NCBI RefSeq assembly: GCF_001611675.1
Contig: NZ_CP014766.1
Span: 682,001 to 746,000, forward strand
DNA: 64,000 nucleotides
Direction of reading: 5' to 3'
Source: Pontibacter akesuensis
GTDB lineage: Bacteria > Bacteroidota > Bacteroidia > Cytophagales > Hymenobacteraceae
Every line of letters starts with the position of its first letter. Position 1 is the stretch's first letter. The position numbers and the translations under genes were made by a program. The notes under the pieces are model-generated. The model was not told the origin of the DNA. It ran no database searches and saw only the letters and a list, made by a program, of their open reading frames with translations. This document shows positions 1-64,000 of this stretch, piece by piece.

Positions 1-1947
1 GCTGAGCTTATCTCGCTGCTGGTGCGCAGCTATTGCCAGCCTTTTAGCCAGTGCAACGTGGTGTCGGTGGCGCCAACGTACCCGCTGTACCAGATGGAGG
101 CTGAGGCGCTTGGCGTACAGTTTAAGCAGGCCCCGCTCAACAGCAGGTATGCCTACGATTTACCTGGCATGCTGCGGCAGATTGACGCTGAAACGCGTAT
201 TCTCTTTTTATCAAACCCGAACAACCCAACAGGCGGCTACCTGACTAAAACGGAGCTGGAGTGGCTGCTAAGGGAGGTGCCACCACACGTGCTGCTGGTG
301 ATGGATGAGGCCTACCTGGAGTACGTGTCTGCCCCCGATTATGCCAATGCCCTGCCCTACCTGCCGCAACACGAAAACCTGGTGGTGCTCCGAACTTTCT
401 CCAAAGCCTACGGATTAGCCTCGCTGCGTGTAGGCTACCTGATTGCTCAGCAGCAGGTGGTGTGCAGGATTATGGCCGTGAAGCAGCCGTTTAACGTGAA
501 CCAGTTGGCGCAGATCGCTGCCCACGCCGCCCTTTACGACCAGAAGCACCTGCACCACACGCTCGAGCAAACGCACATAGGCAAAGGTCATTTACAGCAT
601 TTGATGCAATTGGAGGGCGTGCAGTGGTGGCCATCGGAAGGCAACTTTCTGTTTGTGGATGCCGGACTGCCTGCCCGGCAACTGGCTGAGCCACTCCTGG
701 AAAACGGCATCCAGGTGCGCTACACCGACAGCAACTATAATTTCCGGATCACGGTTGGCACACCGGCGCACCAGCAGCACCTGCGCGAGCAGCTCCATGC
801 CATCCTCTCCCCTGAGAGCATATGGCCCAATAAAGTGCTCGCCCAGATTCTTAAAACAGGCTATACGCTTTCGAAAACAGACGATGTGTTTCAGGCCCTG
901 GCTACTGTGTCTGAACTAGCTGAAACGGCCAATAACATTGGCACGGCTGCCGAACGCATTGCCCTGGCCTTTGCGCGCGCCTTCAGCAGTTGCCTCGGCC
1001 CGGAGGGGAACCAACATACCGGCAACCTGTACAGCAGCACTTTTGGCGAAACGGATATGATCTCGGCTTTTAACGTGCTGGTAAAATCAACGCCACTCGT
1101 TACGTTCGGCCACCACTTTGGCAACCTGGCCATTGCCGAGACCACTGCTGGAGCTTCCGAAATCCATATCCTGGACCTGGGCATTGGCGGTGGGTTGCAG
1201 TGGCTGCACCTACTGGAGCTATTTGCCGCGCGTGGAGAAAGCGCCCCGAAGATTCGCATTACGGGGGTAGATATTCCTTCTGCTGTTGGCGCACCAGATA
1301 AAAAACTGCAGCAAACAGGCAAAATGCTAACACAGCATGCAGAAAAGCTTGGCCTTCGGTTTAGTTATACGGCCATTGCCCAGCGGCTGGAGGTAGTGAA
1401 CCTGCGTAAGATTTATACCGCCGAAAACGAGGTGCTGGTGGTAAACTCTGCCTTCACGCTGCACCACCTGCCCGACCATCTGCTGGGGCCTGTGGACTAC
1501 CGCGACAGAATACTGCAACAGATTAAAGCGTTACAGCCCGCCATACTTACGCTCACCGAGCCAGACTCTGAGCACAACAAGCTGCGCTTCCTGCCACGCC
1601 TGCGGGAGTCGCTGCGCCATTACTACACCGTTTTTGATGCCCTGGACACACTGCTCCCCCGACTAATGCCTGAGCGCCAGATCATTGAGCAGGAGTTTTT
1701 CGGGCGCGAGATCATCAACGTTATTTCCTGTGAGAAACTGCAGCGCGTGGAGCGCCACGAGCGCCACGAAGCCTGGATGCACCGCCTCATCCGAAACGGC
1801 TTCGCCCCGGCGCCCATCAAAGACTCTGCAATCCAGATAAAAGAGAATTTGAAGCTGCACGTAAACTTTTCAGTACAACCGAACGGCGCTGGTAATACCT
1901 TGCGCTGGAAAGAGACTCCGGTTGTCGCCGCTACGGCATGGGTATAG
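1..1947 (+). CDS. HisC-like aminotransferase fused to a GRAS domain (5' truncated)
   Basis: The frame is open from base 1, so the true start lies upstream; roughly the first 90 residues of a HisC-type domain are missing. Bases 1 to about 815 encode a fold-type I PLP aminotransferase resembling histidinol-phosphate aminotransferase: SNPNNPTGG, the DEAYLEY aspartate motif, and SKAYGLASLRVGYL with the Schiff-base lysine codon at 403-405. From about 830 the protein continues into a GRAS domain (Rossmann-type, SAM-methyltransferase-like fold known from plant DELLA/SCARECROW proteins and some bacteria): IHILDLGIGGGLQW matches VHIID, VNSAFTLHHLPD and EPDSEHNKLRFL match core GRAS segments, HYYTVFDALD matches PFYRE, FFGREIINVISCE precedes RVERHE, and the terminal WKETPVVAATAWV matches the SAW motif. 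No stop lies between the domains. The enzymatic role of the fusion is unknown; small-molecule binding or methylation coupled to transamination is inference. Confidence 0.85.
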   Translation, partial: AELISLLVRSYCQPFSQCNVVSVAPTYPLYQMEAEALGVQFKQAPLNSRYAYDLPGMLRQIDAETRILFLSNPNNPTGGYLTKTELEWLLREVPPHVLLVMDEAYLEYVSAPDYANALPYLPQHENLVVLRTFSKAYGLASLRVGYLIAQQQVVCRIMAVKQPFNVNQLAQIAAHAALYDQKHLHHTLEQTHIGKGHLQHLMQLEGVQWWPSEGNFLFVDAGLPARQLAEPLLENGIQVRYTDSNYNFRITVGTPAHQQHLREQLHAILSPESIWPNKVLAQILKTGYTLSKTDDVFQALATVSELAETANNIGTAAERIALAFARAFSSCLGPEGNQHTGNLYSSTFGETDMISAFNVLVKSTPLVTFGHHFGNLAIAETTAGASEIHILDLGIGGGLQWLHLLELFAARGESAPKIRITGVDIPSAVGAPDKKLQQTGKMLTQHAEKLGLRFSYTAIAQRLEVVNLRKIYTAENEVLVVNSAFTLHHLPDHLLGPVDYRDRILQQIKALQPAILTLTEPDSEHNKLRFLPRLRESLRHYYTVFDALDTLLPRLMPERQIIEQEFFGREIINVISCEKLQRVERHERHEAWMHRLIRNGFAPAPIKDSAIQIKENLKLHVNFSVQPNGAGNTLRWKETPVVAATAWV

Positions 1948-1986
1948 GGTTGGGCTTAATCTTTAAATAGTTGAAGGTGGTGGAAA

Positions 1987-2026
1987 AACCCACCCCTGCC
2001 CCTCAAAGGAGGGGCAGGGGTGGGTT
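1987..2026. repeat. Perfect G/C-rich palindrome, family A
   Basis: Two 18-bp arms (1987-2004 and 2009-2026) are exact reverse complements around a 4-base loop AAAG. The sequence is of the type ACCCACCCCTGCCCCTC. Related copies occur at 29581, 49789, 49869, 51906, 53789 and 56508, always between genes. Confidence 0.85.
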
Positions 2027-2058
2027 GAGCGCAATCGCTTTATTTTCCTTGCTCGGCC

Positions 2059-2100
2059 TAAAACAGAAAGAGACGCTTATTAGCGTCTCTTTCTGTTTTA
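2059..2100. terminator. Intrinsic terminator after the GRAS fusion gene
   Basis: The arms 2059-2076 and 2083-2100 form a perfect 18-bp stem with a 6-base loop. A-rich and T-rich ends let it work in both directions, between the plus-strand fusion gene and the minus-strand Nudix gene. Confidence 0.8.
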
Positions 2101-2285
2101 AACTATACCAGTTGAAAAACTATACAAGCAGCAAGTTTGTAACTTGTGGCTACATGCAGCAGGTTTGCAACCTGGGTAGACCAGGGTAATTTATACTTGC
2201 GCAAGTTGAAAGCCTTATCCTGTTTCATAACTTTTTCAGATTCGGCGCTTTTCGATGCACAGAACCGAAAGGGGGGCAGCAAATT

Positions 2286-2390
2286 ATCCCCTTGAGGAGA
2301 TTACAGGGGTGTAAAGCGTCTATTTAGTAGCCAAAGTAATATTCTGCAGGTTTAAACACCCCTGTGGTCCCCTCAAGGGGACAATCTCTT
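2286..2390. repeat. Facing pair of CCCCTTGAGG..AGGGGTGT repeats
   Basis: The left unit at 2286-2314 is largely the reverse complement of the right unit at 2352-2389. The right unit shares AATATTC-GCAGG-TTAA-CACCCCTG with a copy at 29474-29503 (reverse strand) and GCAGGTGTAAACA with 49792 onward. This is the same broad repeat class as the 1987 palindrome. Confidence 0.65.
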
Positions 2391-2492
2391 CACCACCTCA
2401 AGTGCCTCTCTAACAAAATATGCTTTTACAGAAAAGCTACAAAACAGGATAAGGTTGCAAGCTTGCGATAAACCTAAGCCAGCCATACTTTA

Positions 2493-3056
2493 CTACAGCC
2501 CTAACTTCCTCAGCACGAGAAGGCACAAGGCTACAGATCCGGTTACGTGGATCTCGCCGTTCAGCAGCATCTCCTCCACTTTATGGATGGGAATCTTCAA
2601 TACCTCAATATTCTCGGTCTCGTCCAGATCCTGGCTAGCTACCTGTTTCACGTTGCGGGCCAGGTAGTAGAAAATTTTGTTTGTGTCTTTGGTGGGGTTG
2701 TCAATCGCTTCCAGCATCAGCTCCATGTCATCGGAAGTGTAGCCGGTTTCCTCCAGCAGTTCACGCTTGGCGGCCTCCAGCGGATCATCCTCTTCCTCAT
2801 CGACCACGCCACCGGGCAGCTCCAGAAAAATGCCCGCTGCCGCATGCTTGTACTGCCGCACAAAGATTACGTGGTTGTCTTCGGTAAGCGGAAAGGTTAA
2901 GGCTACGTTGGGGCGGACACTCACATAGTAGTCATCCAGTTTCAGGCCGTTCGGCAACTCAACTTCGTCGCGGCGCAGCTTGTACCACTTCTCATCAAAC
3001 ACCATCTCCGATTTGAGTATTTTCCAGGGCTGTGGCGAGTTCATCTCTTTTGTCAT
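2493..3056 (-). CDS. Nudix hydrolase, ADP-ribose pyrophosphatase type
   Basis: 187 residues, the normal size for ADP-sugar pyrophosphatases of the NudF/NUDT5 kind, which split ADP-ribose or related nucleotide sugars into AMP and sugar phosphate. The Nudix box begins at GGVVDEEEDDPLEAA and ends with RELLEETGY; it carries one extra residue between the first glutamate and the RE pair compared with the strict consensus. The upstream WYKLRRDEVELPNG and VALTFPLTEDNHVIFVRQY segments are typical of this subgroup. The start is the ATG whose complement is at 3054-3056; an internal ATG six residues in (MNSPQPWK) is possible. It is monocistronic by spacing. The exact substrate cannot be told from sequence. 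Confidence 0.85.
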   Translation of the reverse strand: MTKEMNSPQPWKILKSEMVFDEKWYKLRRDEVELPNGLKLDDYYVSVRPNVALTFPLTEDNHVIFVRQYKHAAAGIFLELPGGVVDEEEDDPLEAAKRELLEETGYTSDDMELMLEAIDNPTKDTNKIFYYLARNVKQVASQDLDETENIEVLKIPIHKVEEMLLNGEIHVTGSVALCLLVLRKLGL

Positions 3057-3168
3057 GATTGCAGTTTATACTTTGTCAGCGTAAAAAAAGCCATGCGTTC
3101 GCATAGCTTTTTTAGTGTATCGCCTATACTTCGGTTTTTGTATCAATTCTTCAGGCGCAGGGGCAGCA

Positions 3169-3993
3169 CTACTTTTGCTTTCCGTTCTGGCCCACCATGT
3201 ATTCGTTCTTCTCAGCTACTTTCTGCTGCACGGCCTCCTGCCAATCCTGGCCGGTGGCTGACAGGTATTCGGAGGCATTCCATTGCTGGTGCTGCTTCAG
3301 CTGCTCATCAACCTCCAGCAAGTATAGCTCGTGTCCTGGGCGTGCCTTTACACGGAAACCGCAGGAGCGCATCATGGCCTCGATAGCCGCATGGTTCGGA
3401 GCCCACCAGTTGGTAATGTCACCGGCCATGCGTTTTTCTATGAACGCCATTTTGGGCCATCCCTCTTCCAGCATGCGCTGGCGGTCGTTTATGCCGAAGT
3501 CGTCGGGGGTTTCCGTTACCTGATCGCCAGGCATGCTAAGCGTCTGGAATACCATCTGGCCGCGGCACTTCTGCGAAAGGATATCGAGGGAAAGCAGTGG
3601 GTAGCGCAGGTGGTAAAGCACACCCATGTACCAGATCAGGTCGAACTGACGGTCGAGGCGTGCCACATCATACACCTGGAGCTGCTGCAGCTCGATTTTA
3701 TCTTCCAACCCAAATTGCCTGGCAGCCCATGCCGCTTGGCGCAGGTAGTGCGGGTCCACATCAATGCCTAACACGTTGGCACCGCGCTTGGCCAGTTCTA
3801 TACTATAGAAGCCCGCGTTGCAACCAATATCCAGCACATTTTTCCCAGACAGGTCAGCGGGGATGTGGGGCTCTAATTCTTTCCATTTGAAATTCGGGAA
3901 ATCACCCAGAAAATGGTTGGGTGCGGTTTGCTCCCCGCCCGGCAAATGTAAGTTGTGGAACCATGGTCCTAGCTGCTCTATCTCCTGCTGCAT
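3169..3993 (-). CDS. SAM-dependent methyltransferase, CmoB/DUF1698-like
   Basis: 274 residues. SAM motif I is NVLDIGCNAGFYS at about residues 52-64, followed by the acidic loop LGIDVDPHYL, and WYMGVLYHLRYPL is typical of the CmoB/DUF1698 group, as is NWWAPNHAAIEAMMRSCGF. The homologous CmoB acts on tRNA wobble uridine, but this protein lacks the long CmoB N-terminal extension and is closer to free-standing members that, as I recall, sit near CgeB-like glycosyltransferase clusters. Here such a cluster begins 0.6 kb away on the same strand, with a lipoprotein gene and a terminator between, so a role in modifying a cluster product is plausible but not shown. The start ATG complement is at 3991-3993. 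Confidence 0.75.
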   Translation of the reverse strand: MQQEIEQLGPWFHNLHLPGGEQTAPNHFLGDFPNFKWKELEPHIPADLSGKNVLDIGCNAGFYSIELAKRGANVLGIDVDPHYLRQAAWAARQFGLEDKIELQQLQVYDVARLDRQFDLIWYMGVLYHLRYPLLSLDILSQKCRGQMVFQTLSMPGDQVTETPDDFGINDRQRMLEEGWPKMAFIEKRMAGDITNWWAPNHAAIEAMMRSCGFRVKARPGHELYLLEVDEQLKQHQQWNASEYLSATGQDWQEAVQQKVAEKNEYMVGQNGKQK

Positions 3994-4067
3994 ACTTAAT
4001 TTTGGATGTATGATTGTGTGAATGTTGGGTTGATAGACGATAGACCCGCCAAAAAGGTTAGCAACTG

Positions 4068-4415
4068 CTACTCTGTATATTTGATCACGTTTGCCTTCAC
4101 CACCAGGCTGCCTGAATTTACTTCCGTACGGTCTACGCCCAGATCGGTAAAGATAATGGCGTCACCGCCAGCCTGTTTGGCCCGTTCCACCATCTGTGCC
4201 CGTACCTGTTCCGGTATGTCGCTGGAGAGCTCGTCGTTCGTCATCTTGCCGATAACTTTGTAGTCGCGCTTCACATCCTTCACATCGTAAAACACCTCTA
4301 TGTCGGTGCTGGGTGGGTAGCTTTCGCCTAGGTAATGGATGGTTGGCCCGCACGAAGTGAAGAGAAACATAAGCGACAGCATCAGGGACAGGTAAATTAA
4401 TCTGGACTTTTTCAT
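4068..4415 (-). CDS. Small lipoprotein of unknown function
   Basis: I chose the ATG whose complement is at 4413-4415, giving MKKSRLIYLSL and an ideal lipoprotein signal; a frame-open extension of 8 residues upstream adds no signal features. The lipobox is LFTSC with the lipidated cysteine at residue 22, and glycine next to it. The mature domain of about 94 residues (DIEVFYDVKDVKRDYKVIG ... GGDAIIFTDLGVDRT) resembles small Bacteroidota lipoproteins of unknown role. No enzymatic motif is visible. The gap to the methyltransferase start is about 74 bases, so both may be cotranscribed. Confidence 0.7.
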   Translation of the reverse strand: MKKSRLIYLSLMLSLMFLFTSCGPTIHYLGESYPPSTDIEVFYDVKDVKRDYKVIGKMTNDELSSDIPEQVRAQMVERAKQAGGDAIIFTDLGVDRTEVNSGSLVVKANVIKYTE

Positions 4416-4482
4416 AGTGTAGTAGGTTTGGTTATACACCTAAATATACACTTTTCCCTATTCAGTAACAGCAACCGAAAAA

Positions 4483-4537
4483 AAATCCCTTTGCTCTTTC
4501 TGCACTGCGTTGCGGCGCTGAAAGAGCAAAGGGATTT
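4483..4537 (-). terminator. Terminator at the end of the glycosyltransferase cluster
   Basis: Arms 4483-4500 and 4520-4537 pair perfectly over 18 bp with a 19-base loop; read on the minus strand a T-run follows. It ends the minus-strand operon that stops at 4572. Confidence 0.8.
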
Positions 4538-4571
4538 CTGATCCCTTATGTAATAAGGCCGGTTGCTTTGC

Positions 4572-5639
4572 CTAAGCCACCGACATCAGCTCCTCGGCAT
4601 AGCTTACCAGTTCCTGCGCACGGTGCGCGGCAGTGTGGTGGCTCAGCACCTTCCGGCGAGCCCGTTCGCCAATCAGTTTGCGCTCCGACCGGCATATCTC
4701 GCGCAGGTAGTGCAGGGTATCTTTGGCCGAGTAAGAAACAAGGATCTCCGTCTCAAAGTCAAAAAAGGTGTCTAGGCCGTCCCAGTAATCTGAGATAATC
4801 GGTGTGGCGCAGGCAGCCGCTTCGAACAAACGCACACTTGGCGCATAACCTGCCTTGATCATATCAGCACGCGTAATATTTTGGGTGAAGCGCTGGCTGT
4901 TGTAGAACTTTCGATGCTCGGCTGGCGGCAAATGGTGGATGTGCTGCACATTGGCAGGCCAATCTATACTTTCCGGGTACTGCGGCCCCGCCACCACAAA
5001 GCGGCCGGTTTTCCATTCGCGTGCGGCATCCAGCATCAGTTTCTCGAGCGGCGGCTGGCGGTCGTCGGAGTAGGTGCCGAGGTAGCCTAAGTCCCACTGG
5101 CACTCCACCAGTTCAGGGTAGTATAGCTCGGGGTCTACGGAGCAGTACAGGGGCCTTGCCTTTGGTGAGCCATACTTCTGCTCCAGCAAACCCAGCGTCG
5201 GGCCACCGGTAAACGACAAGTACAAATCATACTTCGGGATGAGGTCCGGGTGCAGGTACTCGTAATCTTTGCGCTCCAGTTTGGCAAGTGTTACCGGTGT
5301 GTCGATGTCGTAGAAGGCTTTGATGCCGCGGGCTGATTTGATTACCCACTTCCCTACCGGCACGCCCTCCGGCACATACGAGCCCACGATTACCATGTCC
5401 GCTTCGCGCACCTGCTCGGTGAAGCGCTGCTGCAGATCATCCAGGGAAGCATAAAGTTCGGTCTGGCAGTACTCAGGGTGCGGCAGGTCTCGCTGGTTGG
5501 CGTACCAGGGCACATCCCGCTCCAGGAAAAGCACCTCGTGGCCCTGATTGTTCAGTTCTCTGACTAAACCTCTGAAGGTGGTGGCGTGGCCATTGCCCCA
5601 GCTTGATGTGATGGATAATCCCAGAATTACGATGTTCAT
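4572..5639 (-). CDS. CgeB-like glycosyltransferase (copy 1)
   Basis: 355 residues, GT-B fold of the CgeB/spore-maturation type with a GT1-like C-terminal half. The N-terminus MNIVILGLSITSSWGNGHAT is the phosphate-loop-like strand and turn, then FRGLVRELNNQGHEVLFLE. YSVDPE-type and QNITRADMIKAGYAPSVRLFEAAACATPII with DYWDGLDTFF form the donor-binding region seen in CgeB proteins. It is the last gene of the cluster; its ATG overlaps the stop of copy 2 by four bases (5636-5639), which implies translational coupling. CgeB family members decorate spore coats or other surface glycans; the acceptor here is unknown. Together with the two neighbouring copies it indicates several sequential sugar transfers. 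Confidence 0.8.
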   Translation of the reverse strand: MNIVILGLSITSSWGNGHATTFRGLVRELNNQGHEVLFLERDVPWYANQRDLPHPEYCQTELYASLDDLQQRFTEQVREADMVIVGSYVPEGVPVGKWVIKSARGIKAFYDIDTPVTLAKLERKDYEYLHPDLIPKYDLYLSFTGGPTLGLLEQKYGSPKARPLYCSVDPELYYPELVECQWDLGYLGTYSDDRQPPLEKLMLDAAREWKTGRFVVAGPQYPESIDWPANVQHIHHLPPAEHRKFYNSQRFTQNITRADMIKAGYAPSVRLFEAAACATPIISDYWDGLDTFFDFETEILVSYSAKDTLHYLREICRSERKLIGERARRKVLSHHTAAHRAQELVSYAEELMSVA

Positions 5640-6742
5640 GCCAATGCTTCTTTTGTCTGTTTCACTTTTGTGTACAAAAGCGTTTCGAGTTGCTCCGCAC
5701 GGTGGCTGTAGGTGTGTGCGGACAGTACTTTTTTGTAGGCGGCTTCGCCTATTGCTTTTGCACGTTCCTCCGTCAGATCAGCCATGATGGCGGCTACCTC
5801 GCCCCCGTCTTTTGCCACCAGGATTTCCTTGTCTGGCTCAAAGAAGAAGTCGATCCCTTCCCAGTAATCGGTGATGATGCAGGCACCGGCACCTGCCGCT
5901 TCAAATACACGCGTGGCAGGCGAGAAGCCATAGCGGGCCATACTTTCGCGGCTGATGTTGAGCACCGCTTTTGGCGTGCAGTTAAAGGCGTTGTGGTCTT
6001 TTGTATAAACGTGCCCGACATACTTCACGTTGTCGGTCATCTGCTTGTCGCCCCAGCCGCTGCCCCCGATCATAAAGGTCTTGTTCAGCTCCAGCGCAGC
6101 AGGCTTCAAAAAGAATTCATCCACACGCGCCTCACGGTCGGGCAATCGATTGCCCAGGAATGCCAGATCGCAAGCAAAACGAGCGTCTGGTTCTACCGGA
6201 TAGTGTGTAGCCGTATCTAAAGCGTTATAAATCGGCACGCATTTTTTCGCACCCAGGGCTTGGTAGGCATTCACCACTGGGTCGCCACCGCCGTAGGTCA
6301 GCACCATGTCGTATTGTGGGATGAGTTGCAGAAACTGATCTTTCGGGTCGTTGTGCACACGGTCTAGTGTAGCGGGCGCATCCACATCCCAGAACACCAC
6401 CAGGCGCTCGTCTGTCTGAAGCTGCAGCACCTCACGCTCCAGCAGTTCATCAAACACTCCTACACCGCTGGCTTTTACAACTATATCGGCTTCGGCAGCG
6501 GCTTCCAAACATTTGTGAGCGGCCTCTTCGGTAGCTTCGTATACCACCACTTTAGCCCAGTCCGGGTCGTCCATGTCGCGGTTTTCCTGGCGCTGGTAGG
6601 CGTCTGGCTCGTAGAAAGTCACCTGATGGCCGCGCTCACTCAAGGATCTGATAATGCCTCTATAGTAGGTAGCTGCACCGTTCCAATAAGCAGACACCAG
6701 GCTGGAGCCGAAAAAGGCGATGTTGAGTTTCTTATTTTTCAT
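5636..6742 (-). CDS. CgeB-like glycosyltransferase (copy 2)
   Basis: The start is taken as the ATG whose complement is at 6740-6742 (MKNKKLNIAFFGSSLVSAYWNG), which aligns with the starts of copies 1 and 3; an extended reading from 6820 would only overlap the next gene. About 368 residues. Shared family features are NGAATYYRGIIRSLSERGH near the N-terminus, VFWDVDAPATL mid-protein, LNISRESMARYGFSPATRVFEAAGAGACIITDYW split around residue 300, and the closing HTYSHRAEQLE. It overlaps copy 3 by 11 bases and copy 1 by 4 bases, so it is in one operon with both. Function is inferred from family: transfer of a sugar from a nucleotide donor to an unknown acceptor in the cytoplasm. Confidence 0.8.
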   Translation of the reverse strand: MKNKKLNIAFFGSSLVSAYWNGAATYYRGIIRSLSERGHQVTFYEPDAYQRQENRDMDDPDWAKVVVYEATEEAAHKCLEAAAEADIVVKASGVGVFDELLEREVLQLQTDERLVVFWDVDAPATLDRVHNDPKDQFLQLIPQYDMVLTYGGGDPVVNAYQALGAKKCVPIYNALDTATHYPVEPDARFACDLAFLGNRLPDREARVDEFFLKPAALELNKTFMIGGSGWGDKQMTDNVKYVGHVYTKDHNAFNCTPKAVLNISRESMARYGFSPATRVFEAAGAGACIITDYWEGIDFFFEPDKEILVAKDGGEVAAIMADLTEERAKAIGEAAYKKVLSAHTYSHRAEQLETLLYTKVKQTKEALA

Positions 6743-7874
6743 GCAGCACTTGTTCTTTTTGGGTGAGATAGATTTTTGAAGTATCAATGCCCAGTTCCTC
6801 ACATACTTTCTCCAACTCATTTACACGGTGGGCACAGGTATGACGGCTCTTAATGGTAGCTAAACCATGCTCGGCCACCTCCTTTGCTTTGAATGGATTG
6901 TTCAGGATGCTTTTCAGCTGCTCTTTCATCTCCTCGCCGTTGCGGGCCACCAGAAAATCCTCTCCCGGTGTGAATAGGTTTTCGGCATCATCCCAAGGCG
7001 AGGAAATCAGTGGAATGCCGCAGGCCAAGGCTTCAAACGGACGGATAGTCGGGATACCCGGCAGCGCCTCCACGTAAGGTCGGCGGGGCACGTGCACGGT
7101 TACTTTATACTTGGCAAACTCTTCGGCTGCTTTGTAGTTCGGCAACCAGCCGCCATACTCTATTCCGGCCTCGGCCAGCGATTTGCGCGCATGGTCCGGG
7201 TAACGCACGCCGTATATTTTGGCTTTCAGGCCCAGCTCTTTCACCGGGTTAATCAGGAACTCGTGCAGCTCTGCCGTACGCTCTTCATCCCCCCAGTTTC
7301 CTATCCAGATGAGGTCACCCTCCAATTCTTTTCGCTCGTGCGGATAGAAAACAGAAGTATCGGCAGCCTCATGCCAGGTCCAGGCTTTCTGGGTCCAGCC
7401 TTCCTGCAAGTATAAATCGCGGATTACCTGCCCGAACGCCAGCACACCGTCGTAATGCGTCAGGTCGTACTTGGCCATGCTTTCGCGCTCTGTTACAGCG
7501 CGGTGGTGGGTATCGTGGAACAGCAGTTTATACTTGCCGCCGTTTGCCCGATGTTCCCCCACGCGCTTCACCAGCTCGTGCTCGCTCCACTCGTGCACCA
7601 GCACCAGGTCAGCATCTTCGAGTACAGCGTCGAGGTTTATACTTTCTAAAGTATAGAAATTGGTTTTGATGTTAGGATAATACTCCTGTAGCTCGTCCAG
7701 CTTCTCTCTTCCGTAGCCTTCCACCAGGTTTTGTAAGCTCCAGCCGTTTTCCGGCTCGTACACCTGCACCTGGTGCCCACGCTCCTCCAGTTCCCGCACC
7801 ACGCCACGCAGAAAATGCGCATTGCCATGGTTCCAGTCAGAAAGTATGGAGTGGTAGAAAAGGGTGATGTTCAT
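6732..7874 (-). CDS. CgeB-like glycosyltransferase (copy 3)
   Basis: 380 residues. The N-terminus NITLFYHSILSDWNHGNAHF and FLRGVVRELEERGHQVQVYEP align with copies 1 and 2. It carries VHEWSEHELVKRVG, then FHDTHHRAVTE, and WHEAADTSVFYP, which resembles the donor-binding region of GT4-like CgeB members. The C-terminal PGIPTIRPFEALACGIPLISSPW and EDFLVARNGEEM are the usual nucleotide-sugar contact segment. It is preceded by a 256-base gap with a composite repeat, so it may have its own promoter or be read through from the GT4 gene. It overlaps copy 2 by 11 bases. The three copies are clearly paralogous but well diverged, so each probably has its own donor or acceptor. Confidence 0.8.
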   Translation of the reverse strand: MNITLFYHSILSDWNHGNAHFLRGVVRELEERGHQVQVYEPENGWSLQNLVEGYGREKLDELQEYYPNIKTNFYTLESINLDAVLEDADLVLVHEWSEHELVKRVGEHRANGGKYKLLFHDTHHRAVTERESMAKYDLTHYDGVLAFGQVIRDLYLQEGWTQKAWTWHEAADTSVFYPHERKELEGDLIWIGNWGDEERTAELHEFLINPVKELGLKAKIYGVRYPDHARKSLAEAGIEYGGWLPNYKAAEEFAKYKVTVHVPRRPYVEALPGIPTIRPFEALACGIPLISSPWDDAENLFTPGEDFLVARNGEEMKEQLKSILNNPFKAKEVAEHGLATIKSRHTCAHRVNELEKVCEELGIDTSKIYLTQKEQVLHEK

Positions 7875-7877
7875 AGT

Positions 7878-8127
7878 TGAATTTTGAATGACTGAGTGAT
7901 TGAATTTTAATTTTGAATGAGTGGATGAGTGATTGAGTGAATTTTATACTTGGTCCTTCTCCCTTTTGTCATCCTGGAAGGATCTTGTTAAAAGAGGGCC
8001 CCTACCCCCGCAAGTAGAAATTGCCTTTGCGCTTTGCACCCAAGACCTTTACAAGATGACAGGAAAGAGATTCAGTTATTCAAAAGTCAATTATTCAAAA
8101 TTGATATTCACTCAATCGCTCATTCAC
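7878..8127. repeat. Composite dispersed repeat, copy 1
   Basis: The ends are inverted-repeat-like (GAATTTTGAAT, GAATGAGTGGATGAGTGATTGAGTGAAT at the left; the complement of similar text at 8090-8127). The core has TTTTATACTTGG, TGTCATCCT-AAGGATC-TGTT, GCGCTTTGC-CCAAGA and CAAGATGACAGGAAA. The same order of blocks recurs at 42398-42597. It sits directly downstream of the GT4 stop codon. Confidence 0.75.
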
Positions 8128-8130
8128 CAA

Positions 8131-9231
8131 TTACACCGTAACCGCCTGCTTCAGCAGCTGACGGTAGATGTGATCGTAGTCCTGGCCCATCGGGTCGGCG
8201 GTGTAGCCGTGTGAGCGTTTAATGGCGCGCATGGCCATGATGTTGCGGGCAAATTCGTCCTCAATCAGGTTGTTGATGGTGTCGCGTAGTTCATCGGCGT
8301 TGTTGGGATCGACATACTTGGCAGCATTGCCCCAAATCTCCGCCTGGCTATCTGTTTTACCCACTACCAACGCGCAACCCGACATAGCCGCTTCCAGGAT
8401 CGTCAACCCGAATGGCTCATACTTGGCAGGCAGGGCATAGATAGATGCTCTTGATAGCAAGTCCGATACTTCCTTCTCCGAGAGTTGCCCCAGGAAGTGC
8501 ACATTCTCCAGTTCTACTTCTTTGCCCGTGGCAGGATGCTTGGCATCGCCAGCGATGTACACCGGCCACTGCAGGTCAGAGGCAATGTGCGCGAGCATCG
8601 AGATGTTCTTTGCCTCATCCCAGACACGGCCCATGCTGAACACAAACGGCTCCTTCTTACCGAACTGGAAACCGTGCTGCCCGCGGCCGTTGTAAACGAC
8701 GGAGCTGTGCTGGAAGGGTCCGTACAGCTGCTCTGCCTGGTGCAGCATCGCCTGTGTTGGCGCCACCACCATGTTAGCAGATTGCAAACCATTGGTCACC
8801 ATCTCCTTATACTTATTCCACTCTTTCGGAGCTTCCTCATCCTTCACGGCTTTCCACCACGAGAGTACGCACGAGTGCACCACCACCAGCTTCGGCACCC
8901 CGAAATCCAGCGCGCCGTGCACCATGCCGTTTAAATGCACCAGGTCCGGCTGCACCTCATCCTTGAGTTTCAGCAGCCACTGGCCTGCCTCCTCTACGTC
9001 TTCCCAGGCATTCTCCATCCACTCCAGTTTATAAGTGCTTTCGTAAATGGTTAGGTTGTCGATGTCGTCAGCCTGCCTGCGCTGCTCCTCGCTTAGCGGC
9101 GCGCCCATGGTGGCCAGGGCTACTTCCGTTTTGAAAGGCGCCAGCGCTCTTACCAGCTCCAGTGTGTAATTCCAAACACCACCTACGGTGTCTGCTGTCA
9201 TTAAAATCTTTGAAGGATGATGCGCTTCCAT
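8131..9231 (-). CDS. GT4-family glycosyltransferase
   Basis: 366 residues with a GT-B fold. ILMTADTVGGVWNYTLELVR is the N-terminal acceptor-domain loop. The C-terminal domain has FSMGRVWDEAKNISML and the family hallmark E-x7-E as EPFGLTILEAAMSGC at about residues 285-299, which retains the donor nucleotide sugar. It lies 5 bases downstream of the oxidoreductase gene on the same strand, so the two are cotranscribed. It is a cytoplasmic retaining glycosyltransferase by family. The context of sugar-oxidising and epimerising enzymes suggests it uses a sugar made in the cluster. Acceptor and donor are not identifiable. Confidence 0.85.
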   Translation of the reverse strand: MEAHHPSKILMTADTVGGVWNYTLELVRALAPFKTEVALATMGAPLSEEQRRQADDIDNLTIYESTYKLEWMENAWEDVEEAGQWLLKLKDEVQPDLVHLNGMVHGALDFGVPKLVVVHSCVLSWWKAVKDEEAPKEWNKYKEMVTNGLQSANMVVAPTQAMLHQAEQLYGPFQHSSVVYNGRGQHGFQFGKKEPFVFSMGRVWDEAKNISMLAHIASDLQWPVYIAGDAKHPATGKEVELENVHFLGQLSEKEVSDLLSRASIYALPAKYEPFGLTILEAAMSGCALVVGKTDSQAEIWGNAAKYVDPNNADELRDTINNLIEDEFARNIMAMRAIKRSHGYTADPMGQDYDHIYRQLLKQAVTV

Positions 9232-9236
9232 GTTTT

Positions 9237-10280
9237 TTATCTCCCGTATATCTTGTCTAAAACTTCTGCTACTTTCACAAATTCATCTGCCTCTTCACTG
9301 AAGCCCTCTCCCCTGGCTACCCGTTCTGCCCAAGCTACGCCAGCACGTCCCATCCAATCATCCGGTGGCGTACATAGCTGCTCAGTTTTGGTGCCGTAGT
9401 AGCGTTCTGCTACAAAGTCGTAGAAAGATCCGTTCACGTTTTTAAAGGCGACACCGCCGTTGGTGCCATAGAAGGTGGCGCTGATGATAGCTTCCTGGCC
9501 AGCCGGCAGGTTCCACGAGCAGCTTAGCTGCATATGCGTGTTGCCATCCAGTTCGATGTTAGCAGCGGCATAATCCTCTACTTTGCCATCTGCCATGTTA
9601 ATCGGCTTTCCTTTGGAGAACAAGTGACTTTGCACGTGCTTCACCTTCGGGAAATTCATCGACCACATCGCCAGGTCTACCAGGTGCACACCAAGGTCGA
9701 TCACACAGCCGCCTCCCGAAAGCTTAGGTTCGTAGAACCAGGCTTTATCCGGTCCATAGGCATTGTGGAACACCAGCTCAATAGCATAGATTTGCCCCAG
9801 CTCGCCGCTCTGCACTACTTTGTGTACTTGCTGCATCGCTTCTGTGAAGCGGTATGACAGGTCTACCCCCAGGAGCTTATTCTGGCTGCGGGCGGCCTCT
9901 ACCACACGTTTTGTCTCTTCTTTGTTGCGGCCCAGTGGCTTTTGGCAGAAGACAGCCTTTCCGGCTCTTAGCGCCAGCTCACTCTGCTCGGCATGGAAGG
10001 CGCTTGGCGTGGCAATCACGATTCCGTCTACCTCCGGCTTGCGCAGCATACTTTCCAGCGAGCCTACTTGCTTTGCTTCCGGCGCACTTTTCAGCGCCTC
10101 TTCAGCATTCTGTTCGGTGGTATCGGCAATGTACAACACCTCCCCGGCCTCGTGCCTGGCAATTACCTCCATACGGTTGCGGCCTATCCAGCCAACCCCC
10201 AGGAAACCAAGTTTTGGCTTAGATCCGGAAGAAGAAGAAGCTGCTTTTGTTTGCTCTTTATCGAGTAAGGTTTCCTGCAT
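9237..10280 (-). CDS. Gfo/Idh/MocA-family oxidoreductase
   Basis: 347 residues. The N-terminal Rossmann domain has GFLGVGWIGRNRMEVI with the nucleotide-binding glycines, then IVIATPSAFHAEQS and the family motif CQKPLG (usual form EKP; glutamate replaced by glutamine here). The C-terminal alpha/beta domain has GGGCVIDLGVHLVDLAMW, where the D-x3-H pattern contributes catalytic residues. These enzymes oxidise or reduce sugar and cyclitol hydroxyls with NAD(P). A low-complexity SSSSGS stretch precedes the Rossmann domain. The gene is 5 bases from the GT4 gene and 2 bases from the dehydrogenase gene, so it is clearly in the operon. The likely job is oxidation of a ring hydroxyl of a cluster sugar; the substrate is unknown. 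Confidence 0.85.
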   Translation of the reverse strand: MQETLLDKEQTKAASSSSGSKPKLGFLGVGWIGRNRMEVIARHEAGEVLYIADTTEQNAEEALKSAPEAKQVGSLESMLRKPEVDGIVIATPSAFHAEQSELALRAGKAVFCQKPLGRNKEETKRVVEAARSQNKLLGVDLSYRFTEAMQQVHKVVQSGELGQIYAIELVFHNAYGPDKAWFYEPKLSGGGCVIDLGVHLVDLAMWSMNFPKVKHVQSHLFSKGKPINMADGKVEDYAAANIELDGNTHMQLSCSWNLPAGQEAIISATFYGTNGGVAFKNVNGSFYDFVAERYYGTKTEQLCTPPDDWMGRAGVAWAERVARGEGFSEEADEFVKVAEVLDKIYGR

Positions 10281-10282
10281 AG

Positions 10283-11293
10283 CTAATAGGTTATAAGGGC
10301 TTTCACAAAACCGTCGGGGCGGTTTGTCAGGTTATCGAATGCGTTATCTATGTTATCTAAAGTGTAGGTGTGCGTGTAGAGTTTATCCGGGTTGATTACG
10401 CCCTCTTCTACGGCCGAAACAGCTGCTTTTATACCTTCTATGTACATTTGAGGGTCGCGCTCATGGGCGTTGATCACATCCAGCCCGCGCCAGTTCCAGA
10501 GTTGTACGTTTACCTGCCGCATGCCATCCTGATGGAAGCCAGCGATGATCAGCCTGCCGCGCTCTGCCGACAGCTCCCCTGCCAGGTTCAGCGGCCATTC
10601 TTTACCGGTGCACTCTATTACGCGCTCGCAAAAGTTTCCGTTGGTCAGTTCCTTAACTTTTTCGATGATTTTGTAGTGGTCATCCATGGCGATGATTTCA
10701 TCAGCCCCACACTCCTTCGCTACCTCCAAAGAGAACTCCCGTTGCGATATGGCTATCACCCTTGCGCCTGCATTTTTAGCAAGTTGCACCAGCAATGCCC
10801 CCAGAAACCCGATACCAAGTATGGCTACGGTTTGTCCGGCTTTTATCTCACTGCGCTTGAAGATGTTCATGGCGCAGCCAAGCGGCTCACCCGGAAATGG
10901 CTTGTCGGCCAAAGCCTCCGGCAGTTTCACCACCTTGTCGGCATCCGCCAAATCATACTGGGCATAGGCGTTGTAAGAGAGCGCTGCCACACGGTCACCA
11001 ACCGCTACGTTGGCCACGCCTTCTCCTATAGCATCCACTACACCCCAGCCCTCGTGGCCCGGGTTTCCAGCAGTTACCGGATAGTTGAACCACTCGCGCC
11101 CCTCCCATACAGGAATGTTAGAGGCGCACAGGCCACAGCCCTGCAGTTGAAGGCGCACCTGCCCGGCTTGTGGCTCGGGCAAAGCAGCTTCCTGTACTTC
11201 TACTTTCTTTGGAGCCGTGATCACAGCGGCTTTCATGGTGGTAGTCAGGGTGTCAGCTACCACATTGTTGTCTTTTGTTAGCGTGTCTTGCAT
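10283..11293 (-). CDS. Medium-chain (zinc-type) alcohol or sugar dehydrogenase
   Basis: 336 residues in the MDR superfamily. GLCASNIPVWEG gives the catalytic-zinc cysteine and GNPGHEGWGVV the conserved HE pair; AILGIGFLGALLVQLAKNAGA is the NAD-binding Rossmann motif. The segment after the HE motif runs GDRVAALSYNAYAQY without the four cysteines of the structural zinc lobe, so this is a single-zinc or zinc-light member. A second possible start is the ATG at 11234-11236 (MKAAVITAPKKVEV), which is where most homologues begin; the longer form is kept because the gap to the upstream gene is then only 3 bases. It probably oxidises or reduces a sugar alcohol or ketose intermediate in the pathway. 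Confidence 0.8.
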   Translation of the reverse strand: MQDTLTKDNNVVADTLTTTMKAAVITAPKKVEVQEAALPEPQAGQVRLQLQGCGLCASNIPVWEGREWFNYPVTAGNPGHEGWGVVDAIGEGVANVAVGDRVAALSYNAYAQYDLADADKVVKLPEALADKPFPGEPLGCAMNIFKRSEIKAGQTVAILGIGFLGALLVQLAKNAGARVIAISQREFSLEVAKECGADEIIAMDDHYKIIEKVKELTNGNFCERVIECTGKEWPLNLAGELSAERGRLIIAGFHQDGMRQVNVQLWNWRGLDVINAHERDPQMYIEGIKAAVSAVEEGVINPDKLYTHTYTLDNIDNAFDNLTNRPDGFVKALITY

Positions 11294-11296
11294 GGA

Positions 11297-13375
11297 TTAA
11301 GCTACAGCTACTTTTTTAACAGGTTCTTCTTCTGGTTCCAGTACGGTCTGAAGTATGGCAGGCACTTCGTAGCCGCGGTTTTCGCACAGCCACTGATAGA
11401 GTTTGGCCACACCCTCCTGCACGTTGTGCTTCGGATACCAGCCTGTTGCCTTCTGAAACTTGCGTGTATCAGACACATAATAATGCTGATCGCCCGGGCG
11501 CCATGGGCCAAACTTGAGCGGAATTTCTTCGCCACGGTAATGGCCGATGGTCTTGAGCAGTTCCAGCAGGCTGACCGTGTTTTCCGGTCCGCCGCCAATG
11601 TTGAAGGCTTGCCCGGTAATGGTATCCATGTGCTCCTGTGCAAGTATAAAGGCATCCACCAGATCCTCCACAAAGAGGATGTCGCGCACCTGCTTGCCGT
11701 CGCCATAGATGTTTATGTTCTCGTCCTGAATGGCTTTGATAGCGAAGTGTGCCACCCAGCCTTGGTCTTCGTTTCCGTACTGATGCGGACCGTAGATACA
11801 GCTCATGCGGAACACCGTCATCGGCAGGTTATACGTGCGGGCATAGTCGATCACGTACTGATCGGCGGCGCCTTTCGAGCAACCGTAAGGGCTGTGAAAA
11901 TCAAGGTGGCGCTTTTCTGAGATGCCGTTTTTCTTGATCACCTCGTTTTCCGGATAGTAGCGTGAGCCGTTAGAGATAAACTTCAGGTCCTCCAGCCCAC
12001 CGTATACTTTGTTGGTAGAAGTGAACACCATCGGCGGTGGATTGTCCTGCTCCCGTATCGCCTCCAGCACGTTGATGATACCGCGGGCGTTTATCTCGAA
12101 ATCGTTGATCGGCAGGTCAAGCGAAGTGGTCACGGCTACCTGTGCAGCAAAGTGAAATACCTGTTCAGCCCGCTTCATCACTTTGCGCACCGACTGCAGG
12201 TCACGAATATCGCCCACGTACACCTCCAACTTATCGCCGTAGGTCTCGTGCAGCCAGTGCAGGTTCTGCTCCACACCGTCGCGGCCGAGGCTATCGAATA
12301 CCATCACCCGCTTGCCCTGCTCCAGCAGGCGCTTGGCCAGATTGGTACCCACAAAACCAGCTCCACCGGTTATCAGGGCGTAAGGCTCGCTGCTGTCCTC
12401 CACGGTACGTTTGATGTAGCTTAGCTCACTTAGCTTTTTAAGGCCGTGCTTTGCCCAAAGCCTGTACAGCAGCTTGGTAGTACCGTCAGATCTTCTTAAC
12501 CCAAAATGGTACTCGCGGTCGTCCAGGTGAAAGCCCGCCACAGTCGGCAAACTTGCATCCAGGTCCTTTACTGCGTACCAGTAAACCCGCGTGGCATCCG
12601 CCTGCAAGGCTAGCTTAAACTCCTGCAACTGCTTGTACTCGTCGTGCTGCCAGGTAGAAAAACCTGCTTCGGTAATCCAAAGTTCTGCCGTGCAGTTGTT
12701 GCGCTCCATCACCTCGCGCACCGATCGGATCGTGTCGTCCCATCCGTCCCACATCTGGTCGAACACGTGCGGAAATCCGTGGATGCCCACAGCATCGATA
12801 TACTGCATCACGCCCCGGTCGTACATGGTTTGCAGCCAATTTGGGTCTACCGGGCTCATGCCGCCCAGCAGGGTTTTCTTACCCAACTTTTTGCACCAGT
12901 ACGCAGCACCGCCAATCATTTCGGCAAACTTAAACCAGCCGTAGTCGTGCGTAAAATCATACTCTACGGTGTTGTTCGGCTCGTTCCACAGCTCCACCCA
13001 TTCAAAGTGCTGCCCGTGGGCGGCAATGAATATATCCAGGAAATCGGCGTAGGCCTTTTTGTCTTTCGGTGGGGAGGAGGTGCGCGGCCTTTCCGCTATA
13101 CTGGGTGGCGTGTACAGGAAGCAGGGAAGTATGTTTACCTCCTTGGCCAGCGTGGGAATCAGCCAATCGTACCAGCCCTTGCCCTCCGGCGTGTAGTAGT
13201 CGGCCCAGGACACACCGGTGCGCAGCTCTGTCACGCCCAGTTCCTTCAGGTCGGCAAGTGTTTCCTGCACATGCGTATACTCACCCGGCCGAAACCACTC
13301 TACCATGCCCACCACAGGAAGCGAGACGCTGTTAGTTGTATCTTTGTCTTCAATATTCATGTCTTTCAAATCCAT
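11297..13375 (-). CDS. Glycoside hydrolase (clan A-like)-NAD epimerase fusion
   Basis: 692 residues in one frame. Residues about 20-315 form a TIM-barrel resembling clan GH-A beta-glycosidases (GH39-like): VELWNEPNN with acid/base candidate Glu132 and WITEAGFS with nucleophile candidate Glu236. Residues about 330-670 are an extended SDR epimerase/dehydratase resembling CDP-paratose 2-epimerase: ITGGAGFVGTNLA at 335-347, FHFAAQVAV, FTSTNKVYG, and SPYGCSKGAADQY with the Tyr-x3-Lys pair. No signal peptide, so it is cytoplasmic. A glycosidase tethered to a sugar epimerase is unusual; it could release and remodel a sugar, or the barrel may be a binding or transferase module. It is 25 bases from the upstream epimerase gene and 3 from the downstream dehydrogenase gene. 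Confidence 0.85.
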   Translation of the reverse strand: MDLKDMNIEDKDTTNSVSLPVVGMVEWFRPGEYTHVQETLADLKELGVTELRTGVSWADYYTPEGKGWYDWLIPTLAKEVNILPCFLYTPPSIAERPRTSSPPKDKKAYADFLDIFIAAHGQHFEWVELWNEPNNTVEYDFTHDYGWFKFAEMIGGAAYWCKKLGKKTLLGGMSPVDPNWLQTMYDRGVMQYIDAVGIHGFPHVFDQMWDGWDDTIRSVREVMERNNCTAELWITEAGFSTWQHDEYKQLQEFKLALQADATRVYWYAVKDLDASLPTVAGFHLDDREYHFGLRRSDGTTKLLYRLWAKHGLKKLSELSYIKRTVEDSSEPYALITGGAGFVGTNLAKRLLEQGKRVMVFDSLGRDGVEQNLHWLHETYGDKLEVYVGDIRDLQSVRKVMKRAEQVFHFAAQVAVTTSLDLPINDFEINARGIINVLEAIREQDNPPPMVFTSTNKVYGGLEDLKFISNGSRYYPENEVIKKNGISEKRHLDFHSPYGCSKGAADQYVIDYARTYNLPMTVFRMSCIYGPHQYGNEDQGWVAHFAIKAIQDENINIYGDGKQVRDILFVEDLVDAFILAQEHMDTITGQAFNIGGGPENTVSLLELLKTIGHYRGEEIPLKFGPWRPGDQHYYVSDTRKFQKATGWYPKHNVQEGVAKLYQWLCENRGYEVPAILQTVLEPEEEPVKKVAVA

Positions 13376-13400
13376 TTGGTTGATGTAAACGAACGGGTGC

Positions 13401-14519
13401 TTATACCGTTAATCCACGGGCGGCCAGTTCGGCACTGGCTTCGTTTACGCGGTCGTACGCGATCTGGCCTTCCAGCCAGTTTGCCAGCTCTTCCAACCCG
13501 GCGTTGAACTCTACCTGAGGATAGAAACCCAGTACTTCTTTAGCCAGCGAAATATCGGCATAGCAATGGCGGATATCACCCACTCTGTACTTGCCTGTAA
13601 TTTCGGGCGTCAGATCTGTTTTGCCCATCACGGCGGCCAGCCGTTCGCCAATCTCCCGGATGGTGTAGTTGTTGCCGCTGCCCACGTTAAACACTTTGCC
13701 CGTGGCCTCGTCTTTCTCCATGGCCAGTCGGCAAGCCAACGCTACATCGCGTACGTGCACAAAGTCGCGCTGTTGGTAACCGTCTTCGAAAATCATGGGA
13801 GAATTGTTATTTAAAAGACGCGAAGCAAAGATGGCCAGCACCCCGGTGTACGGGTTAGAAAGTGACTGACGGGTGCCATACACGTTAAAGAAGCGCATCG
13901 CCACAGTTGGGATGTTGTAGGCACGGCCCACCATCAGGCAAAGGCGCTCCTGGTCATACTTAGAAAGTGCGTAAACCGAGGACAAAGACGGCATTTTGGA
14001 TTCAGAGGTGGGAACAGGCTCCAGTTTCTCGCCCTTTTCATTATACAGTTCCCAATCAGCGGCCTTAAGTTGCTCCAGCGGGCGCTCCTGCGCAATGGAT
14101 AGTTCGCCGTTCGGTGCTTTGTACAGGCCTTCGCCGTAAATGCTCATGCTGCTGGCTACCACCAGCTTTTTCACAGGGTTCTTGATCAGCGCCTCCAGCA
14201 GTACCGTGGTGCCGATGTTATTCACATCCGTGTACTCCCGCAGCTCATACATGCTTTGGCCTACGCCCACCATGGCTGCAAAGTGGAACACATAATTAAC
14301 GCCTTCCAGCGCACGCGCCACATCCTCCGGGTTGCGCACATCCCCTATCATCAACTCCACATCCTCGTGCAGGTATTCCGGGCGTGTGCAGTCTTTGCCG
14401 TGCACCTGCTCGCTTAGGTTGTCCAGCGCTCTCACGGCATAGCCCTGCTGCAGCAGTTCATCGGCCAGGTGCGAACCGATAAAACCAGCACCTCCGGTTA
14501 TTAATACTCTGTTCTTCAT
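13401..14519 (-). CDS. NAD-dependent sugar epimerase/dehydratase (extended SDR)
   Basis: 372 residues. VLITGGAGFIGSHLADELL holds the NAD-binding glycine motif, VFHFAAMVGVGQS the second cofactor contact, SSMSIYGEG the catalytic serine region and SVYALSKYDQE the Tyr-x3-Lys pair. RFFNVYGTRQS and QQRDFVHVRDVA are typical of UDP- or GDP-sugar 4-epimerases. An insert after the catalytic serine (about residues 130-175) is longer than in GalE. It probably supplies an epimerised nucleotide sugar for the glycosyltransferases in the cluster. It appears to be the first gene of the main operon, since a weak terminator separates it from the upstream SDR gene. Confidence 0.85.
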   Translation of the reverse strand: MKNRVLITGGAGFIGSHLADELLQQGYAVRALDNLSEQVHGKDCTRPEYLHEDVELMIGDVRNPEDVARALEGVNYVFHFAAMVGVGQSMYELREYTDVNNIGTTVLLEALIKNPVKKLVVASSMSIYGEGLYKAPNGELSIAQERPLEQLKAADWELYNEKGEKLEPVPTSESKMPSLSSVYALSKYDQERLCLMVGRAYNIPTVAMRFFNVYGTRQSLSNPYTGVLAIFASRLLNNNSPMIFEDGYQQRDFVHVRDVALACRLAMEKDEATGKVFNVGSGNNYTIREIGERLAAVMGKTDLTPEITGKYRVGDIRHCYADISLAKEVLGFYPQVEFNAGLEELANWLEGQIAYDRVNEASAELAARGLTV

Positions 14520-14550
14520 AGTTGTCTGTTTAATGTAATGATGTTTGGTT

Positions 14551-14585
14551 TGATGAATAAAAAAACGCTTCCGGGTGCTGAAGCT
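14551..14585 (-). terminator. Weak candidate terminator after the SDR gene
   Basis: On the minus strand GCTTC-loop-GAAGC is followed by CGTTTTTTTATT. The stem is only five base pairs, so attenuation or partial termination is more likely than a strong stop. Confidence 0.35.
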
Positions 14586-15288
14586 AGAACCCTTGGGCCG
14601 TTGGCCGAAGGGTGATGTGGTTAATGGATACTCCGGGTGGCTGCATCAGCGCAAAAAGCACGGCATCTGCCACCTGGCCGGCTGTTAAGGCGCCGTAGCC
14701 TATGCTCTCGGCTGTCTGGGAACCGGAGAGGGTATTCTTAAAAAAGGCAGTATCGGTAACACCAGGGGCAACTACCGTTACCCGGATGGTGGGCAGCACT
14801 TCGTGCCGCAGCGTCTCTGCCACAATCTCAAGCGCCGTTTTGGTTGCCGCGTACACGCCGCCGTAGGGGTAGGCCTGCCCTGCCGAAACAGACGACACGA
14901 TGACCACATCCCCATACCCTGCCTCCAGCATGGCCGGGACAAAGGCACGTATCAGGCGCAGCGTGCCCATCAGGTTGGTGTTGATCACGTGCTGCCACTT
15001 ATCGGGGTCGCCCTCCGTCAATTTTTCGTGTACGCCCAGGCCGGCGCTGCAAACCAGGATGTCGGGTGACCCTACCTGTTGCTGTACGTCCGTAAAGAGA
15101 CCGTCAATGGCTGAGGCATCCGTCACATCGCAGGTAAAGAAGTGGGTGCTCTTTCGCGATTGTTCCGGTGCGTGCAGGTCGGCAATGGCGGTAATCACCT
15201 GGGCAGCAGCGAGCTTCTCCGCAACAGCACTGCCGATGCCAGAGCCTCCTCCACTGATCAAAGCTTTTCTACCTACCAACTCTTGCAC
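14584..15288 (-). CDS. Classical SDR-family oxidoreductase
   Basis: 234 residues. The start is GTG (complement at 15286-15288), giving MQELVGRKALISGGG. The cofactor motif is SGGGSGIGSAVAEKL, CSAGLG stands where NAG normally is, and the catalytic triad is in VSSVSAGQAY and YAATKTALE (Ser, Tyr-x3-Lys). It is an NAD(P)-dependent alcohol/ketone oxidoreductase of unknown substrate. It lies upstream of and codirectional with the sugar-modifying cluster but is set off by 64 bases with a weak terminator. Its membership in the pathway is likely but not certain. Confidence 0.8.
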   Translation of the reverse strand: MQELVGRKALISGGGSGIGSAVAEKLAAAQVITAIADLHAPEQSRKSTHFFTCDVTDASAIDGLFTDVQQQVGSPDILVCSAGLGVHEKLTEGDPDKWQHVINTNLMGTLRLIRAFVPAMLEAGYGDVVIVSSVSAGQAYPYGGVYAATKTALEIVAETLRHEVLPTIRVTVVAPGVTDTAFFKNTLSGSQTAESIGYGALTAGQVADAVLFALMQPPGVSINHITLRPTAQGF

Positions 15289-15608
15289 GCCTTCGACTAT
15301 AATCTTATCCTTTTATAGAAATTTGCCTATAAATAAATTGTTAGATAGAACGTAGGACAGGCTGTTAGGGTTGTAGATGCTGCTGGATTGCTATATAAAA
15401 CTCATCTAATCTATGTTTTACCACTCAATTTAATTTTATACTTGCACCAACCATTGCCATTCTGTTAAGTGCGGTCTCAAGTATAGAACGAGCTTCGCCG
15501 GTTCTCGCCAACACCCGAACAGTAGCATAGCTGTGGGTAGAGCAGGATCCTTAAAAAGGTGATATGGATGTATTAAATAAAAAATTACTTCACACGTAAG
15601 CGCTTAGG
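15289..15608. other. 320-bp divergent promoter region
   Basis: It separates the minus-strand SDR gene from the plus-strand GNAT gene. It contains two AAGTATA/TATACTT heptamers and AT-rich text but no gene or clear repeat. Promoters for both directions must lie here; I could not assign a convincing -7/-33 pair. Confidence 0.5.
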
Positions 15609-16211
15609 ATGAAATCAAGTATAAACCAGCAGCTTGAGAACGAGCGGGTCCTGCTCCGGCGCTATCAGCCCTCTGACCTGGAACAGCTACGTACTATTGT
15701 GTTTGAGGAGGAGATTTGGCGCTTTATGCCCACCCGCATCAGTAATGTGCAGGAACTGCAGGCCTGGGCGCAAATTGTGGAGCAGGGCCATGCCGCCGGC
15801 ACCCGTTATACGTTCATGATCATCGACAAGGCAAGCGGCAAACTTGCTGGCAGCACCAGCTATGGTAACATCTCTGCAGTCGATAAGCGCCTGGAAATTG
15901 GCTGGACATGGCTTAGCCGCGAACACCGTAGCACCGGGCTGAACCGCCATTGCAAATTCCTGCTGCTGCGCCACGCCTTTGAAGAACTGGGGATGGAGCG
16001 GGTAGAGCTGAAGACCGACGTCCTGAACAAGCGTTCCCGCAGCGCCATGCTTAAGATCGGCGCAACCGAGGAAGGCGTGCTGCGCAGCCATACCCAGATG
16101 CACGACGGCCGCCGCCGCGACACGATCTATTATAGTATCCTGCTGCCGGAGTGGCCAAGTATAAAGGCGCGCGTGTTCGGTGACCTCTACGCTGCCCAGG
16201 CGCCAGACTAG
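15609..16211 (+). CDS. GNAT acetyltransferase, RimJ/RimL-like
   Basis: 200 residues. NERVLLRRYQPSDLEQLR is the usual opening of ribosomal-protein-type N-acetyltransferases; IGWTWLSREHRSTGLNRHCK is the motif-A region that binds acetyl-CoA, although the canonical Gln/Arg-x2-Gly-x-Gly is degraded to STGLNR. ERVELKTDVLNKRSRSAM and KIGATEEGVLRSH are typical of the same group. It is probably cytoplasmic and acts on a protein or small amine. Its TAG stop is in the same frame as the histidine phosphatase that follows. Confidence 0.8.
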   Translation: MKSSINQQLENERVLLRRYQPSDLEQLRTIVFEEEIWRFMPTRISNVQELQAWAQIVEQGHAAGTRYTFMIIDKASGKLAGSTSYGNISAVDKRLEIGWTWLSREHRSTGLNRHCKFLLLRHAFEELGMERVELKTDVLNKRSRSAMLKIGATEEGVLRSHTQMHDGRRRDTIYYSILLPEWPSIKARVFGDLYAAQAPD

Positions 16212-16271
16212 GAGAAACCCAGGCGGCCACTTGCGTATACTGGAGGAAAATCAAATAAGCTATCTCCAACT

Positions 16272-16859
16272 TTGGCTACAGACACCGCTAAGCTTCAGCA
16301 GATTTTCCTTATCCGGCACGCACGGCCCACTGTTTCGCGCAAAGGGCTTTTTAGCGCCTCCGACGCCAGTACCTATATCTCGGACTACGACACGGCTCAG
16401 GTGGAGGAATTCGTGCTGCAGCACGAGGCCATCCCCTACCGGCAAATAAAGAAAGTGTACTGCAGCACCCTCGTCCGTTCCCAACTCACAGCCCGTGCTA
16501 TTTTCGGGGAGGAGGTAGCGCTGGTGCAGGAACCTGTTTTCCGGGAGTTCGAGCGCCGCATCTTCTCCCTGCCGCTGGTGCGCCTCCCTATAAAGGTGTG
16601 GTTGCTAAGCGCTCGCCTGCTTTGGTTTATGGGCCTGAACAGCCAGGGCATCGAAACGTTCAGGGAAGCCCGCGCCCGCGCCCGCCAGGCTGCGGACATA
16701 CTAGCCCAGGATGCCGCAGCGCACCAGACAACTGTATTGGTGGCACATGGCCTGCTCAACGGGTTCATACGCCGCGAGCTGCGCCGGATGGGTTGGCAGA
16801 CAGGTATAAAGGGGGGAAATGATTTTCTGGCAGTTCACGTACTCCACAGGAAAGGTTAA
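16272..16859 (+). CDS. Histidine phosphatase (phosphoglycerate mutase superfamily)
   Basis: 195 residues from a TTG start at 16272. The phosphoacceptor motif is IFLIRHARP (catalytic His in RHA) and the second histidine is in VLVAHGLLNGF; STLVRSQLTA supplies the substrate arginine region and EPVFREFERR the acidic loop. There is no in-frame ATG or GTG before the RHA motif. The frame is continuous with the upstream GNAT gene except for its single TAG at 16209-16211. A GGAGG at 16242-16246 lies too far from the TTG to be a normal ribosome site. It is probably a phosphatase of small phosphorylated molecules. Confidence 0.75.
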   Translation: MATDTAKLQQIFLIRHARPTVSRKGLFSASDASTYISDYDTAQVEEFVLQHEAIPYRQIKKVYCSTLVRSQLTARAIFGEEVALVQEPVFREFERRIFSLPLVRLPIKVWLLSARLLWFMGLNSQGIETFREARARARQAADILAQDAAAHQTTVLVAHGLLNGFIRRELRRMGWQTGIKGGNDFLAVHVLHRKG

Positions 16860-17203
16860 AAGGTGCAACATCAACCCTGAAACTGCTGTATAAGTATCAA
16901 CGCAAAATGTAACCGTACAACTCTATGTACTTAATAATGTCTGCTGCCTGAGCAGCACACTAAAAAATCTTGCTAACAAAAAATTATACTTTTTGTTATG
17001 TAATTATTTAAGACCCTACGACAGTGCATGTTAGCACTTCTAAAGAAAGGTAGCCATGCATACAACTTTGCATTTAGTGCCAATCCTACATAAATTGCAT
17101 TTCGGCGTCCTATGAGAATTACCGAACGCTGCTATTAAAACAGCCTGTTAAGCAGGTTACCGACTTCTATTTTTTACCGATCTATTATTTAACAAAACTC
17201 ATT
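16860..17203. other. 344-bp leader before the SusC gene
   Basis: AT-rich noncoding region. It must contain the promoter and 5' untranslated leader of the SusC/SusD operon. One TATACTT heptamer lies near 16985. No sigma-factor or anti-sigma gene is adjacent, so an ECF-type switch is not evident. Confidence 0.5.
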
Positions 17204-20200
17204 ATGAAGAAAAATGTACTACTGAGTTTTCTGATGATCTTCGCGGTGCTTTCCAGCGCGTGGGCTCAGACTCAAGCCGTTTCGGGTAGGGTTACCTCTG
17301 CCGCGGACGGATCAGCACTGCCAGGAGTAACGGTGCTGGAGCAAGGCACTACCAACGGCGTCACTACGGGCGCTAACGGCGAATACCAACTGAGCGTGCG
17401 CCCTAACGCCACGCTGGTGTTCCGCTTTATAGGCATGACCACCCAGCAGGTTCCGGTAGACGGCCGTTCAACTGTAAACGTGCAACTGGCAACCGACCAG
17501 AAACTATTGGAAGAAGTAGTGGTGGTAGGTTACGGTACCCAGGAGCGCCGCGAGTTAACGGGTGCCACCGCCCAGGTTACCTCTGAAGACGTAGCCAACC
17601 TACCGATCGTAGGTGTGGACCAGGCGATACAGGGCCGTGCTGCCGGTGTGCAGATATCGCAGAACTCTGGTACGCCAGGCGGCGGTATCACAGTGCGTGT
17701 GCGTGGCGCTACATCCATCTCTGCCAGCAACCAGCCGCTTTACGTGGTAGACGGCGTTCCGCTTACTACCGGCGACTTTTCCCAGCTTGGCTACGGTGGC
17801 CAGTCTGTGAATGCGGTCTCTGACATCAACCCGAACGACATTGCCTCTATTGACATTCTAAAGGACGCTTCCGCCGCGGCTATCTATGGTTCTCGTGCAG
17901 CAAACGGTGTGGTGATCATCACGACAAAGCGTGGCTCTGCCAACAAGACACAGGTAAACCTGAACGCTTATGCCGGTACTCAGAGCTTCTGGAAGGAGCC
18001 TGATCTGCTGAATGCACAGGAGTATACCAACATCATGATGGAAGCGTTTGTGAACGACGGCTTTTTGTCGCCGTTGCCTGAGGGCGAGCAGTACACCCCA
18101 GCAGATTTCCTGGACTTTTACTACGGAGAGGACTTTGAACCGGCCGACACAGATTGGATGGACCGGATTACGCGCGATGCTTCTATCAAGAACTACGAGC
18201 TTTCTGTGAGCGGCGGCGATGAGAAGACCCGCTACTACGTATCCGGTAACTACTTTGATCAGGAGGGTGTGGTAATCGGCAGCCGCTACCAGCGCTATTC
18301 TACACGCCTTAACCTGGACCACCAGGCAAACGATAAGTTCTCTTTCGGTGCAAGTGTACAGCTAAGCCGCTCAGACAACAACCGTATCATAAGCGACAAC
18401 ACCATCACTGGTCCGTTTGCGAACGCCCTGGCAGCATCGCCTCTTTTCCCTGTTTTCACAAACGCGGAAGGCACTGAGTACTCCTACCCTAACTTCTACT
18501 ACACCAACCCGGTGGCAGAAGGAACAGAGAACGACGATGAGACGGTGAACCTGCGTGCCTTGGGTAACATCACGGCTAAGTATATGATTACGCCAGGTCT
18601 TGACTTCCAGGTGCGCGGCGGTTATGACGCCCTGAACGTGGAGGAGAGACGCTACAGCCCGGCCAGCTTCCCGGGTTCTTTCTATGAGCCGCAGGGCGGA
18701 CAGGCCGTAAATGCCACCACCACCGTGACAAAGCGCTTGCTGGAGGCAACTTTGTCCTACAACAAGCTTTACAACGATGCGCACAACGTATCATCGGTGA
18801 TAGGAGCCAGCAACGAGAACAACCTAATCAAGTCAGCCAGTGTAACGGGCGAGGGCTTTGCCGGTGAGCAGTTCCGCTACGTATCCAGCGCCGCCATTGT
18901 GAATGCCGGCAGCAACTCTGAAGTGGAGTCTTCCCTGGTTTCCTTCTTCGGACGTGTGAACTACTCCTACATGGATAAATACCTGTTGGGCGTTAACTTC
19001 CGTGCCGATGGTTCCAGCCGTTTCGGGGAGAACAACCGCTTCGGTTACTTCCCTTCTGTTTCTGCAGGATGGAGAGTGCTGGAGGAAAGCTTTATGTCAG
19101 ACATTAACCTGCTAAGCGAACTGAAGCTGCGCGCCTCTTACGGCGTAACGGGTAACCAGGCGTTTGGAGATTTCAGGTTCCTGGGGCTGTACTCCGGCGG
19201 AAGCAACTACTTGGACAGACCGGGCCTTGCCCAGACACAGCTGGCTAACCCTGACCTGAAGTGGGAAGAGACAAAGCAGTTTAACGTGGGTACCGATATT
19301 GGCTTCCTGAACGGCCGTATCAACCTTGCCTTCGATTATTATATCAAAAACACTGACGACCTGCTGTTCGCCCGCCCGCTTCCTTCGCAGAGTGGTTTCA
19401 GCTCTGTGCAGTTTAACGTGGGTGGCACCAAAAACACTGGTGTTGAGTTTGCCCTGAACACGGTGAACATCACAAATCCAGGCAATGGCTTTAACTGGAC
19501 AACAGACTTCAACATCTCGCACAACAAAAACGAGGTGACTGAGCTGTATGAAGGCCAGGATATTTTCTACGGCTTTGGAGGCAACTCTCTCCTGCTGCGC
19601 GAAGGCGAGCCTATCGGAACATTCTACGGCTTTATTTCAGACGGTATCTTCAGCACACAGGATGAAGTGCCAGCCGAAAGAGCTGTGGACAGAGACGGAG
19701 ACGGCAACCTGGACACACAGGCCGGTGACGTGAATTTCCGTGACCTGAACGGTGACAACATTATCACAGACGAAGACCTGACTATTATAGGAAATGCCCA
19801 GCCAGATGTAGTGGGTGGTTTCACCAACACCTTCCGTTATGGCGGTTTCGACCTTAGCGTGTTTATGCAGTTCTCTTACGGCAACGAGATTGCCAACCCT
19901 GCCCGTGAGTACCAGATGCACCTGGGCGCTTACGATGACAACATGGTAGCCGACGTGCTGGACAGATGGAGACAGCCGGGTGACGTGACCGATGTGCCAC
20001 GCGCTACTTACCTGGATGAGAACCAGAACAACCGTGGCAACCAGTCGCGCTTTGTGTACGATGGCTCTTACATGCGTGTGAAGAACGTGGTATTGGGTTA
20101 CAGCCTTCCTAAAACTTTCGTTGAGCGTTACAGCCTGCGCAATGTGCGCCTGTATGCACAGGCCCAGAACCTGTTCACTTTCACCGACTACCCTGGATTT

Positions 20201-20308
20201 GACCCGGAAGTAAACTACGCCGGTACTTCAAACACTACCCTGGGTGTTGATTTTTACACGATACCGCAGTCAAGAACCTTCACTGTTGGCATTAACTTAG
20301 GACTATAA
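17204..20308 (+). CDS. SusC-like TonB-dependent outer-membrane receptor
   Basis: 1034 residues, the normal SusC length. The signal peptide ends at SSAWA, with mature Q22. An N-terminal carboxypeptidase-regulatory-like domain (SGRVTSAADGSALPGVTV, residues about 27-105) is followed by the SusC-type TonB-box signature LLEEVVVVGYG, the plug domain (SGTPGGGITVRVRGATS, LYVVDGVP, ILKDASAAAIYGSRAANGV) and a C-terminal 22-strand barrel ending in RTFTVGINLGL. It imports an oligosaccharide, peptide or other nutrient together with the SusD lipoprotein encoded 14 bases downstream. No glycoside hydrolase is nearby, so the substrate cannot be inferred. The start ATG and lysine-rich n-region are clear. Confidence 0.95.
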   Translation: MKKNVLLSFLMIFAVLSSAWAQTQAVSGRVTSAADGSALPGVTVLEQGTTNGVTTGANGEYQLSVRPNATLVFRFIGMTTQQVPVDGRSTVNVQLATDQKLLEEVVVVGYGTQERRELTGATAQVTSEDVANLPIVGVDQAIQGRAAGVQISQNSGTPGGGITVRVRGATSISASNQPLYVVDGVPLTTGDFSQLGYGGQSVNAVSDINPNDIASIDILKDASAAAIYGSRAANGVVIITTKRGSANKTQVNLNAYAGTQSFWKEPDLLNAQEYTNIMMEAFVNDGFLSPLPEGEQYTPADFLDFYYGEDFEPADTDWMDRITRDASIKNYELSVSGGDEKTRYYVSGNYFDQEGVVIGSRYQRYSTRLNLDHQANDKFSFGASVQLSRSDNNRIISDNTITGPFANALAASPLFPVFTNAEGTEYSYPNFYYTNPVAEGTENDDETVNLRALGNITAKYMITPGLDFQVRGGYDALNVEERRYSPASFPGSFYEPQGGQAVNATTTVTKRLLEATLSYNKLYNDAHNVSSVIGASNENNLIKSASVTGEGFAGEQFRYVSSAAIVNAGSNSEVESSLVSFFGRVNYSYMDKYLLGVNFRADGSSRFGENNRFGYFPSVSAGWRVLEESFMSDINLLSELKLRASYGVTGNQAFGDFRFLGLYSGGSNYLDRPGLAQTQLANPDLKWEETKQFNVGTDIGFLNGRINLAFDYYIKNTDDLLFARPLPSQSGFSSVQFNVGGTKNTGVEFALNTVNITNPGNGFNWTTDFNISHNKNEVTELYEGQDIFYGFGGNSLLLREGEPIGTFYGFISDGIFSTQDEVPAERAVDRDGDGNLDTQAGDVNFRDLNGDNIITDEDLTIIGNAQPDVVGGFTNTFRYGGFDLSVFMQFSYGNEIANPAREYQMHLGAYDDNMVADVLDRWRQPGDVTDVPRATYLDENQNNRGNQSRFVYDGSYMRVKNVVLGYSLPKTFVERYSLRNVRLYAQAQNLFTFTDYPGFDPEVNYAGTSNTTLGVDFYTIPQSRTFTVGINLGL

Positions 20309-20322
20309 TTGCTTAGAGAATC

Positions 20323-21696
20323 ATGAGAAAGTATAAATATATAATAGCAGCGGTGGCCCTGGGTATGTTTACCCTCAGCAGTTGCGAAGATGCATTGGAC
20401 GTAGACCCAACCACCGAGATTCCGGGTGAGACGGCCGTTAATGACCTGACTTCCCTGGAGAGGGCCGCCTACGGCGCCTACAGTGCCCTACAGCCTACAG
20501 ATTACTACGGATTGCGTTACCTGGTTTACCAGGATGTGTATGCTGACAACCTGGCCCATGCTGGTACTTTCAGTACCGATAGGGAAGTATCAAACCGTAA
20601 CATCAACCAGTCTAACCTGCAGATCGCGGAGACGTGGGCGAGCATTTACCTGGTGATTAACAGAGCCAACACGGTAATAGAGCAAGCCAACGAATTGGTG
20701 GCCAACGATGTGGTTGCACAGGAAGACGCAGACCTTATTCTGGGTCAGATGTATTTCCTGCGAGGTTTGGCATACTTTGATTTGGTGAAGGTGTTTGGCG
20801 GGGTTCCGCTGGAGCTTACAGCTGTACGGGACCTGACTGACATTGACTTTAAGGCCCGCTCCAGCCAGGAGGAGGTATACCAGTCTATCATCAGCGACCT
20901 GCAGCAGGCAGAAGCATTGCTTCCACCTGAAACAGGCACACCGACCACAGCCTCTGGCCTGGCTGCATCTGCCCTGTTGGCACGCGTATACCTGCAGCAG
21001 GGCAACAACGCCCAAGCTGCCGCCAAAGCGACCGAAGTGATAGAAAGCGGCCAGTACAACCTGGTAAGCGACTTTGAGGACGTTTTCCTGCTGGAAAGCA
21101 ACAACGAGATTATCTTCAGCATTGAGTACACCACCAACGATCAGAACGGCCTGGGCAGCGCTACAAACCTGAGCACCCCTGGACAGAAGTTCGTGGTGCG
21201 CCAGGACCTGTTTGACGCGCTGCAGGAATCTGGAGCAAGAGGTGACGAGCGCTTTGCAGCCACAGCGCAAGCCGTAGGCCAGGGCAACCTGAAGTTGCTC
21301 AAGTATGAGGACGACGTGAACAACTCTGACGACGTGATCGTGCTGCGCCTGGCTGAGATGTACCTCATCCGTGCAGAGGCACTAGCCCGCCAAGGCACAC
21401 TGACCGGACTGGCCGCACCTCAGGTACTTTCCGACATCAACCAAATCAGGACAAGAGCCGGGTTGAGCCGCCTGCTAACGTTAACGAATTCGGCAGCCCT
21501 GAACGAGATTCTGGAGCAACGCCGCCTGGAGTTTGTTGGCGAAGGCCTGCGTTTTATGGACCTGAAGCGCTACAACAGAACGTGTGAGGAAATTGGCTTC
21601 TGCGAGGCAACCGGGGCAGCTTACCGAAACCTGTGGCCTATTCCGCTGCAGGAACTGGAGCTAAACCCTAGCCTGGTGAAGAACCCTGGGTACTAA
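20323..21696 (+). CDS. SusD/RagB-like substrate-binding lipoprotein
   Basis: 457 residues. The lipobox is TLSSC with the lipidated cysteine at residue 21, followed by EDALDVDPTTEIPG, typical of SusD N-termini. TPR-like helices follow (YFLRGLAYFDLVKVFGGVPL, ASALLARVYLQQGN), and the family ending NLWPIPLQELELNPSLVKNPGY is intact when read in two parts. It caps the SusC barrel at the cell surface and binds the ligand. The gap to SusC is 14 bases; a strong terminator follows at 21715, so the operon is just these two genes. Confidence 0.95.
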   Translation: MRKYKYIIAAVALGMFTLSSCEDALDVDPTTEIPGETAVNDLTSLERAAYGAYSALQPTDYYGLRYLVYQDVYADNLAHAGTFSTDREVSNRNINQSNLQIAETWASIYLVINRANTVIEQANELVANDVVAQEDADLILGQMYFLRGLAYFDLVKVFGGVPLELTAVRDLTDIDFKARSSQEEVYQSIISDLQQAEALLPPETGTPTTASGLAASALLARVYLQQGNNAQAAAKATEVIESGQYNLVSDFEDVFLLESNNEIIFSIEYTTNDQNGLGSATNLSTPGQKFVVRQDLFDALQESGARGDERFAATAQAVGQGNLKLLKYEDDVNNSDDVIVLRLAEMYLIRAEALARQGTLTGLAAPQVLSDINQIRTRAGLSRLLTLTNSAALNEILEQRRLEFVGEGLRFMDLKRYNRTCEEIGFCEATGAAYRNLWPIPLQELELNPSLVKNPGY

Positions 21697-21714
21697 CCTC
21701 TATTTTCACAGCAT

Positions 21715-21751
21715 AAAAAACGGCTTCTGCAGATGCGGGAGCCGTTTTTTT
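21715..21751 (+). terminator. Terminator of the SusC/SusD operon
   Basis: AAAAAACGGCTTC at 21715-21727 pairs with GGAGCCGTTTTTTT at 21738-21751, with one G-T pair and a 10-base loop, ending in seven T. Confidence 0.85.
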
Positions 21752-21768
21752 ATATCCTTTTCAAAATA

Positions 21769-21813
21769 AACTAAACAATTAGTTGTAAAACTAAGTAAAT
21801 AGTTATACATTTA
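21769..21813 (+). promoter_or_regulatory. Promoter with two tandem BlaI-type operators
   Basis: Two 16-bp dyads, AACTAAACAATTAGTT (21769-21784) and AACTAAGTAAATAGTT (21789-21804), start exactly 20 bp apart, two helical turns. A TTG at 21783-21785 and TACATTTA at 21806-21813 fit a Bacteroidota -33/-7 pair with 20-bp spacing, so a repressor on these dyads would cover the promoter. This suits autorepression by the BlaI-type protein encoded next. Confidence 0.65.
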
Positions 21814-21840
21814 GATACTGAACTACAGCCGCTTATACTT

Positions 21841-22236
21841 ATGATGAAGGAACTGACGAAAGCCGAAGAGGAAATCATGCAGGTGCTCTGGAAGCTGGAA
21901 CAGGCTTTTGTGAAGGACATTCTGGAAGAACTGCCTGAACCGAAGCCCGCCTACAATACTGTCTCCACGATAGTGCGCATTCTGGAAACCAAAGGGTTTG
22001 TAGGGCACGAGGCCTTCGGAAAATCACACAAGTACCACCCGCTGGTGGCGCAGGACAAGTATAAAAGCTTTTTCCTGAAGAACTTTATGAGCGGCTACTT
22101 CGGCGGCTCTTTTGAGCGGCTGGTCTCTTTCTTTGCCAAAGATAACAACCTGGATGTGAAGGAGCTGGACGAGCTGATGCGCCATGTAAAACAAGACCTG
22201 GACCAAAACGAGGAAACCGATGGAAGCAATTCTTAA
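21841..22236 (+). CDS. BlaI/MecI-family transcriptional repressor
   Basis: 131 residues. The winged-helix domain is KELTKAEEEIMQVLWKLEQAFVKDILEEL (split here by function: helices 1-2) with YNTVSTIVRILETKGFV as the recognition helix and wing. The C-terminal half (residues about 70-120) is the dimerisation region that is cleaved or released on signalling in BlaI/MecI. Family members repress a linked M56 receptor gene until the receptor senses a signal. It overlaps the M56 gene by 17 bases, and tandem dyads lie in its promoter. The signal need not be a beta-lactam, because no beta-lactamase gene is present nearby. Confidence 0.9.
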   Translation: MMKELTKAEEEIMQVLWKLEQAFVKDILEELPEPKPAYNTVSTIVRILETKGFVGHEAFGKSHKYHPLVAQDKYKSFFLKNFMSGYFGGSFERLVSFFAKDNNLDVKELDELMRHVKQDLDQNEETDGSNS

Positions 22237-23686
22237 CTACGCACTCAAAGCCGGTATCGGGATACTGGTGCTGTACCTCTTCTACTTCGCCCTGCTGCGG
22301 GGCCAGAACAACTTCAGGTTTAACCGCCTGTACCTGCTGCTCGCTCCTCCCCTCGCCCTGCTGCTGCCTTTGTTAAGCTGGCCCGCTTTTATGGCTCCCG
22401 AGGCAGCCGTAACTCAGGCGCTGCAAGCCATTCAGCTGCAGGAGGTAACGGTAACGGCCTTTCGCCCTAAGGCAACAGAAGCAGCCTTAGTTTCACTCTC
22501 ATGGCCTGCTATACTTACTTGTATCTATAGTATAGGTATTCTGCTGGTGCTCGGCAACCTGGTGCGGCAGCTGTGGCAATTAAGGCAGGTAAAGAAAATG
22601 GCTGCACCTGCCATGGCTGCCGGCGAGGCGCAGGTATATCAACTATCGGGCTCCTACCCCAGCTTTGCCTTTGGCAGGAGCGTCTTCATCAGTCAGCGGG
22701 ATAACCTGAATGCGGCAGAGCAAGAGCAGGTGCTGGCGCACGAACTGGCGCATGTGCGCTTCGGCCATACCTGGGATGTGCTGTTTTACGAGGTGCTGAC
22801 GGCGCTGCTGTGGTTTCACCCGGCCGTTTGGCTGATGAAGCAGGAACTGCGTGATGTGCACGAGTACCAGGCCGATGCCACCGTGGTGGCGTGTTTTCAG
22901 GCGCAGAAGTATACTTCGCTGCTCTCGCGGGAGGCGCTGCTGAGTATGGGACTGCCGGTGGGCAGCCATTTCACCAAGCCGCAGGTACTGAAGCGTTTGC
23001 ACATGCTACAGCAGTTTGGCCGTAAACCGGGCTGGGGCAAGCCGCTGCTCACGCTGCCGCTTCTTGTTGTGCTGCTGTTCTCGCTTACCGGGCAGCAGGT
23101 GGTTACCGGCGTTGCAAACCCTTTTACCCCACCGGTTCAGGCAGCACTGCCAGTAAGCAACTTGCCTGATAAGGGGCAGCCGAAGGAGCAGGTTGCCATG
23201 CTGGCCCCTGCAGCGGAAACGCCTCCATCAAAAGCTGAGGCTAAACCGGCTGCGCCAGCACCGGACAAAACGGTGGAGGAGCCAGTGCTGGAGGAGGAAA
23301 AGACAGCGGAGGTGCCGGTTCAGGAAAATAAGCCCGAAGACGACAACATACATAACCTGCTGGAGGTGAAACCTTACACGTACGTGGAGCAGATGCCCAC
23401 CTTCAATGGGGGCGAAGGCGAGATGCTGCGCTTCCTGGCGAAGAATATCCGTTATCCGCTAGGGGCACAGCAAGCCGGGGTGGAAGGCCTGGTGGTGCTG
23501 AGCTTCGTGGTGGGCCAGAACGGCCGCCTGAGTGATTTCCAAATTGTAAAGAAGCTTAGCGCGGACACTGATGAAGAGGCACTCCGCGTGGTGAAACTCA
23601 TGGACGGCAAATGGCAGGCGGGCAGGCAAAACGGGAAGGTGGTTCCGGTTCGCTATACTTTGCCAGTCCGGTTCGCCATCAAATAA
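22220..23686 (+). CDS. M56 (BlaR1-type) membrane metallopeptidase with TonB_C domain
   Basis: 488 residues. Transmembrane segments lie near residues 10-27, 37-54, 97-113 and 280-300. The zinc site is VLAHELAHVRFGH (HExxH at 174-178) with a later glutamate in HEYQADATV. After the last membrane segment comes a Pro/Glu/Lys-rich linker (about 320-385), then one TonB_C-like domain (QMPTFNGGEGEMLRFL, GVEGLVVLSFVVGQNG, LPVRFAIK). The penicillin-binding sensor of BlaR1 is absent; TonB_C takes its place, as in many Bacteroidota. It presumably senses an envelope signal and triggers cleavage or release of the overlapping BlaI. The TonB_C end closely matches the first module of the next gene product. Confidence 0.9.
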   Translation: MEAILNYALKAGIGILVLYLFYFALLRGQNNFRFNRLYLLLAPPLALLLPLLSWPAFMAPEAAVTQALQAIQLQEVTVTAFRPKATEAALVSLSWPAILTCIYSIGILLVLGNLVRQLWQLRQVKKMAAPAMAAGEAQVYQLSGSYPSFAFGRSVFISQRDNLNAAEQEQVLAHELAHVRFGHTWDVLFYEVLTALLWFHPAVWLMKQELRDVHEYQADATVVACFQAQKYTSLLSREALLSMGLPVGSHFTKPQVLKRLHMLQQFGRKPGWGKPLLTLPLLVVLLFSLTGQQVVTGVANPFTPPVQAALPVSNLPDKGQPKEQVAMLAPAAETPPSKAEAKPAAPAPDKTVEEPVLEEEKTAEVPVQENKPEDDNIHNLLEVKPYTYVEQMPTFNGGEGEMLRFLAKNIRYPLGAQQAGVEGLVVLSFVVGQNGRLSDFQIVKKLSADTDEEALRVVKLMDGKWQAGRQNGKVVPVRYTLPVRFAIK

Positions 23687-23782
23687 ATCATACTTAAACT
23701 AGCCAAATATTAATTTTTCAGCCTGTTTCGGCTGATACAGGATACCTATTGCCTTTCTCCAAGTATAAAAACAAACAACAAG

Positions 23783-25051
23783 ATGATGAAAAACAGAACA
23801 AAAAACCTGACCGCCGCCCTGCTGCTAAGTATGGCAACCTTCGCCACCGCACCAGTTGCCTTGGCACAGTCCACGCAAAAACCTTATACCTATGTAGAGC
23901 AGATGCCCGTGTTCAAAGGCGGTGAAGGCGAGATGCTGAAGTTCCTGGGACAAAATATTCAGTACCCAAAAGATGCGCAGCAGGCGGGAGTGGAAGGCCT
24001 GGTGGTGCTAAGCTTTGTGGTGGGCGCTGACGGCTCAGTCTCAAATGTAGCAGTAGTTAAATCGCTGATCGAGAGCACGAATGCCGAGGCCGTGCGTGTG
24101 GTAAAGATGACGGATGGCAAATGGACACCAGGCAGGCAGAACGGAAAAGCTGTGCCGGTGCGCTACACGTTGCCTGTACGCTTTGCAGTGCGAGATGAGC
24201 AGAAAACAACCACGCCAGACCAAAAACCAGAGTACAAAGGTGGCCAGGAGGCGCTTTTCAAAGCCATCGGCCAAAATATGGTGTTGCCCGAAGAGGCTAA
24301 AAAAGAACACCTGAACGCGCGGGTGGTGGTAAAGTTTACGGTGGAGCCAAACGGAAGCGTATCCAACATCAAACTGGCTGACACCAAGTTGAAGAAAACC
24401 ATTGGCCCGGACGATAAGTTGGATTACATGGATGCCTCCTCCTTCAACCTCCAGAACAAAACCATACTTGCCCGCCTGGCAGAGGTGGCCGCCGCCGCCG
24501 TGCAAAAAACATCGGGCCAATGGCAGCCAGCCACCAAAAACGGCCAGCCCGTTGCAGCCGAAGTATACTTGCCGGTGCAGTTTCTGGGCTCAGAGGTGGA
24601 GCGGGGTAGTGCACTCCCTGAAACCAAGGCAGCACCTGTGCAGGACGTTAAAGCGAACCTTGTTGGCATGAATGACCTTGTGCCGCTCTTCAAGCTAGAC
24701 AAGAAACCAACTTTTAAAGAGGGCGAAATGGCAGCTAAGAAATTCTATGCGAAGAACCTTCGCTACCCCGATACGGAAGCGGAAGGCGACGTGACAGCTT
24801 CCTTTCTCGTTTTTGAAGACGGAACGATTGGCAAAGCCTCCATCGGCACAAGTATGGGAACTGCCCTTAAAGAGGAGGTGCTGCGCGTGGTGGAGCTAAG
24901 CAAGGGCAAGTGGCAGCCGGGCTACAAAGACGGCAAGGCCGTAAAAACGGTAAATATGCTGGTAGTACGGTTTGTAAATGAAAGCAGTGTAAAGAAGGAA
25001 CCAAAAAAAGAGAGATTACCGGCAGATGTGGTGGTGACGAAATTCAAGTAA
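23783..25051 (+). CDS. Secreted protein with three TonB_C-like modules (copy 1)
   Basis: 422 residues. A signal peptide ends near APVALAQ. Three repeats follow: residues about 36-135 (VEQMPVFKGGEGEMLKFLGQ, GLVVLSFVVGADGSV, LPVRFAV), about 145-275 (PEYKGGQEALFKAIG, RVVVKFTVEPNGSVS, LPVQFLG) and about 300-405 (KPTFKEGEMAAKKFYAKN, GDVTASFLVFEDGT, MLVVRFVN). Each has the strand-helix pattern of the TonB C-terminal domain, but the protein has no TonB membrane anchor or proline-rich spacer, so it should be periplasmic. The first module is almost the same as the end of the M56 receptor. The C-terminus ADVVVTKFK echoes the next protein. An ATG three bases downstream is an alternative start. Confidence 0.8.
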   Translation: MMKNRTKNLTAALLLSMATFATAPVALAQSTQKPYTYVEQMPVFKGGEGEMLKFLGQNIQYPKDAQQAGVEGLVVLSFVVGADGSVSNVAVVKSLIESTNAEAVRVVKMTDGKWTPGRQNGKAVPVRYTLPVRFAVRDEQKTTTPDQKPEYKGGQEALFKAIGQNMVLPEEAKKEHLNARVVVKFTVEPNGSVSNIKLADTKLKKTIGPDDKLDYMDASSFNLQNKTILARLAEVAAAAVQKTSGQWQPATKNGQPVAAEVYLPVQFLGSEVERGSALPETKAAPVQDVKANLVGMNDLVPLFKLDKKPTFKEGEMAAKKFYAKNLRYPDTEAEGDVTASFLVFEDGTIGKASIGTSMGTALKEEVLRVVELSKGKWQPGYKDGKAVKTVNMLVVRFVNESSVKKEPKKERLPADVVVTKFK

Positions 25052-25115
25052 AGAGAGTATCATTTATATAAATTTTACTATCTTAAGTACTTTAACCACC
25101 ATACCCACTGTTCCT

Positions 25116-26375
25116 ATGAAAACGAAACGCCATTTGTCTCTCCTGGCAGGCATAACCCTGCTTGGTTCAACTGCCCTCCTTTCCCCAAATGCACGGGCAC
25201 AAACTGCCGCCCCTACGGCAGACGAAAACGTGCTTTCATACGTGGAGCAGATGCCTGCCTTTGATGGTGGTGAAGCAGCGAAGATGAATTTTATCTACAG
25301 CCAATTGCAGTACCCCGAAGAGGCCAAAGGATTAGGTGAAGCAGGTTTAGTGGTGGTGTCCTTTGTTGTGGAGACCGACGGCTCTGTCTCTAACCTCAGC
25401 ACAGAAAAAAGCCTATCAAAAAGCACCGATGCTGAGGCCTTACGGGTTGCCGCGTTAACAGCAGGAAAATGGACAACCGGCAGGCACCGAGGCAAGCCGG
25501 TGCGGGTAAAAACGCTTCTTCCCATCAGGTTTAGTTTAAATGAAAACGGAGATCAGGCGGTTCTGAGCCGTATGCCTGCGTTCAAAGGCGGACAGGAAGC
25601 AATGATCCGCACCATTTACCAACACCTGACGTTGCCTGAAGGAGCAAAAAAAGAAGGTGTTGCGGCGCGTCTGCAGGTTAAGTTTACCGTGGAGCAGGAC
25701 GGTAGCATTGCCAACGTTGCCATTGCCGACACCAAGCTAAAGCAGGTGGTAGCCAACGGCAGTAAGCTGGATTATAACGATGCTTCAAGCTTCAAATTAA
25801 AGGATAAGGCTGTACTGGCACAACTTGGTGAGGCAGCAGCCAAGGCTATAAAGCAAACCAGCGGCATGTGGAACCCAGGCTTACGGAACGGCAAACCCGT
25901 TGCTGCCGAAGTAACGCTGCCTATACTTATTTCAGGCGGGCCTAATGCAGACCAACTGTCCCAGATAATGCTTCTTTCTTACCAGCCGAATGCCTACGAC
26001 AGCAAAAGCACGTATGCGGCAGATGAAGTGGATGCTGCTCCGGCATTGAAAAACGAGCCGCTGCGCAAGTTCCTGGCACAGCACCTCCGCTACCCTGACA
26101 CTGATTTCGAAGGTACCGTACGCGTCGCCTTTATCGTGACTCAGGATGGCAAGGCCATCGGTCCGATGACGGATGTACAGGAAATACAACCAGCAGTGGC
26201 CGACGAGATAAAAAGGGTATTTAAATTAGCTGAGGGTAACTGGGCACCAGCCACAAAGAACGCAAAGCCGGTTACGGCACTGGAGGAAATCACCATCGCG
26301 TTCTCCTCAACTAAGGCAAATAACAAGGCTGCATCTAAGAAAACAGAAACTGCCGATGTGGTGGTGACGAGGTAA
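25116..26375 (+). CDS. Secreted protein with three TonB_C-like modules (copy 2)
   Basis: 419 residues, a paralogue of the preceding protein with the same layout: signal peptide ending near ARAQ, then modules at about 45-140 (VEQMPAFDGGEAAKMNFIY, GLVVVSFVVETDGSV), 150-270 (RMPAFKGGQEAMIRTIYQ, LQVKFTVEQDGSIA) and 310-400 (NEPLRKFLAQHLRYPD, GTVRVAFIVTQDGK). It ends ETADVVVTR, again an ADVVVT tail. The gap of 64 bases and shared direction suggest one transcript with the BlaI/M56 genes, but the AT-rich gap could carry a promoter. The likely role is periplasmic partner or decoy of the M56 TonB_C sensor; this is inference. Confidence 0.8.
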   Translation: MKTKRHLSLLAGITLLGSTALLSPNARAQTAAPTADENVLSYVEQMPAFDGGEAAKMNFIYSQLQYPEEAKGLGEAGLVVVSFVVETDGSVSNLSTEKSLSKSTDAEALRVAALTAGKWTTGRHRGKPVRVKTLLPIRFSLNENGDQAVLSRMPAFKGGQEAMIRTIYQHLTLPEGAKKEGVAARLQVKFTVEQDGSIANVAIADTKLKQVVANGSKLDYNDASSFKLKDKAVLAQLGEAAAKAIKQTSGMWNPGLRNGKPVAAEVTLPILISGGPNADQLSQIMLLSYQPNAYDSKSTYAADEVDAAPALKNEPLRKFLAQHLRYPDTDFEGTVRVAFIVTQDGKAIGPMTDVQEIQPAVADEIKRVFKLAEGNWAPATKNAKPVTALEEITIAFSSTKANNKAASKKTETADVVVTR

Positions 26376-26460
26376 GCGAAAGAGAGTTGTAAATATCAGG
26401 AATGCATAAGTTACCATAGTGGCATGCTGATCACTCTTCATTTACACTTTGATAACTATA

Positions 26461-26530
26461 TGTCATTTCGAACGCAGAGAGAAATCTATCTAGAATTCCG
26501 GATAGATCTCTCTCTGCGTTCGAGATGACA
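26461..26530. repeat. 70-bp near-perfect palindrome, family B
   Basis: The arms begin TGTCATTTCGAACGCAGAGA and end in its near-complement ...GCGTTCGAGATGACA; the dyad centre is GAATTC at 26493-26498. Only a few mismatches separate the arms. A partial copy lies on the other side of the GIY-YIG gene at 26911. Confidence 0.85.
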
Positions 26531-26594
26531 ATAGCATGGTGGATTTTTAAAATTCCTATACAGTAATAGTTTACCTGTTCCTTAAGCTGTTTAC

Positions 26595-26900
26595 ATGGCT
26601 TCTCACAACTACTTTACTTACATCACCACCAACCCACGCAAAACCACCTTGTATGTTGGCGTCACTAATGATATAATCCGCCGCTTAGATGAACATTTTA
26701 AGAACTGTGGTAATCCTTCCTCTTTTGCTGGCAAATATTACTGCTACAACCTTGTGTACTATGAGCGCCACTCTCAAATCAATCATGCCGTAGAACGCGA
26801 GAAGGAAATTAAGAAATGGAGCAGAAGTAAAAAAGAAGCATTAATCTATAGTATGAACCCCTTCTGGCAGTTCCTGAACCTGAAAGTACAGGATGAGTGA
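26595..26900 (+). CDS. GIY-YIG domain nuclease (stand-alone)
   Basis: 101 residues. The GIY motif is present as YFTYITTNPRKTTLYVGVTND, with the second tyrosine in LYVGVTN (YIG position). RRLDEHFKNC holds the catalytic arginine, and AVEREKEIKKWSR has the metal-binding glutamate and the family lysine-rich helix. This is the short UPF0213/YhbQ-like size class. It is found as an isolated gene between TGTCAT-ended palindromes (26461-26530 and 26911-27018) rather than in an operon. Possible roles are structure-specific DNA cleavage or mobilisation of the flanking repeats. Confidence 0.9.
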   Translation: MASHNYFTYITTNPRKTTLYVGVTNDIIRRLDEHFKNCGNPSSFAGKYYCYNLVYYERHSQINHAVEREKEIKKWSRSKKEALIYSMNPFWQFLNLKVQDE

Positions 26901-26910
26901 CTGCATTATC

Positions 26911-27018
26911 TGTCATCTCGAACGCAGTGAGAGATCTATCTGAAATGCTAATGTCATCTCTATACCTACGCTGCCTCTTCTTCGGCTCTCGCCTCAAGAG
27001 TGTCCGAAATGACACCTT
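26911..27018. repeat. TGTCAT-ended repeat downstream of the nuclease, family B
   Basis: The left end TGTCATCTCGAACGCAGTGA repeats the arm of the 26461 palindrome; the right end ...GTGTCCGAAATGACA is an inverted TGTCATTTCGGACAC. The middle differs from the upstream palindrome. A further related piece starts at 53946. Confidence 0.7.
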
Positions 27019-27046
27019 TTGTAGATCAAACAAGAACGAACAGCCA

Positions 27047-27093
27047 AAAACAGAGCGCCCTGCAGTACAACTAACTGCAGGGCGCTCTGTTTT
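27047..27093. terminator. Bidirectional terminator between the nuclease gene and surE
   Basis: Arms 27047-27066 and 27074-27093 pair perfectly over 20 bp with a 7-base loop; A-run and T-run ends serve both strands. Confidence 0.85.
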
Positions 27094-27104
27094 CAAAATA
27101 TATT

Positions 27105-27881
27105 TTAAAAACTCCACTCCTCGTTTATCTGCCCGATGGCATGGAACGCCGTCATATCAAACTGGCAGGGAACAATGGAAATGTAATTATTCACCAGCGC
27201 CCACTCGTCGGTGTCCTCCCCTTTGTCATTGTTCACGAAGCTGCCCGTCATCCAGTAATACTTGCGGTTGTGCGGGTCCAGGCGCTCGTCAAACTCCTCC
27301 TGCCATTTGGCATGTGCCTGCCGGCAAATCTTGATGCCTTTGATCGGTTCGCTGCTCTTCTTCGGGAAGTTTACATTCAGTGCGGTGTTGTCTGGTATGC
27401 GGTGCGCGATGGCCTGGCGGATGATTTTCTCCACAAACTCCTCTGTGTGCGAAAAATCAGCTTCATGGCCGTAGTCGCAGAGCGAGAAGCCGATGGCGGG
27501 CAAGCCCTCAATGGCCGCCTCAATGGCCGCCGACATGGTGCCTGAATATAACACGCTGATGCTGGAGTTAGAGCCGTGGTTTATGCCGCTTACCACAAGG
27601 TCAGCCTGGCGGTCGCGCAGGACGTGGTGCTTGGCCAGTTTCACGCAGTCGGCTGGGGTGCCGGAGCACTCGTAGGCTTCTACGCCTAAATCCTCCAGGG
27701 CAATCGATCTATCTAAACGCAAAGTGTTGCCGATGGTAATGGCATGTCCCATTCCGGACTGTGGGCTGTTGGGCGCCACCACTACTACCTCGCCTACCTT
27801 CATGGCTACCTTTACAAGTGTGCGAATGCCCGGGGCTGTAATGCCGTCGTCGTTGGAAACAAGAATAAGTGGTCTGGCCAT
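27105..27881 (-). CDS. surE: 5'/3'-nucleotidase SurE
   Basis: 258 residues, the normal SurE size. Metal and catalytic residues are in LILVSNDDGITAPG, the asparagine in APNSPQSGMGHA, the SGTPADCVKLA loop and VVSGINHGSNSS. YSGTMSAAIEAAIEG is the family signature near the middle. It removes phosphate from nucleoside 5'- and 3'-monophosphates and is usually linked with stress survival. The start ATG complement is at 27879-27881; the upstream gene is divergent. It stands alone, ended by the 27047 hairpin. Confidence 0.97.
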   Translation of the reverse strand: MARPLILVSNDDGITAPGIRTLVKVAMKVGEVVVVAPNSPQSGMGHAITIGNTLRLDRSIALEDLGVEAYECSGTPADCVKLAKHHVLRDRQADLVVSGINHGSNSSISVLYSGTMSAAIEAAIEGLPAIGFSLCDYGHEADFSHTEEFVEKIIRQAIAHRIPDNTALNVNFPKKSSEPIKGIKICRQAHAKWQEEFDERLDPHNRKYYWMTGSFVNNDKGEDTDEWALVNNYISIVPCQFDMTAFHAIGQINEEWSF

Positions 27882-27992
27882 TTTGTTATTTAAAGTTGAT
27901 GTAAGACAAAATAAACGAATTTGTTTTTCGTGCTAATATACTACAACCCGAACCTGCACTACAAGGTTTAGATTAACAAGCATTCTAAAACT

Positions 27993-28622
27993 ATGAACAT
28001 CATACGCAATATATTTTACGCCATCCTGCTGGGGGTAAGTATGGCTGCCTGCCTCTCGCAGCAGGACGAAGCCACCACCGCCTCTGGGGTGACTGAACCG
28101 ACAGAAAAAGCTACTCCCGGTAACAACAGCAATGCAAGCGCCGCCATACCGGCACCCGCCAATTTCAAAATAAAAGGCAAGCAAGTGGGTACCGTGAAAA
28201 TAGGAATGCTTGTAACCGAGCTGCGCAATAATGTACCAGCCGGCATGGCCATCACCGACACCACTCTTACACAAGAAGGGCAGCAAAGTACTGCCTACAT
28301 CCTTCGCCCGGAGGGCAGCGACAAAGGCTTGCTGGTGGAGCAGCGTTGCCAGCAGGAGTGCCAGGTGTGGCGCATCAGCGTACTTAGCCAGAACTATAAA
28401 ACGGCGAAAGGCCTGGGTGTCGGATCCAAGTATGGTGAGCTGCAAAATGCTTACAAGATCAGTTCTGTTTCTTTTGAGGAAGGCAATGTAGTGGCTGTTG
28501 CTCCTGAGGCGGGTATGAGCTTTATCATGGATCACGGCCAGCTGGCTGACCAGCAACTGAACAACATCAGCGCTACTACTTTGCCCGCGAATACGGTTGT
28601 GAAAAAGGTGCTCGTATATTAG
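27993..28622 (+). CDS. Lipoprotein of unknown function
   Basis: 209 residues. The lipobox is SMAAC with the lipidated cysteine at residue 20. A Ser/Thr/Ala/Pro-rich spacer (about 24-55) leads into a globular domain beginning FKIKGKQVGTVKIGM. Within it VEQRCQQECQVWRISVLS has two cysteines four apart that could form a disulfide, and LGVGSKYGELQNAYKI looks like the regulation-of-stability segment seen in small periplasmic domains. I do not recognise the family. It is 40 bases upstream of the DoxX gene and may be cotranscribed. Confidence 0.7.
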   Translation: MNIIRNIFYAILLGVSMAACLSQQDEATTASGVTEPTEKATPGNNSNASAAIPAPANFKIKGKQVGTVKIGMLVTELRNNVPAGMAITDTTLTQEGQQSTAYILRPEGSDKGLLVEQRCQQECQVWRISVLSQNYKTAKGLGVGSKYGELQNAYKISSVSFEEGNVVAVAPEAGMSFIMDHGQLADQQLNNISATTLPANTVVKKVLVY

Positions 28623-28662
28623 CCTGTTGCGATACTTGTAGCTTCTTCGTATACTTGTCCTT

Positions 28663-29115
28663 ATGGCTATACTTCGCGCAGGTTACAAATGGAGACATAT
28701 TGGTTTGCTGCTGCTCCGGGTGGGCATTGGCATCATGTTTATACTACATGGCTGGCCTAAACTGGCAGCCGGACCTGAGCGCTGGGAGATGATCGGGCAG
28801 AGTACTCAGGTACTAGGTATTGACTTTGCGCCTGTTTTCTGGGGCTTTATGGCCGGTTTTGCCGAAGTGGTAGGTGGCTTTTGTATTCTGCTTGGTTTCC
28901 TGTTTCGCCCTGCCTGTATGTTGCTTGTGATCACGATGCTGGTGGCTACCGCCAAGCACGCCGCTGCCGGCGATGGCTTCGGCGGCTTCTCGCACGCACT
29001 GGAGGCGGCCATACTTTTCTTCTCGCTCCTGTTTATCGGCCCCGGCAAGTATAGCCTCGACAATTCCATATTTCCAACGGATAAGAAACGAAGCAAGGCG
29101 GGTTATTATAAGTAG
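28663..29115 (+). CDS. DoxX-family membrane protein
   Basis: 150 residues with four membrane helices (about 13-28, 50-75, 78-95, 105-125). LRVGIGIMFILHGWPKL is the DoxX opening signature, and FVEVVGG-like GFAEVVGGFCILLGFLFR with HAAAGDGFGGFSHALE are typical. DoxX proteins are inner-membrane proteins, some tied to thiosulfate:quinone oxidoreduction or redox stress, but most are uncharacterised. It follows the lipoprotein gene by 40 bases. Confidence 0.85.
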   Translation: MAILRAGYKWRHIGLLLLRVGIGIMFILHGWPKLAAGPERWEMIGQSTQVLGIDFAPVFWGFMAGFAEVVGGFCILLGFLFRPACMLLVITMLVATAKHAAAGDGFGGFSHALEAAILFFSLLFIGPGKYSLDNSIFPTDKKRSKAGYYK

Positions 29116-29414
29116 CCAATGCTTTCGCAACTTCATCCAAGCCATCCTTTCTAGCTGCCGCTGATCCTCCAGCTCTCAAATACCTACCGTTTCACCTCTG
29201 CCTTTGGAGCGCTCAAGGCTGGGGTAGGGGCCCTATATAAGCGAGGCCCCGTCCTCAGGTATCGCACTGGGACCTTTTCTTTGCTCGCTTCGCTTTGCAA
29301 TCCCGCATCCCGCGGGACCGAAAAACCCCATAGGCGCTCAATCCAAGGACTGGTATCAGTTCAGCCAGCCACAGCCTATGCTATGCAACAAGTATAACTG
29401 CGTAAAAAAGGCAG

Positions 29415-29505
29415 AGTTGTCCCCGTGAGGACAAGCAAGAACGAGAGTTCGTAGCTTGCGAGCGCAGCTCACAGGGGTGTTAACTCCTGCTGAATATTCT
29501 TGTAC
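29415..29505. repeat. CAGGGGTGTTAA..GCTGAATATTC repeat
   Basis: The part at 29474-29503 is the reverse complement of the 2339-2365 repeat with a few changes. It shows that the unit near 2.3 kb is dispersed rather than local. Confidence 0.55.
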
Positions 29506-29580
29506 TCTATGCGGTGATGGGTGGGCTGTGTTAAATTATTGAAGTACAGCCCTTATACTTCAGCAATAGCAGTTACAGAT

Positions 29581-29616
29581 TCCCCTCCTTAGACAAGGAG
29601 GGGCTAGGGGTGGTTT
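29581..29616. repeat. Family A G/C-rich repeat
   Basis: TCCCCTCCTTAGACAAGGAG followed by GGGCTAGGGGTGGTTT; the same pattern as 51906 and (reversed) 56508. Confidence 0.75.
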
Positions 29617-29713
29617 AATCACTCCTCTGCCTCTGCTGCAGAAACCATGTAAAGCCCTGCTGCAGCCAAAGCACCTCTCCCACAGCAGGAATTCCACGCT
29701 AAAATCGCTATTA

Positions 29714-29736
29714 TTACAGTCTCATTGAAACTGTAA
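29714..29736. promoter_or_regulatory. Short dyad before the M14 gene
   Basis: TTACAGT (29714-29720) and ACTGTAA (29730-29736) are exact inverted repeats with a 9-base loop, ending 7 bases before the ATG. It could be an operator or a leader hairpin over the ribosome site. Confidence 0.35.
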
Positions 29737-29743
29737 TTCAACT

Positions 29744-31501
29744 ATGCTAACCACCCTCCTACTTGCCGCCCTCCTAAGTATAGGCGGCCCTGACCAGGGA
29801 AAACCAGACCTGAAAACACCCTACGAGAAAGGCAACGGCAACCAGACCGCCACCTACGACGAAGCCATCCAGTGGTACCAGAAGCTCGACGAGGCATACG
29901 AGGAAGTGAAGATGATGCCCTACGGAACGACAGACGTGGGCAGGCCGCTGCACCTGGTGGTAGTGTCTACCGATAAGGACTTTGACCCCTCCTCCCTGCA
30001 CCAGAAAGACAAGCGTATCCTGCTTATTCAGAACGGCATTCACCCGGGTGAGCCCGAGGGGGTGGATGCCACCATGATGCTGGCCCGCGATTACCTGCAG
30101 GACAAAAAGCTGCGCAGGCAGTTGGATAACACCGTGCTGCTCATCATTCCGATGTACAACATCGGCGGCGCCCTGAACCGCAACAGCCATACCCGCACGA
30201 ACCAGAACGGCCCCGAGAGCTACGGCTTCCGCGGCAACGCCCGCAACCTCGACCTGAACCGCGACTTTATCAAAACCGATTCGCGCAACGCGCAAACCTT
30301 TCATGCCATCTTCAGGGAGTGGGACCCGGATGTGTTTATGGACAATCATACGTCAAACGGGGCCGATTACCAGCACGTGATGACGCTCATCGCTACACAG
30401 CACAACAAACTGAACCCAACACTTGCCAAGTACCTGAACGGCAAAATGGTGCCTGCGCTGTATGAGGGCATGCAAAGAGACAAGTTCCCGATGGTGCCTT
30501 ACATGAACCACGCCGGCGACACACCGGACGAGGGCATTATTGGCTTTATGGAATCGCCAAGATATGCCACGGGCTACACCGCGCTTTACAACACCATCGG
30601 TTTTGTGCCCGAAACGCACATGCTCAAGCCTTTCGACCAGCGCGTAAAAGCAACTTACAAGCTGATGGAGAACATGATTGAGACAGTGAACCGCGATGCA
30701 AAGGAAATAGGCACGCTGCGTGCCAAAGCAAAGCAGGAGACGCTGGCGCAGCAGAAATTCCCGCTCGACTGGAAGCTGGACACCACCAAAGTAAGGCAGA
30801 TTCCTTTTCTGGGGTACAAAGCCAAGTATAAAACAAGCGAGGTGAGCGGCCAGGAGCGCCTGTACTACGACCGCAAGTCGCCGTATAAAAAGATGATCAA
30901 CTACTACGATGAGTTCAGCCCAACCGTGACGGTGCAGAAGCCTGTGGCCTACATCATTCCGCAAGCCTGGCGCGAGGTAATCGACCGCCTGAAGACCGAC
31001 AAGGTGCAAATGCAGCAGCTGAAAAAAGACACCACCATCACCCTGGACACCTATTACATTGCAGACTACAAAACCGGCCAGCGCCCTTATGAGGGGCACT
31101 ACCTGCACTCGGATGTGAAGGTGGAAACGAAACGCATACCGCGCCAGTTCTTTAAAGGTGATTACGTAGTGTACCTGAACCAGCCGGCTAACCGCTTCCT
31201 GGTGGAGGTGCTGGAGCCGCAGGCGGTGGACTCTTATTTCAACTGGAACTTCTTCGACAGCATACTTATGCAGAAAGAGTATTTCTCGAGCTACGTGTTT
31301 GAAGACCTGGCTGCCGAGTACCTGAAGAAGGACCCCGAGCTGCGCAAGCGCTTGGAGGAGCGAAAAAAGCAGGACCCTGACTTTGCTAAAAATGCCCGTG
31401 CCCAGCTTGACTTTGTGTACCGTAACACGCCGCACTACGAGTACACACACACCATGTATCCCGTAGGCCGGCTGATGCAGGACGTCAAGCTTCCGCTATA
31501 A
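29744..31501 (+). CDS. M14-family zinc carboxypeptidase
   Basis: 585 residues. A short hydrophobic N-terminus (MLTTLLLAALLSIGG) is probably a signal peptide. The zinc site is NGIHPGEPEG (His100, Glu103) and the third ligand lies in VFMDNHTSNGADYQH; FRGNARNLDLNRDFIK holds the substrate-binding arginine and asparagine of M14 peptidases, and FVPETHMLK the general-base glutamate. A long C-terminal region (about 360-585) of unknown fold follows, as in other large Bacteroidota M14 proteins. It probably trims peptides in the periplasm or outside. A strong terminator follows. Confidence 0.9.
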   Translation: MLTTLLLAALLSIGGPDQGKPDLKTPYEKGNGNQTATYDEAIQWYQKLDEAYEEVKMMPYGTTDVGRPLHLVVVSTDKDFDPSSLHQKDKRILLIQNGIHPGEPEGVDATMMLARDYLQDKKLRRQLDNTVLLIIPMYNIGGALNRNSHTRTNQNGPESYGFRGNARNLDLNRDFIKTDSRNAQTFHAIFREWDPDVFMDNHTSNGADYQHVMTLIATQHNKLNPTLAKYLNGKMVPALYEGMQRDKFPMVPYMNHAGDTPDEGIIGFMESPRYATGYTALYNTIGFVPETHMLKPFDQRVKATYKLMENMIETVNRDAKEIGTLRAKAKQETLAQQKFPLDWKLDTTKVRQIPFLGYKAKYKTSEVSGQERLYYDRKSPYKKMINYYDEFSPTVTVQKPVAYIIPQAWREVIDRLKTDKVQMQQLKKDTTITLDTYYIADYKTGQRPYEGHYLHSDVKVETKRIPRQFFKGDYVVYLNQPANRFLVEVLEPQAVDSYFNWNFFDSILMQKEYFSSYVFEDLAAEYLKKDPELRKRLEERKKQDPDFAKNARAQLDFVYRNTPHYEYTHTMYPVGRLMQDVKLPL

Positions 31502-31505
31502 GTAT

Positions 31506-31532
31506 AAAAGCCACCCAATGGGGTGGCTTTTT
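31506..31532 (+). terminator. Terminator after the M14 peptidase gene
   Basis: AAAAGCCACCC, loop AATG, GGGTGGCTTTTT: a perfect compact hairpin with a T-run, 5 bases after the stop. Confidence 0.85.
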
Positions 31533-31588
31533 CTTTTCTATCAAGGCTGATGTATACGTAGCGCTTCAGTCGGAATTAACTTTAACCC

Positions 31589-32902
31589 TTACTCCTTTTT
31601 CTGCAGCATAGAGGCGGTGTAGGGGTTGGAGAGCAGCTCGCCGAACACTTCCCAGCGCTTCTCCGGGTTGTCTGCCGTGCCGCCTTGGGCTTCCACATAC
31701 TCCCGCACCAGCTGCTGCCCCAGGTTGTAGTTGATCACGTAGCTGCGGTAACGGTCCATAAAGCGGGTGCGCTGCAGGGCCTTGTCTTTTTCATAGAAGT
31801 TATACTTCACAAGCCAGTCTGCGGCTTCTTCGCGGCTGATCTTTCCGTCCAGGTATAAACGCGCGGCCTCGTTGCCGGCAAAGTTGAGCTTGTTGATCTT
31901 GCCCAGGATCTTGTAGTACCGTTCCGCCTCTGCCGGGTTCAGGCTGGCGAGCGGAAAGAGCACCTGCTTTTCGAACGCCAGGCGCTCTTTGGCCGGGAAA
32001 GCCACTTCCACGCCGTAGTTGGCGCTTCCCTCCGCAATCAGCGACTGCGGGCAAAAAAGCGGGTAAACAGAATATTCTTTCCAGCCTTTTTCATTTACCA
32101 GGTGCTGCTCCAGCAGGGTGTTGAAGACGTGGTGGCCCGGGTAACCCTCGTGGCCGGCCAGATCGATGGCTCGTTCAATATAAATCGGAAAGTCTGTATT
32201 AATCTGGATCAGGCTATAGCCATTGCCTTGGAAATAGTTGTAACCCGACCACGGCTTGTCCGTCACGAACTCCACCTTGAAGCTCTCATTGGCAGGCAGC
32301 TCGTAGTGCGCCTTGGTTCTGTTCCTGGCTTCGGTAATGGCTGCCTGAAAAACCGTGTCCAGCTTTGCTTTTGGAATCTCGAATTTAGCCTGGTAAGCAC
32401 TCCAACGATCAGAGATGCTTCCTGTGCCTGGTAGTTCCTGGTCGATGGCCGCCAGCAGCGAGTCGAAGTAGGCCTGCTCGTAATGAGGCGGCACGGCATC
32501 ATAAAGGAGATTCGCTTCCTCATCGAAGGCATACTTCTTGCCCTGCATCATCTCTACTTTGGTGATAGCGGCCAGCACCTGCTTCTGAAACATTGTCAGC
32601 CGCTGCTTCTCCGGTTCAGAGAGCGTTTCTATAGGCTGCGCCCGCAGGTTCTCCTGAATCAGGTGCAGTTCCGCCAGCAGTTGTTTGGCTGGCAGCGAGT
32701 CTGCTGGTGCACCCGTGGGCTTCCACTCTTCCGGACCGTAATAGGCATCCACCACATCGCTGTCGTACTGCCCCATCTGCAGGATCGTTTTCACATAGCG
32801 CTCCGCCAGTTCATTCATTGGCAAGGCAGCCTGCTCTGGCTCTTTGGTTGATGTACAGGCCCAGACGGAAACGGCCAGCAGCAGTAAAAGTGCTTTTCTC
32901 AT
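31589..32902 (-). CDS. DUF885-like metallopeptidase lipoprotein
   Basis: 437 residues. The lipobox is VWAC with the lipidated cysteine at residue 16. A zinc motif DLAGHEGYPGHHVFN (His251, His257/258) matches the HExxPGH pattern of DUF885 proteins, and IAEGSANYG provides a downstream glutamate (Glu291) where the third ligand is expected. The rest is helical (KLDTVFQAAITEARNRT). It is probably an exported peptidase anchored to a membrane and converges on the M14 peptidase gene; both could process peptides, but they are not in one operon. The activity is not shown by sequence. Confidence 0.75.
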   Translation of the reverse strand: MRKALLLLLAVSVWACTSTKEPEQAALPMNELAERYVKTILQMGQYDSDVVDAYYGPEEWKPTGAPADSLPAKQLLAELHLIQENLRAQPIETLSEPEKQRLTMFQKQVLAAITKVEMMQGKKYAFDEEANLLYDAVPPHYEQAYFDSLLAAIDQELPGTGSISDRWSAYQAKFEIPKAKLDTVFQAAITEARNRTKAHYELPANESFKVEFVTDKPWSGYNYFQGNGYSLIQINTDFPIYIERAIDLAGHEGYPGHHVFNTLLEQHLVNEKGWKEYSVYPLFCPQSLIAEGSANYGVEVAFPAKERLAFEKQVLFPLASLNPAEAERYYKILGKINKLNFAGNEAARLYLDGKISREEAADWLVKYNFYEKDKALQRTRFMDRYRSYVINYNLGQQLVREYVEAQGGTADNPEKRWEVFGELLSNPYTASMLQKKE

Positions 32903-33073
32903 AGGGTTCTATTGTTGATGGAATGAAAGCAACAAGATACAGCTTTGGGACAAGTATAAATAGCAAAGGGCTTGCAGCAAAGGTGAGAACTGCTGCCGGT
33001 GCCTTTTGCGCAGGCGTCCCATACCTGGCGGTTTATTTCCCTGGTGATACACAAGTACCAAATCATTCAAAAC

Positions 33074-33124
33074 TTTGGTCCCTGCGCTTGGGTACAATAG
33101 GGTAATCAGCTTACAAGGACCAAA
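33074..33124 (+). promoter_or_regulatory. Inverted repeat in the cupin gene leader
   Basis: TTTGGTCC (33074-33081) and GGACCAAA (33117-33124) are exact inverted repeats 35 bases apart, the second ending three bases before the ATG. It could be an operator pair or a leader stem that hides the ribosome site. Confidence 0.35.
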
Positions 33125-33127
33125 CCT

Positions 33128-33643
33128 ATGAAAACACAGCACATCACCCCTTACTTACTAAAGCCAAATGGCAAAATCCCGAACAACCAGCAACTGCCCT
33201 TGCTGGTGTACCAGCAGGTGTTTGAGGCGAAGGAAGACCTGGTAAGCCAGTTTAAGGAGGCATTTGAGCAGCACAACTGGCGCGGCACCTGGGCAGACAG
33301 TGTTTTTGACTATCACCATTACCACAGCACTTCACACGAAGCTTTGGGCGTGGCGGCAGGATCGGCCTTGCTTATACTTGGTGGGCCTGATGCGCAGGAA
33401 ATAGAAGTGAGAGCCGGCGACATGCTGGTACTACCGGCGGGTACAGGACACTGCCTCGAGTCGTCCTCGGCCGATTTTAAAGTAGTTGGCGCTTACCCTG
33501 AAGGCCAGGCGAGCTACGACATCTGCACTGAGGAAGATGACCCCAAGGAAAAGAAAAAGAATATTCGCAAAGTGCCCTTACCAGAAACCGATCCTGTTGC
33601 AGGTGCTAACGGACCGCTGCTGGAGCACTGGCGCCCCTTCTAA
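33128..33643 (+). CDS. Cupin-domain protein
   Basis: 171 residues. The cupin core is FDYHHYHSTSHEALGVAAG (metal histidines of motif 1) and RAGDMLVLPAGTGHCLE (motif 2, with the final histidine). The N-terminal half (VFEAKEDLVSQFKEAFEQHNWRG in two parts) is typical of the cytosolic cupins annotated as YjlB-like. Metal binding is likely, but the reaction, if any, is unknown. It precedes the NAD-binding protein gene by 142 bases on the same strand. Confidence 0.85.
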   Translation: MKTQHITPYLLKPNGKIPNNQQLPLLVYQQVFEAKEDLVSQFKEAFEQHNWRGTWADSVFDYHHYHSTSHEALGVAAGSALLILGGPDAQEIEVRAGDMLVLPAGTGHCLESSSADFKVVGAYPEGQASYDICTEEDDPKEKKKNIRKVPLPETDPVAGANGPLLEHWRPF

Positions 33644-33785
33644 ACTGGCTGCCATAACTGGTGCCTCCTGAACATAAGCCGTATGGCAGGGTTAGTACCA
33701 TGAGAGGCAACAGCTAAAGCTCCTCCCTCCTGATCAAATACAGGTAATCAACATAGATTAACTCAAACAAGCTAAAAGGCAAACG

Positions 33786-34412
33786 ATGAAGATATTGATA
33801 GCAGGTGCTCATGGCACCACCGGAAAACAAATAGTCGAGATATTATCCAGAACAGACCAGCACGAATCGTTCGCTATGATACGAAAAGAGGAGCAGGCGG
33901 ATGAAATGAAGCAACTTGGCGCAGACCATGTGGTGGTGGCAGACCTGGAGGGCGATGTGTCAGATTCGGTGAAAGGAATGGATGCCGTTATATTTGCCGC
34001 CGGCTCAAAAGGGAAAAACGTAGTGGGCGTGGATCAGAAAGGCGCCGAAAAACTGGTAGACGCCGCAAAGGCCGAAGGAATCTCGCACTTCGTGATGCTA
34101 AGCGCATTTGGCGCTGACAATCCCAAAGGTGAGTTGAAGGGTTATCTGATCGCCAAATCTAAGGCAGACCAGCACCTGGTGGATAGCGGCCTGACCTATA
34201 CTATTGTGCGCCCCGGCAGCCTCGGGAACGGAGCGCCCACTGGACAGGTTAGAACGGCAACAAATTTCGACAGTCACGGCGAAGGCTCCATACCACGCGC
34301 CGATGTGGCTCATGTACTGATAAAGGCGCTGGAGGTAGAGAACGTGAAGAACAAGACATTCGAACTACTGTCAGGAAACGTGCCGATACAGCAAGCGCTT
34401 CAGCAAGTATAA
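33786..34412 (+). CDS. NAD(P)-binding atypical SDR
   Basis: 208 residues. MKILIAGAHGTTGKQIVEIL has the atypical-SDR glycine motif, AVIFAAGSKG the second strand, and FVMLSAFGADNP the serine region where NAD(P)H-binding proteins of the YwnB/NmrA-like group lack a full Tyr-x3-Lys site (KGYLIAKSKADQHL provides the nearest equivalent). YTIVRPGSLGNG closes the fold. The function is unknown; members often act as redox sensors or flavin/biliverdin-type reductases. A strong bidirectional hairpin follows. Confidence 0.85.
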   Translation: MKILIAGAHGTTGKQIVEILSRTDQHESFAMIRKEEQADEMKQLGADHVVVADLEGDVSDSVKGMDAVIFAAGSKGKNVVGVDQKGAEKLVDAAKAEGISHFVMLSAFGADNPKGELKGYLIAKSKADQHLVDSGLTYTIVRPGSLGNGAPTGQVRTATNFDSHGEGSIPRADVAHVLIKALEVENVKNKTFELLSGNVPIQQALQQV

Positions 34413-34428
34413 ATTTCACCTGTGCATT

Positions 34429-34473
34429 AAGCCAGCGCAGCCGGTATGCCAGACATGCCGGCTGCGCTGGCTT
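34429..34473. terminator. Bidirectional terminator
   Basis: Arms 34429-34444 and 34458-34473 pair over 16 bp (AAGCCAGCGCAGCCGG and its complement). It lies between the convergent SDR and DUF3267 genes, and its right arm overlaps the stop codon of the latter. Confidence 0.75.
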
Positions 34474-35059
34474 ATACTTGTTTGCGGTAAATATAGCAGC
34501 CAATCTTCTCCGGATGGTCCTGCACCTGGTCGGTTGCTTTTGCGTGGCGCAGCATCCAGAGCACCAGCAAATCGCCGGAGGCAGCCAGGCTAAAGAATAA
34601 ACCGAACAGGAACAGCATGAGGTGCCCTATAAGCAGGCCTGCCAGCGCTGGCAACAGCCCCATCACCAGTCCCGGCATAAGGCCGCCCAGCACATACGGC
34701 CGCAGTGGCAATACCTCTTTGCAGTGGCAATAAGGCGCCAGGTGCCGCCAATGCACGCCATACGCGATCGACTTAAAGCCGCGTTTGCAGAAGCTTGCCC
34801 ACGTAAGGCCGTGCAGCAGTTCGTGCACCACCGCCCCCACTACAAAAACCAGCACCAACACCAGCGGAAAAAGTAATGAACGCAAGCCGTTGTCTCTAAA
34901 GAATTGCTCCAGCGCGTACAGGCTGAATTGCTCCGGCCACAGCAGCACATACGGCGTGATGTACAGAACCAGGATAGGCAGCACAAAGGCAAGCGCCCGC
35001 GCGTTGGCTTCCCCAGCGCTTACAGCCAGCTCCACTTTCTCGTACTGCTCCTCCTGCAT
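34472..35059 (-). CDS. DUF3267-family zincin-like membrane protein
   Basis: 195 residues with about four membrane helices. VGAVVHELLHGLTW (residues 75-88) is an HExxH zinc motif inside a membrane segment, as in M50-like site-2 proteases and DUF3267 proteins. RPYVLGGLMPGLVMGLLPALAG is a further membrane segment with a Pro-Gly pattern. It is probably an intramembrane metalloprotease or a relic of one; the substrate is unknown. It is 6 bases downstream of the HAD gene and likely cotranscribed with it. Confidence 0.8.
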   Translation of the reverse strand: MQEEQYEKVELAVSAGEANARALAFVLPILVLYITPYVLLWPEQFSLYALEQFFRDNGLRSLLFPLVLVLVFVVGAVVHELLHGLTWASFCKRGFKSIAYGVHWRHLAPYCHCKEVLPLRPYVLGGLMPGLVMGLLPALAGLLIGHLMLFLFGLFFSLAASGDLLVLWMLRHAKATDQVQDHPEKIGCYIYRKQV

Positions 35060-35065
35060 CAGCCC

Positions 35066-35707
35066 TTATTTTTTCACCAGTTCCTGCAGTTGGGAAAGGC
35101 TATTGATTTCCTGCACCTCGGCCTGCACGGCACCAAAACCGTACCCTGCAAGTATAAACGGCACCCCGGCCTGCACGCTGGCCTCGTAGTCGCCCTGGGT
35201 ATCGCCGATGTACACGGGGCGCTGCAGGTTATTGCGCTGCACAATAGCTTTGATATTCTCTCCTTTCGGCAACCGCTTATCGCCAAAGCACGCGATATCG
35301 GTGAAGTATGATTTCAGGTTGTTAAACTGCAGGAAAGTTTCGATGTAGCCGCTCTGGCAATTGCTCACAATAAAGAGTTTATACTTCGGTTGTAGTTGCT
35401 GCAGCGTCTCCTCCAGTTGCGGATAGAGCTGCCCGCCCTGCTTTTGCAGGTACTCCAGTTCCAGTTTGCCGCTTTGCGTCCGGAGTTGCTCCCGCTGCGC
35501 ATTGTTCAGGTTCGGGAAAAGCTTGTCGTAGATCGCGTCATAGGGCATGCCGGCCGTTTTGCGGATTTCCTCCTGGGTTACCCTTTTTTCCACAAAGTCA
35601 AACTGGGTTGCGGCCGCATTCCAGGCATCGGCAATGGTTTGGGTGGAGTCCCAGAGCGTGCCGTCCAGGTCAAAGATTATACTGTCGAAGTTCGTTTGTT
35701 GCATCAT
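35066..35707 (-). CDS. HAD-family phosphatase (phosphoglycolate phosphatase-like)
   Basis: 213 residues. Motif I is IIFDLDGTLWDST with the nucleophilic aspartate, motif II IVSNCQSG, motif III the lysine in GDKRLPKGENI, and motif IV YIGDTQGDYEA. An alpha-helical cap (about 20-95) places it in subfamily I beside Gph and PgmB. The likely reaction is dephosphorylation of a small phosphorylated metabolite. Two adjacent ATG codons can serve as the start (35705-35707 or three bases in). It overlaps neither neighbour. Confidence 0.88.
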   Translation of the reverse strand: MMQQTNFDSIIFDLDGTLWDSTQTIADAWNAAATQFDFVEKRVTQEEIRKTAGMPYDAIYDKLFPNLNNAQREQLRTQSGKLELEYLQKQGGQLYPQLEETLQQLQPKYKLFIVSNCQSGYIETFLQFNNLKSYFTDIACFGDKRLPKGENIKAIVQRNNLQRPVYIGDTQGDYEASVQAGVPFILAGYGFGAVQAEVQEINSLSQLQELVKK

Positions 35708-35860
35708 GTATAAATGTATTCTGCCGAAGTATGGAACCGTAGGCAGGTGGAAAAAGGAGAAGCCTGTGCAGGAAGCTGCTGTGCTAAAGTTAGGAAAACC
35801 AGCCTCAGGTATAAAACGGCTTTTACCAAACCCATACAGTAGGCGGAAATAAAGGTTTTC

Positions 35861-37048
35861 CTAAACAGCCTGATAAGTGTTTTTCACACCCAGTTCTGCT
35901 TCCTGAACAATCTGGTTGAGCCAACGGTGATACGCCTTCGCAGCACCTTTGTCAGGGTTGTGTTTCAGGTTTGCCTGTGCTTCCAAAGCCAGACTCTGTG
36001 CCTGTGCAAAGGTAGCCTCTTTTAACGCGATGGCCGCCTCAGCACGCAAAAACATATCCCTGGTGAGGAATGGCGAAGGGACCGCCTTTGCATAGTGTTC
36101 TTTTGCCAGTTCCAGATCGCCGTTCATCGCCTCGAAAAATGCCAGTTCCAGCCAAACGCTCCCCTGAGCCATGGCCGGCAATTGCGCGACAGCCGCCGCG
36201 TATACCCGCAGGTGGTGCCTGGCCTTAGCTAGCTGGTTACGCTGCAGGTTTAGATTGTAAAGGTACGCATGGCAGTAGTTTATGAAGATGCTCTCTACCG
36301 GCAGGGCTGCCGCCTCTTCCAGCAAGGCTTCGTCCAGTTCCTCGGGAGGCGCTCCCCCCATTGATGCAGCCATCACCGACAAGATAGCTGAATCGAGAAA
36401 AGCCTGATCACCGCCACGCAATACGTTAAGAATCCGCGCTCCGTCGGTATAGAACCCGCCAGATTTGTTTGGTATGATGTTTATCAGGAAAAGCAGTAGC
36501 GAGATAACCCCGCACAGCAGCGCGAATGTCGCCAAAGTGTACGTTACGGGCGTTGCCTTGCCTATCTCAGACCAAGACAGGAAGTAGGGCACGAGCAGCG
36601 TGCCACCAAGTATAAAGTTGGCAGCAGGACCTCCAAAGGCATACCAGGCAAACCTGCGGGTAAGCTCATTTCTGTTCAGCCCGCTTGGAGGCAGGCACAG
36701 CGCCAGTCCCAGGAAGCTTTTGGCGTTGTTGGCAATCAATTTAAACTTCAGGCGCTCATCCTCTTTGTAAAAATGGAAAATCATAACGGTGTAGGACCGA
36801 AACCTGAAGCCCAGAAGCAACCCCGCGGCCACGTGCCCTAACTCGTGCAGGGCCACGGGAAGTATGAAGGCAATGGGTAGCCAGAGCACAATGCATAGCT
36901 TGTAAGGCAGCGGCAGGCTCTTTTCATCCGAGGCGAAGAAATCGGCAATAAAAGCACCACAGAAAAAGCCTGCGGCCATACCTGAAAGCAGCAACAGCAG
37001 GAAAACAAGCCACTTAGAACTTTTAACAGCAGGTACAGGAAAGCTCAT
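35861..37048 (-). CDS. M50-like site-2 protease with C-terminal helical repeats
   Basis: 395 residues. The zinc site is LPVALHELGHVAAGLLLG (HExxH at 68-72). NIIPNKSGGFYTDGARILNVL has the aspartate of the LDG-like third ligand motif, here GFYTDG. Membrane helices lie at about 12-34, 50-75, 140-160 and 175-200. From about 220 the protein is soluble and alpha-helical, with repeats such as LELAFFEAMNGDLELAKEHYAKA and LKEATFAQAQSLALEAQ, which look like TPR units. It may cut a membrane protein under control of the helical domain. It stands alone on this strand. Confidence 0.75.
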   Translation of the reverse strand: MSFPVPAVKSSKWLVFLLLLLSGMAAGFFCGAFIADFFASDEKSLPLPYKLCIVLWLPIAFILPVALHELGHVAAGLLLGFRFRSYTVMIFHFYKEDERLKFKLIANNAKSFLGLALCLPPSGLNRNELTRRFAWYAFGGPAANFILGGTLLVPYFLSWSEIGKATPVTYTLATFALLCGVISLLLFLINIIPNKSGGFYTDGARILNVLRGGDQAFLDSAILSVMAASMGGAPPEELDEALLEEAAALPVESIFINYCHAYLYNLNLQRNQLAKARHHLRVYAAAVAQLPAMAQGSVWLELAFFEAMNGDLELAKEHYAKAVPSPFLTRDMFLRAEAAIALKEATFAQAQSLALEAQANLKHNPDKGAAKAYHRWLNQIVQEAELGVKNTYQAV

Positions 37049-37127
37049 TTTTCAGAAGGTATGTGGAACAAATCCCAATATAGGAAATTGCGCCTGGGAA
37101 GAAAAGCTCTGACCGCTGCCGTTGTTT

Positions 37128-37844
37128 CTAAGGATTGTCTGCGCCCTTGGCCTGCGCCGCCGCGACCAGAGAGTTATAGTAATTCACAATGGCCACAACC
37201 TGGTGGGGCTTTTCATAGCTCAGCCGGTGTTCCTTCACATACTCTTTCACAGCCTTCGACTGCCTGCCAAAGAGCCTGTGCAAATCCTTGCGCACGTTTC
37301 GCAGGGTCACAATCTCGTCGTTCGGCAGCAGCACATAGTATAGTTCCTCAATCTGGTTCAGCCAAAGCGGGTTCTGCGCATAATAGCTTGGTTCGTAGTA
37401 GCCCTGTGCCATATAAGAAGCGTCGCGCATGTTTCTTTCGTGCACGTAACTCTCCCGCGTTATCAGGGTGATGGGCCCCTGGTTAAGCTGCTCAAAGAAG
37501 GTGGGTTTCTTGAAGTTGGTGTAGTCACGGCCCTGGTCCCACATAAGCGACCGGAAAGTATACGCCCGTCCACTGGGCTGCTCCTGTGCTATAAAATATT
37601 GCACGTTAACCGGGGAGAACGAGTGCAGGTTGCCTTCCTCGCTCTGCACATTGATGATCTCCTGCACCCGGTGAAAGGAAATGGAGCCGTAAATGGTGTC
37701 GCCAGTGGTTAATACAATTTTGCCTGCCGGCCACTCCTGCACATCAATGGCGGGCCTGAACTGAGCCTGTGCACGTAACGGATAGAGGGCGAAGCTAAAC
37801 AGCGAGAGGGAAAGCAGGTAAAGTTTGACAGCATTAATTTTCAT
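37128..37844 (-). CDS. Secreted protein of unknown function
   Basis: 238 residues. A signal peptide ends near LRAQAQ. The mature domain starts RPAIDVQEWPAGKIVLTTGDTIYGSI; such TGDTIYG openings occur in many uncharacterised Bacteroidota exported proteins. A basic helix (RKDLHRLFGRQSKAVKEYVKEHRL) is near the C-terminus. No catalytic motif is visible. The mature part is probably beta-rich at first and helical at the end. It is separated from ribBA by a repeat-free 211-base gap that holds the ribBA terminator. Confidence 0.65.
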   Translation of the reverse strand: MKINAVKLYLLSLSLFSFALYPLRAQAQFRPAIDVQEWPAGKIVLTTGDTIYGSISFHRVQEIINVQSEEGNLHSFSPVNVQYFIAQEQPSGRAYTFRSLMWDQGRDYTNFKKPTFFEQLNQGPITLITRESYVHERNMRDASYMAQGYYEPSYYAQNPLWLNQIEELYYVLLPNDEIVTLRNVRKDLHRLFGRQSKAVKEYVKEHRLSYEKPHQVVAIVNYYNSLVAAAQAKGADNP

Positions 37845-37990
37845 AGTCTTCTATAGTAAAGCAGTACAAAAAAAGGTTCGCAGCTGGTGAACCGGCACCA
37901 GTTACACTTGTATAACAGCAGGTTATATATTTTGTATGCCTTTCCAGAAGAAAAAGTTGTCTTCCCTCCTAAGTCATTTCGCCTGAAGAC

Positions 37991-38036
37991 AAAAAAACCT
38001 GCACAGGCAGGCTTATTTGCCTCCCCATGCAGGTTT
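37991..38036 (-). terminator. Terminator of ribBA
   Basis: ACCTGCAC-AGGCAGG and CCTCCCC-ATGCAGGTTT form an imperfect hairpin; on the minus strand it is followed by seven T. It lies 20 bases after the ribBA stop. Confidence 0.75.
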
Positions 38037-38055
38037 GTAAAGTATAAAACCGCTG

Positions 38056-39303
38056 TTATTTGTTTATTGTCGCGCTTTTTAGAATCTCATGCCCCAACTT
38101 GTCGCGCTTGGTGGTCAGGTACCTTTGGTTGTGCTCGTTTGGCTTCATCTCAATTGCCACGCGCTCCACTACCTGCAGGCCATAGCCCATGAGGCCCGTG
38201 CGTTTACGCGGGTTATTGGAGATCAAACGCATTTTAGTTACGCCCAAGTCACGCAGGATCTGCGCCCCCACGCCGTAGTCGCGCTCATCCATGCCAAAGC
38301 CAAGCTCCAGGTTTGCCTCCACCGTATCCAGCCCCTGCTCCTGCAGTTTGTAGGCCTTCAGTTTGTTGAGCAGCCCAATGCCACGGCCTTCCTGGTTCAT
38401 GTATACCACCACGCCCTTGCCTTCCTGCTCCACCATGCGCATGGCCTCATGCAACTGTGGGCCGCAATCACAACGGCAGGAGCCAAATATATCACCCGTC
38501 ACGCAGGAGGAGTGCACGCGCACCAGCACAGGCTCATCTTCCTCCCAGGTTCCCTTTACCAGGGCAAGGTGCTTCACACCGTTGCTGCGCTGCGTAAAGG
38601 CATACAGGTCGAAATTGCCGAAATCAGTAGGGAGCTGCACCACAATGTCGCGGTCTATCAGGCTTTCCTGCTGCAGGCGGTACGCGATCAGATCCTTGAT
38701 AGAGATCAGCTTCAGGTTGAAACGATCGGCCACTTTTACCAGGTCCGGCAGGCGTGCCATGCTGCCATCCTCGTTCATAATCTCCACCAGCACACCAGCG
38801 GGCGCTAACCCAGCCAGTCTTGCCAGGTCAACAGATGCCTCCGTGTGCCCGGCCCGGCGCAGCACGCCTTCTTTCTTAGCCTTCAGCGGGAAAATATGCC
38901 CTGGTTTTCCCAGCGAGTGCGGGTCTGTGTTTGGGTCAACAAGGGCCTGGATGGTTTTGGCTCTGTCGGAGGCGGAAATACCGGTGGTACAGCCAAAGCC
39001 AATCAGGTCGACGGATACAGTGAATGGTGTAGCGTGCAGCGCCGTGTTGCGGCCCACCATCAGTTCCAGCCCCAGTTCATCACAGCGCTCTTCAGTTAAA
39101 GGCGTGCATATAAGGCCACGGCCATGCGTAGCCATAAAATTCACTATTTCGGGTGTGATTTTCTCGGCAGCGCAAACAAAGTCACCTTCGTTTTCGCGGT
39201 CGTCATCGTCCACCACAATCACTACCTTGCCTTGGCGAATGTCTTCGATAGCCGACGCTATGCTATCCAGTGGCCTGATGTCACCCGTTATATTGGTTTC
39301 CAT
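38056..39303 (-). CDS. ribBA: Bifunctional 3,4-DHBP synthase/GTP cyclohydrolase II
   Basis: 415 residues, the normal fused size. The N-terminal RibB domain (about 12-210) has [17 protein letters not shown] with its metal glutamate and aspartates, and [15 protein letters not shown]. The C-terminal RibA domain has [15 protein letters not shown] then CRCDCG, the three zinc cysteines, and [12 protein letters not shown] with the catalytic arginine. It makes 3,4-dihydroxy-2-butanone 4-phosphate and the pyrimidine branch precursor of riboflavin. No FMN riboswitch is visible in the 166-base region to the divergent glycosyltransferase gene. Confidence 0.97.
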
Positions 39304-39367
39304 ACTTTCTACGTTGTGCCCTTACTGCACATGCAGCGGCAGGCTGTTTATCTTCTGTAAAGCGCCG

Positions 39368-39375
39368 CAAAATTA
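39368..39375 (-). promoter_or_regulatory. Candidate -7 box of ribBA
   Basis: TAATTTTG on the minus strand fits the Bacteroidota TAnnTTTG consensus, 65 bases before the ribBA start. A matching -33 element at normal spacing was not found. Confidence 0.4.
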
Positions 39376-39499
39376 CAAAGTTTACAGCGCAATGCCTTTT
39401 TTATTTACATAACAGTTTTAGGGGCAGATTAGTTGAAGCGGTTCAGCCTTATCCACCTGCTGTTCCTTTTTGTATATTGCAACACTACACCTGCTGTTT

Positions 39500-40435
39500 A
39501 TGATGTGCTCTGTAATTGTTGCCAACTACAATCATGCTGATGTTATACTTGTCGCCCTGAAAACAATTGAGGCGCAGACGTACCCGGATTGGGAGGTTAT
39601 AATTGTGGATGATGCTTCTACCGACAACTCCAAAGAAGCCATTGATGCATTTGTAGCGGCATCGCGATACAAGGAGAGGTATAAAGTAGTTTACCTTAGC
39701 GAGAACATGGGGGTAGGTCATGCCAAGTGGACGGCTGCTGCCAACAGTACAGGAGAGGTGATTGCTATCTGTGACCCCGACGACGCCATACATCCAGAGG
39801 CAGTCGCAAAAGTAATGCAGGCGCATGCAAGGCACCCGGAGGCAAGCCTTGTTTACACGAACTACTACCACTGCGATGTACAGCTGATACCCCGGCGCAT
39901 CAGGGAGAACGCTGGTTCTATCACTTATTCTGACGTGCTCGAAGACAAGGTTTCTGCTTTTGTGTCTTTCAAAAGTGCCGCTTACAGCAAAACGGCCGGG
40001 TTCGATTCTTTTTTCAGGCTTGCTGAAGACAAGGACCTTTTCTATAAACTCGAAGAAGTGGGTGACATTGTCTACCTCGACGAACCCCTATACTATTATC
40101 GTATTTGGCCCAGAGGCATTTCTCAGGGATTTGGTGCATATGTTAGATCACGGGACTTCAGGCTGTTAGCCATTGAAAATGCCGTAGCTAGACGAAAAGT
40201 TAGCGGCATCAAGCAAATTCCCTCAAAAGAACTACAGCGTTTAAAGGCAGAGATACACCTGCTACAGGCCGAGGGCATCCTTTATTCTGAGCAACCGCTA
40301 GGGCGCAAATTCTTAAAGCACTTGTATGAGGCTACACTTTTGAACCCTACAGGAAGTATAAAGCGCAAAATAAAAGCAGCGTTGGCGTTAAGCAGAGTTA
40401 AGCGGAAGGTGTTGCGGCTCTTGAAGAAGGCATAG
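39500..40435 (+). CDS. GT2-family glycosyltransferase
   Basis: About 311 residues from the ATG at 39500 (MMCSVIVANYNHADVIL); a TTG further upstream is less likely. The GT-A signature is IVDDASTDNSKEAI (DD pair) and ICDPDDAIH, the DxD-like metal motif, at about residues 35-100. DSFFRLAEDKDLFYKL provides the ED motif of many family-2 enzymes. It transfers a sugar to an envelope glycan precursor, probably in the cytoplasm. Its stop is one base from the dnaG stop, so the genes converge tail to tail. Confidence 0.85.
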   Translation: MMCSVIVANYNHADVILVALKTIEAQTYPDWEVIIVDDASTDNSKEAIDAFVAASRYKERYKVVYLSENMGVGHAKWTAAANSTGEVIAICDPDDAIHPEAVAKVMQAHARHPEASLVYTNYYHCDVQLIPRRIRENAGSITYSDVLEDKVSAFVSFKSAAYSKTAGFDSFFRLAEDKDLFYKLEEVGDIVYLDEPLYYYRIWPRGISQGFGAYVRSRDFRLLAIENAVARRKVSGIKQIPSKELQRLKAEIHLLQAEGILYSEQPLGRKFLKHLYEATLLNPTGSIKRKIKAALALSRVKRKVLRLLKKA

Positions 40436-40436
40436 C

Positions 40437-42353
40437 TTACCTGTTCACCACAATTCCCAGCATATTGCCCAACTGGCTGTAAAAAGTATTCAGGGAGATG
40501 ATTAAGTTCAGCACCCTGTCTACCTCGGTTGGGTCCGTAACCAATCGCAGCTTCTCGCGCTGTGCTTTGAGGAGTATTTCAGCATTTCGCCATTTTAACC
40601 GCAGCACGGCTCTTTCCGCGCCATAGGCTAGCAGGTCGCTTTCCTTTGGAACAAAAATGTGGTGGGTTTCCCAGTTGTGGCTCAGCTCGTAAGGCTCCGA
40701 GAGCAGGGAAATGGCCTCGGACCGGATTTCCTCTTTTGGATAGTTGATGAAATCATCTGCCGTCGGTAGCTCATTGTTGTTAAGCTTTGCTCTTACTATC
40801 TCGATAATCTGAATGTAGAGCGGCGTCACGAACTCGATATCATCCAACTGCTCCAGCATGTAACTGCTCGTGGTTAAGCCCTCTTCCAGTACTGAATCCG
40901 GGTAATGCAGAATCATCCGCACAATCTCCCGCTCGTAGCGCTGCAGGACCTCCTGGTCTGTAGCAGGCTTTTCCGGCTCTGGCTCAGGTGCTGAGGGTGG
41001 CGCAAAGGCTGATTCATCCGGGCCTCCAGACCGCTGCTGCCTGCCCTGCAACTGCGATTTGTTGTACTCAGATATGAGCACCTGTTCGTCGATGTCGAAG
41101 ATGATGCTGCAGCTGCGGAAAAACACGGATCGCTTGATGGCATCCGGAATCTTCCCGATAGAGGCCACCACTTCTTTTATCGCCTCCGCTTTCTTTACCG
41201 GGTTACCGGCGGCTTCTTCGGCATAAAGGCTGGTTTTAAAAGAGATAAAATCCTGTGCGTGCTCCTTCAGGTAACTTTTAAAGGCCGCGTCTCCTACTTT
41301 ATGGATGTAAGAGTCCGGGTCCTCGCCTTCCGGAAACGTCACCACGTTCACGTTCAGGCCAAGCTCCAAAATCAGGTCAATTCCACGCAAAGAGGCTTTT
41401 ATACCCGCCGCGTCGCCATCGTACAGCACGGTGATGTTCTCCGTGTAACGCGCAATCAGCTTTATCTGCCCTTCGGTGAGCGAAGTACCGGAAGAAGCCA
41501 CCACATTTTCGATTCCGCCCTGGTGCAGTGAGAGCACATCAAGGTAGCCTTCTACCATGTAGCACATGTCCTGCATCCGGATGGCCTGCTTCGCCTGGAA
41601 CAAGCCGTACAGCACATTGCTCTTGTGGTAAATATCCGACTCCGGAGAGTTTAGGTATTTAGGGCTTTTCTTGTCGTTTGATTTAAGCGTACGGGCACCA
41701 AAACCTACCACGCGCCCCGAACCGTTATGGATCGGGAACATAACGCGGCCGCGGAAGCGGTCATACTTCTTGCCATCTTCCCTGGCAATGGTCAGGCCGG
41801 TAGCCTCCAGGTACTTTTGCTGGTAGCCTGCCTTCAGCGCGCTGTCGGTCAAATCCGTCCATTCATCCAGGCTATAGCCCAATTCATACTTGCGGATGGT
41901 GCTGCTGCTAAGGCCACGCTGCTTGAGGTACGATTGCCCAATGCTGCCCTGCTCTTGGTCCGTAAGCCGCAGCTGAAAATGCTTCGCGGCGAAATCAGAG
42001 ACGATGAAAAGGCTGTCGCGCTCGCTCTGCTCCCGGGCATACTCAGGATCCTGCGTCTCCTCCGGCACCTCAATGTTGTACTTCTTGGCCAGGAACTTGA
42101 TAGCTTCGGGAAAGCTGGTGCCCTCCACATCCATGATGAACTGCACCGAGTTGCCCGCCTTACCGCAGCCGAAGCACTTGTAGATGCCCTTAGCCGGCGA
42201 AACAGAAAAGGACGGGGATTTTTCGTGGTGAAACGGGCAGCAGGCCCACATGTTCTGCCCCTTCTTCTTCAGCGACACAAAGTCCCCTACCACCTCCGTA
42301 ATATCGGCTTGGGCAAGCACCTGGTCAACTGTTTCTTTTGGGATAAGGGACAT
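40437..42353 (-). CDS. dnaG: DNA primase
   Basis: 638 residues. The start is the ATG whose complement is at 42351-42353 (MSLIPKETVDQVLAQ); an open upstream extension to 42452 is repeat-derived text and was left out. The zinc ribbon is CCPFHHEKSP with YKCFGCGKAGN (Cys39, His42, Cys60, Cys63). The TOPRIM and primase core follow (GRVMFPIHNGSGRVVGFGAR, YLDVLSLHQGG, VLYDGDAAGIKA). The C-terminal third (about 470-638) is the helicase-interaction region. It makes RNA primers at the replication fork. Confidence 0.97.
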   Translation of the reverse strand: MSLIPKETVDQVLAQADITEVVGDFVSLKKKGQNMWACCPFHHEKSPSFSVSPAKGIYKCFGCGKAGNSVQFIMDVEGTSFPEAIKFLAKKYNIEVPEETQDPEYAREQSERDSLFIVSDFAAKHFQLRLTDQEQGSIGQSYLKQRGLSSSTIRKYELGYSLDEWTDLTDSALKAGYQQKYLEATGLTIAREDGKKYDRFRGRVMFPIHNGSGRVVGFGARTLKSNDKKSPKYLNSPESDIYHKSNVLYGLFQAKQAIRMQDMCYMVEGYLDVLSLHQGGIENVVASSGTSLTEGQIKLIARYTENITVLYDGDAAGIKASLRGIDLILELGLNVNVVTFPEGEDPDSYIHKVGDAAFKSYLKEHAQDFISFKTSLYAEEAAGNPVKKAEAIKEVVASIGKIPDAIKRSVFFRSCSIIFDIDEQVLISEYNKSQLQGRQQRSGGPDESAFAPPSAPEPEPEKPATDQEVLQRYEREIVRMILHYPDSVLEEGLTTSSYMLEQLDDIEFVTPLYIQIIEIVRAKLNNNELPTADDFINYPKEEIRSEAISLLSEPYELSHNWETHHIFVPKESDLLAYGAERAVLRLKWRNAEILLKAQREKLRLVTDPTEVDRVLNLIISLNTFYSQLGNMLGIVVNR

Positions 42354-42397
42354 AAGCAAAAGTATAAGCGGATGACAAAGATAAGGGTTCCACTGAA

Positions 42398-42597
42398 TTT
42401 TGAATGAGCGAATGAGTGGATGAGTAAATTTTATACTTGGATTTTCTCCCACCCTGTCATCCTACAAGGATCATGTTGAAGAGTTCCTGCTGCTTTGGCG
42501 CTTTGCCACCAAGATTTTTCCAAGATGACAGGAAACATATTCCGTCATTCAAAATTCACTCATTCAAAATTAGAATATTCACTCATTCAGAATTTCC
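42398..42597. repeat. Composite dispersed repeat, copy 2
   Basis: The block order matches copy 1 at 7878-8127: GAATTTTGAATGAG, GGATGAGT, TTTTATACTTGGA, TGTCATCCT-AAGGATC, GCGCTTTGC-CCAAGA, CAAGATGACAGGAAA, then inverted ATTCAAAATTCACTCATTCA. Its right end supplies the last codons of the macrodomain gene. It again lies between the 3' end of one minus-strand gene and the 5' end of the next. Confidence 0.75.
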
Positions 42598-43106
42598 TCA
42601 TAAAGCCTCCGGTTCTCCGCATCAAAGCAAACAAACACCACCTCTTTTATACCTATATTCTGTTCCGTCAAGTATGATTGTACGGCTGCCACAGCCACTT
42701 TTGCGGCTTTGTCTTTGGGGTAGCCGTACACGCCCGTGCTGATATTCGGAAAGGCTATACTTGCCACACCGTTTTCTTCCGCCAACTGAAGGCTGTTGCG
42801 GTAACAGTTGGCCAGCAGTTCCGGCTCGCCTTTGCTGCCGCCGCTCCATACTGGCCCGACGGTGTGAATGACATACTTGGCCGGCAGGTTCCCGGCGGTT
42901 GTGATCACCGCTTCTCCGGTGGGGCAACCGCCCTGCCGCGCCCTGATCTGCCTGCACTCCTCCAGAATGGCTGGTCCTCCGGCACGGTGAATGGCGCCGT
43001 CCACGCCTCCTCCTCCAAGTAAACTGGAGTTAGCAGCGTTTACCACGGCATCTGTCTGCACTTTAGTGATATCGCCTTGTTGAACCTTGACTGTCGTTTC
43101 TGCCAT
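42579..43106 (-). CDS. Macrodomain protein, O-acetyl-ADP-ribose deacetylase type
   Basis: 175 residues from the ATG at 43104-43106 ([15 protein letters not shown]); an upstream ATG adds ten residues without homology. The ADP-ribose-binding motifs are [33 protein letters not shown] and [14 protein letters not shown]. YmdB-like macrodomains hydrolyse O-acetyl-ADP-ribose or remove ADP-ribose from proteins. The final codons and the stop lie in the right end of the composite repeat. Confidence 0.92.
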
Positions 43107-43219
43107 GTTGCTCCTTTTGAATTTAGGTACGCACAAAGTATAAAAAGGGACAAACTATTATGTGGCGCCGCTTGTTGAAAGGATAGCGCTGCATCGTTTT
43201 ATGCCGAACAATTTGTTTG

Positions 43220-43227
43220 TATCTTTG
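43220..43227 (+). promoter_or_regulatory. Candidate -7 box of mrp
   Basis: TATCTTTG matches TAnnTTTG exactly and lies 26 bases before the mrp ATG. No clear -33 TTG was seen at normal spacing. Confidence 0.5.
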
Positions 43228-43253
43228 CAGGGCAATTCGCGAGCTAACACACT

Positions 43254-44357
43254 ATGGCAATCACAAAAGAAGATATATTAAAAGCCCTCAGCTATGTGGA
43301 GGAGCCGGATCTTGGAAAAGACCTGGTAACCCTGAACATGATTGAGGACGTGCAGGTAAACGGCAAGGACGTAAGCTTTACGGTTATACTTACCACCCCG
43401 GCCTGCCCCCTGAAAGACCTGATCCGCAACGCCTGCATTACCGCCATCCATACCATGGTTGATAAAGAGGCAGACGTAACCGTGAACATGACGTCGCGCG
43501 TTACCTCCGGCCGTGGCGACACCTCGGAAGTGCTTCGTGGCGTGAAGAACATTATCGCCATTGCCTCAGGCAAAGGTGGCGTGGGTAAGTCCACGGTGAC
43601 AACGAACCTGGCTATTGCGCTGGCGCAAAGCGGGGCAAGGGTTGGTTTAATTGATGCCGATATCTCCGGCCCTTCTATCCCGACCATGTTTGGGGTGGAG
43701 CAGGAGCGCCCAAGTATGGTGCAGGGCGACCATGGCAAAAACTACATCATGCCGGTAGAAAGGTATGGCGTCAAAATGATGTCTATTGGCTTCCTGACAC
43801 CGGCCGACGGCGCCGTGGTGTGGAGAGGACCGATGGCCAGTTCAGCGCTGCGTCAGTTTATTTCAGATGTGGAATGGGGCGAACTGGACTACCTGCTGCT
43901 CGACCTGCCGCCGGGAACATCAGACATTCACCTGACCATGGTGCAGGCGCTGCCCGTAACTGGAGCCGTGATCGTGACAACGCCGCAGAAAGTGGCTTTG
44001 GCCGATGCCGTACGGGGCTTGCAGATGTTCCGCCAGCCACAGATTAACGTGCCTGTTTTGGGTGTTGTAGAAAATATGGCTTACTTTACACCTGCCGAGT
44101 TACCTGAAAACAAATATTACATTTTCGGGGAAGGTGGCGGAAAGGCGCTGGCAGAGAAGTATGAGGTGGCATTATTAGGCCAGGTACCGCTTGTGCAGAG
44201 CATCCGCGAAAACGGTGATTCCGGTACACCGGAAGTATTGCAGAACGATTCTCCTGCAAGTGGTGTTTTCAAAGAGTTGGCCCAGTCTGTTGCACAGCAA
44301 GTATCGCTTCGCAATGCCACTTGGGGCAAGACAAAACCAGTAGAAATCAAAAGTTAA
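43254..44357 (+). CDS. mrp: Iron-sulfur cluster carrier ATPase, Mrp/ApbC
   Basis: 367 residues. An N-terminal MIP18/DUF59 domain (about 1-85) is followed by the deviant Walker A ASGKGGVGKST (106-114), LIDADISGPSIP and LLLDLPPGTSD (Walker B-like). It loads Fe-S clusters onto target proteins. The CxxC pair that bridges the cluster at the end of many ApbC proteins is absent: the equivalent region reads NMAYFTPAELPENKYYIFGEGG, which is common in Bacteroidota. The NifU-like gene 4 bases downstream carries a CGSC motif and probably supplies the cluster. Confidence 0.93.
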   Translation: MAITKEDILKALSYVEEPDLGKDLVTLNMIEDVQVNGKDVSFTVILTTPACPLKDLIRNACITAIHTMVDKEADVTVNMTSRVTSGRGDTSEVLRGVKNIIAIASGKGGVGKSTVTTNLAIALAQSGARVGLIDADISGPSIPTMFGVEQERPSMVQGDHGKNYIMPVERYGVKMMSIGFLTPADGAVVWRGPMASSALRQFISDVEWGELDYLLLDLPPGTSDIHLTMVQALPVTGAVIVTTPQKVALADAVRGLQMFRQPQINVPVLGVVENMAYFTPAELPENKYYIFGEGGGKALAEKYEVALLGQVPLVQSIRENGDSGTPEVLQNDSPASGVFKELAQSVAQQVSLRNATWGKTKPVEIKS

Positions 44358-44361
44358 AGAA

Positions 44362-44631
44362 ATGGCAGTCACAAACGTAGATCAAGACTTCTTGCTTCGC
44401 ATCGAATCAGCCCTCGACCAGATCAGACCTTACCTGGAGGCAGACGGCGGCAACGTGCGGGTGCTGGAGGTAACAGACGAAATGATTCTGAAACTGGAAC
44501 TGCTGGGTGCCTGCGGCTCCTGCCCCATGTCTACCATGACCTTGAAGGCTGGAGTAGAACAGGCAGTGTTGAAGGCTGTGCCTGAGATAAAAGCCGTAGA
44601 GGCCGTGAATGTGATGCCGACGGAAGTATAG
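44362..44631 (+). CDS. NifU C-terminal-like Fe-S scaffold
   Basis: 89 residues, a single NifU C-terminal domain. The cluster ligands are in LLGACGSCPMSTM (CxxC). RPYLEADGGNVRVLEV is the family opening. It carries an Fe-S cluster for transfer, most likely together with the Mrp ATPase encoded 4 bases upstream. A strong terminator follows, so the operon ends here. Confidence 0.95.
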   Translation: MAVTNVDQDFLLRIESALDQIRPYLEADGGNVRVLEVTDEMILKLELLGACGSCPMSTMTLKAGVEQAVLKAVPEIKAVEAVNVMPTEV

Positions 44632-44649
44632 AATAAGTATTCATAAAAT

Positions 44650-44689
44650 AAAAAAGGTGTGGTTACGTTCGCGTAGCCACACCTTTTTT
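44650..44689 (+). terminator. Terminator of the mrp operon
   Basis: AAAAAAGGTGTGGTTACG, loop TTCG, CGTAGCCACACCTTTTTT: a stable 11-bp core with A and T flanks. Confidence 0.85.
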
Positions 44690-44792
44690 ATTTCTCCTTC
44701 AGCCGATGCTGCTTCGCTCGGCCTTTGCGCAGGACTGCTTCTAAATAATACCGCCTCAGAGAAAACCGGCTTTATAAAGCGGGCAAAAAAGC

Positions 44793-44800
44793 TATATTTG
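44793..44800 (+). promoter_or_regulatory. Candidate -7 box of fahA
   Basis: TATATTTG fits TAnnTTTG exactly and lies 25 bases before the fahA ATG. A -33 element was not resolved. Confidence 0.5.
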
Positions 44801-44825
44801 TGTAGCTAAATTCCTGCACCGAACT

Positions 44826-46097
44826 ATGATCAAAGCCAATGACCCCGCCCTTCATTCCTGGATTGAGATTGACGCCAGCAGCGATTTCCCGATTCAGAAT
44901 CTTCCATTCGGCATTTTCAGCACCCCAGAGCGTGATCCACGCGTGGGTGTGGCCATCGGCAACTATATTCTGGATTTGTGTGTGTTGGGGCGTCGGGATT
45001 TCTTTAATCTGATCGACATGGACCCAAACGTGTTTCACCGCCCTTGCCTGAACGACTTCATTGCCCTTGGCAGACCCGTTTGGCGGGCCGTCCGGAACCG
45101 TGTTTCCGAGCTGCTGCGCAATGATAATGAGGAAATAAGCGGCGATAGTGATCTAATCCGGGAATGCCTGGTGCTGCAGCGGGACGCAGAAGTGCACATG
45201 CCCGTGAAAGTAGGCAACTACACTGACTTCTACAGCAGTATGGAGCATGCCCGCAATGTGGGCTCCATGTTTCGTGATCCAGAGAATGCGCTCCTGCCGA
45301 ACTGGAAACACATTCCGATCGGCTATCACGGCCGCGCCTCCTCCATTGTCCCTTCCGGCACGCCTATTTACCGTCCGAAAGGGCAAACAAAGGCAGTCGA
45401 TGCGGATGCTCCTGTTTTTGGTCCCAGCCGAATGCTCGATTTTGAGTTGGAGGTTGCCTTCATCACAGGCAGAGAAACGCAGCTTGGGCAAAGTATTTCT
45501 CCTAACGAAGCAGATGAGTACATCTTCGGGCTGGTGCTGCTTAATGACTGGTCGGCCCGCGATATTCAAACATGGGAGTACGTGCCACTGGGACCGTTTT
45601 TGGCTAAGAGCTTTGCCTCGTCCTTATCACCCTGGGTGGTAACGCTGGATGCACTGGAGCCATTTAAAGTGAAGGGCCCGGTGCAGGACCCGCAGCCACT
45701 CCCCTACCTTGAGTTTACCGGCCACCACCACTACGATATTAACTTGGAGGTGCTGCTGCAGCCCGAGGGAGCCGCAGAAAACAGCATCTGTCAAACGAAC
45801 TACCGGCACCTGTACTGGAACATGAACCAGCAACTGGCGCACCAGACCAGCAACGGCTGCAACCTGCAGGTGGGCGACCTTTATGCTTCCGGCACCATCA
45901 GCGGTCCGGACAAAGGCTCCTACGGCTCCATGCTGGAACTTACCTGGCGTGGCACAAACCCGTTGCAGCTAACGGATGGGACTAGCCGCGGGTTTATACA
46001 GGATGGTGACACGGTGATCATGCGCGCGCATGGCGAACGCAACGGTATCCGGATCGGTTTTGGAGAGGTGAGAACGCAGGTGCTTCCGGCATTTTAA
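44826..46097 (+). CDS. fahA: Fumarylacetoacetase
   Basis: 423 residues, the normal length for bacterial and animal FAH. The N-terminal domain (about 1-120) has NLPFGIFST, and the catalytic domain has VKVGNYTDFYSSMEHARNVGS (catalytic His), LDFELEVAFITG and LNDWSARDIQTWEY (metal ligands). The last step of tyrosine and phenylalanine breakdown splits 4-fumarylacetoacetate into fumarate and acetoacetate. The flavin-reductase-like gene 177 bases downstream on the same strand may be linked. Confidence 0.95.
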   Translation: MIKANDPALHSWIEIDASSDFPIQNLPFGIFSTPERDPRVGVAIGNYILDLCVLGRRDFFNLIDMDPNVFHRPCLNDFIALGRPVWRAVRNRVSELLRNDNEEISGDSDLIRECLVLQRDAEVHMPVKVGNYTDFYSSMEHARNVGSMFRDPENALLPNWKHIPIGYHGRASSIVPSGTPIYRPKGQTKAVDADAPVFGPSRMLDFELEVAFITGRETQLGQSISPNEADEYIFGLVLLNDWSARDIQTWEYVPLGPFLAKSFASSLSPWVVTLDALEPFKVKGPVQDPQPLPYLEFTGHHHYDINLEVLLQPEGAAENSICQTNYRHLYWNMNQQLAHQTSNGCNLQVGDLYASGTISGPDKGSYGSMLELTWRGTNPLQLTDGTSRGFIQDGDTVIMRAHGERNGIRIGFGEVRTQVLPAF

Positions 46098-46274
46098 AGG
46101 TTATCCGGAACTAGTTATTCTTTTTTTGCGAAGAGGTAGAAACCCGTTGCAGGCAAACCTTGTGCTAAAGAAATTTGAAGTGAGTTTCAATGATGCAAGT
46201 CCTGCCATAGCAGCTTTCACTCCGTTTTTGGAAAATCACAAATTATAAAAAGCTTTCCCACCAGCACACGCTTT

Positions 46275-47174
46275 ATGAGCATCAGAACAATCAACCCAAA
46301 AGAAGCGACTACGGCAGAAGTGTACGGCTTGCTTTCCGGCGCTGTGGCACCGCGCCCCATTGCTTTCGCCAGCACTGTTAATGCCGCCGGAGACGTGAAC
46401 CTGAGTCCTTTCAGCTTCTTTAACATGTTCAGCTCAAACCCGCCTGTGCTTATCTTCTCTCCCCTCAGCCGCATCCGCGACAATTCCTCCAAACATACCC
46501 TGGAAAATGTACTGGAGACGCGGGAGGTGGTCATCAACATTGCCAACTATGCTATCGTGGAGCAGATGTCCTTGGCGAGCACTGAGTATGAGCAGGGCAT
46601 AAACGAATTTATCAAAGCCGGATTGACACCGGAGGCGTCGGTACTGGTGAAGCCCCCGCGCGTGCAGGAGGCTCCTGTAGCGTTGGAATGCAAAGTAACC
46701 GACGTGATTAAACTGGGGCCCGAAGGAGGCGCAGGAAACCTGGTGATTTGTGAGGTGCTGCTGCTGCACATAGCGGAAAGTATACTTGACGGCACAGGGA
46801 AGATCGATCCCTATAAACTGGATGCGGTAGCCCGCATGGGCGGCGATTACTACATCCGTGCCAATGGCGACAGCATTTTTGAACTGCCCAAGCCTATTCG
46901 CAACAAAGGCATGGGCATTGATCAGCTGCCGGGCTTTATCCGAAACAGCAGCTTGCTAACAGGTAATAATTTGGCGCGCCTGGCAAATACAGAGGCCATG
47001 CCATCAGCAGCAGAAGTCGAAGCCTTTAAATCAGATCCCCTGGTTAGCTATACCCTGAACAAGTATAAAGCAGAACCTGAGAAGCTGCAAATCGAGATGG
47101 AAATACTTGGCAAGAAACTTTTAGAGGCAAACCAGGTAAACGATGCCTGGAAAGTGTTACTGCTAGGCAGGTAA
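46275..47174 (+). CDS. Flavin reductase-like FMN-binding protein
   Basis: 299 residues. The FMN split-barrel is residues about 15-200: LSGAVAPRPIAFASTVNAAG, LSPFSFFNMFSSNPPVL, and LECKVTDVIKLG. The C-terminal 100 residues (about 205-299) are an added helical part that many small flavin reductases lack. It probably reduces FMN or acts as a flavin-dependent oxidoreductase; it often appears near aromatic amino-acid degradation genes, and fahA is next to it here. A perfect 52-bp palindrome terminates it. Confidence 0.88.
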   Translation: MSIRTINPKEATTAEVYGLLSGAVAPRPIAFASTVNAAGDVNLSPFSFFNMFSSNPPVLIFSPLSRIRDNSSKHTLENVLETREVVINIANYAIVEQMSLASTEYEQGINEFIKAGLTPEASVLVKPPRVQEAPVALECKVTDVIKLGPEGGAGNLVICEVLLLHIAESILDGTGKIDPYKLDAVARMGGDYYIRANGDSIFELPKPIRNKGMGIDQLPGFIRNSSLLTGNNLARLANTEAMPSAAEVEAFKSDPLVSYTLNKYKAEPEKLQIEMEILGKKLLEANQVNDAWKVLLLGR

Positions 47175-47182
47175 GTAAGCAA

Positions 47183-47234
47183 AAGCTAAAAAGGCAAAGG
47201 CCACTCCATGGAGTGGCCTTTGCCTTTTTAGCTT
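47183..47234. terminator. Perfect 52-bp palindromic terminator
   Basis: The dyad centre lies between 47208 and 47209 (CCATGG) and both 26-base arms match exactly. It sits between the convergent flavin-reductase gene and the WbpM/PglF-like gene and can end both transcripts. Confidence 0.85.
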
Positions 47235-47240
47235 AAAATC

Positions 47241-49175
47241 TTAGTTATTCAACTGCAGGTCCAGTTCTTCGAATCGGGAGTTCTTACTGATGTATTCCGG
47301 CACGATCTGCTTCATCTTCCGCACCACCTGCCGCTCATCCTTGTTCTTGTTCAGCATCATGAGCTCGTCAATATCGCTCACCACGTCGTCATACTTGTAC
47401 ACGCGTACTTTCGAAATTTTGATCTTGCTGTGATGGGTAGGGATGGTCTGCTCCTCCTCATTCAGCAGCTCCTCATACAGCTTCTCACCTGGCCGTAAAC
47501 CGGTAAAGGAGATGGGAATATCCACATCCGGCAGTAAACCAGCCAGACGGATCATCTTTTTGGCAAGGTCCACGATCTTCACAGGCTCGCCCATATCGAA
47601 GATAAAGATTTCGCCTCCCCTGCCCATCGTACCAGCCTCCAGCACCAGCTGCACCGCCTCAGGTATGGTCATGAAATAGCGGGTGATATCCGGGTGCGTC
47701 ACCGTCAGTGGCCCGCCTTTCTCGATCTGCTGTCTGAAACGCGGAATTACTGAGCCATTAGAACCCAATACATTGCCGAATCGGGTGGTTATAAATTTGG
47801 TCTGTATTGGCTGTGTATAGGGATGGCTGTTTCCGTTTACTTTCTTCTGGTTAAGGCCGTTCAACGACTGAATGTAAATCTCAGCAATGCGCTTGGAAGT
47901 ACCCATGATGTTGGTTGGGTTCACTGCCTTGTCCGTGGAGATCATCACAAACTTCTCTACCTCAAAGGCCATTGAAAGGTCTGCCAGATTCTTTGTACCA
48001 AGCACATTGGTAAGTATAGCTTCGCAGGGGTTGTTTTCCATCATCGGCACATGCTTGTAAGCGGCCGCATGATAAACAATATCTGGCTGATACTCTTTGA
48101 ACATCGAGTACATGCGCGTGGAGTTGGTGATGTCCCCGATATACAAGGCTATTTTTGCCTCGGGAAACTGCTCCTCCATTTCCAGTTGCAGTTCATGCAG
48201 CGGCGATTCCGCCTGATCACAAACAATAACGATTTCTGGCTTATAGCTCAATACCTGGCGTACGATCTCTGAGCCTATGGAGCCGGCACCGCCCGTTACC
48301 AGCACACGCTTGCCGCGCAGATCGCTTGAGATACGGCCATTCTCTATCACAATTGGCGGGCGCTGCAGCAAGTCTTCGATCTTGAGGTCCTTCATCTGGT
48401 TCAGGCTCAACTGACCCGACATCCACTGCTCAGTAGGCGGCACGGTCTGTACCTTGATGCCCAACTCCACACAAGTCTCGATGAAGAGTTTCAGGTTATC
48501 AGCTTTCAGGTCTTCAGAAAAAACAACCAGTTTGTCTATCTGCTGCTTTCGCTGCAGCTTTGTAATAGCACTGGTGTGGTAAACCCGCTTTTGGTGAATA
48601 TCCTTATTTGTCTTGCTCGGATTATCATCGATGAAACCGGAAATATCAAACTTGCCCATGCCGCCGGCCTCCAAGGCCTGCTTCAGGATGATAGAAAAGC
48701 CGTTAGCACCATATATCAGCACCCTTTCACGCTCTCCTACATTGCTGCGTTTGATAAAGATAAAAAGGGCCTTTGCTCCCATGCGCACCACGGTAAGCAA
48801 GGTAGAGGATATAAAAAAGCTGATGAGCAGCACCAGGTAAATATTAACCGAGTCGATGCCATACATGGGGGCTATCCAAAGGCCAATGAGCGCCCCATAA
48901 ATAAGGCTGGCAACGAACACTGCCGAGAAAATACGGTAAATGTCGTAAATACTCGAATACCGGATCAGGCCCGTATGCACCCGCATGTTGTAGAAGGTGA
49001 TTAAAGACACGAGTCCAAAAAGCCCGACATAAATCAGGAAATGGCCACGCATAATCTCCTCAAACTCAAACTGCTTGATTACAAAAAAAGAAAGAGCAAA
49101 AGACCAGCTCATGATCAGCTGGTCAATTAAAAGCACTATCCATTTAGGAAGCGACTTATTAAGTAATATTTTCAT
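47241..49175 (-). CDS. PglF/WbpM-like nucleotide-sugar 4,6-dehydratase
   Basis: 644 residues. Four membrane helices fill about 1-125. A CoA-binding-like domain follows (EVRVLIYGANGFSIILKQAL, about 150-260). The SDR domain has VLVTGGAGSIGSEIVRQVL (about 290-308), YHAAAYKHVPMMENNP, and VMISTDKAVNPTNIMGTSKR, where methionine replaces tyrosine in the catalytic triad as in WbpM and PglF. It removes water from UDP-GlcNAc to give the 4-keto-6-deoxy sugar, the first step to bacillosamine. It heads the left end of the glycan locus but is separated from the aminotransferase gene by 886 bases. Confidence 0.92.
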   Translation of the reverse strand: MKILLNKSLPKWIVLLIDQLIMSWSFALSFFVIKQFEFEEIMRGHFLIYVGLFGLVSLITFYNMRVHTGLIRYSSIYDIYRIFSAVFVASLIYGALIGLWIAPMYGIDSVNIYLVLLISFFISSTLLTVVRMGAKALFIFIKRSNVGERERVLIYGANGFSIILKQALEAGGMGKFDISGFIDDNPSKTNKDIHQKRVYHTSAITKLQRKQQIDKLVVFSEDLKADNLKLFIETCVELGIKVQTVPPTEQWMSGQLSLNQMKDLKIEDLLQRPPIVIENGRISSDLRGKRVLVTGGAGSIGSEIVRQVLSYKPEIVIVCDQAESPLHELQLEMEEQFPEAKIALYIGDITNSTRMYSMFKEYQPDIVYHAAAYKHVPMMENNPCEAILTNVLGTKNLADLSMAFEVEKFVMISTDKAVNPTNIMGTSKRIAEIYIQSLNGLNQKKVNGNSHPYTQPIQTKFITTRFGNVLGSNGSVIPRFRQQIEKGGPLTVTHPDITRYFMTIPEAVQLVLEAGTMGRGGEIFIFDMGEPVKIVDLAKKMIRLAGLLPDVDIPISFTGLRPGEKLYEELLNEEEQTIPTHHSKIKISKVRVYKYDDVVSDIDELMMLNKNKDERQVVRKMKQIVPEYISKNSRFEELDLQLNN

Positions 49176-49788
49176 ATACCAGTTCTATACAGTTTATAAA
49201 ACCCACCTATGCCAGCGCAATAGAATGAATTTAAAACTGTAATTCTTTGTAAACCTATTCTTCCACTCTGTGAACTTTACTAATTTCAAAGTTAACAATA
49301 TTCCCACAAAAGATGATGAACTTCACCTTATTATAGTTTTATATATGCGCAAACATATGCAATTTAGTTAATATCAACGCAACGGCTTAAGTTTAGTTAT
49401 ACCTGCATACATAGTCTTGGCTTTTGCGGCCAGGTAAATTGTAAATGACCGGTGCACAAGTAATTAACATATGTAGGCATAACATGGCACTCCTAGACAT
49501 TTCAGGAAGCGTATTGATTCCCACTGTCACTTCTAAATATTCAACCTATTAAATTTGTGCTATATTCTGCGCAACGGCCGCACCTGTTCTTAAATAGGAA
49601 AAGGGCTTGGCACCACACCTCTATGTTGCAACAGACACTTACGCCGACTTACTAAACGAATAAAACCTACCTCGATAGTATAATTCAGAATTATGAAAGA
49701 ATTAAATCTTTCTGATGGATAGGTTTGGGGAATAGAGAGAGGGCTTCTGTCTCAATGACTGGATATCAGCATCCCAACTTTTGTAAAG

Positions 49789-49910
49789 CCAGCAGGTGTA
49801 AACATCCCCCTACTCCCTTCAAAGGGGACGCACAAAATCCGTAAATCGTAAACTCTATTTTACATTTCCAGAAAAAGTCCCTCTTTAAAGGGGACAGGGG
49901 GTGGCTTTTT
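49789..49910. repeat. Facing pair of family A repeats
   Basis: The left copy reads GCAGGTGTAAACATCCCCCT then TCAAAGGGGAC; the right copy GTCCCTCTTTAAAGGGGAC then AGGGGGTGG. They are imperfect reverse complements, with about 38 bases of other sequence between. Confidence 0.7.
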
Positions 49911-50000
49911 CTAAATCAAAACCGTCATTTATTCCTAATCAAATTTTAAGACAGCCGTAGAGCCATACTTTGCTCCCACTTAAACTGCAAAAAGAACTTA

Positions 50001-50046
50001 AAACATGAGGCCCCTGCTACGCAAACGTAGCAGGGGCCTCATGTTT
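50001..50046 (-). terminator. Terminator of the aminotransferase gene
   Basis: Arms 50001-50021 and 50026-50046 pair perfectly over 21 bp with loop CAAA. The minus-strand gene stops 16 bases before it. Confidence 0.85.
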
Positions 50047-50061
50047 TACATTGACTGCTGG

Positions 50062-51198
50062 CTATACAGTTTGCAACAGCTGCTCCATTTGGGCTACCAC
50101 TTTCTCCAGGTCTTCATCTGAAAGGTTTGAACCGGAGGGCAGACACAAGCCGGTTTCGAACAGACGCTCACTAGTTCCGTCGCCATAGAAAGGAGTGCCT
50201 TCAAAGACAGGCTGCAGGTGCATCGGCTTCCACAGCGGCCTCGATTCGATGTTCACTTTTTCCAGGTGCAACCGCAGTGCTTCCCGGTCAACACCATTTT
50301 CGCTATCAACTAGTATCGTACTGAGCCACCTGTTGGAGTAATAATCCTTATTCGGCTCTTTGCAAAAAGTTATGGGAGCAAAATCAGCTAGCTTTTCCTG
50401 GTAGAATTCATAATTGCTGCGGCGCTTCGCTACGCGCTGCTCCAGTACTTCCATCTGTCCACGGCCAATACCTGCACATATATTACTCATGCGGTAGTTA
50501 TAACCGATCTCTGAGTGCTGGTAATGCGGTGCTGCATCGCGGGCCTGAGTTGCCAGGAAGCGTGACTTCTTTATCCATTCCTCATTTTTTGAAACCAGTG
50601 CCCCGCCGCCCGATGTGGTGATAATTTTGTTTCCATTGAACGATAGGATGCTCATGGCGCCGAATGTGCCAAGCTTACGTCCTTTATAAGACGAACCCAG
50701 CGCCTCCGCCGCATCTTCCACCACCGGAATCCCATACTTATCGGCAATCTCCATGATGCGGTCCATCTGAGCGGGCATACCATACAGGTGCACCACAATA
50801 ATGGCCTTCGGCTTTTTACCGTTCTCAATCCGATCAAGTATAGCTGCCTCCAAGTAGCGCGGCGACATGTTCCAGGTCTGCGCCTCGCTATCCACAAAAA
50901 CAGGCGTAGCGCCTTGGTACGCAATTGGGTTGGCCGAGGCAGAGAAGGTCATGGTCTGGCAGATCACCTCATCCCCAGCCTGCACACCAAGTATGATCAG
51001 GGCTAAATGCAAGGCAGCTGTTCCAGAGCTTAAGGCGGCAACGTGCACATCCTCGCCTAAATAAACTGCCAGATCCCTCTCAAAACCATCCACATTTGGT
51101 CCGAGTGGCGCAATCCAATTCGTATCAAAAGCCTCTTTTACAAAGTTGAACTCGTTATCGCCCATATGGGGCGAAGAGAGCCATATTTTTTCATTCAT
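50062..51198 (-). CDS. DegT/DnrJ/EryC1 sugar aminotransferase (PglE-like)
   Basis: 378 residues. The PLP lysine lies in SILSFNGNKIITTSGGG; VEDAAEALGSSYKG and SSGTAALHLALIILG are the other PLP contact segments. NYRMSNICAGIGRGQME is the family dimer region. It puts an amino group on the 4-keto sugar made by the PglF-like enzyme, giving UDP-4-amino-4,6-dideoxy-GlcNAc. One base separates it from the acetyltransferase gene, so these are cotranscribed. The exact sugar cannot be proven here. Confidence 0.9.
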   Translation of the reverse strand: MNEKIWLSSPHMGDNEFNFVKEAFDTNWIAPLGPNVDGFERDLAVYLGEDVHVAALSSGTAALHLALIILGVQAGDEVICQTMTFSASANPIAYQGATPVFVDSEAQTWNMSPRYLEAAILDRIENGKKPKAIIVVHLYGMPAQMDRIMEIADKYGIPVVEDAAEALGSSYKGRKLGTFGAMSILSFNGNKIITTSGGGALVSKNEEWIKKSRFLATQARDAAPHYQHSEIGYNYRMSNICAGIGRGQMEVLEQRVAKRRSNYEFYQEKLADFAPITFCKEPNKDYYSNRWLSTILVDSENGVDREALRLHLEKVNIESRPLWKPMHLQPVFEGTPFYGDGTSERLFETGLCLPSGSNLSDEDLEKVVAQMEQLLQTV

Positions 51199-51199
51199 A

Positions 51200-51796
51200 T
51201 TAACAATGTTTTATAATCTTGCTTGGGTTGCCTACGGCTACGACATTATCAGGCAGGTCGCGTATAACCACGGCTCCTGCTCCTATCCGGCACCACTTTC
51301 CAATCTTTACACCCGGAATCACCACGGCTCCTGCTCCAACCCAGGTACCTTCGCCCACTGACACATTTCCGCAAAGTATGGCACCCGGCGAAATGTGAGC
51401 AAAATCGCCAACTACGCAGTCATGGTCTACTTTAGCGCCTGTATTAATAATGGCATGTTTCCCTACTTCAACATCTGCCTGCAGAATGGCTCCCTGCATC
51501 ACCACCGTTCCAGCTCCAATACGTGCAGACGGTGACAAGATAGCAGTTTTATCTATAGCCTGCTTGAATTCCACCTTTAAAGACCTTGCAATTCTTTTCC
51601 GAATGCTGTTGTTGCCGATACTGATCAGGAGCGGTGCATGTAGCTGCTTTTCAGCTGTAAGCTTACCAAGCACTTGGATACCGCCAAGCATTTTCAAGTC
51701 TGGGTTGTCGTCAAACAGCCCCTCCACTGCCACACCTGTTCCTTGTAGGATGTCAATGATCACTTTAGCATGGCCGCTTGCTCCGTATAAGTACAT
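51200..51796 (-). CDS. NeuD/PglD-like sugar O- or N-acetyltransferase
   Basis: 198 residues. An N-terminal Rossmann-like domain (MYLYGASGHAKVIIDIL, GLFDDNPDLKMLGGIQVLG) is followed by a left-handed beta-helix of hexapeptide repeats (about 85-185: ARIGAGTVVMQGAILQADV, NTGAKVDHDCVVGDFAHISP, IPGVKIGKWCRIGAGAVV). The catalytic histidine is in VDHDCVVGDFAHIS. It would acetylate the 4-amino sugar, completing UDP-diacetylbacillosamine if the preceding steps are as inferred. Confidence 0.92.
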   Translation of the reverse strand: MYLYGASGHAKVIIDILQGTGVAVEGLFDDNPDLKMLGGIQVLGKLTAEKQLHAPLLISIGNNSIRKRIARSLKVEFKQAIDKTAILSPSARIGAGTVVMQGAILQADVEVGKHAIINTGAKVDHDCVVGDFAHISPGAILCGNVSVGEGTWVGAGAVVIPGVKIGKWCRIGAGAVVIRDLPDNVVAVGNPSKIIKHC

Positions 51797-51905
51797 CTGA
51801 AGGTAGTTTAGAGTTATAAGTTGAAAAGCTTGATCTTGGCGTGGCCTAATTGATCAGACGCTCGCAGGAGCTGCGCACCCTGCGAGGTATTCTCCGGCTG
51901 TAAAA

Positions 51906-51942
51906 TTCCCATCCTTAGAAAAGGAGGGGTTAGGGGTGGTTG
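51906..51942. repeat. Family A G/C-rich repeat
   Basis: TTCCCATCCTTAGAAAAGGA then GGGGTTAGGGGTGGTTGG, the same orientation and order as the 29581 copy. It lies between the PglC-like and acetyltransferase genes. Confidence 0.7.
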
Positions 51943-52010
51943 GATCTTTCGGTCAGATAAAACAACAATATTATGTAAATTAATTGCGGGCAGTCAACAA
52001 CAGCATCTCC

Positions 52011-52628
52011 TTACCGCTCATTCCCCTGAAACTTTGGCATCGTGGCCACTCCTTCTGCACTTATTCCTTCTGAAATAAATATCTTCTTGATTGTCATGAA
52101 GATAATCTTCAAATCCAGCAGGAAAGAAATGTGATCTACGTACCACACATCATAGGCAAATTTGGCATTCCAACTGATGGCATTGCGGCCATTTACCTGT
52201 GCCCATCCTGTTATACCCGGCCTCACCTCATGTCGCCTGTTTTGCTCGGCATTATAGAGCGGCAGGTACTCCACCAACAATGGCCGCGGACCAATTAACG
52301 ACATATCCCCTATGATCACATTCAGCAACTGGGGCACCTCGTCTAGCGAAGTCTTCCGCACAAACTTTCCCACCGGCGTCAGGCGCACCTCATCAGGCAG
52401 CAAGTTACCCTGCGCGTCTTTCTGGTCGTTCATTGTTTTATACTTGATAACGCGAAAAATCTTCCCATGCTTGCCCGGTCGTGGCTGCAAAAAGAAAGGC
52501 TTTCCATCATTGGCTATGGCCAACAGCAACGTCACTACCAGGAAAACAGGCAACAGCACGATAAAAGCCGCCACGCTAAGTACGAAATCAAATGCGCGCT
52601 TAAAGAAATTACGATACAGCCACTTCAT
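52011..52628 (-). CDS. PglC/WcaJ-type phosphoglycosyltransferase
   Basis: 205 residues from the ATG whose complement is at 52626-52628 (MKWLYRNFFKRAFDFVLS); the 24 open residues upstream overlap the GT4 gene and were left out. One N-terminal re-entrant helix (about 10-37) precedes the catalytic part FRVIKYKTMND, TSLDEVPQLLNVIIGDMSLIGPRPLLVEYL (split), with the Asp-Glu pair in LDEVP, then PGITGWAQVNGRN. It is small, without the four extra helices of WcaJ, so closer to PglC. It transfers the bacillosamine 1-phosphate from UDP to undecaprenyl phosphate to start the glycan. It overlaps the GT4 gene by 20 bases. Confidence 0.9.
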   Translation of the reverse strand: MKWLYRNFFKRAFDFVLSVAAFIVLLPVFLVVTLLLAIANDGKPFFLQPRPGKHGKIFRVIKYKTMNDQKDAQGNLLPDEVRLTPVGKFVRKTSLDEVPQLLNVIIGDMSLIGPRPLLVEYLPLYNAEQNRRHEVRPGITGWAQVNGRNAISWNAKFAYDVWYVDHISFLLDLKIIFMTIKKIFISEGISAEGVATMPKFQGNER

Positions 52629-53781
52629 GCTTTTCCAATTGTTCCTGATATTCCTGATACAACAGCTCCCAAAAATGTTGCTGGTCATAACGCGCCACAA
52701 TCATTTTTCGAGCGTTTGATTTAAGATGTGCATACAGTTGCTTGTCCTCCACCAGCCGCTCCATCGCCTTCTGTAGCTTTACTGTGTTCTTGGGAGGTAT
52801 AATCAAGCCATTTTCGCCATCTGCAATAATCTCGTTGCAGCCATTGATGTCTGTAACAACACTAGGCAGATTAAAACAACCCGCCTGCATCGGCACATTC
52901 GGAAAACCTTCTCGGTAAGACGGAAAAGCCAATGCCTGACTTATGGCAAGGTAAGGCCGCACGTCATTTTGGTAGCCAACTGAAAGAATGGCAGAATTCT
53001 GGGCAATTTCCTGCAGCGTCTCCTCCGGCAGCGGATCCAGGTCCTGCTCCAGAGGTCCTACTAGTAGAAGCTTAAGATGAGAATGCTTTACCTGCAAGGC
53101 TTTAAAAGCTGCGATTAACTCCTTCACGCCCTTATCTTTCACCAGTCGTCCAACAAAGACAAAAACAAAATCTTCCGGTTGTAAATTTAGCTCCTGCCGT
53201 AATACCAGCAGCTTTTCATATTCCAGCGCATCTATGCTGAAGAAGCCAGTGTTGATACCATTACTGCTGCCATTGCCAATTACTTTAACCTTGTCAGAGC
53301 CACAGAAGCCACTTTCCAGTATGAATTCCTTCAGATTGATGGAGTTAGGATATACTTTAGTGGCACAGGCATAGGTAATTTTCTCTACCAGTTCCAGCAC
53401 ACGGCGCGTCGTTCCGGTTGCCTCCATCAATGGAAGCCCAGCCACCGTATGTAGTCTTATTGGCACACCGGCCAACTTTCCGCCTAACATACCTACAATG
53501 CCCGCCTTTGGTGTATGTGAATGAATAATTTGCGGCTTGTGTTTCTTGCACAGTTTGTAAAAGGCCCAAAGCGACTTCAGGTCCTGTACCGGGGTAACTT
53601 TCCGCGTCATGGGCACCACTACCAGCGGGCTCTTCTGTTCCCTTTTGGCTGCCTCCGCCTCGGGTCCATCTGCCGAGAGCATTAGTGGCTCAAAGCCCCT
53701 CGAGCGCATGAAGGGCAGCTGCCCCGAAATGAGCTTTTGCAAGGAAAGCGGCACGGTGGTAATACGGAAGAGTTTAATCAT
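52609..53781 (-). CDS. GT4 glycosyltransferase (PglA-like)
   Basis: 390 residues. IHSHTPKAGIVGMLGGKLAGV is typical of glycosyltransferases acting early in lipid-linked glycans. VFVGRLVKDKGVKELIAAF and PSYREGFPNVPMQAGCFNLP form the donor site, with E-x7-Q in place of the usual E-x7-E. It probably adds the second sugar to the undecaprenyl-linked starter made by the adjacent PglC-like protein. The genes overlap by 20 bases, which supports coupled production. Confidence 0.88.
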   Translation of the reverse strand: MIKLFRITTVPLSLQKLISGQLPFMRSRGFEPLMLSADGPEAEAAKREQKSPLVVVPMTRKVTPVQDLKSLWAFYKLCKKHKPQIIHSHTPKAGIVGMLGGKLAGVPIRLHTVAGLPLMEATGTTRRVLELVEKITYACATKVYPNSINLKEFILESGFCGSDKVKVIGNGSSNGINTGFFSIDALEYEKLLVLRQELNLQPEDFVFVFVGRLVKDKGVKELIAAFKALQVKHSHLKLLLVGPLEQDLDPLPEETLQEIAQNSAILSVGYQNDVRPYLAISQALAFPSYREGFPNVPMQAGCFNLPSVVTDINGCNEIIADGENGLIIPPKNTVKLQKAMERLVEDKQLYAHLKSNARKMIVARYDQQHFWELLYQEYQEQLEKHEVAVS

Positions 53782-53788
53782 ATTGTTA

Positions 53789-53829
53789 CTCCTCCCCAGC
53801 CCTCCCCTAATAACAGTGGAGGGTGGAGA
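53789..53829. repeat. Family A G/C-rich repeat, degraded
   Basis: CTCCTCCCCAGCCCTCCCCT, then TGGAGGGTGGAG after a short gap. Orientation is the reverse of the 29581 copy. Confidence 0.55.
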
Positions 53830-53945
53830 ATATCATTTTGTGCAAAGTTAAGGAATTAGCAGCGAATGTATTAAAATTACCTACGAATCGTTGCCACATG
53901 CTACAAACCTCCTATCTGGCATATAACCTAGTTACCTCAACAAAC

Positions 53946-53983
53946 ATTGTCACCTCGACGAAAGGAGATATTTATCCGAAATA
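53946..53983. repeat. Family B fragment
   Basis: TTGTCACCTCGACGAAAGGAG then ATATTTATCCG resembles the arm of the TGTCATTTCGAACGCAG palindromes but with a single arm only. Confidence 0.45.
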
Positions 53984-54170
53984 AGGTAAATACCTCTCCT
54001 TCCATTGAGAAGTGCTTATACTTTGGCTTAGAACAGCTGAAGGCTACACTCGTGGTACCAGCTTGCCACGGGCCACTGGAGCTAGAAACTCCACCTTCAC
54101 CCAACGTCCCGAATCTGAAGATTCGCGCCAGCAATATAAAATGATACCTTTTGCCTATTTACCAGATAAA

Positions 54171-55160
54171 CTACAATGCCAGCTCCCCCACCTCCACATA
54201 TTCCTGAATCTCCTGCATCGTCATACTCACCATTCCATACTGCTCCTGCAGCTTCTTATAATGATTGATGATCACCTTTAGGTCAGCCATACTCTGCTCC
54301 GGGAAATCCCCAAAGTTATGTGGGTGCCACCACAAATGATAGCATTCCTTTCGCTTGGCAGCTTCCGTCATCTCCTTCAGGATGCGCTTTAGCCGAAGCT
54401 CATTTAAGAATGGCTTATTTCCAACTGGCCTTAGAAATCGGCTGGCAGGTATGGACAACGGCATACCCTTTTCTCTGGATAGGGAAGAAAGCGGAAAAGA
54501 TGTTCGCTGGCCTAATGAGAAATACCCATCCCCTGTTCGGAAGATTTTGTTCAGCAATTTGTCTTGCACTGTATCCTTCCAGAACCAGTCTTTGGGATTA
54601 GAACGCACGCTGGTTATACCTTCCTCCAAACAAACCTTAAGATACTCTTCATTATACTGGTTACGCGGAAAAACTAGTGAACGCATCGGAGCATTTAAAC
54701 GCGCAGCAATCTGCTTTGCAGCTTGTAGATCGCTGCGGAATTGAACAATCGTCTGCCCTTCCTCTTTGCAGTAGTAATGGCAGAAGGTATGGGTTGCCAG
54801 CTCCTGGTGAGGAGCTTCTGCCACTTGTTTTACAAGCTCCGGAGCAAAAAAGAAAGGCTGTAACTCCTGCTGCCCATGAAGTGCTTTCTGACTGTAGGCG
54901 GAAAGACGACGGTTTATGTAAGTTGGCTTTTCTAGTGGCGCCAGTTCCTGCCACTCCTCCCAATCCTGCGCAAAAAGCATTCCCACCGTTGCCCACGTAA
55001 CATGCACCTCTTCCTGTGCAAATAGCTCCAGCAGTTGTGGTATGACATTCCGGGTGTTGCTAAAGTATTGCTGCTTCTCCTCTAGCGGTACTTTATCAAA
55101 TACTCCCCAGTACAGCTCAAAGTCCAGGGAAATGTTAAATACGGGAATATTTTGTATCAT
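54171..55160 (-). CDS. Polysaccharide deacetylase (NodB-type fold)
   Basis: 329 residues. The metal-binding aspartate pair is in FNISLDFELYWGVFD, the histidine motif in ATHTFCHYYCK and the later motifs in FPRNQYNEEYL and WWHPHNFGD. It removes acetyl groups from a hexosamine in a surface polysaccharide or its precursor. It has no signal peptide, so it acts on the cytoplasmic side or is exported by other means. Its ATG shares one base with the upstream Wzy-like gene stop (TAATG), showing tight coupling. Confidence 0.85.
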   Translation of the reverse strand: MIQNIPVFNISLDFELYWGVFDKVPLEEKQQYFSNTRNVIPQLLELFAQEEVHVTWATVGMLFAQDWEEWQELAPLEKPTYINRRLSAYSQKALHGQQELQPFFFAPELVKQVAEAPHQELATHTFCHYYCKEEGQTIVQFRSDLQAAKQIAARLNAPMRSLVFPRNQYNEEYLKVCLEEGITSVRSNPKDWFWKDTVQDKLLNKIFRTGDGYFSLGQRTSFPLSSLSREKGMPLSIPASRFLRPVGNKPFLNELRLKRILKEMTEAAKRKECYHLWWHPHNFGDFPEQSMADLKVIINHYKKLQEQYGMVSMTMQEIQEYVEVGELAL

Positions 55161-56359
55161 TATACTACTCGTAAACGCTTTTGTGTGATAATTTTAGCTG
55201 CTTCTTCTTCTATTGATCCAGAACTTTTACGCTGCTTAAATTCCATGAAAGCGAGGATAACGAAGAAAAGAAAGTACATCACCTGACTTTTCTGTCGGAT
55301 AACAATGCCTAAGTTTGCCATCACGAAAGATAGGGCAATAGAAGAAGAGATAAATATCACCAGACTCATCTTAACCATAGAAGATGACTTCTTCAGGAAG
55401 GGAATAAAACCTTTATCCACTAGTTTCCACGTCAACAATAGGTATAATAGGTTCTCAAGAGAAATATATAAAGCAAGTGCTCCAGAAGCATCAAAGAAAA
55501 GAGGCCTAAACCAGAAAGTGAATAGCTTTAGAGGGAGCGGATAGCTAGTCATGTCCACTCCCGAGCCTGCTTTAGCCAGATCTTCTGCACGGTCAGCGGC
55601 GAAACTATCAAAACTCTCCAAAGGATTTTCCACACTAATGTTTGCTACTGCTAAAATCTCTTCATACGACAAGGCTAAAGTACCAGCAAAGGCTAAATAA
55701 ACAAAAATTTTTTGATAAAGCGGAACTCTTTCCTGACCGGTAAAAAAACCTACAACGGCACCAACTCCAAGAAAAAGGAACATATGTGGCCTTATACTAT
55801 ATACTATGAAGGACCCTAAAATCAAGGACAATGCCCGTTGCTTTGGAAATCGCATTGCATAAGTAAATAATCCAATTCCTAAAAAGATTATAGAACCCTT
55901 ACCTAAGGAGGCTGTCCAAAAATGCATATTCGGAAGAAAGAGCAACAATACAACTAAGTCAAAGTCATAAAATTTAATATTTGATCTTATATTTTCCTTA
56001 AAAAAAATATAGAAATATATAAATCCTAAGTAGCCGAACCAAGAGAACAAAACATTTGCGGTTTCATAAGAGAATCCCAGGCCATTAATGAAAGGGGAAG
56101 CAATGAATTCAATAAATTTTGTATCTGTACCATAGGAAATAAAAACACTATTATATGAAACAGTATATTTATAGTATCTTATTGAATCTGAAGGATTATA
56201 AGATGCATAGAGGTAGTAAATAAACCAGAATAACAAATGAAAAAAATAAAGTTTGTTCAGCAGTTCTATAGAAATAAAAGAATACTTTTTTTTAAAGTAT
56301 CCTAGTATTGGCTGATTTATTGCAAATAATACAAGTATTAGAATTATGGCACCTATCAT
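55160..56359 (-). CDS. Wzy-like polymerase or other multi-pass membrane protein
   Basis: 399 residues with about 10 membrane helices. FWTASLGKGSIIFLGIGLF and YSIRPHMFLFLGVGAVVGFF with its arginine after the helix and a long soluble loop at about 235-275 are like O-antigen polymerases and EpsG-type proteins. Codon use is AT-rich compared with the first 48 kb. If it is Wzy, it joins repeat units on the periplasmic side. Sequence similarity in this family is low, so the call is based on topology and context. Confidence 0.6.
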   Translation of the reverse strand: MIGAIILILVLFAINQPILGYFKKKYSFISIELLNKLYFFHLLFWFIYYLYASYNPSDSIRYYKYTVSYNSVFISYGTDTKFIEFIASPFINGLGFSYETANVLFSWFGYLGFIYFYIFFKENIRSNIKFYDFDLVVLLLFLPNMHFWTASLGKGSIIFLGIGLFTYAMRFPKQRALSLILGSFIVYSIRPHMFLFLGVGAVVGFFTGQERVPLYQKIFVYLAFAGTLALSYEEILAVANISVENPLESFDSFAADRAEDLAKAGSGVDMTSYPLPLKLFTFWFRPLFFDASGALALYISLENLLYLLLTWKLVDKGFIPFLKKSSSMVKMSLVIFISSSIALSFVMANLGIVIRQKSQVMYFLFFVILAFMEFKQRKSSGSIEEEAAKIITQKRLRVV

Positions 56360-56674
56360 TTTCTAAGCTGATTTAATATCCCCAATTAGCCTTTCTTACT
56401 TCAACATGCTACCATTTCAGCTTTGTACCAACAATAGCCATTATATCTCATTCTTGAGTAGCATCAGGCATTTATCTCAAGTGCTAAAGTTTATAATAAT
56501 GGTAATTAACCCACCCCTAGCCCCTCCAAGGAGGGGAATCTATACTAATTGCTTATTTATTCTGCTTCTAGTATAGGTAAGCCGTGGCTTATTCAGCAAA
56601 CAGGCCTAAATAAAATCTATGTGTGATATACTGAAAGCCGTTTTTTTCAAAAATCAATAAAGCAGGAATTATTC
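56360..56674. other. 315-bp intergenic region
   Basis: It holds one family A repeat at 56508-56540. No gene or clear terminator seen. It divides the operon into the polymerase/deacetylase pair and the asparagine-synthase group. Confidence 0.5.
56508..56540. repeat. Family A G/C-rich repeat
   Basis: AACCCACCCCTAGCCCCTCC then AAGGAGGGGAATC, the reverse orientation of the 29581 copy. Confidence 0.75.
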
Positions 56675-58507
56675 TTACTTCTTCTGGTTCTTATTCCAAA
56701 TTTCCAATGTTAAAAGGCTAAAAAGAATCTTTGCTCTCTTATCTCTTGACATAGTAACTTTATCTTCAAGCAGCTTCATAACTAGTATTGGATCCAGTAC
56801 TTCTTTGTAAATACAATCGCTGCTGCTAAGGTAATCTCGTAAAATGGGCTGCAAATCGTTTTCTATCATGTTTATGATAGGCACTTCGAATCCTTTCTTT
56901 GGAAGTTTTTCATTTCCGTTTGGGAGGTAGCGTGTGGCCAGTCTTCGCAACAGGTACTTCGTTGTACCACCCCTTACCTTCAGGTTGTCTGGCAGACTAG
57001 GAGCAAATTCCATAATCTCTTTAGATAAAAAAGGAGACCTGCCTTCCAGCGAACTTTGCATGGAACTAATATCTATCTTCTTCAATAGAATATACGGCAA
57101 AATACTCTGGAAATCAGTGAGCATGATCTTATTTAGCCCAGAGATGTTCCTCTTGAAATTGCTTTCAACCTGCTGCTCGAACATTTCCGCTGGTTGTAAA
57201 TTAAAGGCGCTTTTATAATCAAACAACATATCCGTACTTGCACTAAGATACTGCTCATAGCTATTTAAGCTACTTAACTTTACAAGGCGGTACAGATAGT
57301 TGTACAGGTTCATTTTAGAAGCTGGAGCGGGAAGTAGTGGTGCCATGGCTTTAGAAGCACCTTTTACTAGACCGTTTCTAAAAATTGGGTGTGCAAAAGG
57401 AACGTACCTTCTGTAGCCTCCAAAAAGCTCATCTCCTCCGTCACCGTTAATAATGACTGTTACATGCTTCTTTGCCTCTTTGGCCACGTAAAAAGATGGT
57501 ATCTGCGAGTCATCCATAAAAGGCTCGCCATAGGCGCTCACAATCTTCTCAAAATCAGCTGTCAGCTGATCATAAGACACCTCCAGTTCCTGATGATTCG
57601 TTCCAAGATGATTTGCTACCTGTCGAGCAACGGCTGATTCATCATACTCTCCTGCAAATTTTACGGTAAACGTTCTTAAATCAGGTTTTATTTGCGTAGC
57701 CATAGCAGCCATAATGCCACTATCGATACCACCACTAAGAAAGCAGCCTACTTCCAAATCACTACTCTCCACCCGTCTTTTCACTGCCACCTTTAGCTTC
57801 TGGTCTACCAACTCTAACGCCTCCTGCTCTGAAATATTAAGCGTCTGTTCATAGAATGGCTCAATTGACCACCACTGTTGCTGCTCTGAGATGGTGAGTT
57901 GCTGCACATCAATTTGCGTGAGGTGGCCGGGCTTTAATTCATGTATCCCCTTATAAGCTGTTTCCGCGCCATACACCATCCCTGTTTGCAGGTATTCTGC
58001 GATAGCTGGAAGGTGAACTGCCGGCCTCAATATTTTTTGCAGCAGGTTCTGTTCGCTGCCAAAATAGATTCCATCTGATGCCACAGAAAAGTATAGCGGT
58101 TTTTTACCTGCCCTATCCCTCATGAGCCATACTTTCCCTTGTTGCTTATCATACAAGGCAATGGCAAACATGCCATCCATGTGTTGTAACATGTCAAGCC
58201 CAAGCTGCCTGTACAGGAGCAGTACTGTTTCGGTATCAGAACGCGTTTTGCCTGTGAGGTTAAACTTCTCCCGCAGTTCTTGGTGATTGTAGATTTCACC
58301 GTTGAAAATAATAGCGAAATCCGCATCATCCATTGGCTGTGATCCGCCTTCTATATCTACTATGCTTAACCTTGCATGAAAAAGGTGCACATGTGGTGCA
58401 TAGGTTTTGTGAACCTGACCATCCGGGCCCCGGTGGCACAGCATTTCAACTGCTACCTGCATGTCTCGCTCTCTTAAAGCGCCTACTTTCCCAAAAATTC
58501 CGCACAT
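56675..58507 (-). CDS. asnB: Glutamine-hydrolysing asparagine synthase
   Basis: 610 residues. The N-terminal amidotransferase nucleophile is Cys2 (MCGIFGKVG), with RLSIVDIEGGSQPM and IIFNGEIYNHQELR. The synthetase domain has FLSGGIDSGIMAAM (pyrophosphate loop at 258-264) and GDGGDELFGGY. Such enzymes in polysaccharide clusters may make asparagine or amidate uronic acids or peptides. It lies one base from the GNAT gene and is clearly in one operon. Confidence 0.93.
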   Translation of the reverse strand: MCGIFGKVGALRERDMQVAVEMLCHRGPDGQVHKTYAPHVHLFHARLSIVDIEGGSQPMDDADFAIIFNGEIYNHQELREKFNLTGKTRSDTETVLLLYRQLGLDMLQHMDGMFAIALYDKQQGKVWLMRDRAGKKPLYFSVASDGIYFGSEQNLLQKILRPAVHLPAIAEYLQTGMVYGAETAYKGIHELKPGHLTQIDVQQLTISEQQQWWSIEPFYEQTLNISEQEALELVDQKLKVAVKRRVESSDLEVGCFLSGGIDSGIMAAMATQIKPDLRTFTVKFAGEYDESAVARQVANHLGTNHQELEVSYDQLTADFEKIVSAYGEPFMDDSQIPSFYVAKEAKKHVTVIINGDGGDELFGGYRRYVPFAHPIFRNGLVKGASKAMAPLLPAPASKMNLYNYLYRLVKLSSLNSYEQYLSASTDMLFDYKSAFNLQPAEMFEQQVESNFKRNISGLNKIMLTDFQSILPYILLKKIDISSMQSSLEGRSPFLSKEIMEFAPSLPDNLKVRGGTTKYLLRRLATRYLPNGNEKLPKKGFEVPIINMIENDLQPILRDYLSSSDCIYKEVLDPILVMKLLEDKVTMSRDKRAKILFSLLTLEIWNKNQKK

Positions 58508-58508
58508 A

Positions 58509-59489
58509 TTAAAATAGCTCCAGGTCGCCCAGGTTGAATGACCAATTATCTATGTTTTGAACAGAAGCTATAAGCTCTGCATTATTAACTTCTCGCACCG
58601 TGATTTCGGGAGCATACTTTTTTAAGGAGAAAGCTCTATAGGCTAACTGCTGCCATACGCTCAGCTCCTGCCCCGGAATAAAGCTGATGACAGGAGTCCC
58701 TAACTTACCTGCAAGTTTGTGATACGCCTGCAAGGCTACCTTTTTCTCTGGCAAACCATCAGACCAGAGTTCATCACATATCCGTAACTCATGAAACTTA
58801 CCTCTATTTTTCAGGTGGAAGAAGAGCATAAGTGTTTTTCCGCTGTACTTATAGATAAAAGATCCATAAGGAATTTCCGGGATACTTTGGTAACGCCACT
58901 TGTAATACAGAAGCGAGTGATTTGTATGAACCTGTCCATTCGAAGTGGCAGGTTTAAATGGCAATGTCAGAAAGTCTACCTGTTGTAGCTCATTCTGAAA
59001 AGCGATAAACTTTTGCTCAGCGTTAGCACTAAAAGCAAATGCCACACTGCCCATTACGGCAGGCTTTCCTAAAACACTCCAGCCCATTTTCAGGTAGCCG
59101 GGTTTAGACTGACTATTGGGTGTGTTGTAAATGAAACAGGAAGATTCTGTACGTTTTAGCTCTTCAATCAATGCTTTTGTGAGCTTGGAGAAGATTCCCT
59201 TGCCGCGATAATCAGGGTGTGTCGCGGTATCAACCGCTCTGAAGGCTGGAAGTACATGCTCTTTGTATGCCCATTGCCATCGCATAAATGCGCGTAAGCC
59301 AATGAGTTTATCCTCATCAAAAGCTAACAGAACAGGAGATGCACCAAATGGATTATCTATATGCTTCCACCTCCAGAAAGAGGCAACAGGCGCTCCCCCC
59401 TCAGTACCCAATGAAAGTTCAAAAAGCTCAAGTATAGCCGGAATATCCTCCTCTATTGCTACTCGTATATTATACTCTATCCTTTGCAT
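58509..59489 (-). CDS. GNAT-family acetyltransferase in the glycan locus
   Basis: 326 residues. The N-terminal half carries the GNAT fold with VDTATHPDYRGKGIFSKL, a good motif A for acetyl-CoA; the rest (about 150-326) is unlike simple GNATs and may be a second, FemX-like or degenerate GNAT half. It probably N-acylates an amino sugar or lipid-linked intermediate. It overlaps the GT4 gene by 20 bases and precedes asnB by 1 base. Confidence 0.75.
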   Translation of the reverse strand: MQRIEYNIRVAIEEDIPAILELFELSLGTEGGAPVASFWRWKHIDNPFGASPVLLAFDEDKLIGLRAFMRWQWAYKEHVLPAFRAVDTATHPDYRGKGIFSKLTKALIEELKRTESSCFIYNTPNSQSKPGYLKMGWSVLGKPAVMGSVAFAFSANAEQKFIAFQNELQQVDFLTLPFKPATSNGQVHTNHSLLYYKWRYQSIPEIPYGSFIYKYSGKTLMLFFHLKNRGKFHELRICDELWSDGLPEKKVALQAYHKLAGKLGTPVISFIPGQELSVWQQLAYRAFSLKKYAPEITVREVNNAELIASVQNIDNWSFNLGDLELF

Positions 59490-60588
59490 ATTGCCTGTAC
59501 ACGTCTTCCAACTCCTGCACCATTTTTTTCATGCTAAAATGCTGCACAATTCTTTCCCGAGCTTTAATAGCAAGGTCAACGCGCATATCTTTGTTTTCAA
59601 TCAACAAAGTTACATCTTTTTCCAGGCTATCCACATCACCAGCCTGACTTAGCAACCCCGACACTCCATTTTCTATCACTTCCGGAATCCCACCCACACT
59701 TGTTGCTACCACGGCACACCCCATACTCATGGCTTCCAGCAAGGCAATAGGTAGTCCCTCAAAGTCAGAGGTCATCAGGTAGATATCTGTTATGTTAAAG
59801 TAAGGTTTTACATTCTGCTGCAAGCCTGCAAAATATATGTTACCTACTGTGAGCAAGGGTTTAGAAAGTTCAAGTATCTTCTCTTTCTCAGGCCCGTCAC
59901 CTACTAAAACAAAGCTAACATTCTTAAATTTGGCTGAAACGCCCTTTGCTATCTTGATAAAATTATCCAGTCTCTTTTGTTCCCGAAATACAGCTGCTGT
60001 GGTCACCACGATGTGTTCTTCCGGAATGTTTAGCTCCCGGCGCAGGTCCTGCTTTTCGTTATTACGCGTAAAAGCAACTGTATCCACACCATTCAGAATC
60101 AGTTTTAGCTTAGCGTCGCTAACAAACTTCCTTAAAGCCTGCTCAGCATCTCCGGAAACCGGAATGATCAGCTGGTTAAGCTGCATGGTAAGCCTACTGG
60201 CAATCTTGGTAAGGCTGTGGTAACGCGAGAAATTGTTATGTTCAGTATACACAACAGGTACATTAGCCGCTTTAGCAGCTATCCTGCCAGCAATTCCTGC
60301 CCAAGGCAAATGACAATGAATTAATTGTATGCGGTGCTGCCGTATGTATTGAATCAGCGCAGGAACTTTCTGAAATATCTGTATATTATTGGAGGCTTCT
60401 AAGCAGGTCACTTTACCACTGTGTATTTCAATGGCTTCCACCATTTGGTTCTTCCAGGGGAGGAAAAAGATATAATGAAATTCAAATTTATGTTTATCGT
60501 GGTATTTAAGTGTTTCTGGTAGCAACATTTCTGCACCTCCTCTACCTAGAGACTTTATAATGTGAAGAATTTTTACCTTTTCCAACAT
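59470..60588 (-). CDS. GT4 glycosyltransferase
   Basis: About 372 residues from the ATG at 60586-60588 (MLEKVKILHIIKSLGRGGAE). GGAEMLLPETLKYH is the acceptor-side glycine loop, and SDFEGLPIALLEAMSMGCAVVATSVGG contains the E-x7-E donor motif. It is a retaining transferase for a surface glycan. It overlaps the next gene upstream by 47 bases, an unusually long overlap, and the GNAT gene downstream by 20. Confidence 0.9.
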   Translation of the reverse strand: MLEKVKILHIIKSLGRGGAEMLLPETLKYHDKHKFEFHYIFFLPWKNQMVEAIEIHSGKVTCLEASNNIQIFQKVPALIQYIRQHRIQLIHCHLPWAGIAGRIAAKAANVPVVYTEHNNFSRYHSLTKIASRLTMQLNQLIIPVSGDAEQALRKFVSDAKLKLILNGVDTVAFTRNNEKQDLRRELNIPEEHIVVTTAAVFREQKRLDNFIKIAKGVSAKFKNVSFVLVGDGPEKEKILELSKPLLTVGNIYFAGLQQNVKPYFNITDIYLMTSDFEGLPIALLEAMSMGCAVVATSVGGIPEVIENGVSGLLSQAGDVDSLEKDVTLLIENKDMRVDLAIKARERIVQHFSMKKMVQELEDVYRQYAKDRV

Positions 60589-61375
60589 GAGGATCAATGG
60601 TTTTTCCTAATTTTTTGGTTACTCCATGAACAGTTCCTCGAAGAAACCATTCTAGTTTTTCAGCTTTATTATTTTCTTTGATAATGATTGCTCCAAGTAG
60701 CTTTGACCAGTTCTTAATTAATTTGTACATTCTAAAGGCTGTGAAGTCCTTGACATATAATAGCACATAAAGCATGTTCCTAACTTGATAATAATAAAGC
60801 CAAGCCTTTTTCTTGCTAGATTTAGATGTGAAGTGGACCACTTTCGCTTTAGGAACCCATTTAATTTTACAATCTAACTTATCACCTATCCGATGCTGTA
60901 TGTATTCCGTATCTTCACTCCAAAAAAACAGATCTCTATTAGGTAATCCTGCTTGATGAGCAATTTTAACAGGTAGCAGAAATCCTGACCAGCCCGGAAA
61001 CCACAGTGTCTGACAGGCTTTATTCCTAATATAAGGGTATACTAGCTTATTTTCTTCCGCAGCATTAACTAATTGCTCTAAACAATCATTCGCAGGGAAA
61101 ACATCATCATCCATCAACCACAAATAATCATATCCATCTTTTTCAAGATAAAATTTGATCGCTTCATGAAACCCTCCAGCTGGACCAGTATTTTCTGGTA
61201 AGTGAACTTGAGGAAAATCATGTGAAAGTAGAAACTCTTTTGTTCCATCGGTTGAATTATTATCAACAACTACAATATCATAATTTTTGTATGTTTGCTT
61301 CGATATCTTATCTAAACAAATCTGCAAAAAATCAAGTCTGTTAAAAGTCACAATTGCTACTCCGATTTTCTCCAT
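60542..61375 (-). CDS. GT2 glycosyltransferase (GlfT/rhamnosyltransferase-like)
   Basis: 277 residues. GVAIVTFNRLDFLQICLD opens the GT-A fold, VVDNNSTDGTKEF gives the usual aspartate, WLMDDDVFPANDCLEQ has the DDD metal motif and FFWSEDTEYIQHR the ED-type catalytic motif. These residues match galactofuranosyl- and rhamnosyltransferases of family 2. AT-rich codon use. Its 3' end overlaps the GT4 gene by 47 bases. Confidence 0.88.
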   Translation of the reverse strand: MEKIGVAIVTFNRLDFLQICLDKISKQTYKNYDIVVVDNNSTDGTKEFLLSHDFPQVHLPENTGPAGGFHEAIKFYLEKDGYDYLWLMDDDVFPANDCLEQLVNAAEENKLVYPYIRNKACQTLWFPGWSGFLLPVKIAHQAGLPNRDLFFWSEDTEYIQHRIGDKLDCKIKWVPKAKVVHFTSKSSKKKAWLYYYQVRNMLYVLLYVKDFTAFRMYKLIKNWSKLLGAIIIKENNKAEKLEWFLRGTVHGVTKKLGKTIDPHVGKGKNSSHYKVSR

Positions 61376-61593
61376 TATCTAGAATTAAATGAATTTACTA
61401 TTTTAATCATAAATTTTATTTAAATTTTCTGTATCTAGCAAGCTTATTTATTCGCTAACATGTCTTTAGCACCCATATTAAAAAACATATTAGCTAATTC
61501 TAAATAAAAGCCAATCAATTATTCCATGATGAATTAGAGATTAAGTTAAGTTCTGAAACTTTTAGTTCAAGATTATAAATAATATATGACCCA

Positions 61594-62676
61594 CTATAAT
61601 AATTTGTGATATAGATTTATAAATAGTCGTGCAATATCCTGATTCATATAGCGCTCTTTAACGCGTGAGGAAGCATTCGAAACTATACGACCAGTATTTT
61701 GGCTGTTCTCTAAAAGACTACTAACTGCATCAGCAAATCCTGCCTCATCTCCTTTATCAACTAACCATCCTGTTTCGTCGCTAATTACTACCTCCCCAAC
61801 CCCTCCTACTTTGGTTGCTACAACTGGAGTTTCATACAGCATTGCTTCCAGAATAACGCCAGGTAACCCTTCTATAATGCTAGGCAGTAATAAAGCATCT
61901 CCGTGGGCAGTATAGTCTAATGGGTTTTGAACAAACCCAGTAAATGTAACTTTATCTTTAAGACCTAAATCTTTAACCAATGCTTCAATTTCCGACTTCA
62001 ATGGTCCGTCTCCAACTAGCCACAGGTGTGTGCTCGGTATTACTGTGACGATTTTCTTAAAAATCCGAAGAAGTCCTTTGTGGTTTTTTTCAAAGGAGAA
62101 CCCACCTACATGTACTAAGTTTACACAACCATTCGGCCAAGCTGGAAATGGATTACTTGTTGCGGCTTTTTCTTCTAGTCCTATTGGAATGGTGATAATC
62201 CTTTCTACTAGCTTTGGAAACAGCCTAACAAGGTCTTGCTTGGAATGTTCACTTACAGACGCGATAGCGTCTACTTGACTCAATAAAAATCCCGTATAAA
62301 ATTTCTGGAGCGGGTTTCTTAAATAAGAACTTAAGGTACTCGCATTACGAAAGACAATGGGTTGGCGCCATCTATATAGTAACTTTGAAAAAACGGCATA
62401 TTTTAATGTATCACCAGCATTTGCCTGAATAACATCAGGATTTTCCTCCGTTATAATATTAGCTAAAGAACGCCATCCTTTTTTATCCCACAATCGGGTA
62501 CTAGCGTTTGCTTTAACAGGAACATAGCTCCTATTGAACTTGTTGGCATCACCACTGTCAAACAATGCAAATAATTTTGATGAATGCCCTTGTTGTTCCA
62601 GATTGTCGGATAATTGCGCGGCAAACGTTTCAGCTCCTCTTGGTTGAGGTTTTTGTATTAACTGCAGTATCTTCAT
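61594..62676 (-). CDS. GT4 glycosyltransferase
   Basis: About 360 residues from the ATG at 62674-62676 (MKILQLIQKPQPRGAETFAA), which is the usual family start; a longer open frame adds 25 residues without homology. VHVGGFSFEKNHKGLLRIF and PSIIEGLPGVILEAMLYETPVVAT with the E-x7-E motif define the donor site. Separated from the GT2 gene by 218 AT-rich bases with no gene. Confidence 0.88.
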   Translation of the reverse strand: MKILQLIQKPQPRGAETFAAQLSDNLEQQGHSSKLFALFDSGDANKFNRSYVPVKANASTRLWDKKGWRSLANIITEENPDVIQANAGDTLKYAVFSKLLYRWRQPIVFRNASTLSSYLRNPLQKFYTGFLLSQVDAIASVSEHSKQDLVRLFPKLVERIITIPIGLEEKAATSNPFPAWPNGCVNLVHVGGFSFEKNHKGLLRIFKKIVTVIPSTHLWLVGDGPLKSEIEALVKDLGLKDKVTFTGFVQNPLDYTAHGDALLLPSIIEGLPGVILEAMLYETPVVATKVGGVGEVVISDETGWLVDKGDEAGFADAVSSLLENSQNTGRIVSNASSRVKERYMNQDIARLFINLYHKLL

Positions 62677-62759
62677 AGGAGTTTTCAGTGCTTCACAAAA
62701 GCAACTAAAGGCATATAACTTGAGTGATAAATTTAGGTGGAGTAGAAACATCCAAATTT

Positions 62760-63905
62760 CTAATGCAACTGTGCACTTAGGTTCTTGTAGAGCTCCAGCA
62801 TTTGATGATGAACTGAATCTAAATTGAAATTAGCTTCAAAATTTTCACGACTTCCTTTTGCATAAGTTTGGCACAACTCAGGAGAATTATAGAAGAGCAA
62901 GATCTTCTCAACAATAGAATCTACATTATCTGAATCAAAAAACGCAGCATTTTTTCCTTCAACTACTACTTCCCGAAGTACATCAATATCGTTGCAAACA
63001 ACAGGAAGACCTGCAGCTTGTGCTTCAATTACAGCTCCACCTAAGCCTTCATAATAGGATGAAAAAGCGAATATGTCACAGCTACTTAGTATTTCAGGTA
63101 CATTATGTCGATATCCTGCAAGGCATACGGTAGATTCTAAATTATTTTGCTCAATAAAAGCTTTCATTGCTGCTGTACAGCTACCATCTCTTCCTAATAC
63201 TAGTAGCTTTATATTCTTATACCCCCTCGCCAGAAGGGTGTTCATAGCCTTTATTAATTGTATCTGTCCTTTTTGGAACTCGTGCCTGCCTGTATTAACG
63301 ATCACAAAGTCAGACTCCTCAAATCCAAACTCAGCCATTGCCACCTTCTCAGCTTTTTGCTCTGCATTTCTTCCCCTATAGATAACAGTTATTTGGTCAG
63401 ATGGCAGGTTTAACTGCTGTATATAATGCTGTTTTACTGCTCGTGTGATGCTATGAAAATGATCTACATACTGCTTAGCTGTCAGCTTATCAATCATCTT
63501 GTAATAATGTAATCCTAACTTGTTAACTCTTGGATCTAAAAATCTGTGACTGGCATATGTAGTGTTTACTAAACTTTCTAAATGTGTAAATTTCACCTTC
63601 AACTTGCATAGCCTAACTCTTATATTAGACCGAAAAAGAACTGAATGAACAACTGTAAAATTTGAGCCCTTTATATGATCAGCTATAAAATTAACTTGAT
63701 TGACGAACTGAAGAGTATTTATAAAATGAATAGTATACCCTTTAGAAATCATATCCTGCTGTACACCAATATCTCTTTTATCTAAACAAATAATCTCGAA
63801 TGGGACCTTCTCGTGGACTAAAAATTCACATAGTACCTGGGTTGATTTTTCCGCACCTCCAGAACCTAGTGAATCAATGACTATCAAAATTTTTAATCTA
63901 CTCAT
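62760..63905 (-). CDS. GT4 glycosyltransferase
   Basis: 381 residues. IVIDSLGSGGAEKSTQVL is the GGAE loop; VNTGRHEFQKGQIQLIKAM and SSYYEGLGGAVIEAQAAGLPVVC carry the donor motif E-x7-E. It is the most upstream complete gene of the locus in this window; 95 bases of AT-rich sequence remain before the window end. Low GC and few AAGTATA motifs set it apart from the 1-48 kb part. Confidence 0.88.
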   Translation of the reverse strand: MSRLKILIVIDSLGSGGAEKSTQVLCEFLVHEKVPFEIICLDKRDIGVQQDMISKGYTIHFINTLQFVNQVNFIADHIKGSNFTVVHSVLFRSNIRVRLCKLKVKFTHLESLVNTTYASHRFLDPRVNKLGLHYYKMIDKLTAKQYVDHFHSITRAVKQHYIQQLNLPSDQITVIYRGRNAEQKAEKVAMAEFGFEESDFVIVNTGRHEFQKGQIQLIKAMNTLLARGYKNIKLLVLGRDGSCTAAMKAFIEQNNLESTVCLAGYRHNVPEILSSCDIFAFSSYYEGLGGAVIEAQAAGLPVVCNDIDVLREVVVEGKNAAFFDSDNVDSIVEKILLFYNSPELCQTYAKGSRENFEANFNLDSVHHQMLELYKNLSAQLH

Positions 63906-64000
63906 CTTTTGTGGTAAAGGCTATAAGGCTACAGCCATAGGATTTATAAACTGTTTATTTTGCACACTTTTATATTAACAACAAAAGGGGATAACGACAG

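Follow-up and report, generated by a model that had tools for sequence, protein, structure and literature searches.

A HisC-like aminotransferase fused to a full-length GRAS domain in Pontibacter and its relation to plant GRAS proteins

Bacterial GRAS proteins reportedly featured in a domain survey by Zhang, Iyer and Aravind in 2012, as members of the Rossmann methyltransferase type that keep the residues for binding of S-adenosylmethionine (SAM). The GRAS domains of plants, such as those of DELLA, SCR and SHR, are regulators. The accessible parts of the literature describe the ancestral bacterial GRAS activity as a predicted methylase and name no substrate. In the available text of two reports, plant GRAS is derived from soil bacteria (PMC9942845, PMC12448838), and one of them places a single bacterial GRAS subgroup together with plants (PMC12448838).

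Histidinol-phosphate aminotransferase HisC possesses an N-terminal arm with Tyr20 that reaches the active site of its partner. In the portions available of the respective papers, transamination and methylation are divided between separate proteins: MppJ methylates phenylpyruvate and TyrB then aminates the product to β-methylphenylalanine, and HisC is listed as one of several enzymes able to turn Phe into phenylpyruvate (PMC11496134). SgvM is described as an α-keto acid C-methyltransferase in which two histidines hold a zinc ion and the keto acid is bound to the zinc (PMC10502145). BelI and CysG hold a calcium ion in a His-His-Asp site for carboxylate methylation of 3-isopropylmalate (PMC11408123).

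Architecture and conserved sites of the fusion protein

We analyzed a window of 64,000 nucleotides from Pontibacter akesuensis, the term denoting this whole stretch of DNA. Positions 1–1947 of the forward strand are open from end to end (648 amino acids) and hold the last 648 codons and the stop of a longer gene. In L002, which covers the same contig with 10 kb more and in which window position x corresponds to x+10000, the gene starts at an ATG 201 bases upstream of the window (L002 9800–11947) and encodes 715 amino acids in a single frame. Pfam assigns residues 12–330 to Aminotran_1_2 (163 bits, cut-off 19.7, E = 1.1e-47) and residues 359–714 to GRAS (PF03514; 297 bits, cut-off 27, E = 2.7e-88, profile positions 13–373 of 374), and neither a stop nor a frameshift lies between the halves. 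Taking Pfam, TIGR01141 and the fold together, the aminotransferase domain spans residues 12–333 (window 1–798, forward strand, residues 1–67 preceding the window). It is followed by a linker that is largely helical in the predicted structure (residues 334–358, window 799–873) and by the full-length GRAS domain (residues 359–714, window 874–1941). A preliminary description of the window had proposed one frame joining an aminotransferase to a complete GRAS domain. This was borne out by the two profile matches, of which the significant GRAS match settles the identity of the second half, and by the joined frame in all 22 genomes of the genus that contain GRAS. The description had covered all of the GRAS domain but missed the 5' end, since the first 67 residues lay before the window. 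A frameshift further upstream that would split the domains was looked for in the extended contig and is absent, the frame being conserved in 22 genomes.

The fusion gene provides the sole GRAS match in the host genome. Apart from GRAS, only aminotransferase-type families were matched in the fusion by Pfam (E 0.1), and neither a DELLA nor a DNA-binding domain was detected; the lack of an N-terminal DELLA domain sets it apart from the DELLA regulators. A structural model of the whole fusion reached a pLDDT of 81.7 and a pTM of 0.80. In seven pairs of sequences, dN/dS ranged from 0.04 to 0.18 for the aminotransferase half and from 0.07 to 0.13 for the GRAS half; both halves are under purifying selection.

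Downstream of the stop codon, an 18-nt inverted-repeat pair (window 1987–2026) is followed by a perfect 19-nt inverted repeat with a 4-nt loop (2059–2100), a possible terminator, while a terminator scan returned sites no more numerous than in its shuffled sequences. Between the fusion gene and a NUDIX gene, nested imperfect inverted repeats occupy window 2200–2467, with arms of 36 nt (2200–2235/2432–2467) and 43 nt (2270–2312/2356–2398), and resemble a small non-coding mobile element. A 692-amino acid frame on the reverse strand (window 11297–13375), which by eye combines a glycosidase-like half with an NAD-dependent epimerase-like half, lies close to several glycosyltransferase-like genes.

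The N-terminal half had been described as a HisC-like, pyridoxal phosphate (PLP)-dependent aminotransferase, and the profile and residue data agree with this. The nearest NCBIfam model is hisC, with the HisC equivalog TIGR01141 scoring 281.8 bits against a cut-off of 276.55 over model positions 26–347, and the first half of the whole-fusion model matches HisC structures (3get, Z 39.4). All 21 fusions aligned have Lys202, Asp169, Tyr172, Arg210, Arg307 and Arg316, of which K202, D169, Y172, R210 and R316 form the signature of fold-type I PLP aminotransferases. Lys202 (window 403–405, forward strand), located in SKAYGLASLR, is the expected Schiff-base lysine. Besides its fold (Z up to 39), its PLP residues and a TIGR01141 score just over the cut-off, which it has in common with HisC, the domain differs from HisC in its attached GRAS domain, its location outside a his run, its separate clade and its N-terminus. 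None of 8 aligned fusions has a tyrosine at the column of E. coli HisC Tyr20, and the nearest-ATG starts of the 22 fusions are found 10–13 residues before NENLFG, several with further in-frame starts upstream. Judged by alignment, the N-terminal substrate arm of HisC is absent from the fusion. The host genome contains another hisC, scoring 374 bits, in a run read by eye as hisG-hisD-hisC-hisB, so that histidine synthesis does not depend on the fusion.

The GRAS half, modelled alone with 30 relatives (pLDDT 90.6, pTM 0.90), is nearest in fold to plant GRAS, namely rice SCL7 (5hyz; Z 43.0, rmsd 2.4, 352 residues aligned), SHR (Z 42.9), SCL3 (41.9) and RGA (39.4), and matches 5hyz in the whole-fusion model as well (Z 40.5). 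These plant domains are matched over their full length (Z 38–43) at 25–29% identity. The VHIID-, PFYRE- and SAW-like motifs noticed in the preliminary description can be placed in the alignment, where IHILDLG, FFGREI, RVERHE, W703 and W714 align with the plant motifs, and W703 and R649/E651/W659 are common to the fusion and four plant sequences. Among the 50 fold matches listed, the best outside GRAS are methyltransferases at Z of about 18, YecO/CmoA, BelI and CysG (17.6–17.9 for the latter two), then EgtD (17.3) and SgvM (15.7), and many of these matches carry bound SAM or SAH. CmoA, BelI, EgtD, xanthosine and SgvM methyltransferases resemble the domain to a similar degree (Z 15–18), which does not single out a keto acid. 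Strand order and terminal hairpin are those of the class I methyltransferase topology. When a short bacterial GRAS protein (see below) was compared with solved sequences, the significant matches were plant GRAS, not methyltransferases.

The domain carries the signature of class I SAM-dependent methyltransferases, GxGxG after strand 1 and an acid at the end of strand 2. The glycines belong to the VHIID-type strand end and glycine loop DLGIGGG (residues 459–465, window 1174–1194), corresponding to SAM motif I in the alignment, and the acid is Asp491 (window 1270–1272), placed as the SAM ribose acid by alignment and model. All 45 bacterial GRAS sequences have G461, G463, G465, L554, H555, H556, E587, R600, E637, R649 and E651 in common. 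Position 491 is D or E in all 45 bacterial and in none of the four plant sequences, which have also all lost G463. R568 is lost in four of them, E637 in three and H556 in three, one of the latter being a gap in an incomplete printed sequence. By sequence comparison, bacterial GRAS proteins including the fusion keep SAM-pocket residues that are lost in the plant sequences compared, and the findings of Zhang et al., as reported in the accessible parts of PMC5834537, PMC4279901 and PMC6232258, agree with this pattern. The SAM-type pocket for which a structure prediction had been suggested is kept in both sequence and predicted fold.

Directly after strand 4 of the model, LHH (residues 554–556, window 1459–1467) contains an invariant His-His pair and represents a candidate metal or substrate site. 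After strand 5 follows EPDSEH (587–592, window 1558–1575), whose E587 is found in 45 and H592 in 42 of the 45 bacterial GRAS sequences. The conserved H555/H556 and H592 are likened to a two-histidine metal site by chain order only, in which respect the histidines after strands 4 and 5 may recall the metal sites of SgvM and BelI/CysG. We take the SgvM histidine to be placed after strand 4, as in the GRAS half of the fusion. BelI and CysG, among the best non-GRAS folds, likewise have adjacent histidines in their active site, but their solved chains comprise about 210 residues and their third metal ligand has no mapped counterpart in GRAS.

Distribution and genomic linkage

The fusion is carried by 22 of 50 genomes of the host genus. 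In all 22, the GRAS match lies within an open frame of 716–774 amino acids that also holds the aminotransferase, and mean column identity is 70% across 21 aligned fusions, an alignment that omits one near copy (L056). The whole-genome survey covered Bacteroidota in draws that overlap one another. GRAS matches were obtained in 22 of 200 genomes drawn from the family, all from the host genus, in 21 of 390 from the order, 8 of 395 from the class (7 over the cut-off) and 4 of 395 from the phylum. The order and class of genome G641 gave 1 of 114 and 1 of 244, and the family and class of G713 gave 1 of 8 and 2 of 187, one of the two below the cut-off. Fourteen named control genomes yielded zero GRAS matches in every one of these draws, and no fusion was found outside the host genus in the Bacteroidota draws. 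G641 is no exception: although 954 codons are open in its GRAS frame, the aminotransferase is encoded in another frame and ends at the GRAS start.

Pfam GRAS scores amount to 279–322 bits in the host genus, 238 bits in G641 and 78–123 bits in the remaining Bacteroidota, which we term short GRAS; comparing the highest- and lowest-scoring groups, only the former is fused to an aminotransferase. All 22 fusions, G641 and all 4 plant sequences share the SAW tryptophan W703, and none of the remaining 22 proteins (20 short GRAS and two from Skermanella) has a tryptophan at this position. A scan of viral contigs with a profile made from the GRAS alignment produced 98 pattern matches, none of them a relative. 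Plasmids searched with the GRAS half of the fusion returned nothing, while a short GRAS query found a GRAS gene on two Skermanella plasmids, the same two being found with the GRAS of G641. A Synechocystis plasmid methyltransferase matching short GRAS at E = 2e-3 was not counted.

Gene linkage was studied in up to 20 kb around GRAS genes, where open reading frames of at least 60 codons were searched with the aminotransferase half; later loci were also searched with a short-linked aminotransferase, some contigs were shorter, and the Skermanella loci extended 7 kb to each side. Nine of 23 stand-alone GRAS genes, from 8 of 15 genera and in both gene orders, adjoin a HisC-like gene on the same strand. 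In G641, a genome from another class than the host, this gene lies upstream and overlaps the GRAS start by the four bases ATGA. In eight of 20 short GRAS loci (L072, L073, L074, L080, L127, L128, L130 and L131) it lies directly downstream, its first ATG 1–188 nt past the GRAS stop; the L131 partner is incomplete, with 169 amino acids in one frame near the contig start, and was counted as adjacent. Two matches below the cut-off were dropped from these counts, G1281 (E = 9.6e-4, genome 61% complete) and G1418 (E = 9.1e-4). The chance of such an adjacency is approximately 0.0009 per gene, a rough figure that derives from 44 HisC-like genes in 9 genomes (about five per genome) with 5,500 genes assumed and that ignores the kinship of the genomes, the weight being put on the eight genera, the two gene orders and the fusion. 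A link between a PLP reaction and a SAM-type fold had been suggested in the preliminary description for the fusion; because genes of the same two kinds adjoin in other bacteria, it is strengthened, as a suggestion. A signal made from an amino acid, also envisaged there, would be a hypothetical product.

The other 14 stand-alone GRAS genes have no HisC-like gene within the stretch searched. In four of them GRAS is followed by a gene of 334–336 amino acids (L065 10602–11603 and the same place in L067, L070 and L071), and the L065 gene, which alone of the four was run against Pfam, falls in the phosphotriesterase family. Since HisC-like neighbours are missing from these 14 loci and four show a gene of this size instead, GRAS substrates may vary among bacteria. 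A D-2-hydroxyacid dehydrogenase is found near two short GRAS genes of one genus (L075 10983–11951 and L077 11795–12742, both on the reverse strand), neighbours that would fit a keto-acid substrate too. Both Skermanella plasmid genes (L089 6719–7837, L090 6719–7837) have no aminotransferase within 7 kb. They adjoin a gene annotated as PAS domain S-box protein.

A tree of the aminotransferases separates canonical HisC from the 22 fusions, which make up a single clade (100/100). Four short-linked partners form another clade (98/89) that is nearer to HisC; the tree was built with these four of the eight downstream partners and without those of L127, L128, L130 and L131. The partner in G641 falls outside the fusion clade, but a topology in which it groups with the fusions is not rejected (p-AU 0.144). 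Because the partners do not form one HisC subclade, the pairing of GRAS with an aminotransferase may have arisen more than once. The 8 aligned fusions retain HisC Arg322, but the four partners aligned from operons have G, A, G or L in its place, and the two sets of aminotransferases may therefore differ in substrate.

On the upstream side of the fusion gene, the next open reading frame lies on the opposite strand in 19 of 22 loci; on the downstream side this holds for 16 of 22. As the flanking frames are mainly on the other strand, the fusion gene seems to be mostly transcribed alone. A divergent gene for a MarR-type regulator adjoins the fusion start in 14 of 22 loci, for example L046 11787–12287 (forward strand), an assignment made by Pfam in one locus and by similarity in the rest, with HpaR as best NCBIfam model far below its cut-off. 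Such a divergent neighbour would be in line with the pattern seen in small-molecule pathways. The locus in the window has no MarR-type neighbour within the stretch around the fusion gene.

A proposed bifunctional enzyme and competing explanations

With moderate confidence, we propose that the fusion is a bifunctional small-molecule enzyme, in which an amino acid is first transaminated and the resulting keto acid then methylated. The N-terminal half would act as a HisC-family aminotransferase that lacks the HisC substrate arm and interconverts amino acid and α-keto acid, and the GRAS half as a class I SAM-dependent methyltransferase working on the keto acid so made. The His-His site of the GRAS half may hold and activate the keto acid, perhaps through a metal, so that a methyl group would be placed on the β-carbon or the carboxylate. 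The first half may then restore the amino group and yield a methylated amino acid. The two domains, their joining in one protein, the purifying selection on them, the linkage of such genes in other bacteria and apparently intact PLP and SAM signatures are seen in sequence or model. What we infer is a single metabolite shared by both halves, its nature as a keto acid derived from an amino acid, and its site of methylation. MppJ and SgvM, combined with a transaminase, offer a similar logic of transamination and methylation, with a Rossmann methyltransferase on a keto acid as proposed here for GRAS; they belong to another methyltransferase family and are separate proteins, and the metal site of GRAS is only putative.

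An enzyme pair may also be joined for the sake of co-expression, with two members of the same pathway working on different, non-consecutive metabolites. A shared pathway alone suffices to explain linkage, and some GRAS genes have phosphotriesterase-family or 2-hydroxyacid dehydrogenase neighbours instead. We consider this rather unlikely, given that the pair is met again and again, both as a fusion and as neighbouring genes with either one first. Moreover, the fusion gene seems solitary in the genus, and because no longer pathway is visible around it, consecutive steps are favoured. The plant relatives suggest yet another function, in which the GRAS half serves as a sensor that controls the aminotransferase on binding of SAM, SAH or a small molecule, or as a plant-like regulator. 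That plant GRAS domains are regulators and that the bacterial domain has the full-length plant-like fold speak for it. This is nevertheless unlikely, as G463, the acid at 491, H556, R568 and E637 are lost in plants but constant or nearly so in 45 bacterial proteins, a constancy expected of a kept catalytic pocket, and as the Pfam search found no DNA-binding or DELLA domain.

The TIGR01141 score just above the cut-off could instead mean that the protein is a second histidine-pathway or aromatic aminotransferase with GRAS as a neutral passenger. We judge this very improbable: the other HisC, with the far higher score, sits in the his gene run, the arm with Tyr20 is missing from the 8 aligned fusions, and the low dN/dS of GRAS in the seven pairs is at odds with neutrality. 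An artefact of assembly or gene prediction that joined two neighbouring genes has a negligible probability and is refuted by the same joined frame in 22 genomes and the 70% mean column identity of the aligned fusions. The bifunctional enzyme is the explanation we favour. The fusion is real and conserved and, as far as checked, constitutes a new domain architecture and linkage of a known bacterial family.

Kinship with plant GRAS

GRAS trees were calculated from four plant sequences and Bacteroidota, with one Skermanella sequence in the first tree only, and should be read with long-branch effects in mind. Owing to its very long branch, Skermanella was left out of the later two trees, and the third was thinned by 7 fusions that closely resemble others. 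In these unrooted trees the fusions, G641 and the plants are grouped against the short bacterial GRAS (100/99, three trees). Within that group, plants join the fusions with support of 98/86, 95/83 and 93/84 and so stand between these and the aminotransferase-GRAS operon of G641. A sister relation of the fusions and G641 is not rejected (p-AU 0.16; 0.31 / 0.27 (complement) in the third tree), and the same applies to plants with G641 (p-AU 0.158). Within the Bacteroidota survey, the fusion and the G641 operon appear to be the closest bacterial kin of plant GRAS found. We add here that both bacterial lineages nearest to plants in the sample are coupled to an aminotransferase. Plant GRAS differ from the fusion in that they have lost the glycine loop and the acid, are regulators and contain no aminotransferase half.

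Tentatively, and with considerable doubt, we suggest that the ancestor of plant GRAS proteins (DELLA, SCR, SHR and others) was the methyltransferase member of a bacterial aminotransferase-methyltransferase pair making methylated amino or keto acids, with the fold kept in plants, catalysis lost and possibly a remnant ligand pocket. That bacterial GRAS proteins exist was already known, as the preliminary description stated. Our literature check found no paper joining GRAS with an aminotransferase; Zhang et al. 2012 fell outside it, and an earlier mention there is possible. An aminotransferase partner is named in none of the accessible parts of papers on bacterial GRAS or on its origin.

If a single protein carried out both steps, it could produce a methylated amino acid on its own. 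The conserved fusion of an aminotransferase with the most plant-like bacterial GRAS found here narrows the substrate to something probably derived from an amino acid, and makes available a single protein on which the GRAS substrate can be assayed. The list of residues that separate bacterial GRAS from the plant sequences compared allows the loss of catalysis to be tested at each of these positions in turn. In this way, the ancestral job of a major family of plant regulators becomes testable.
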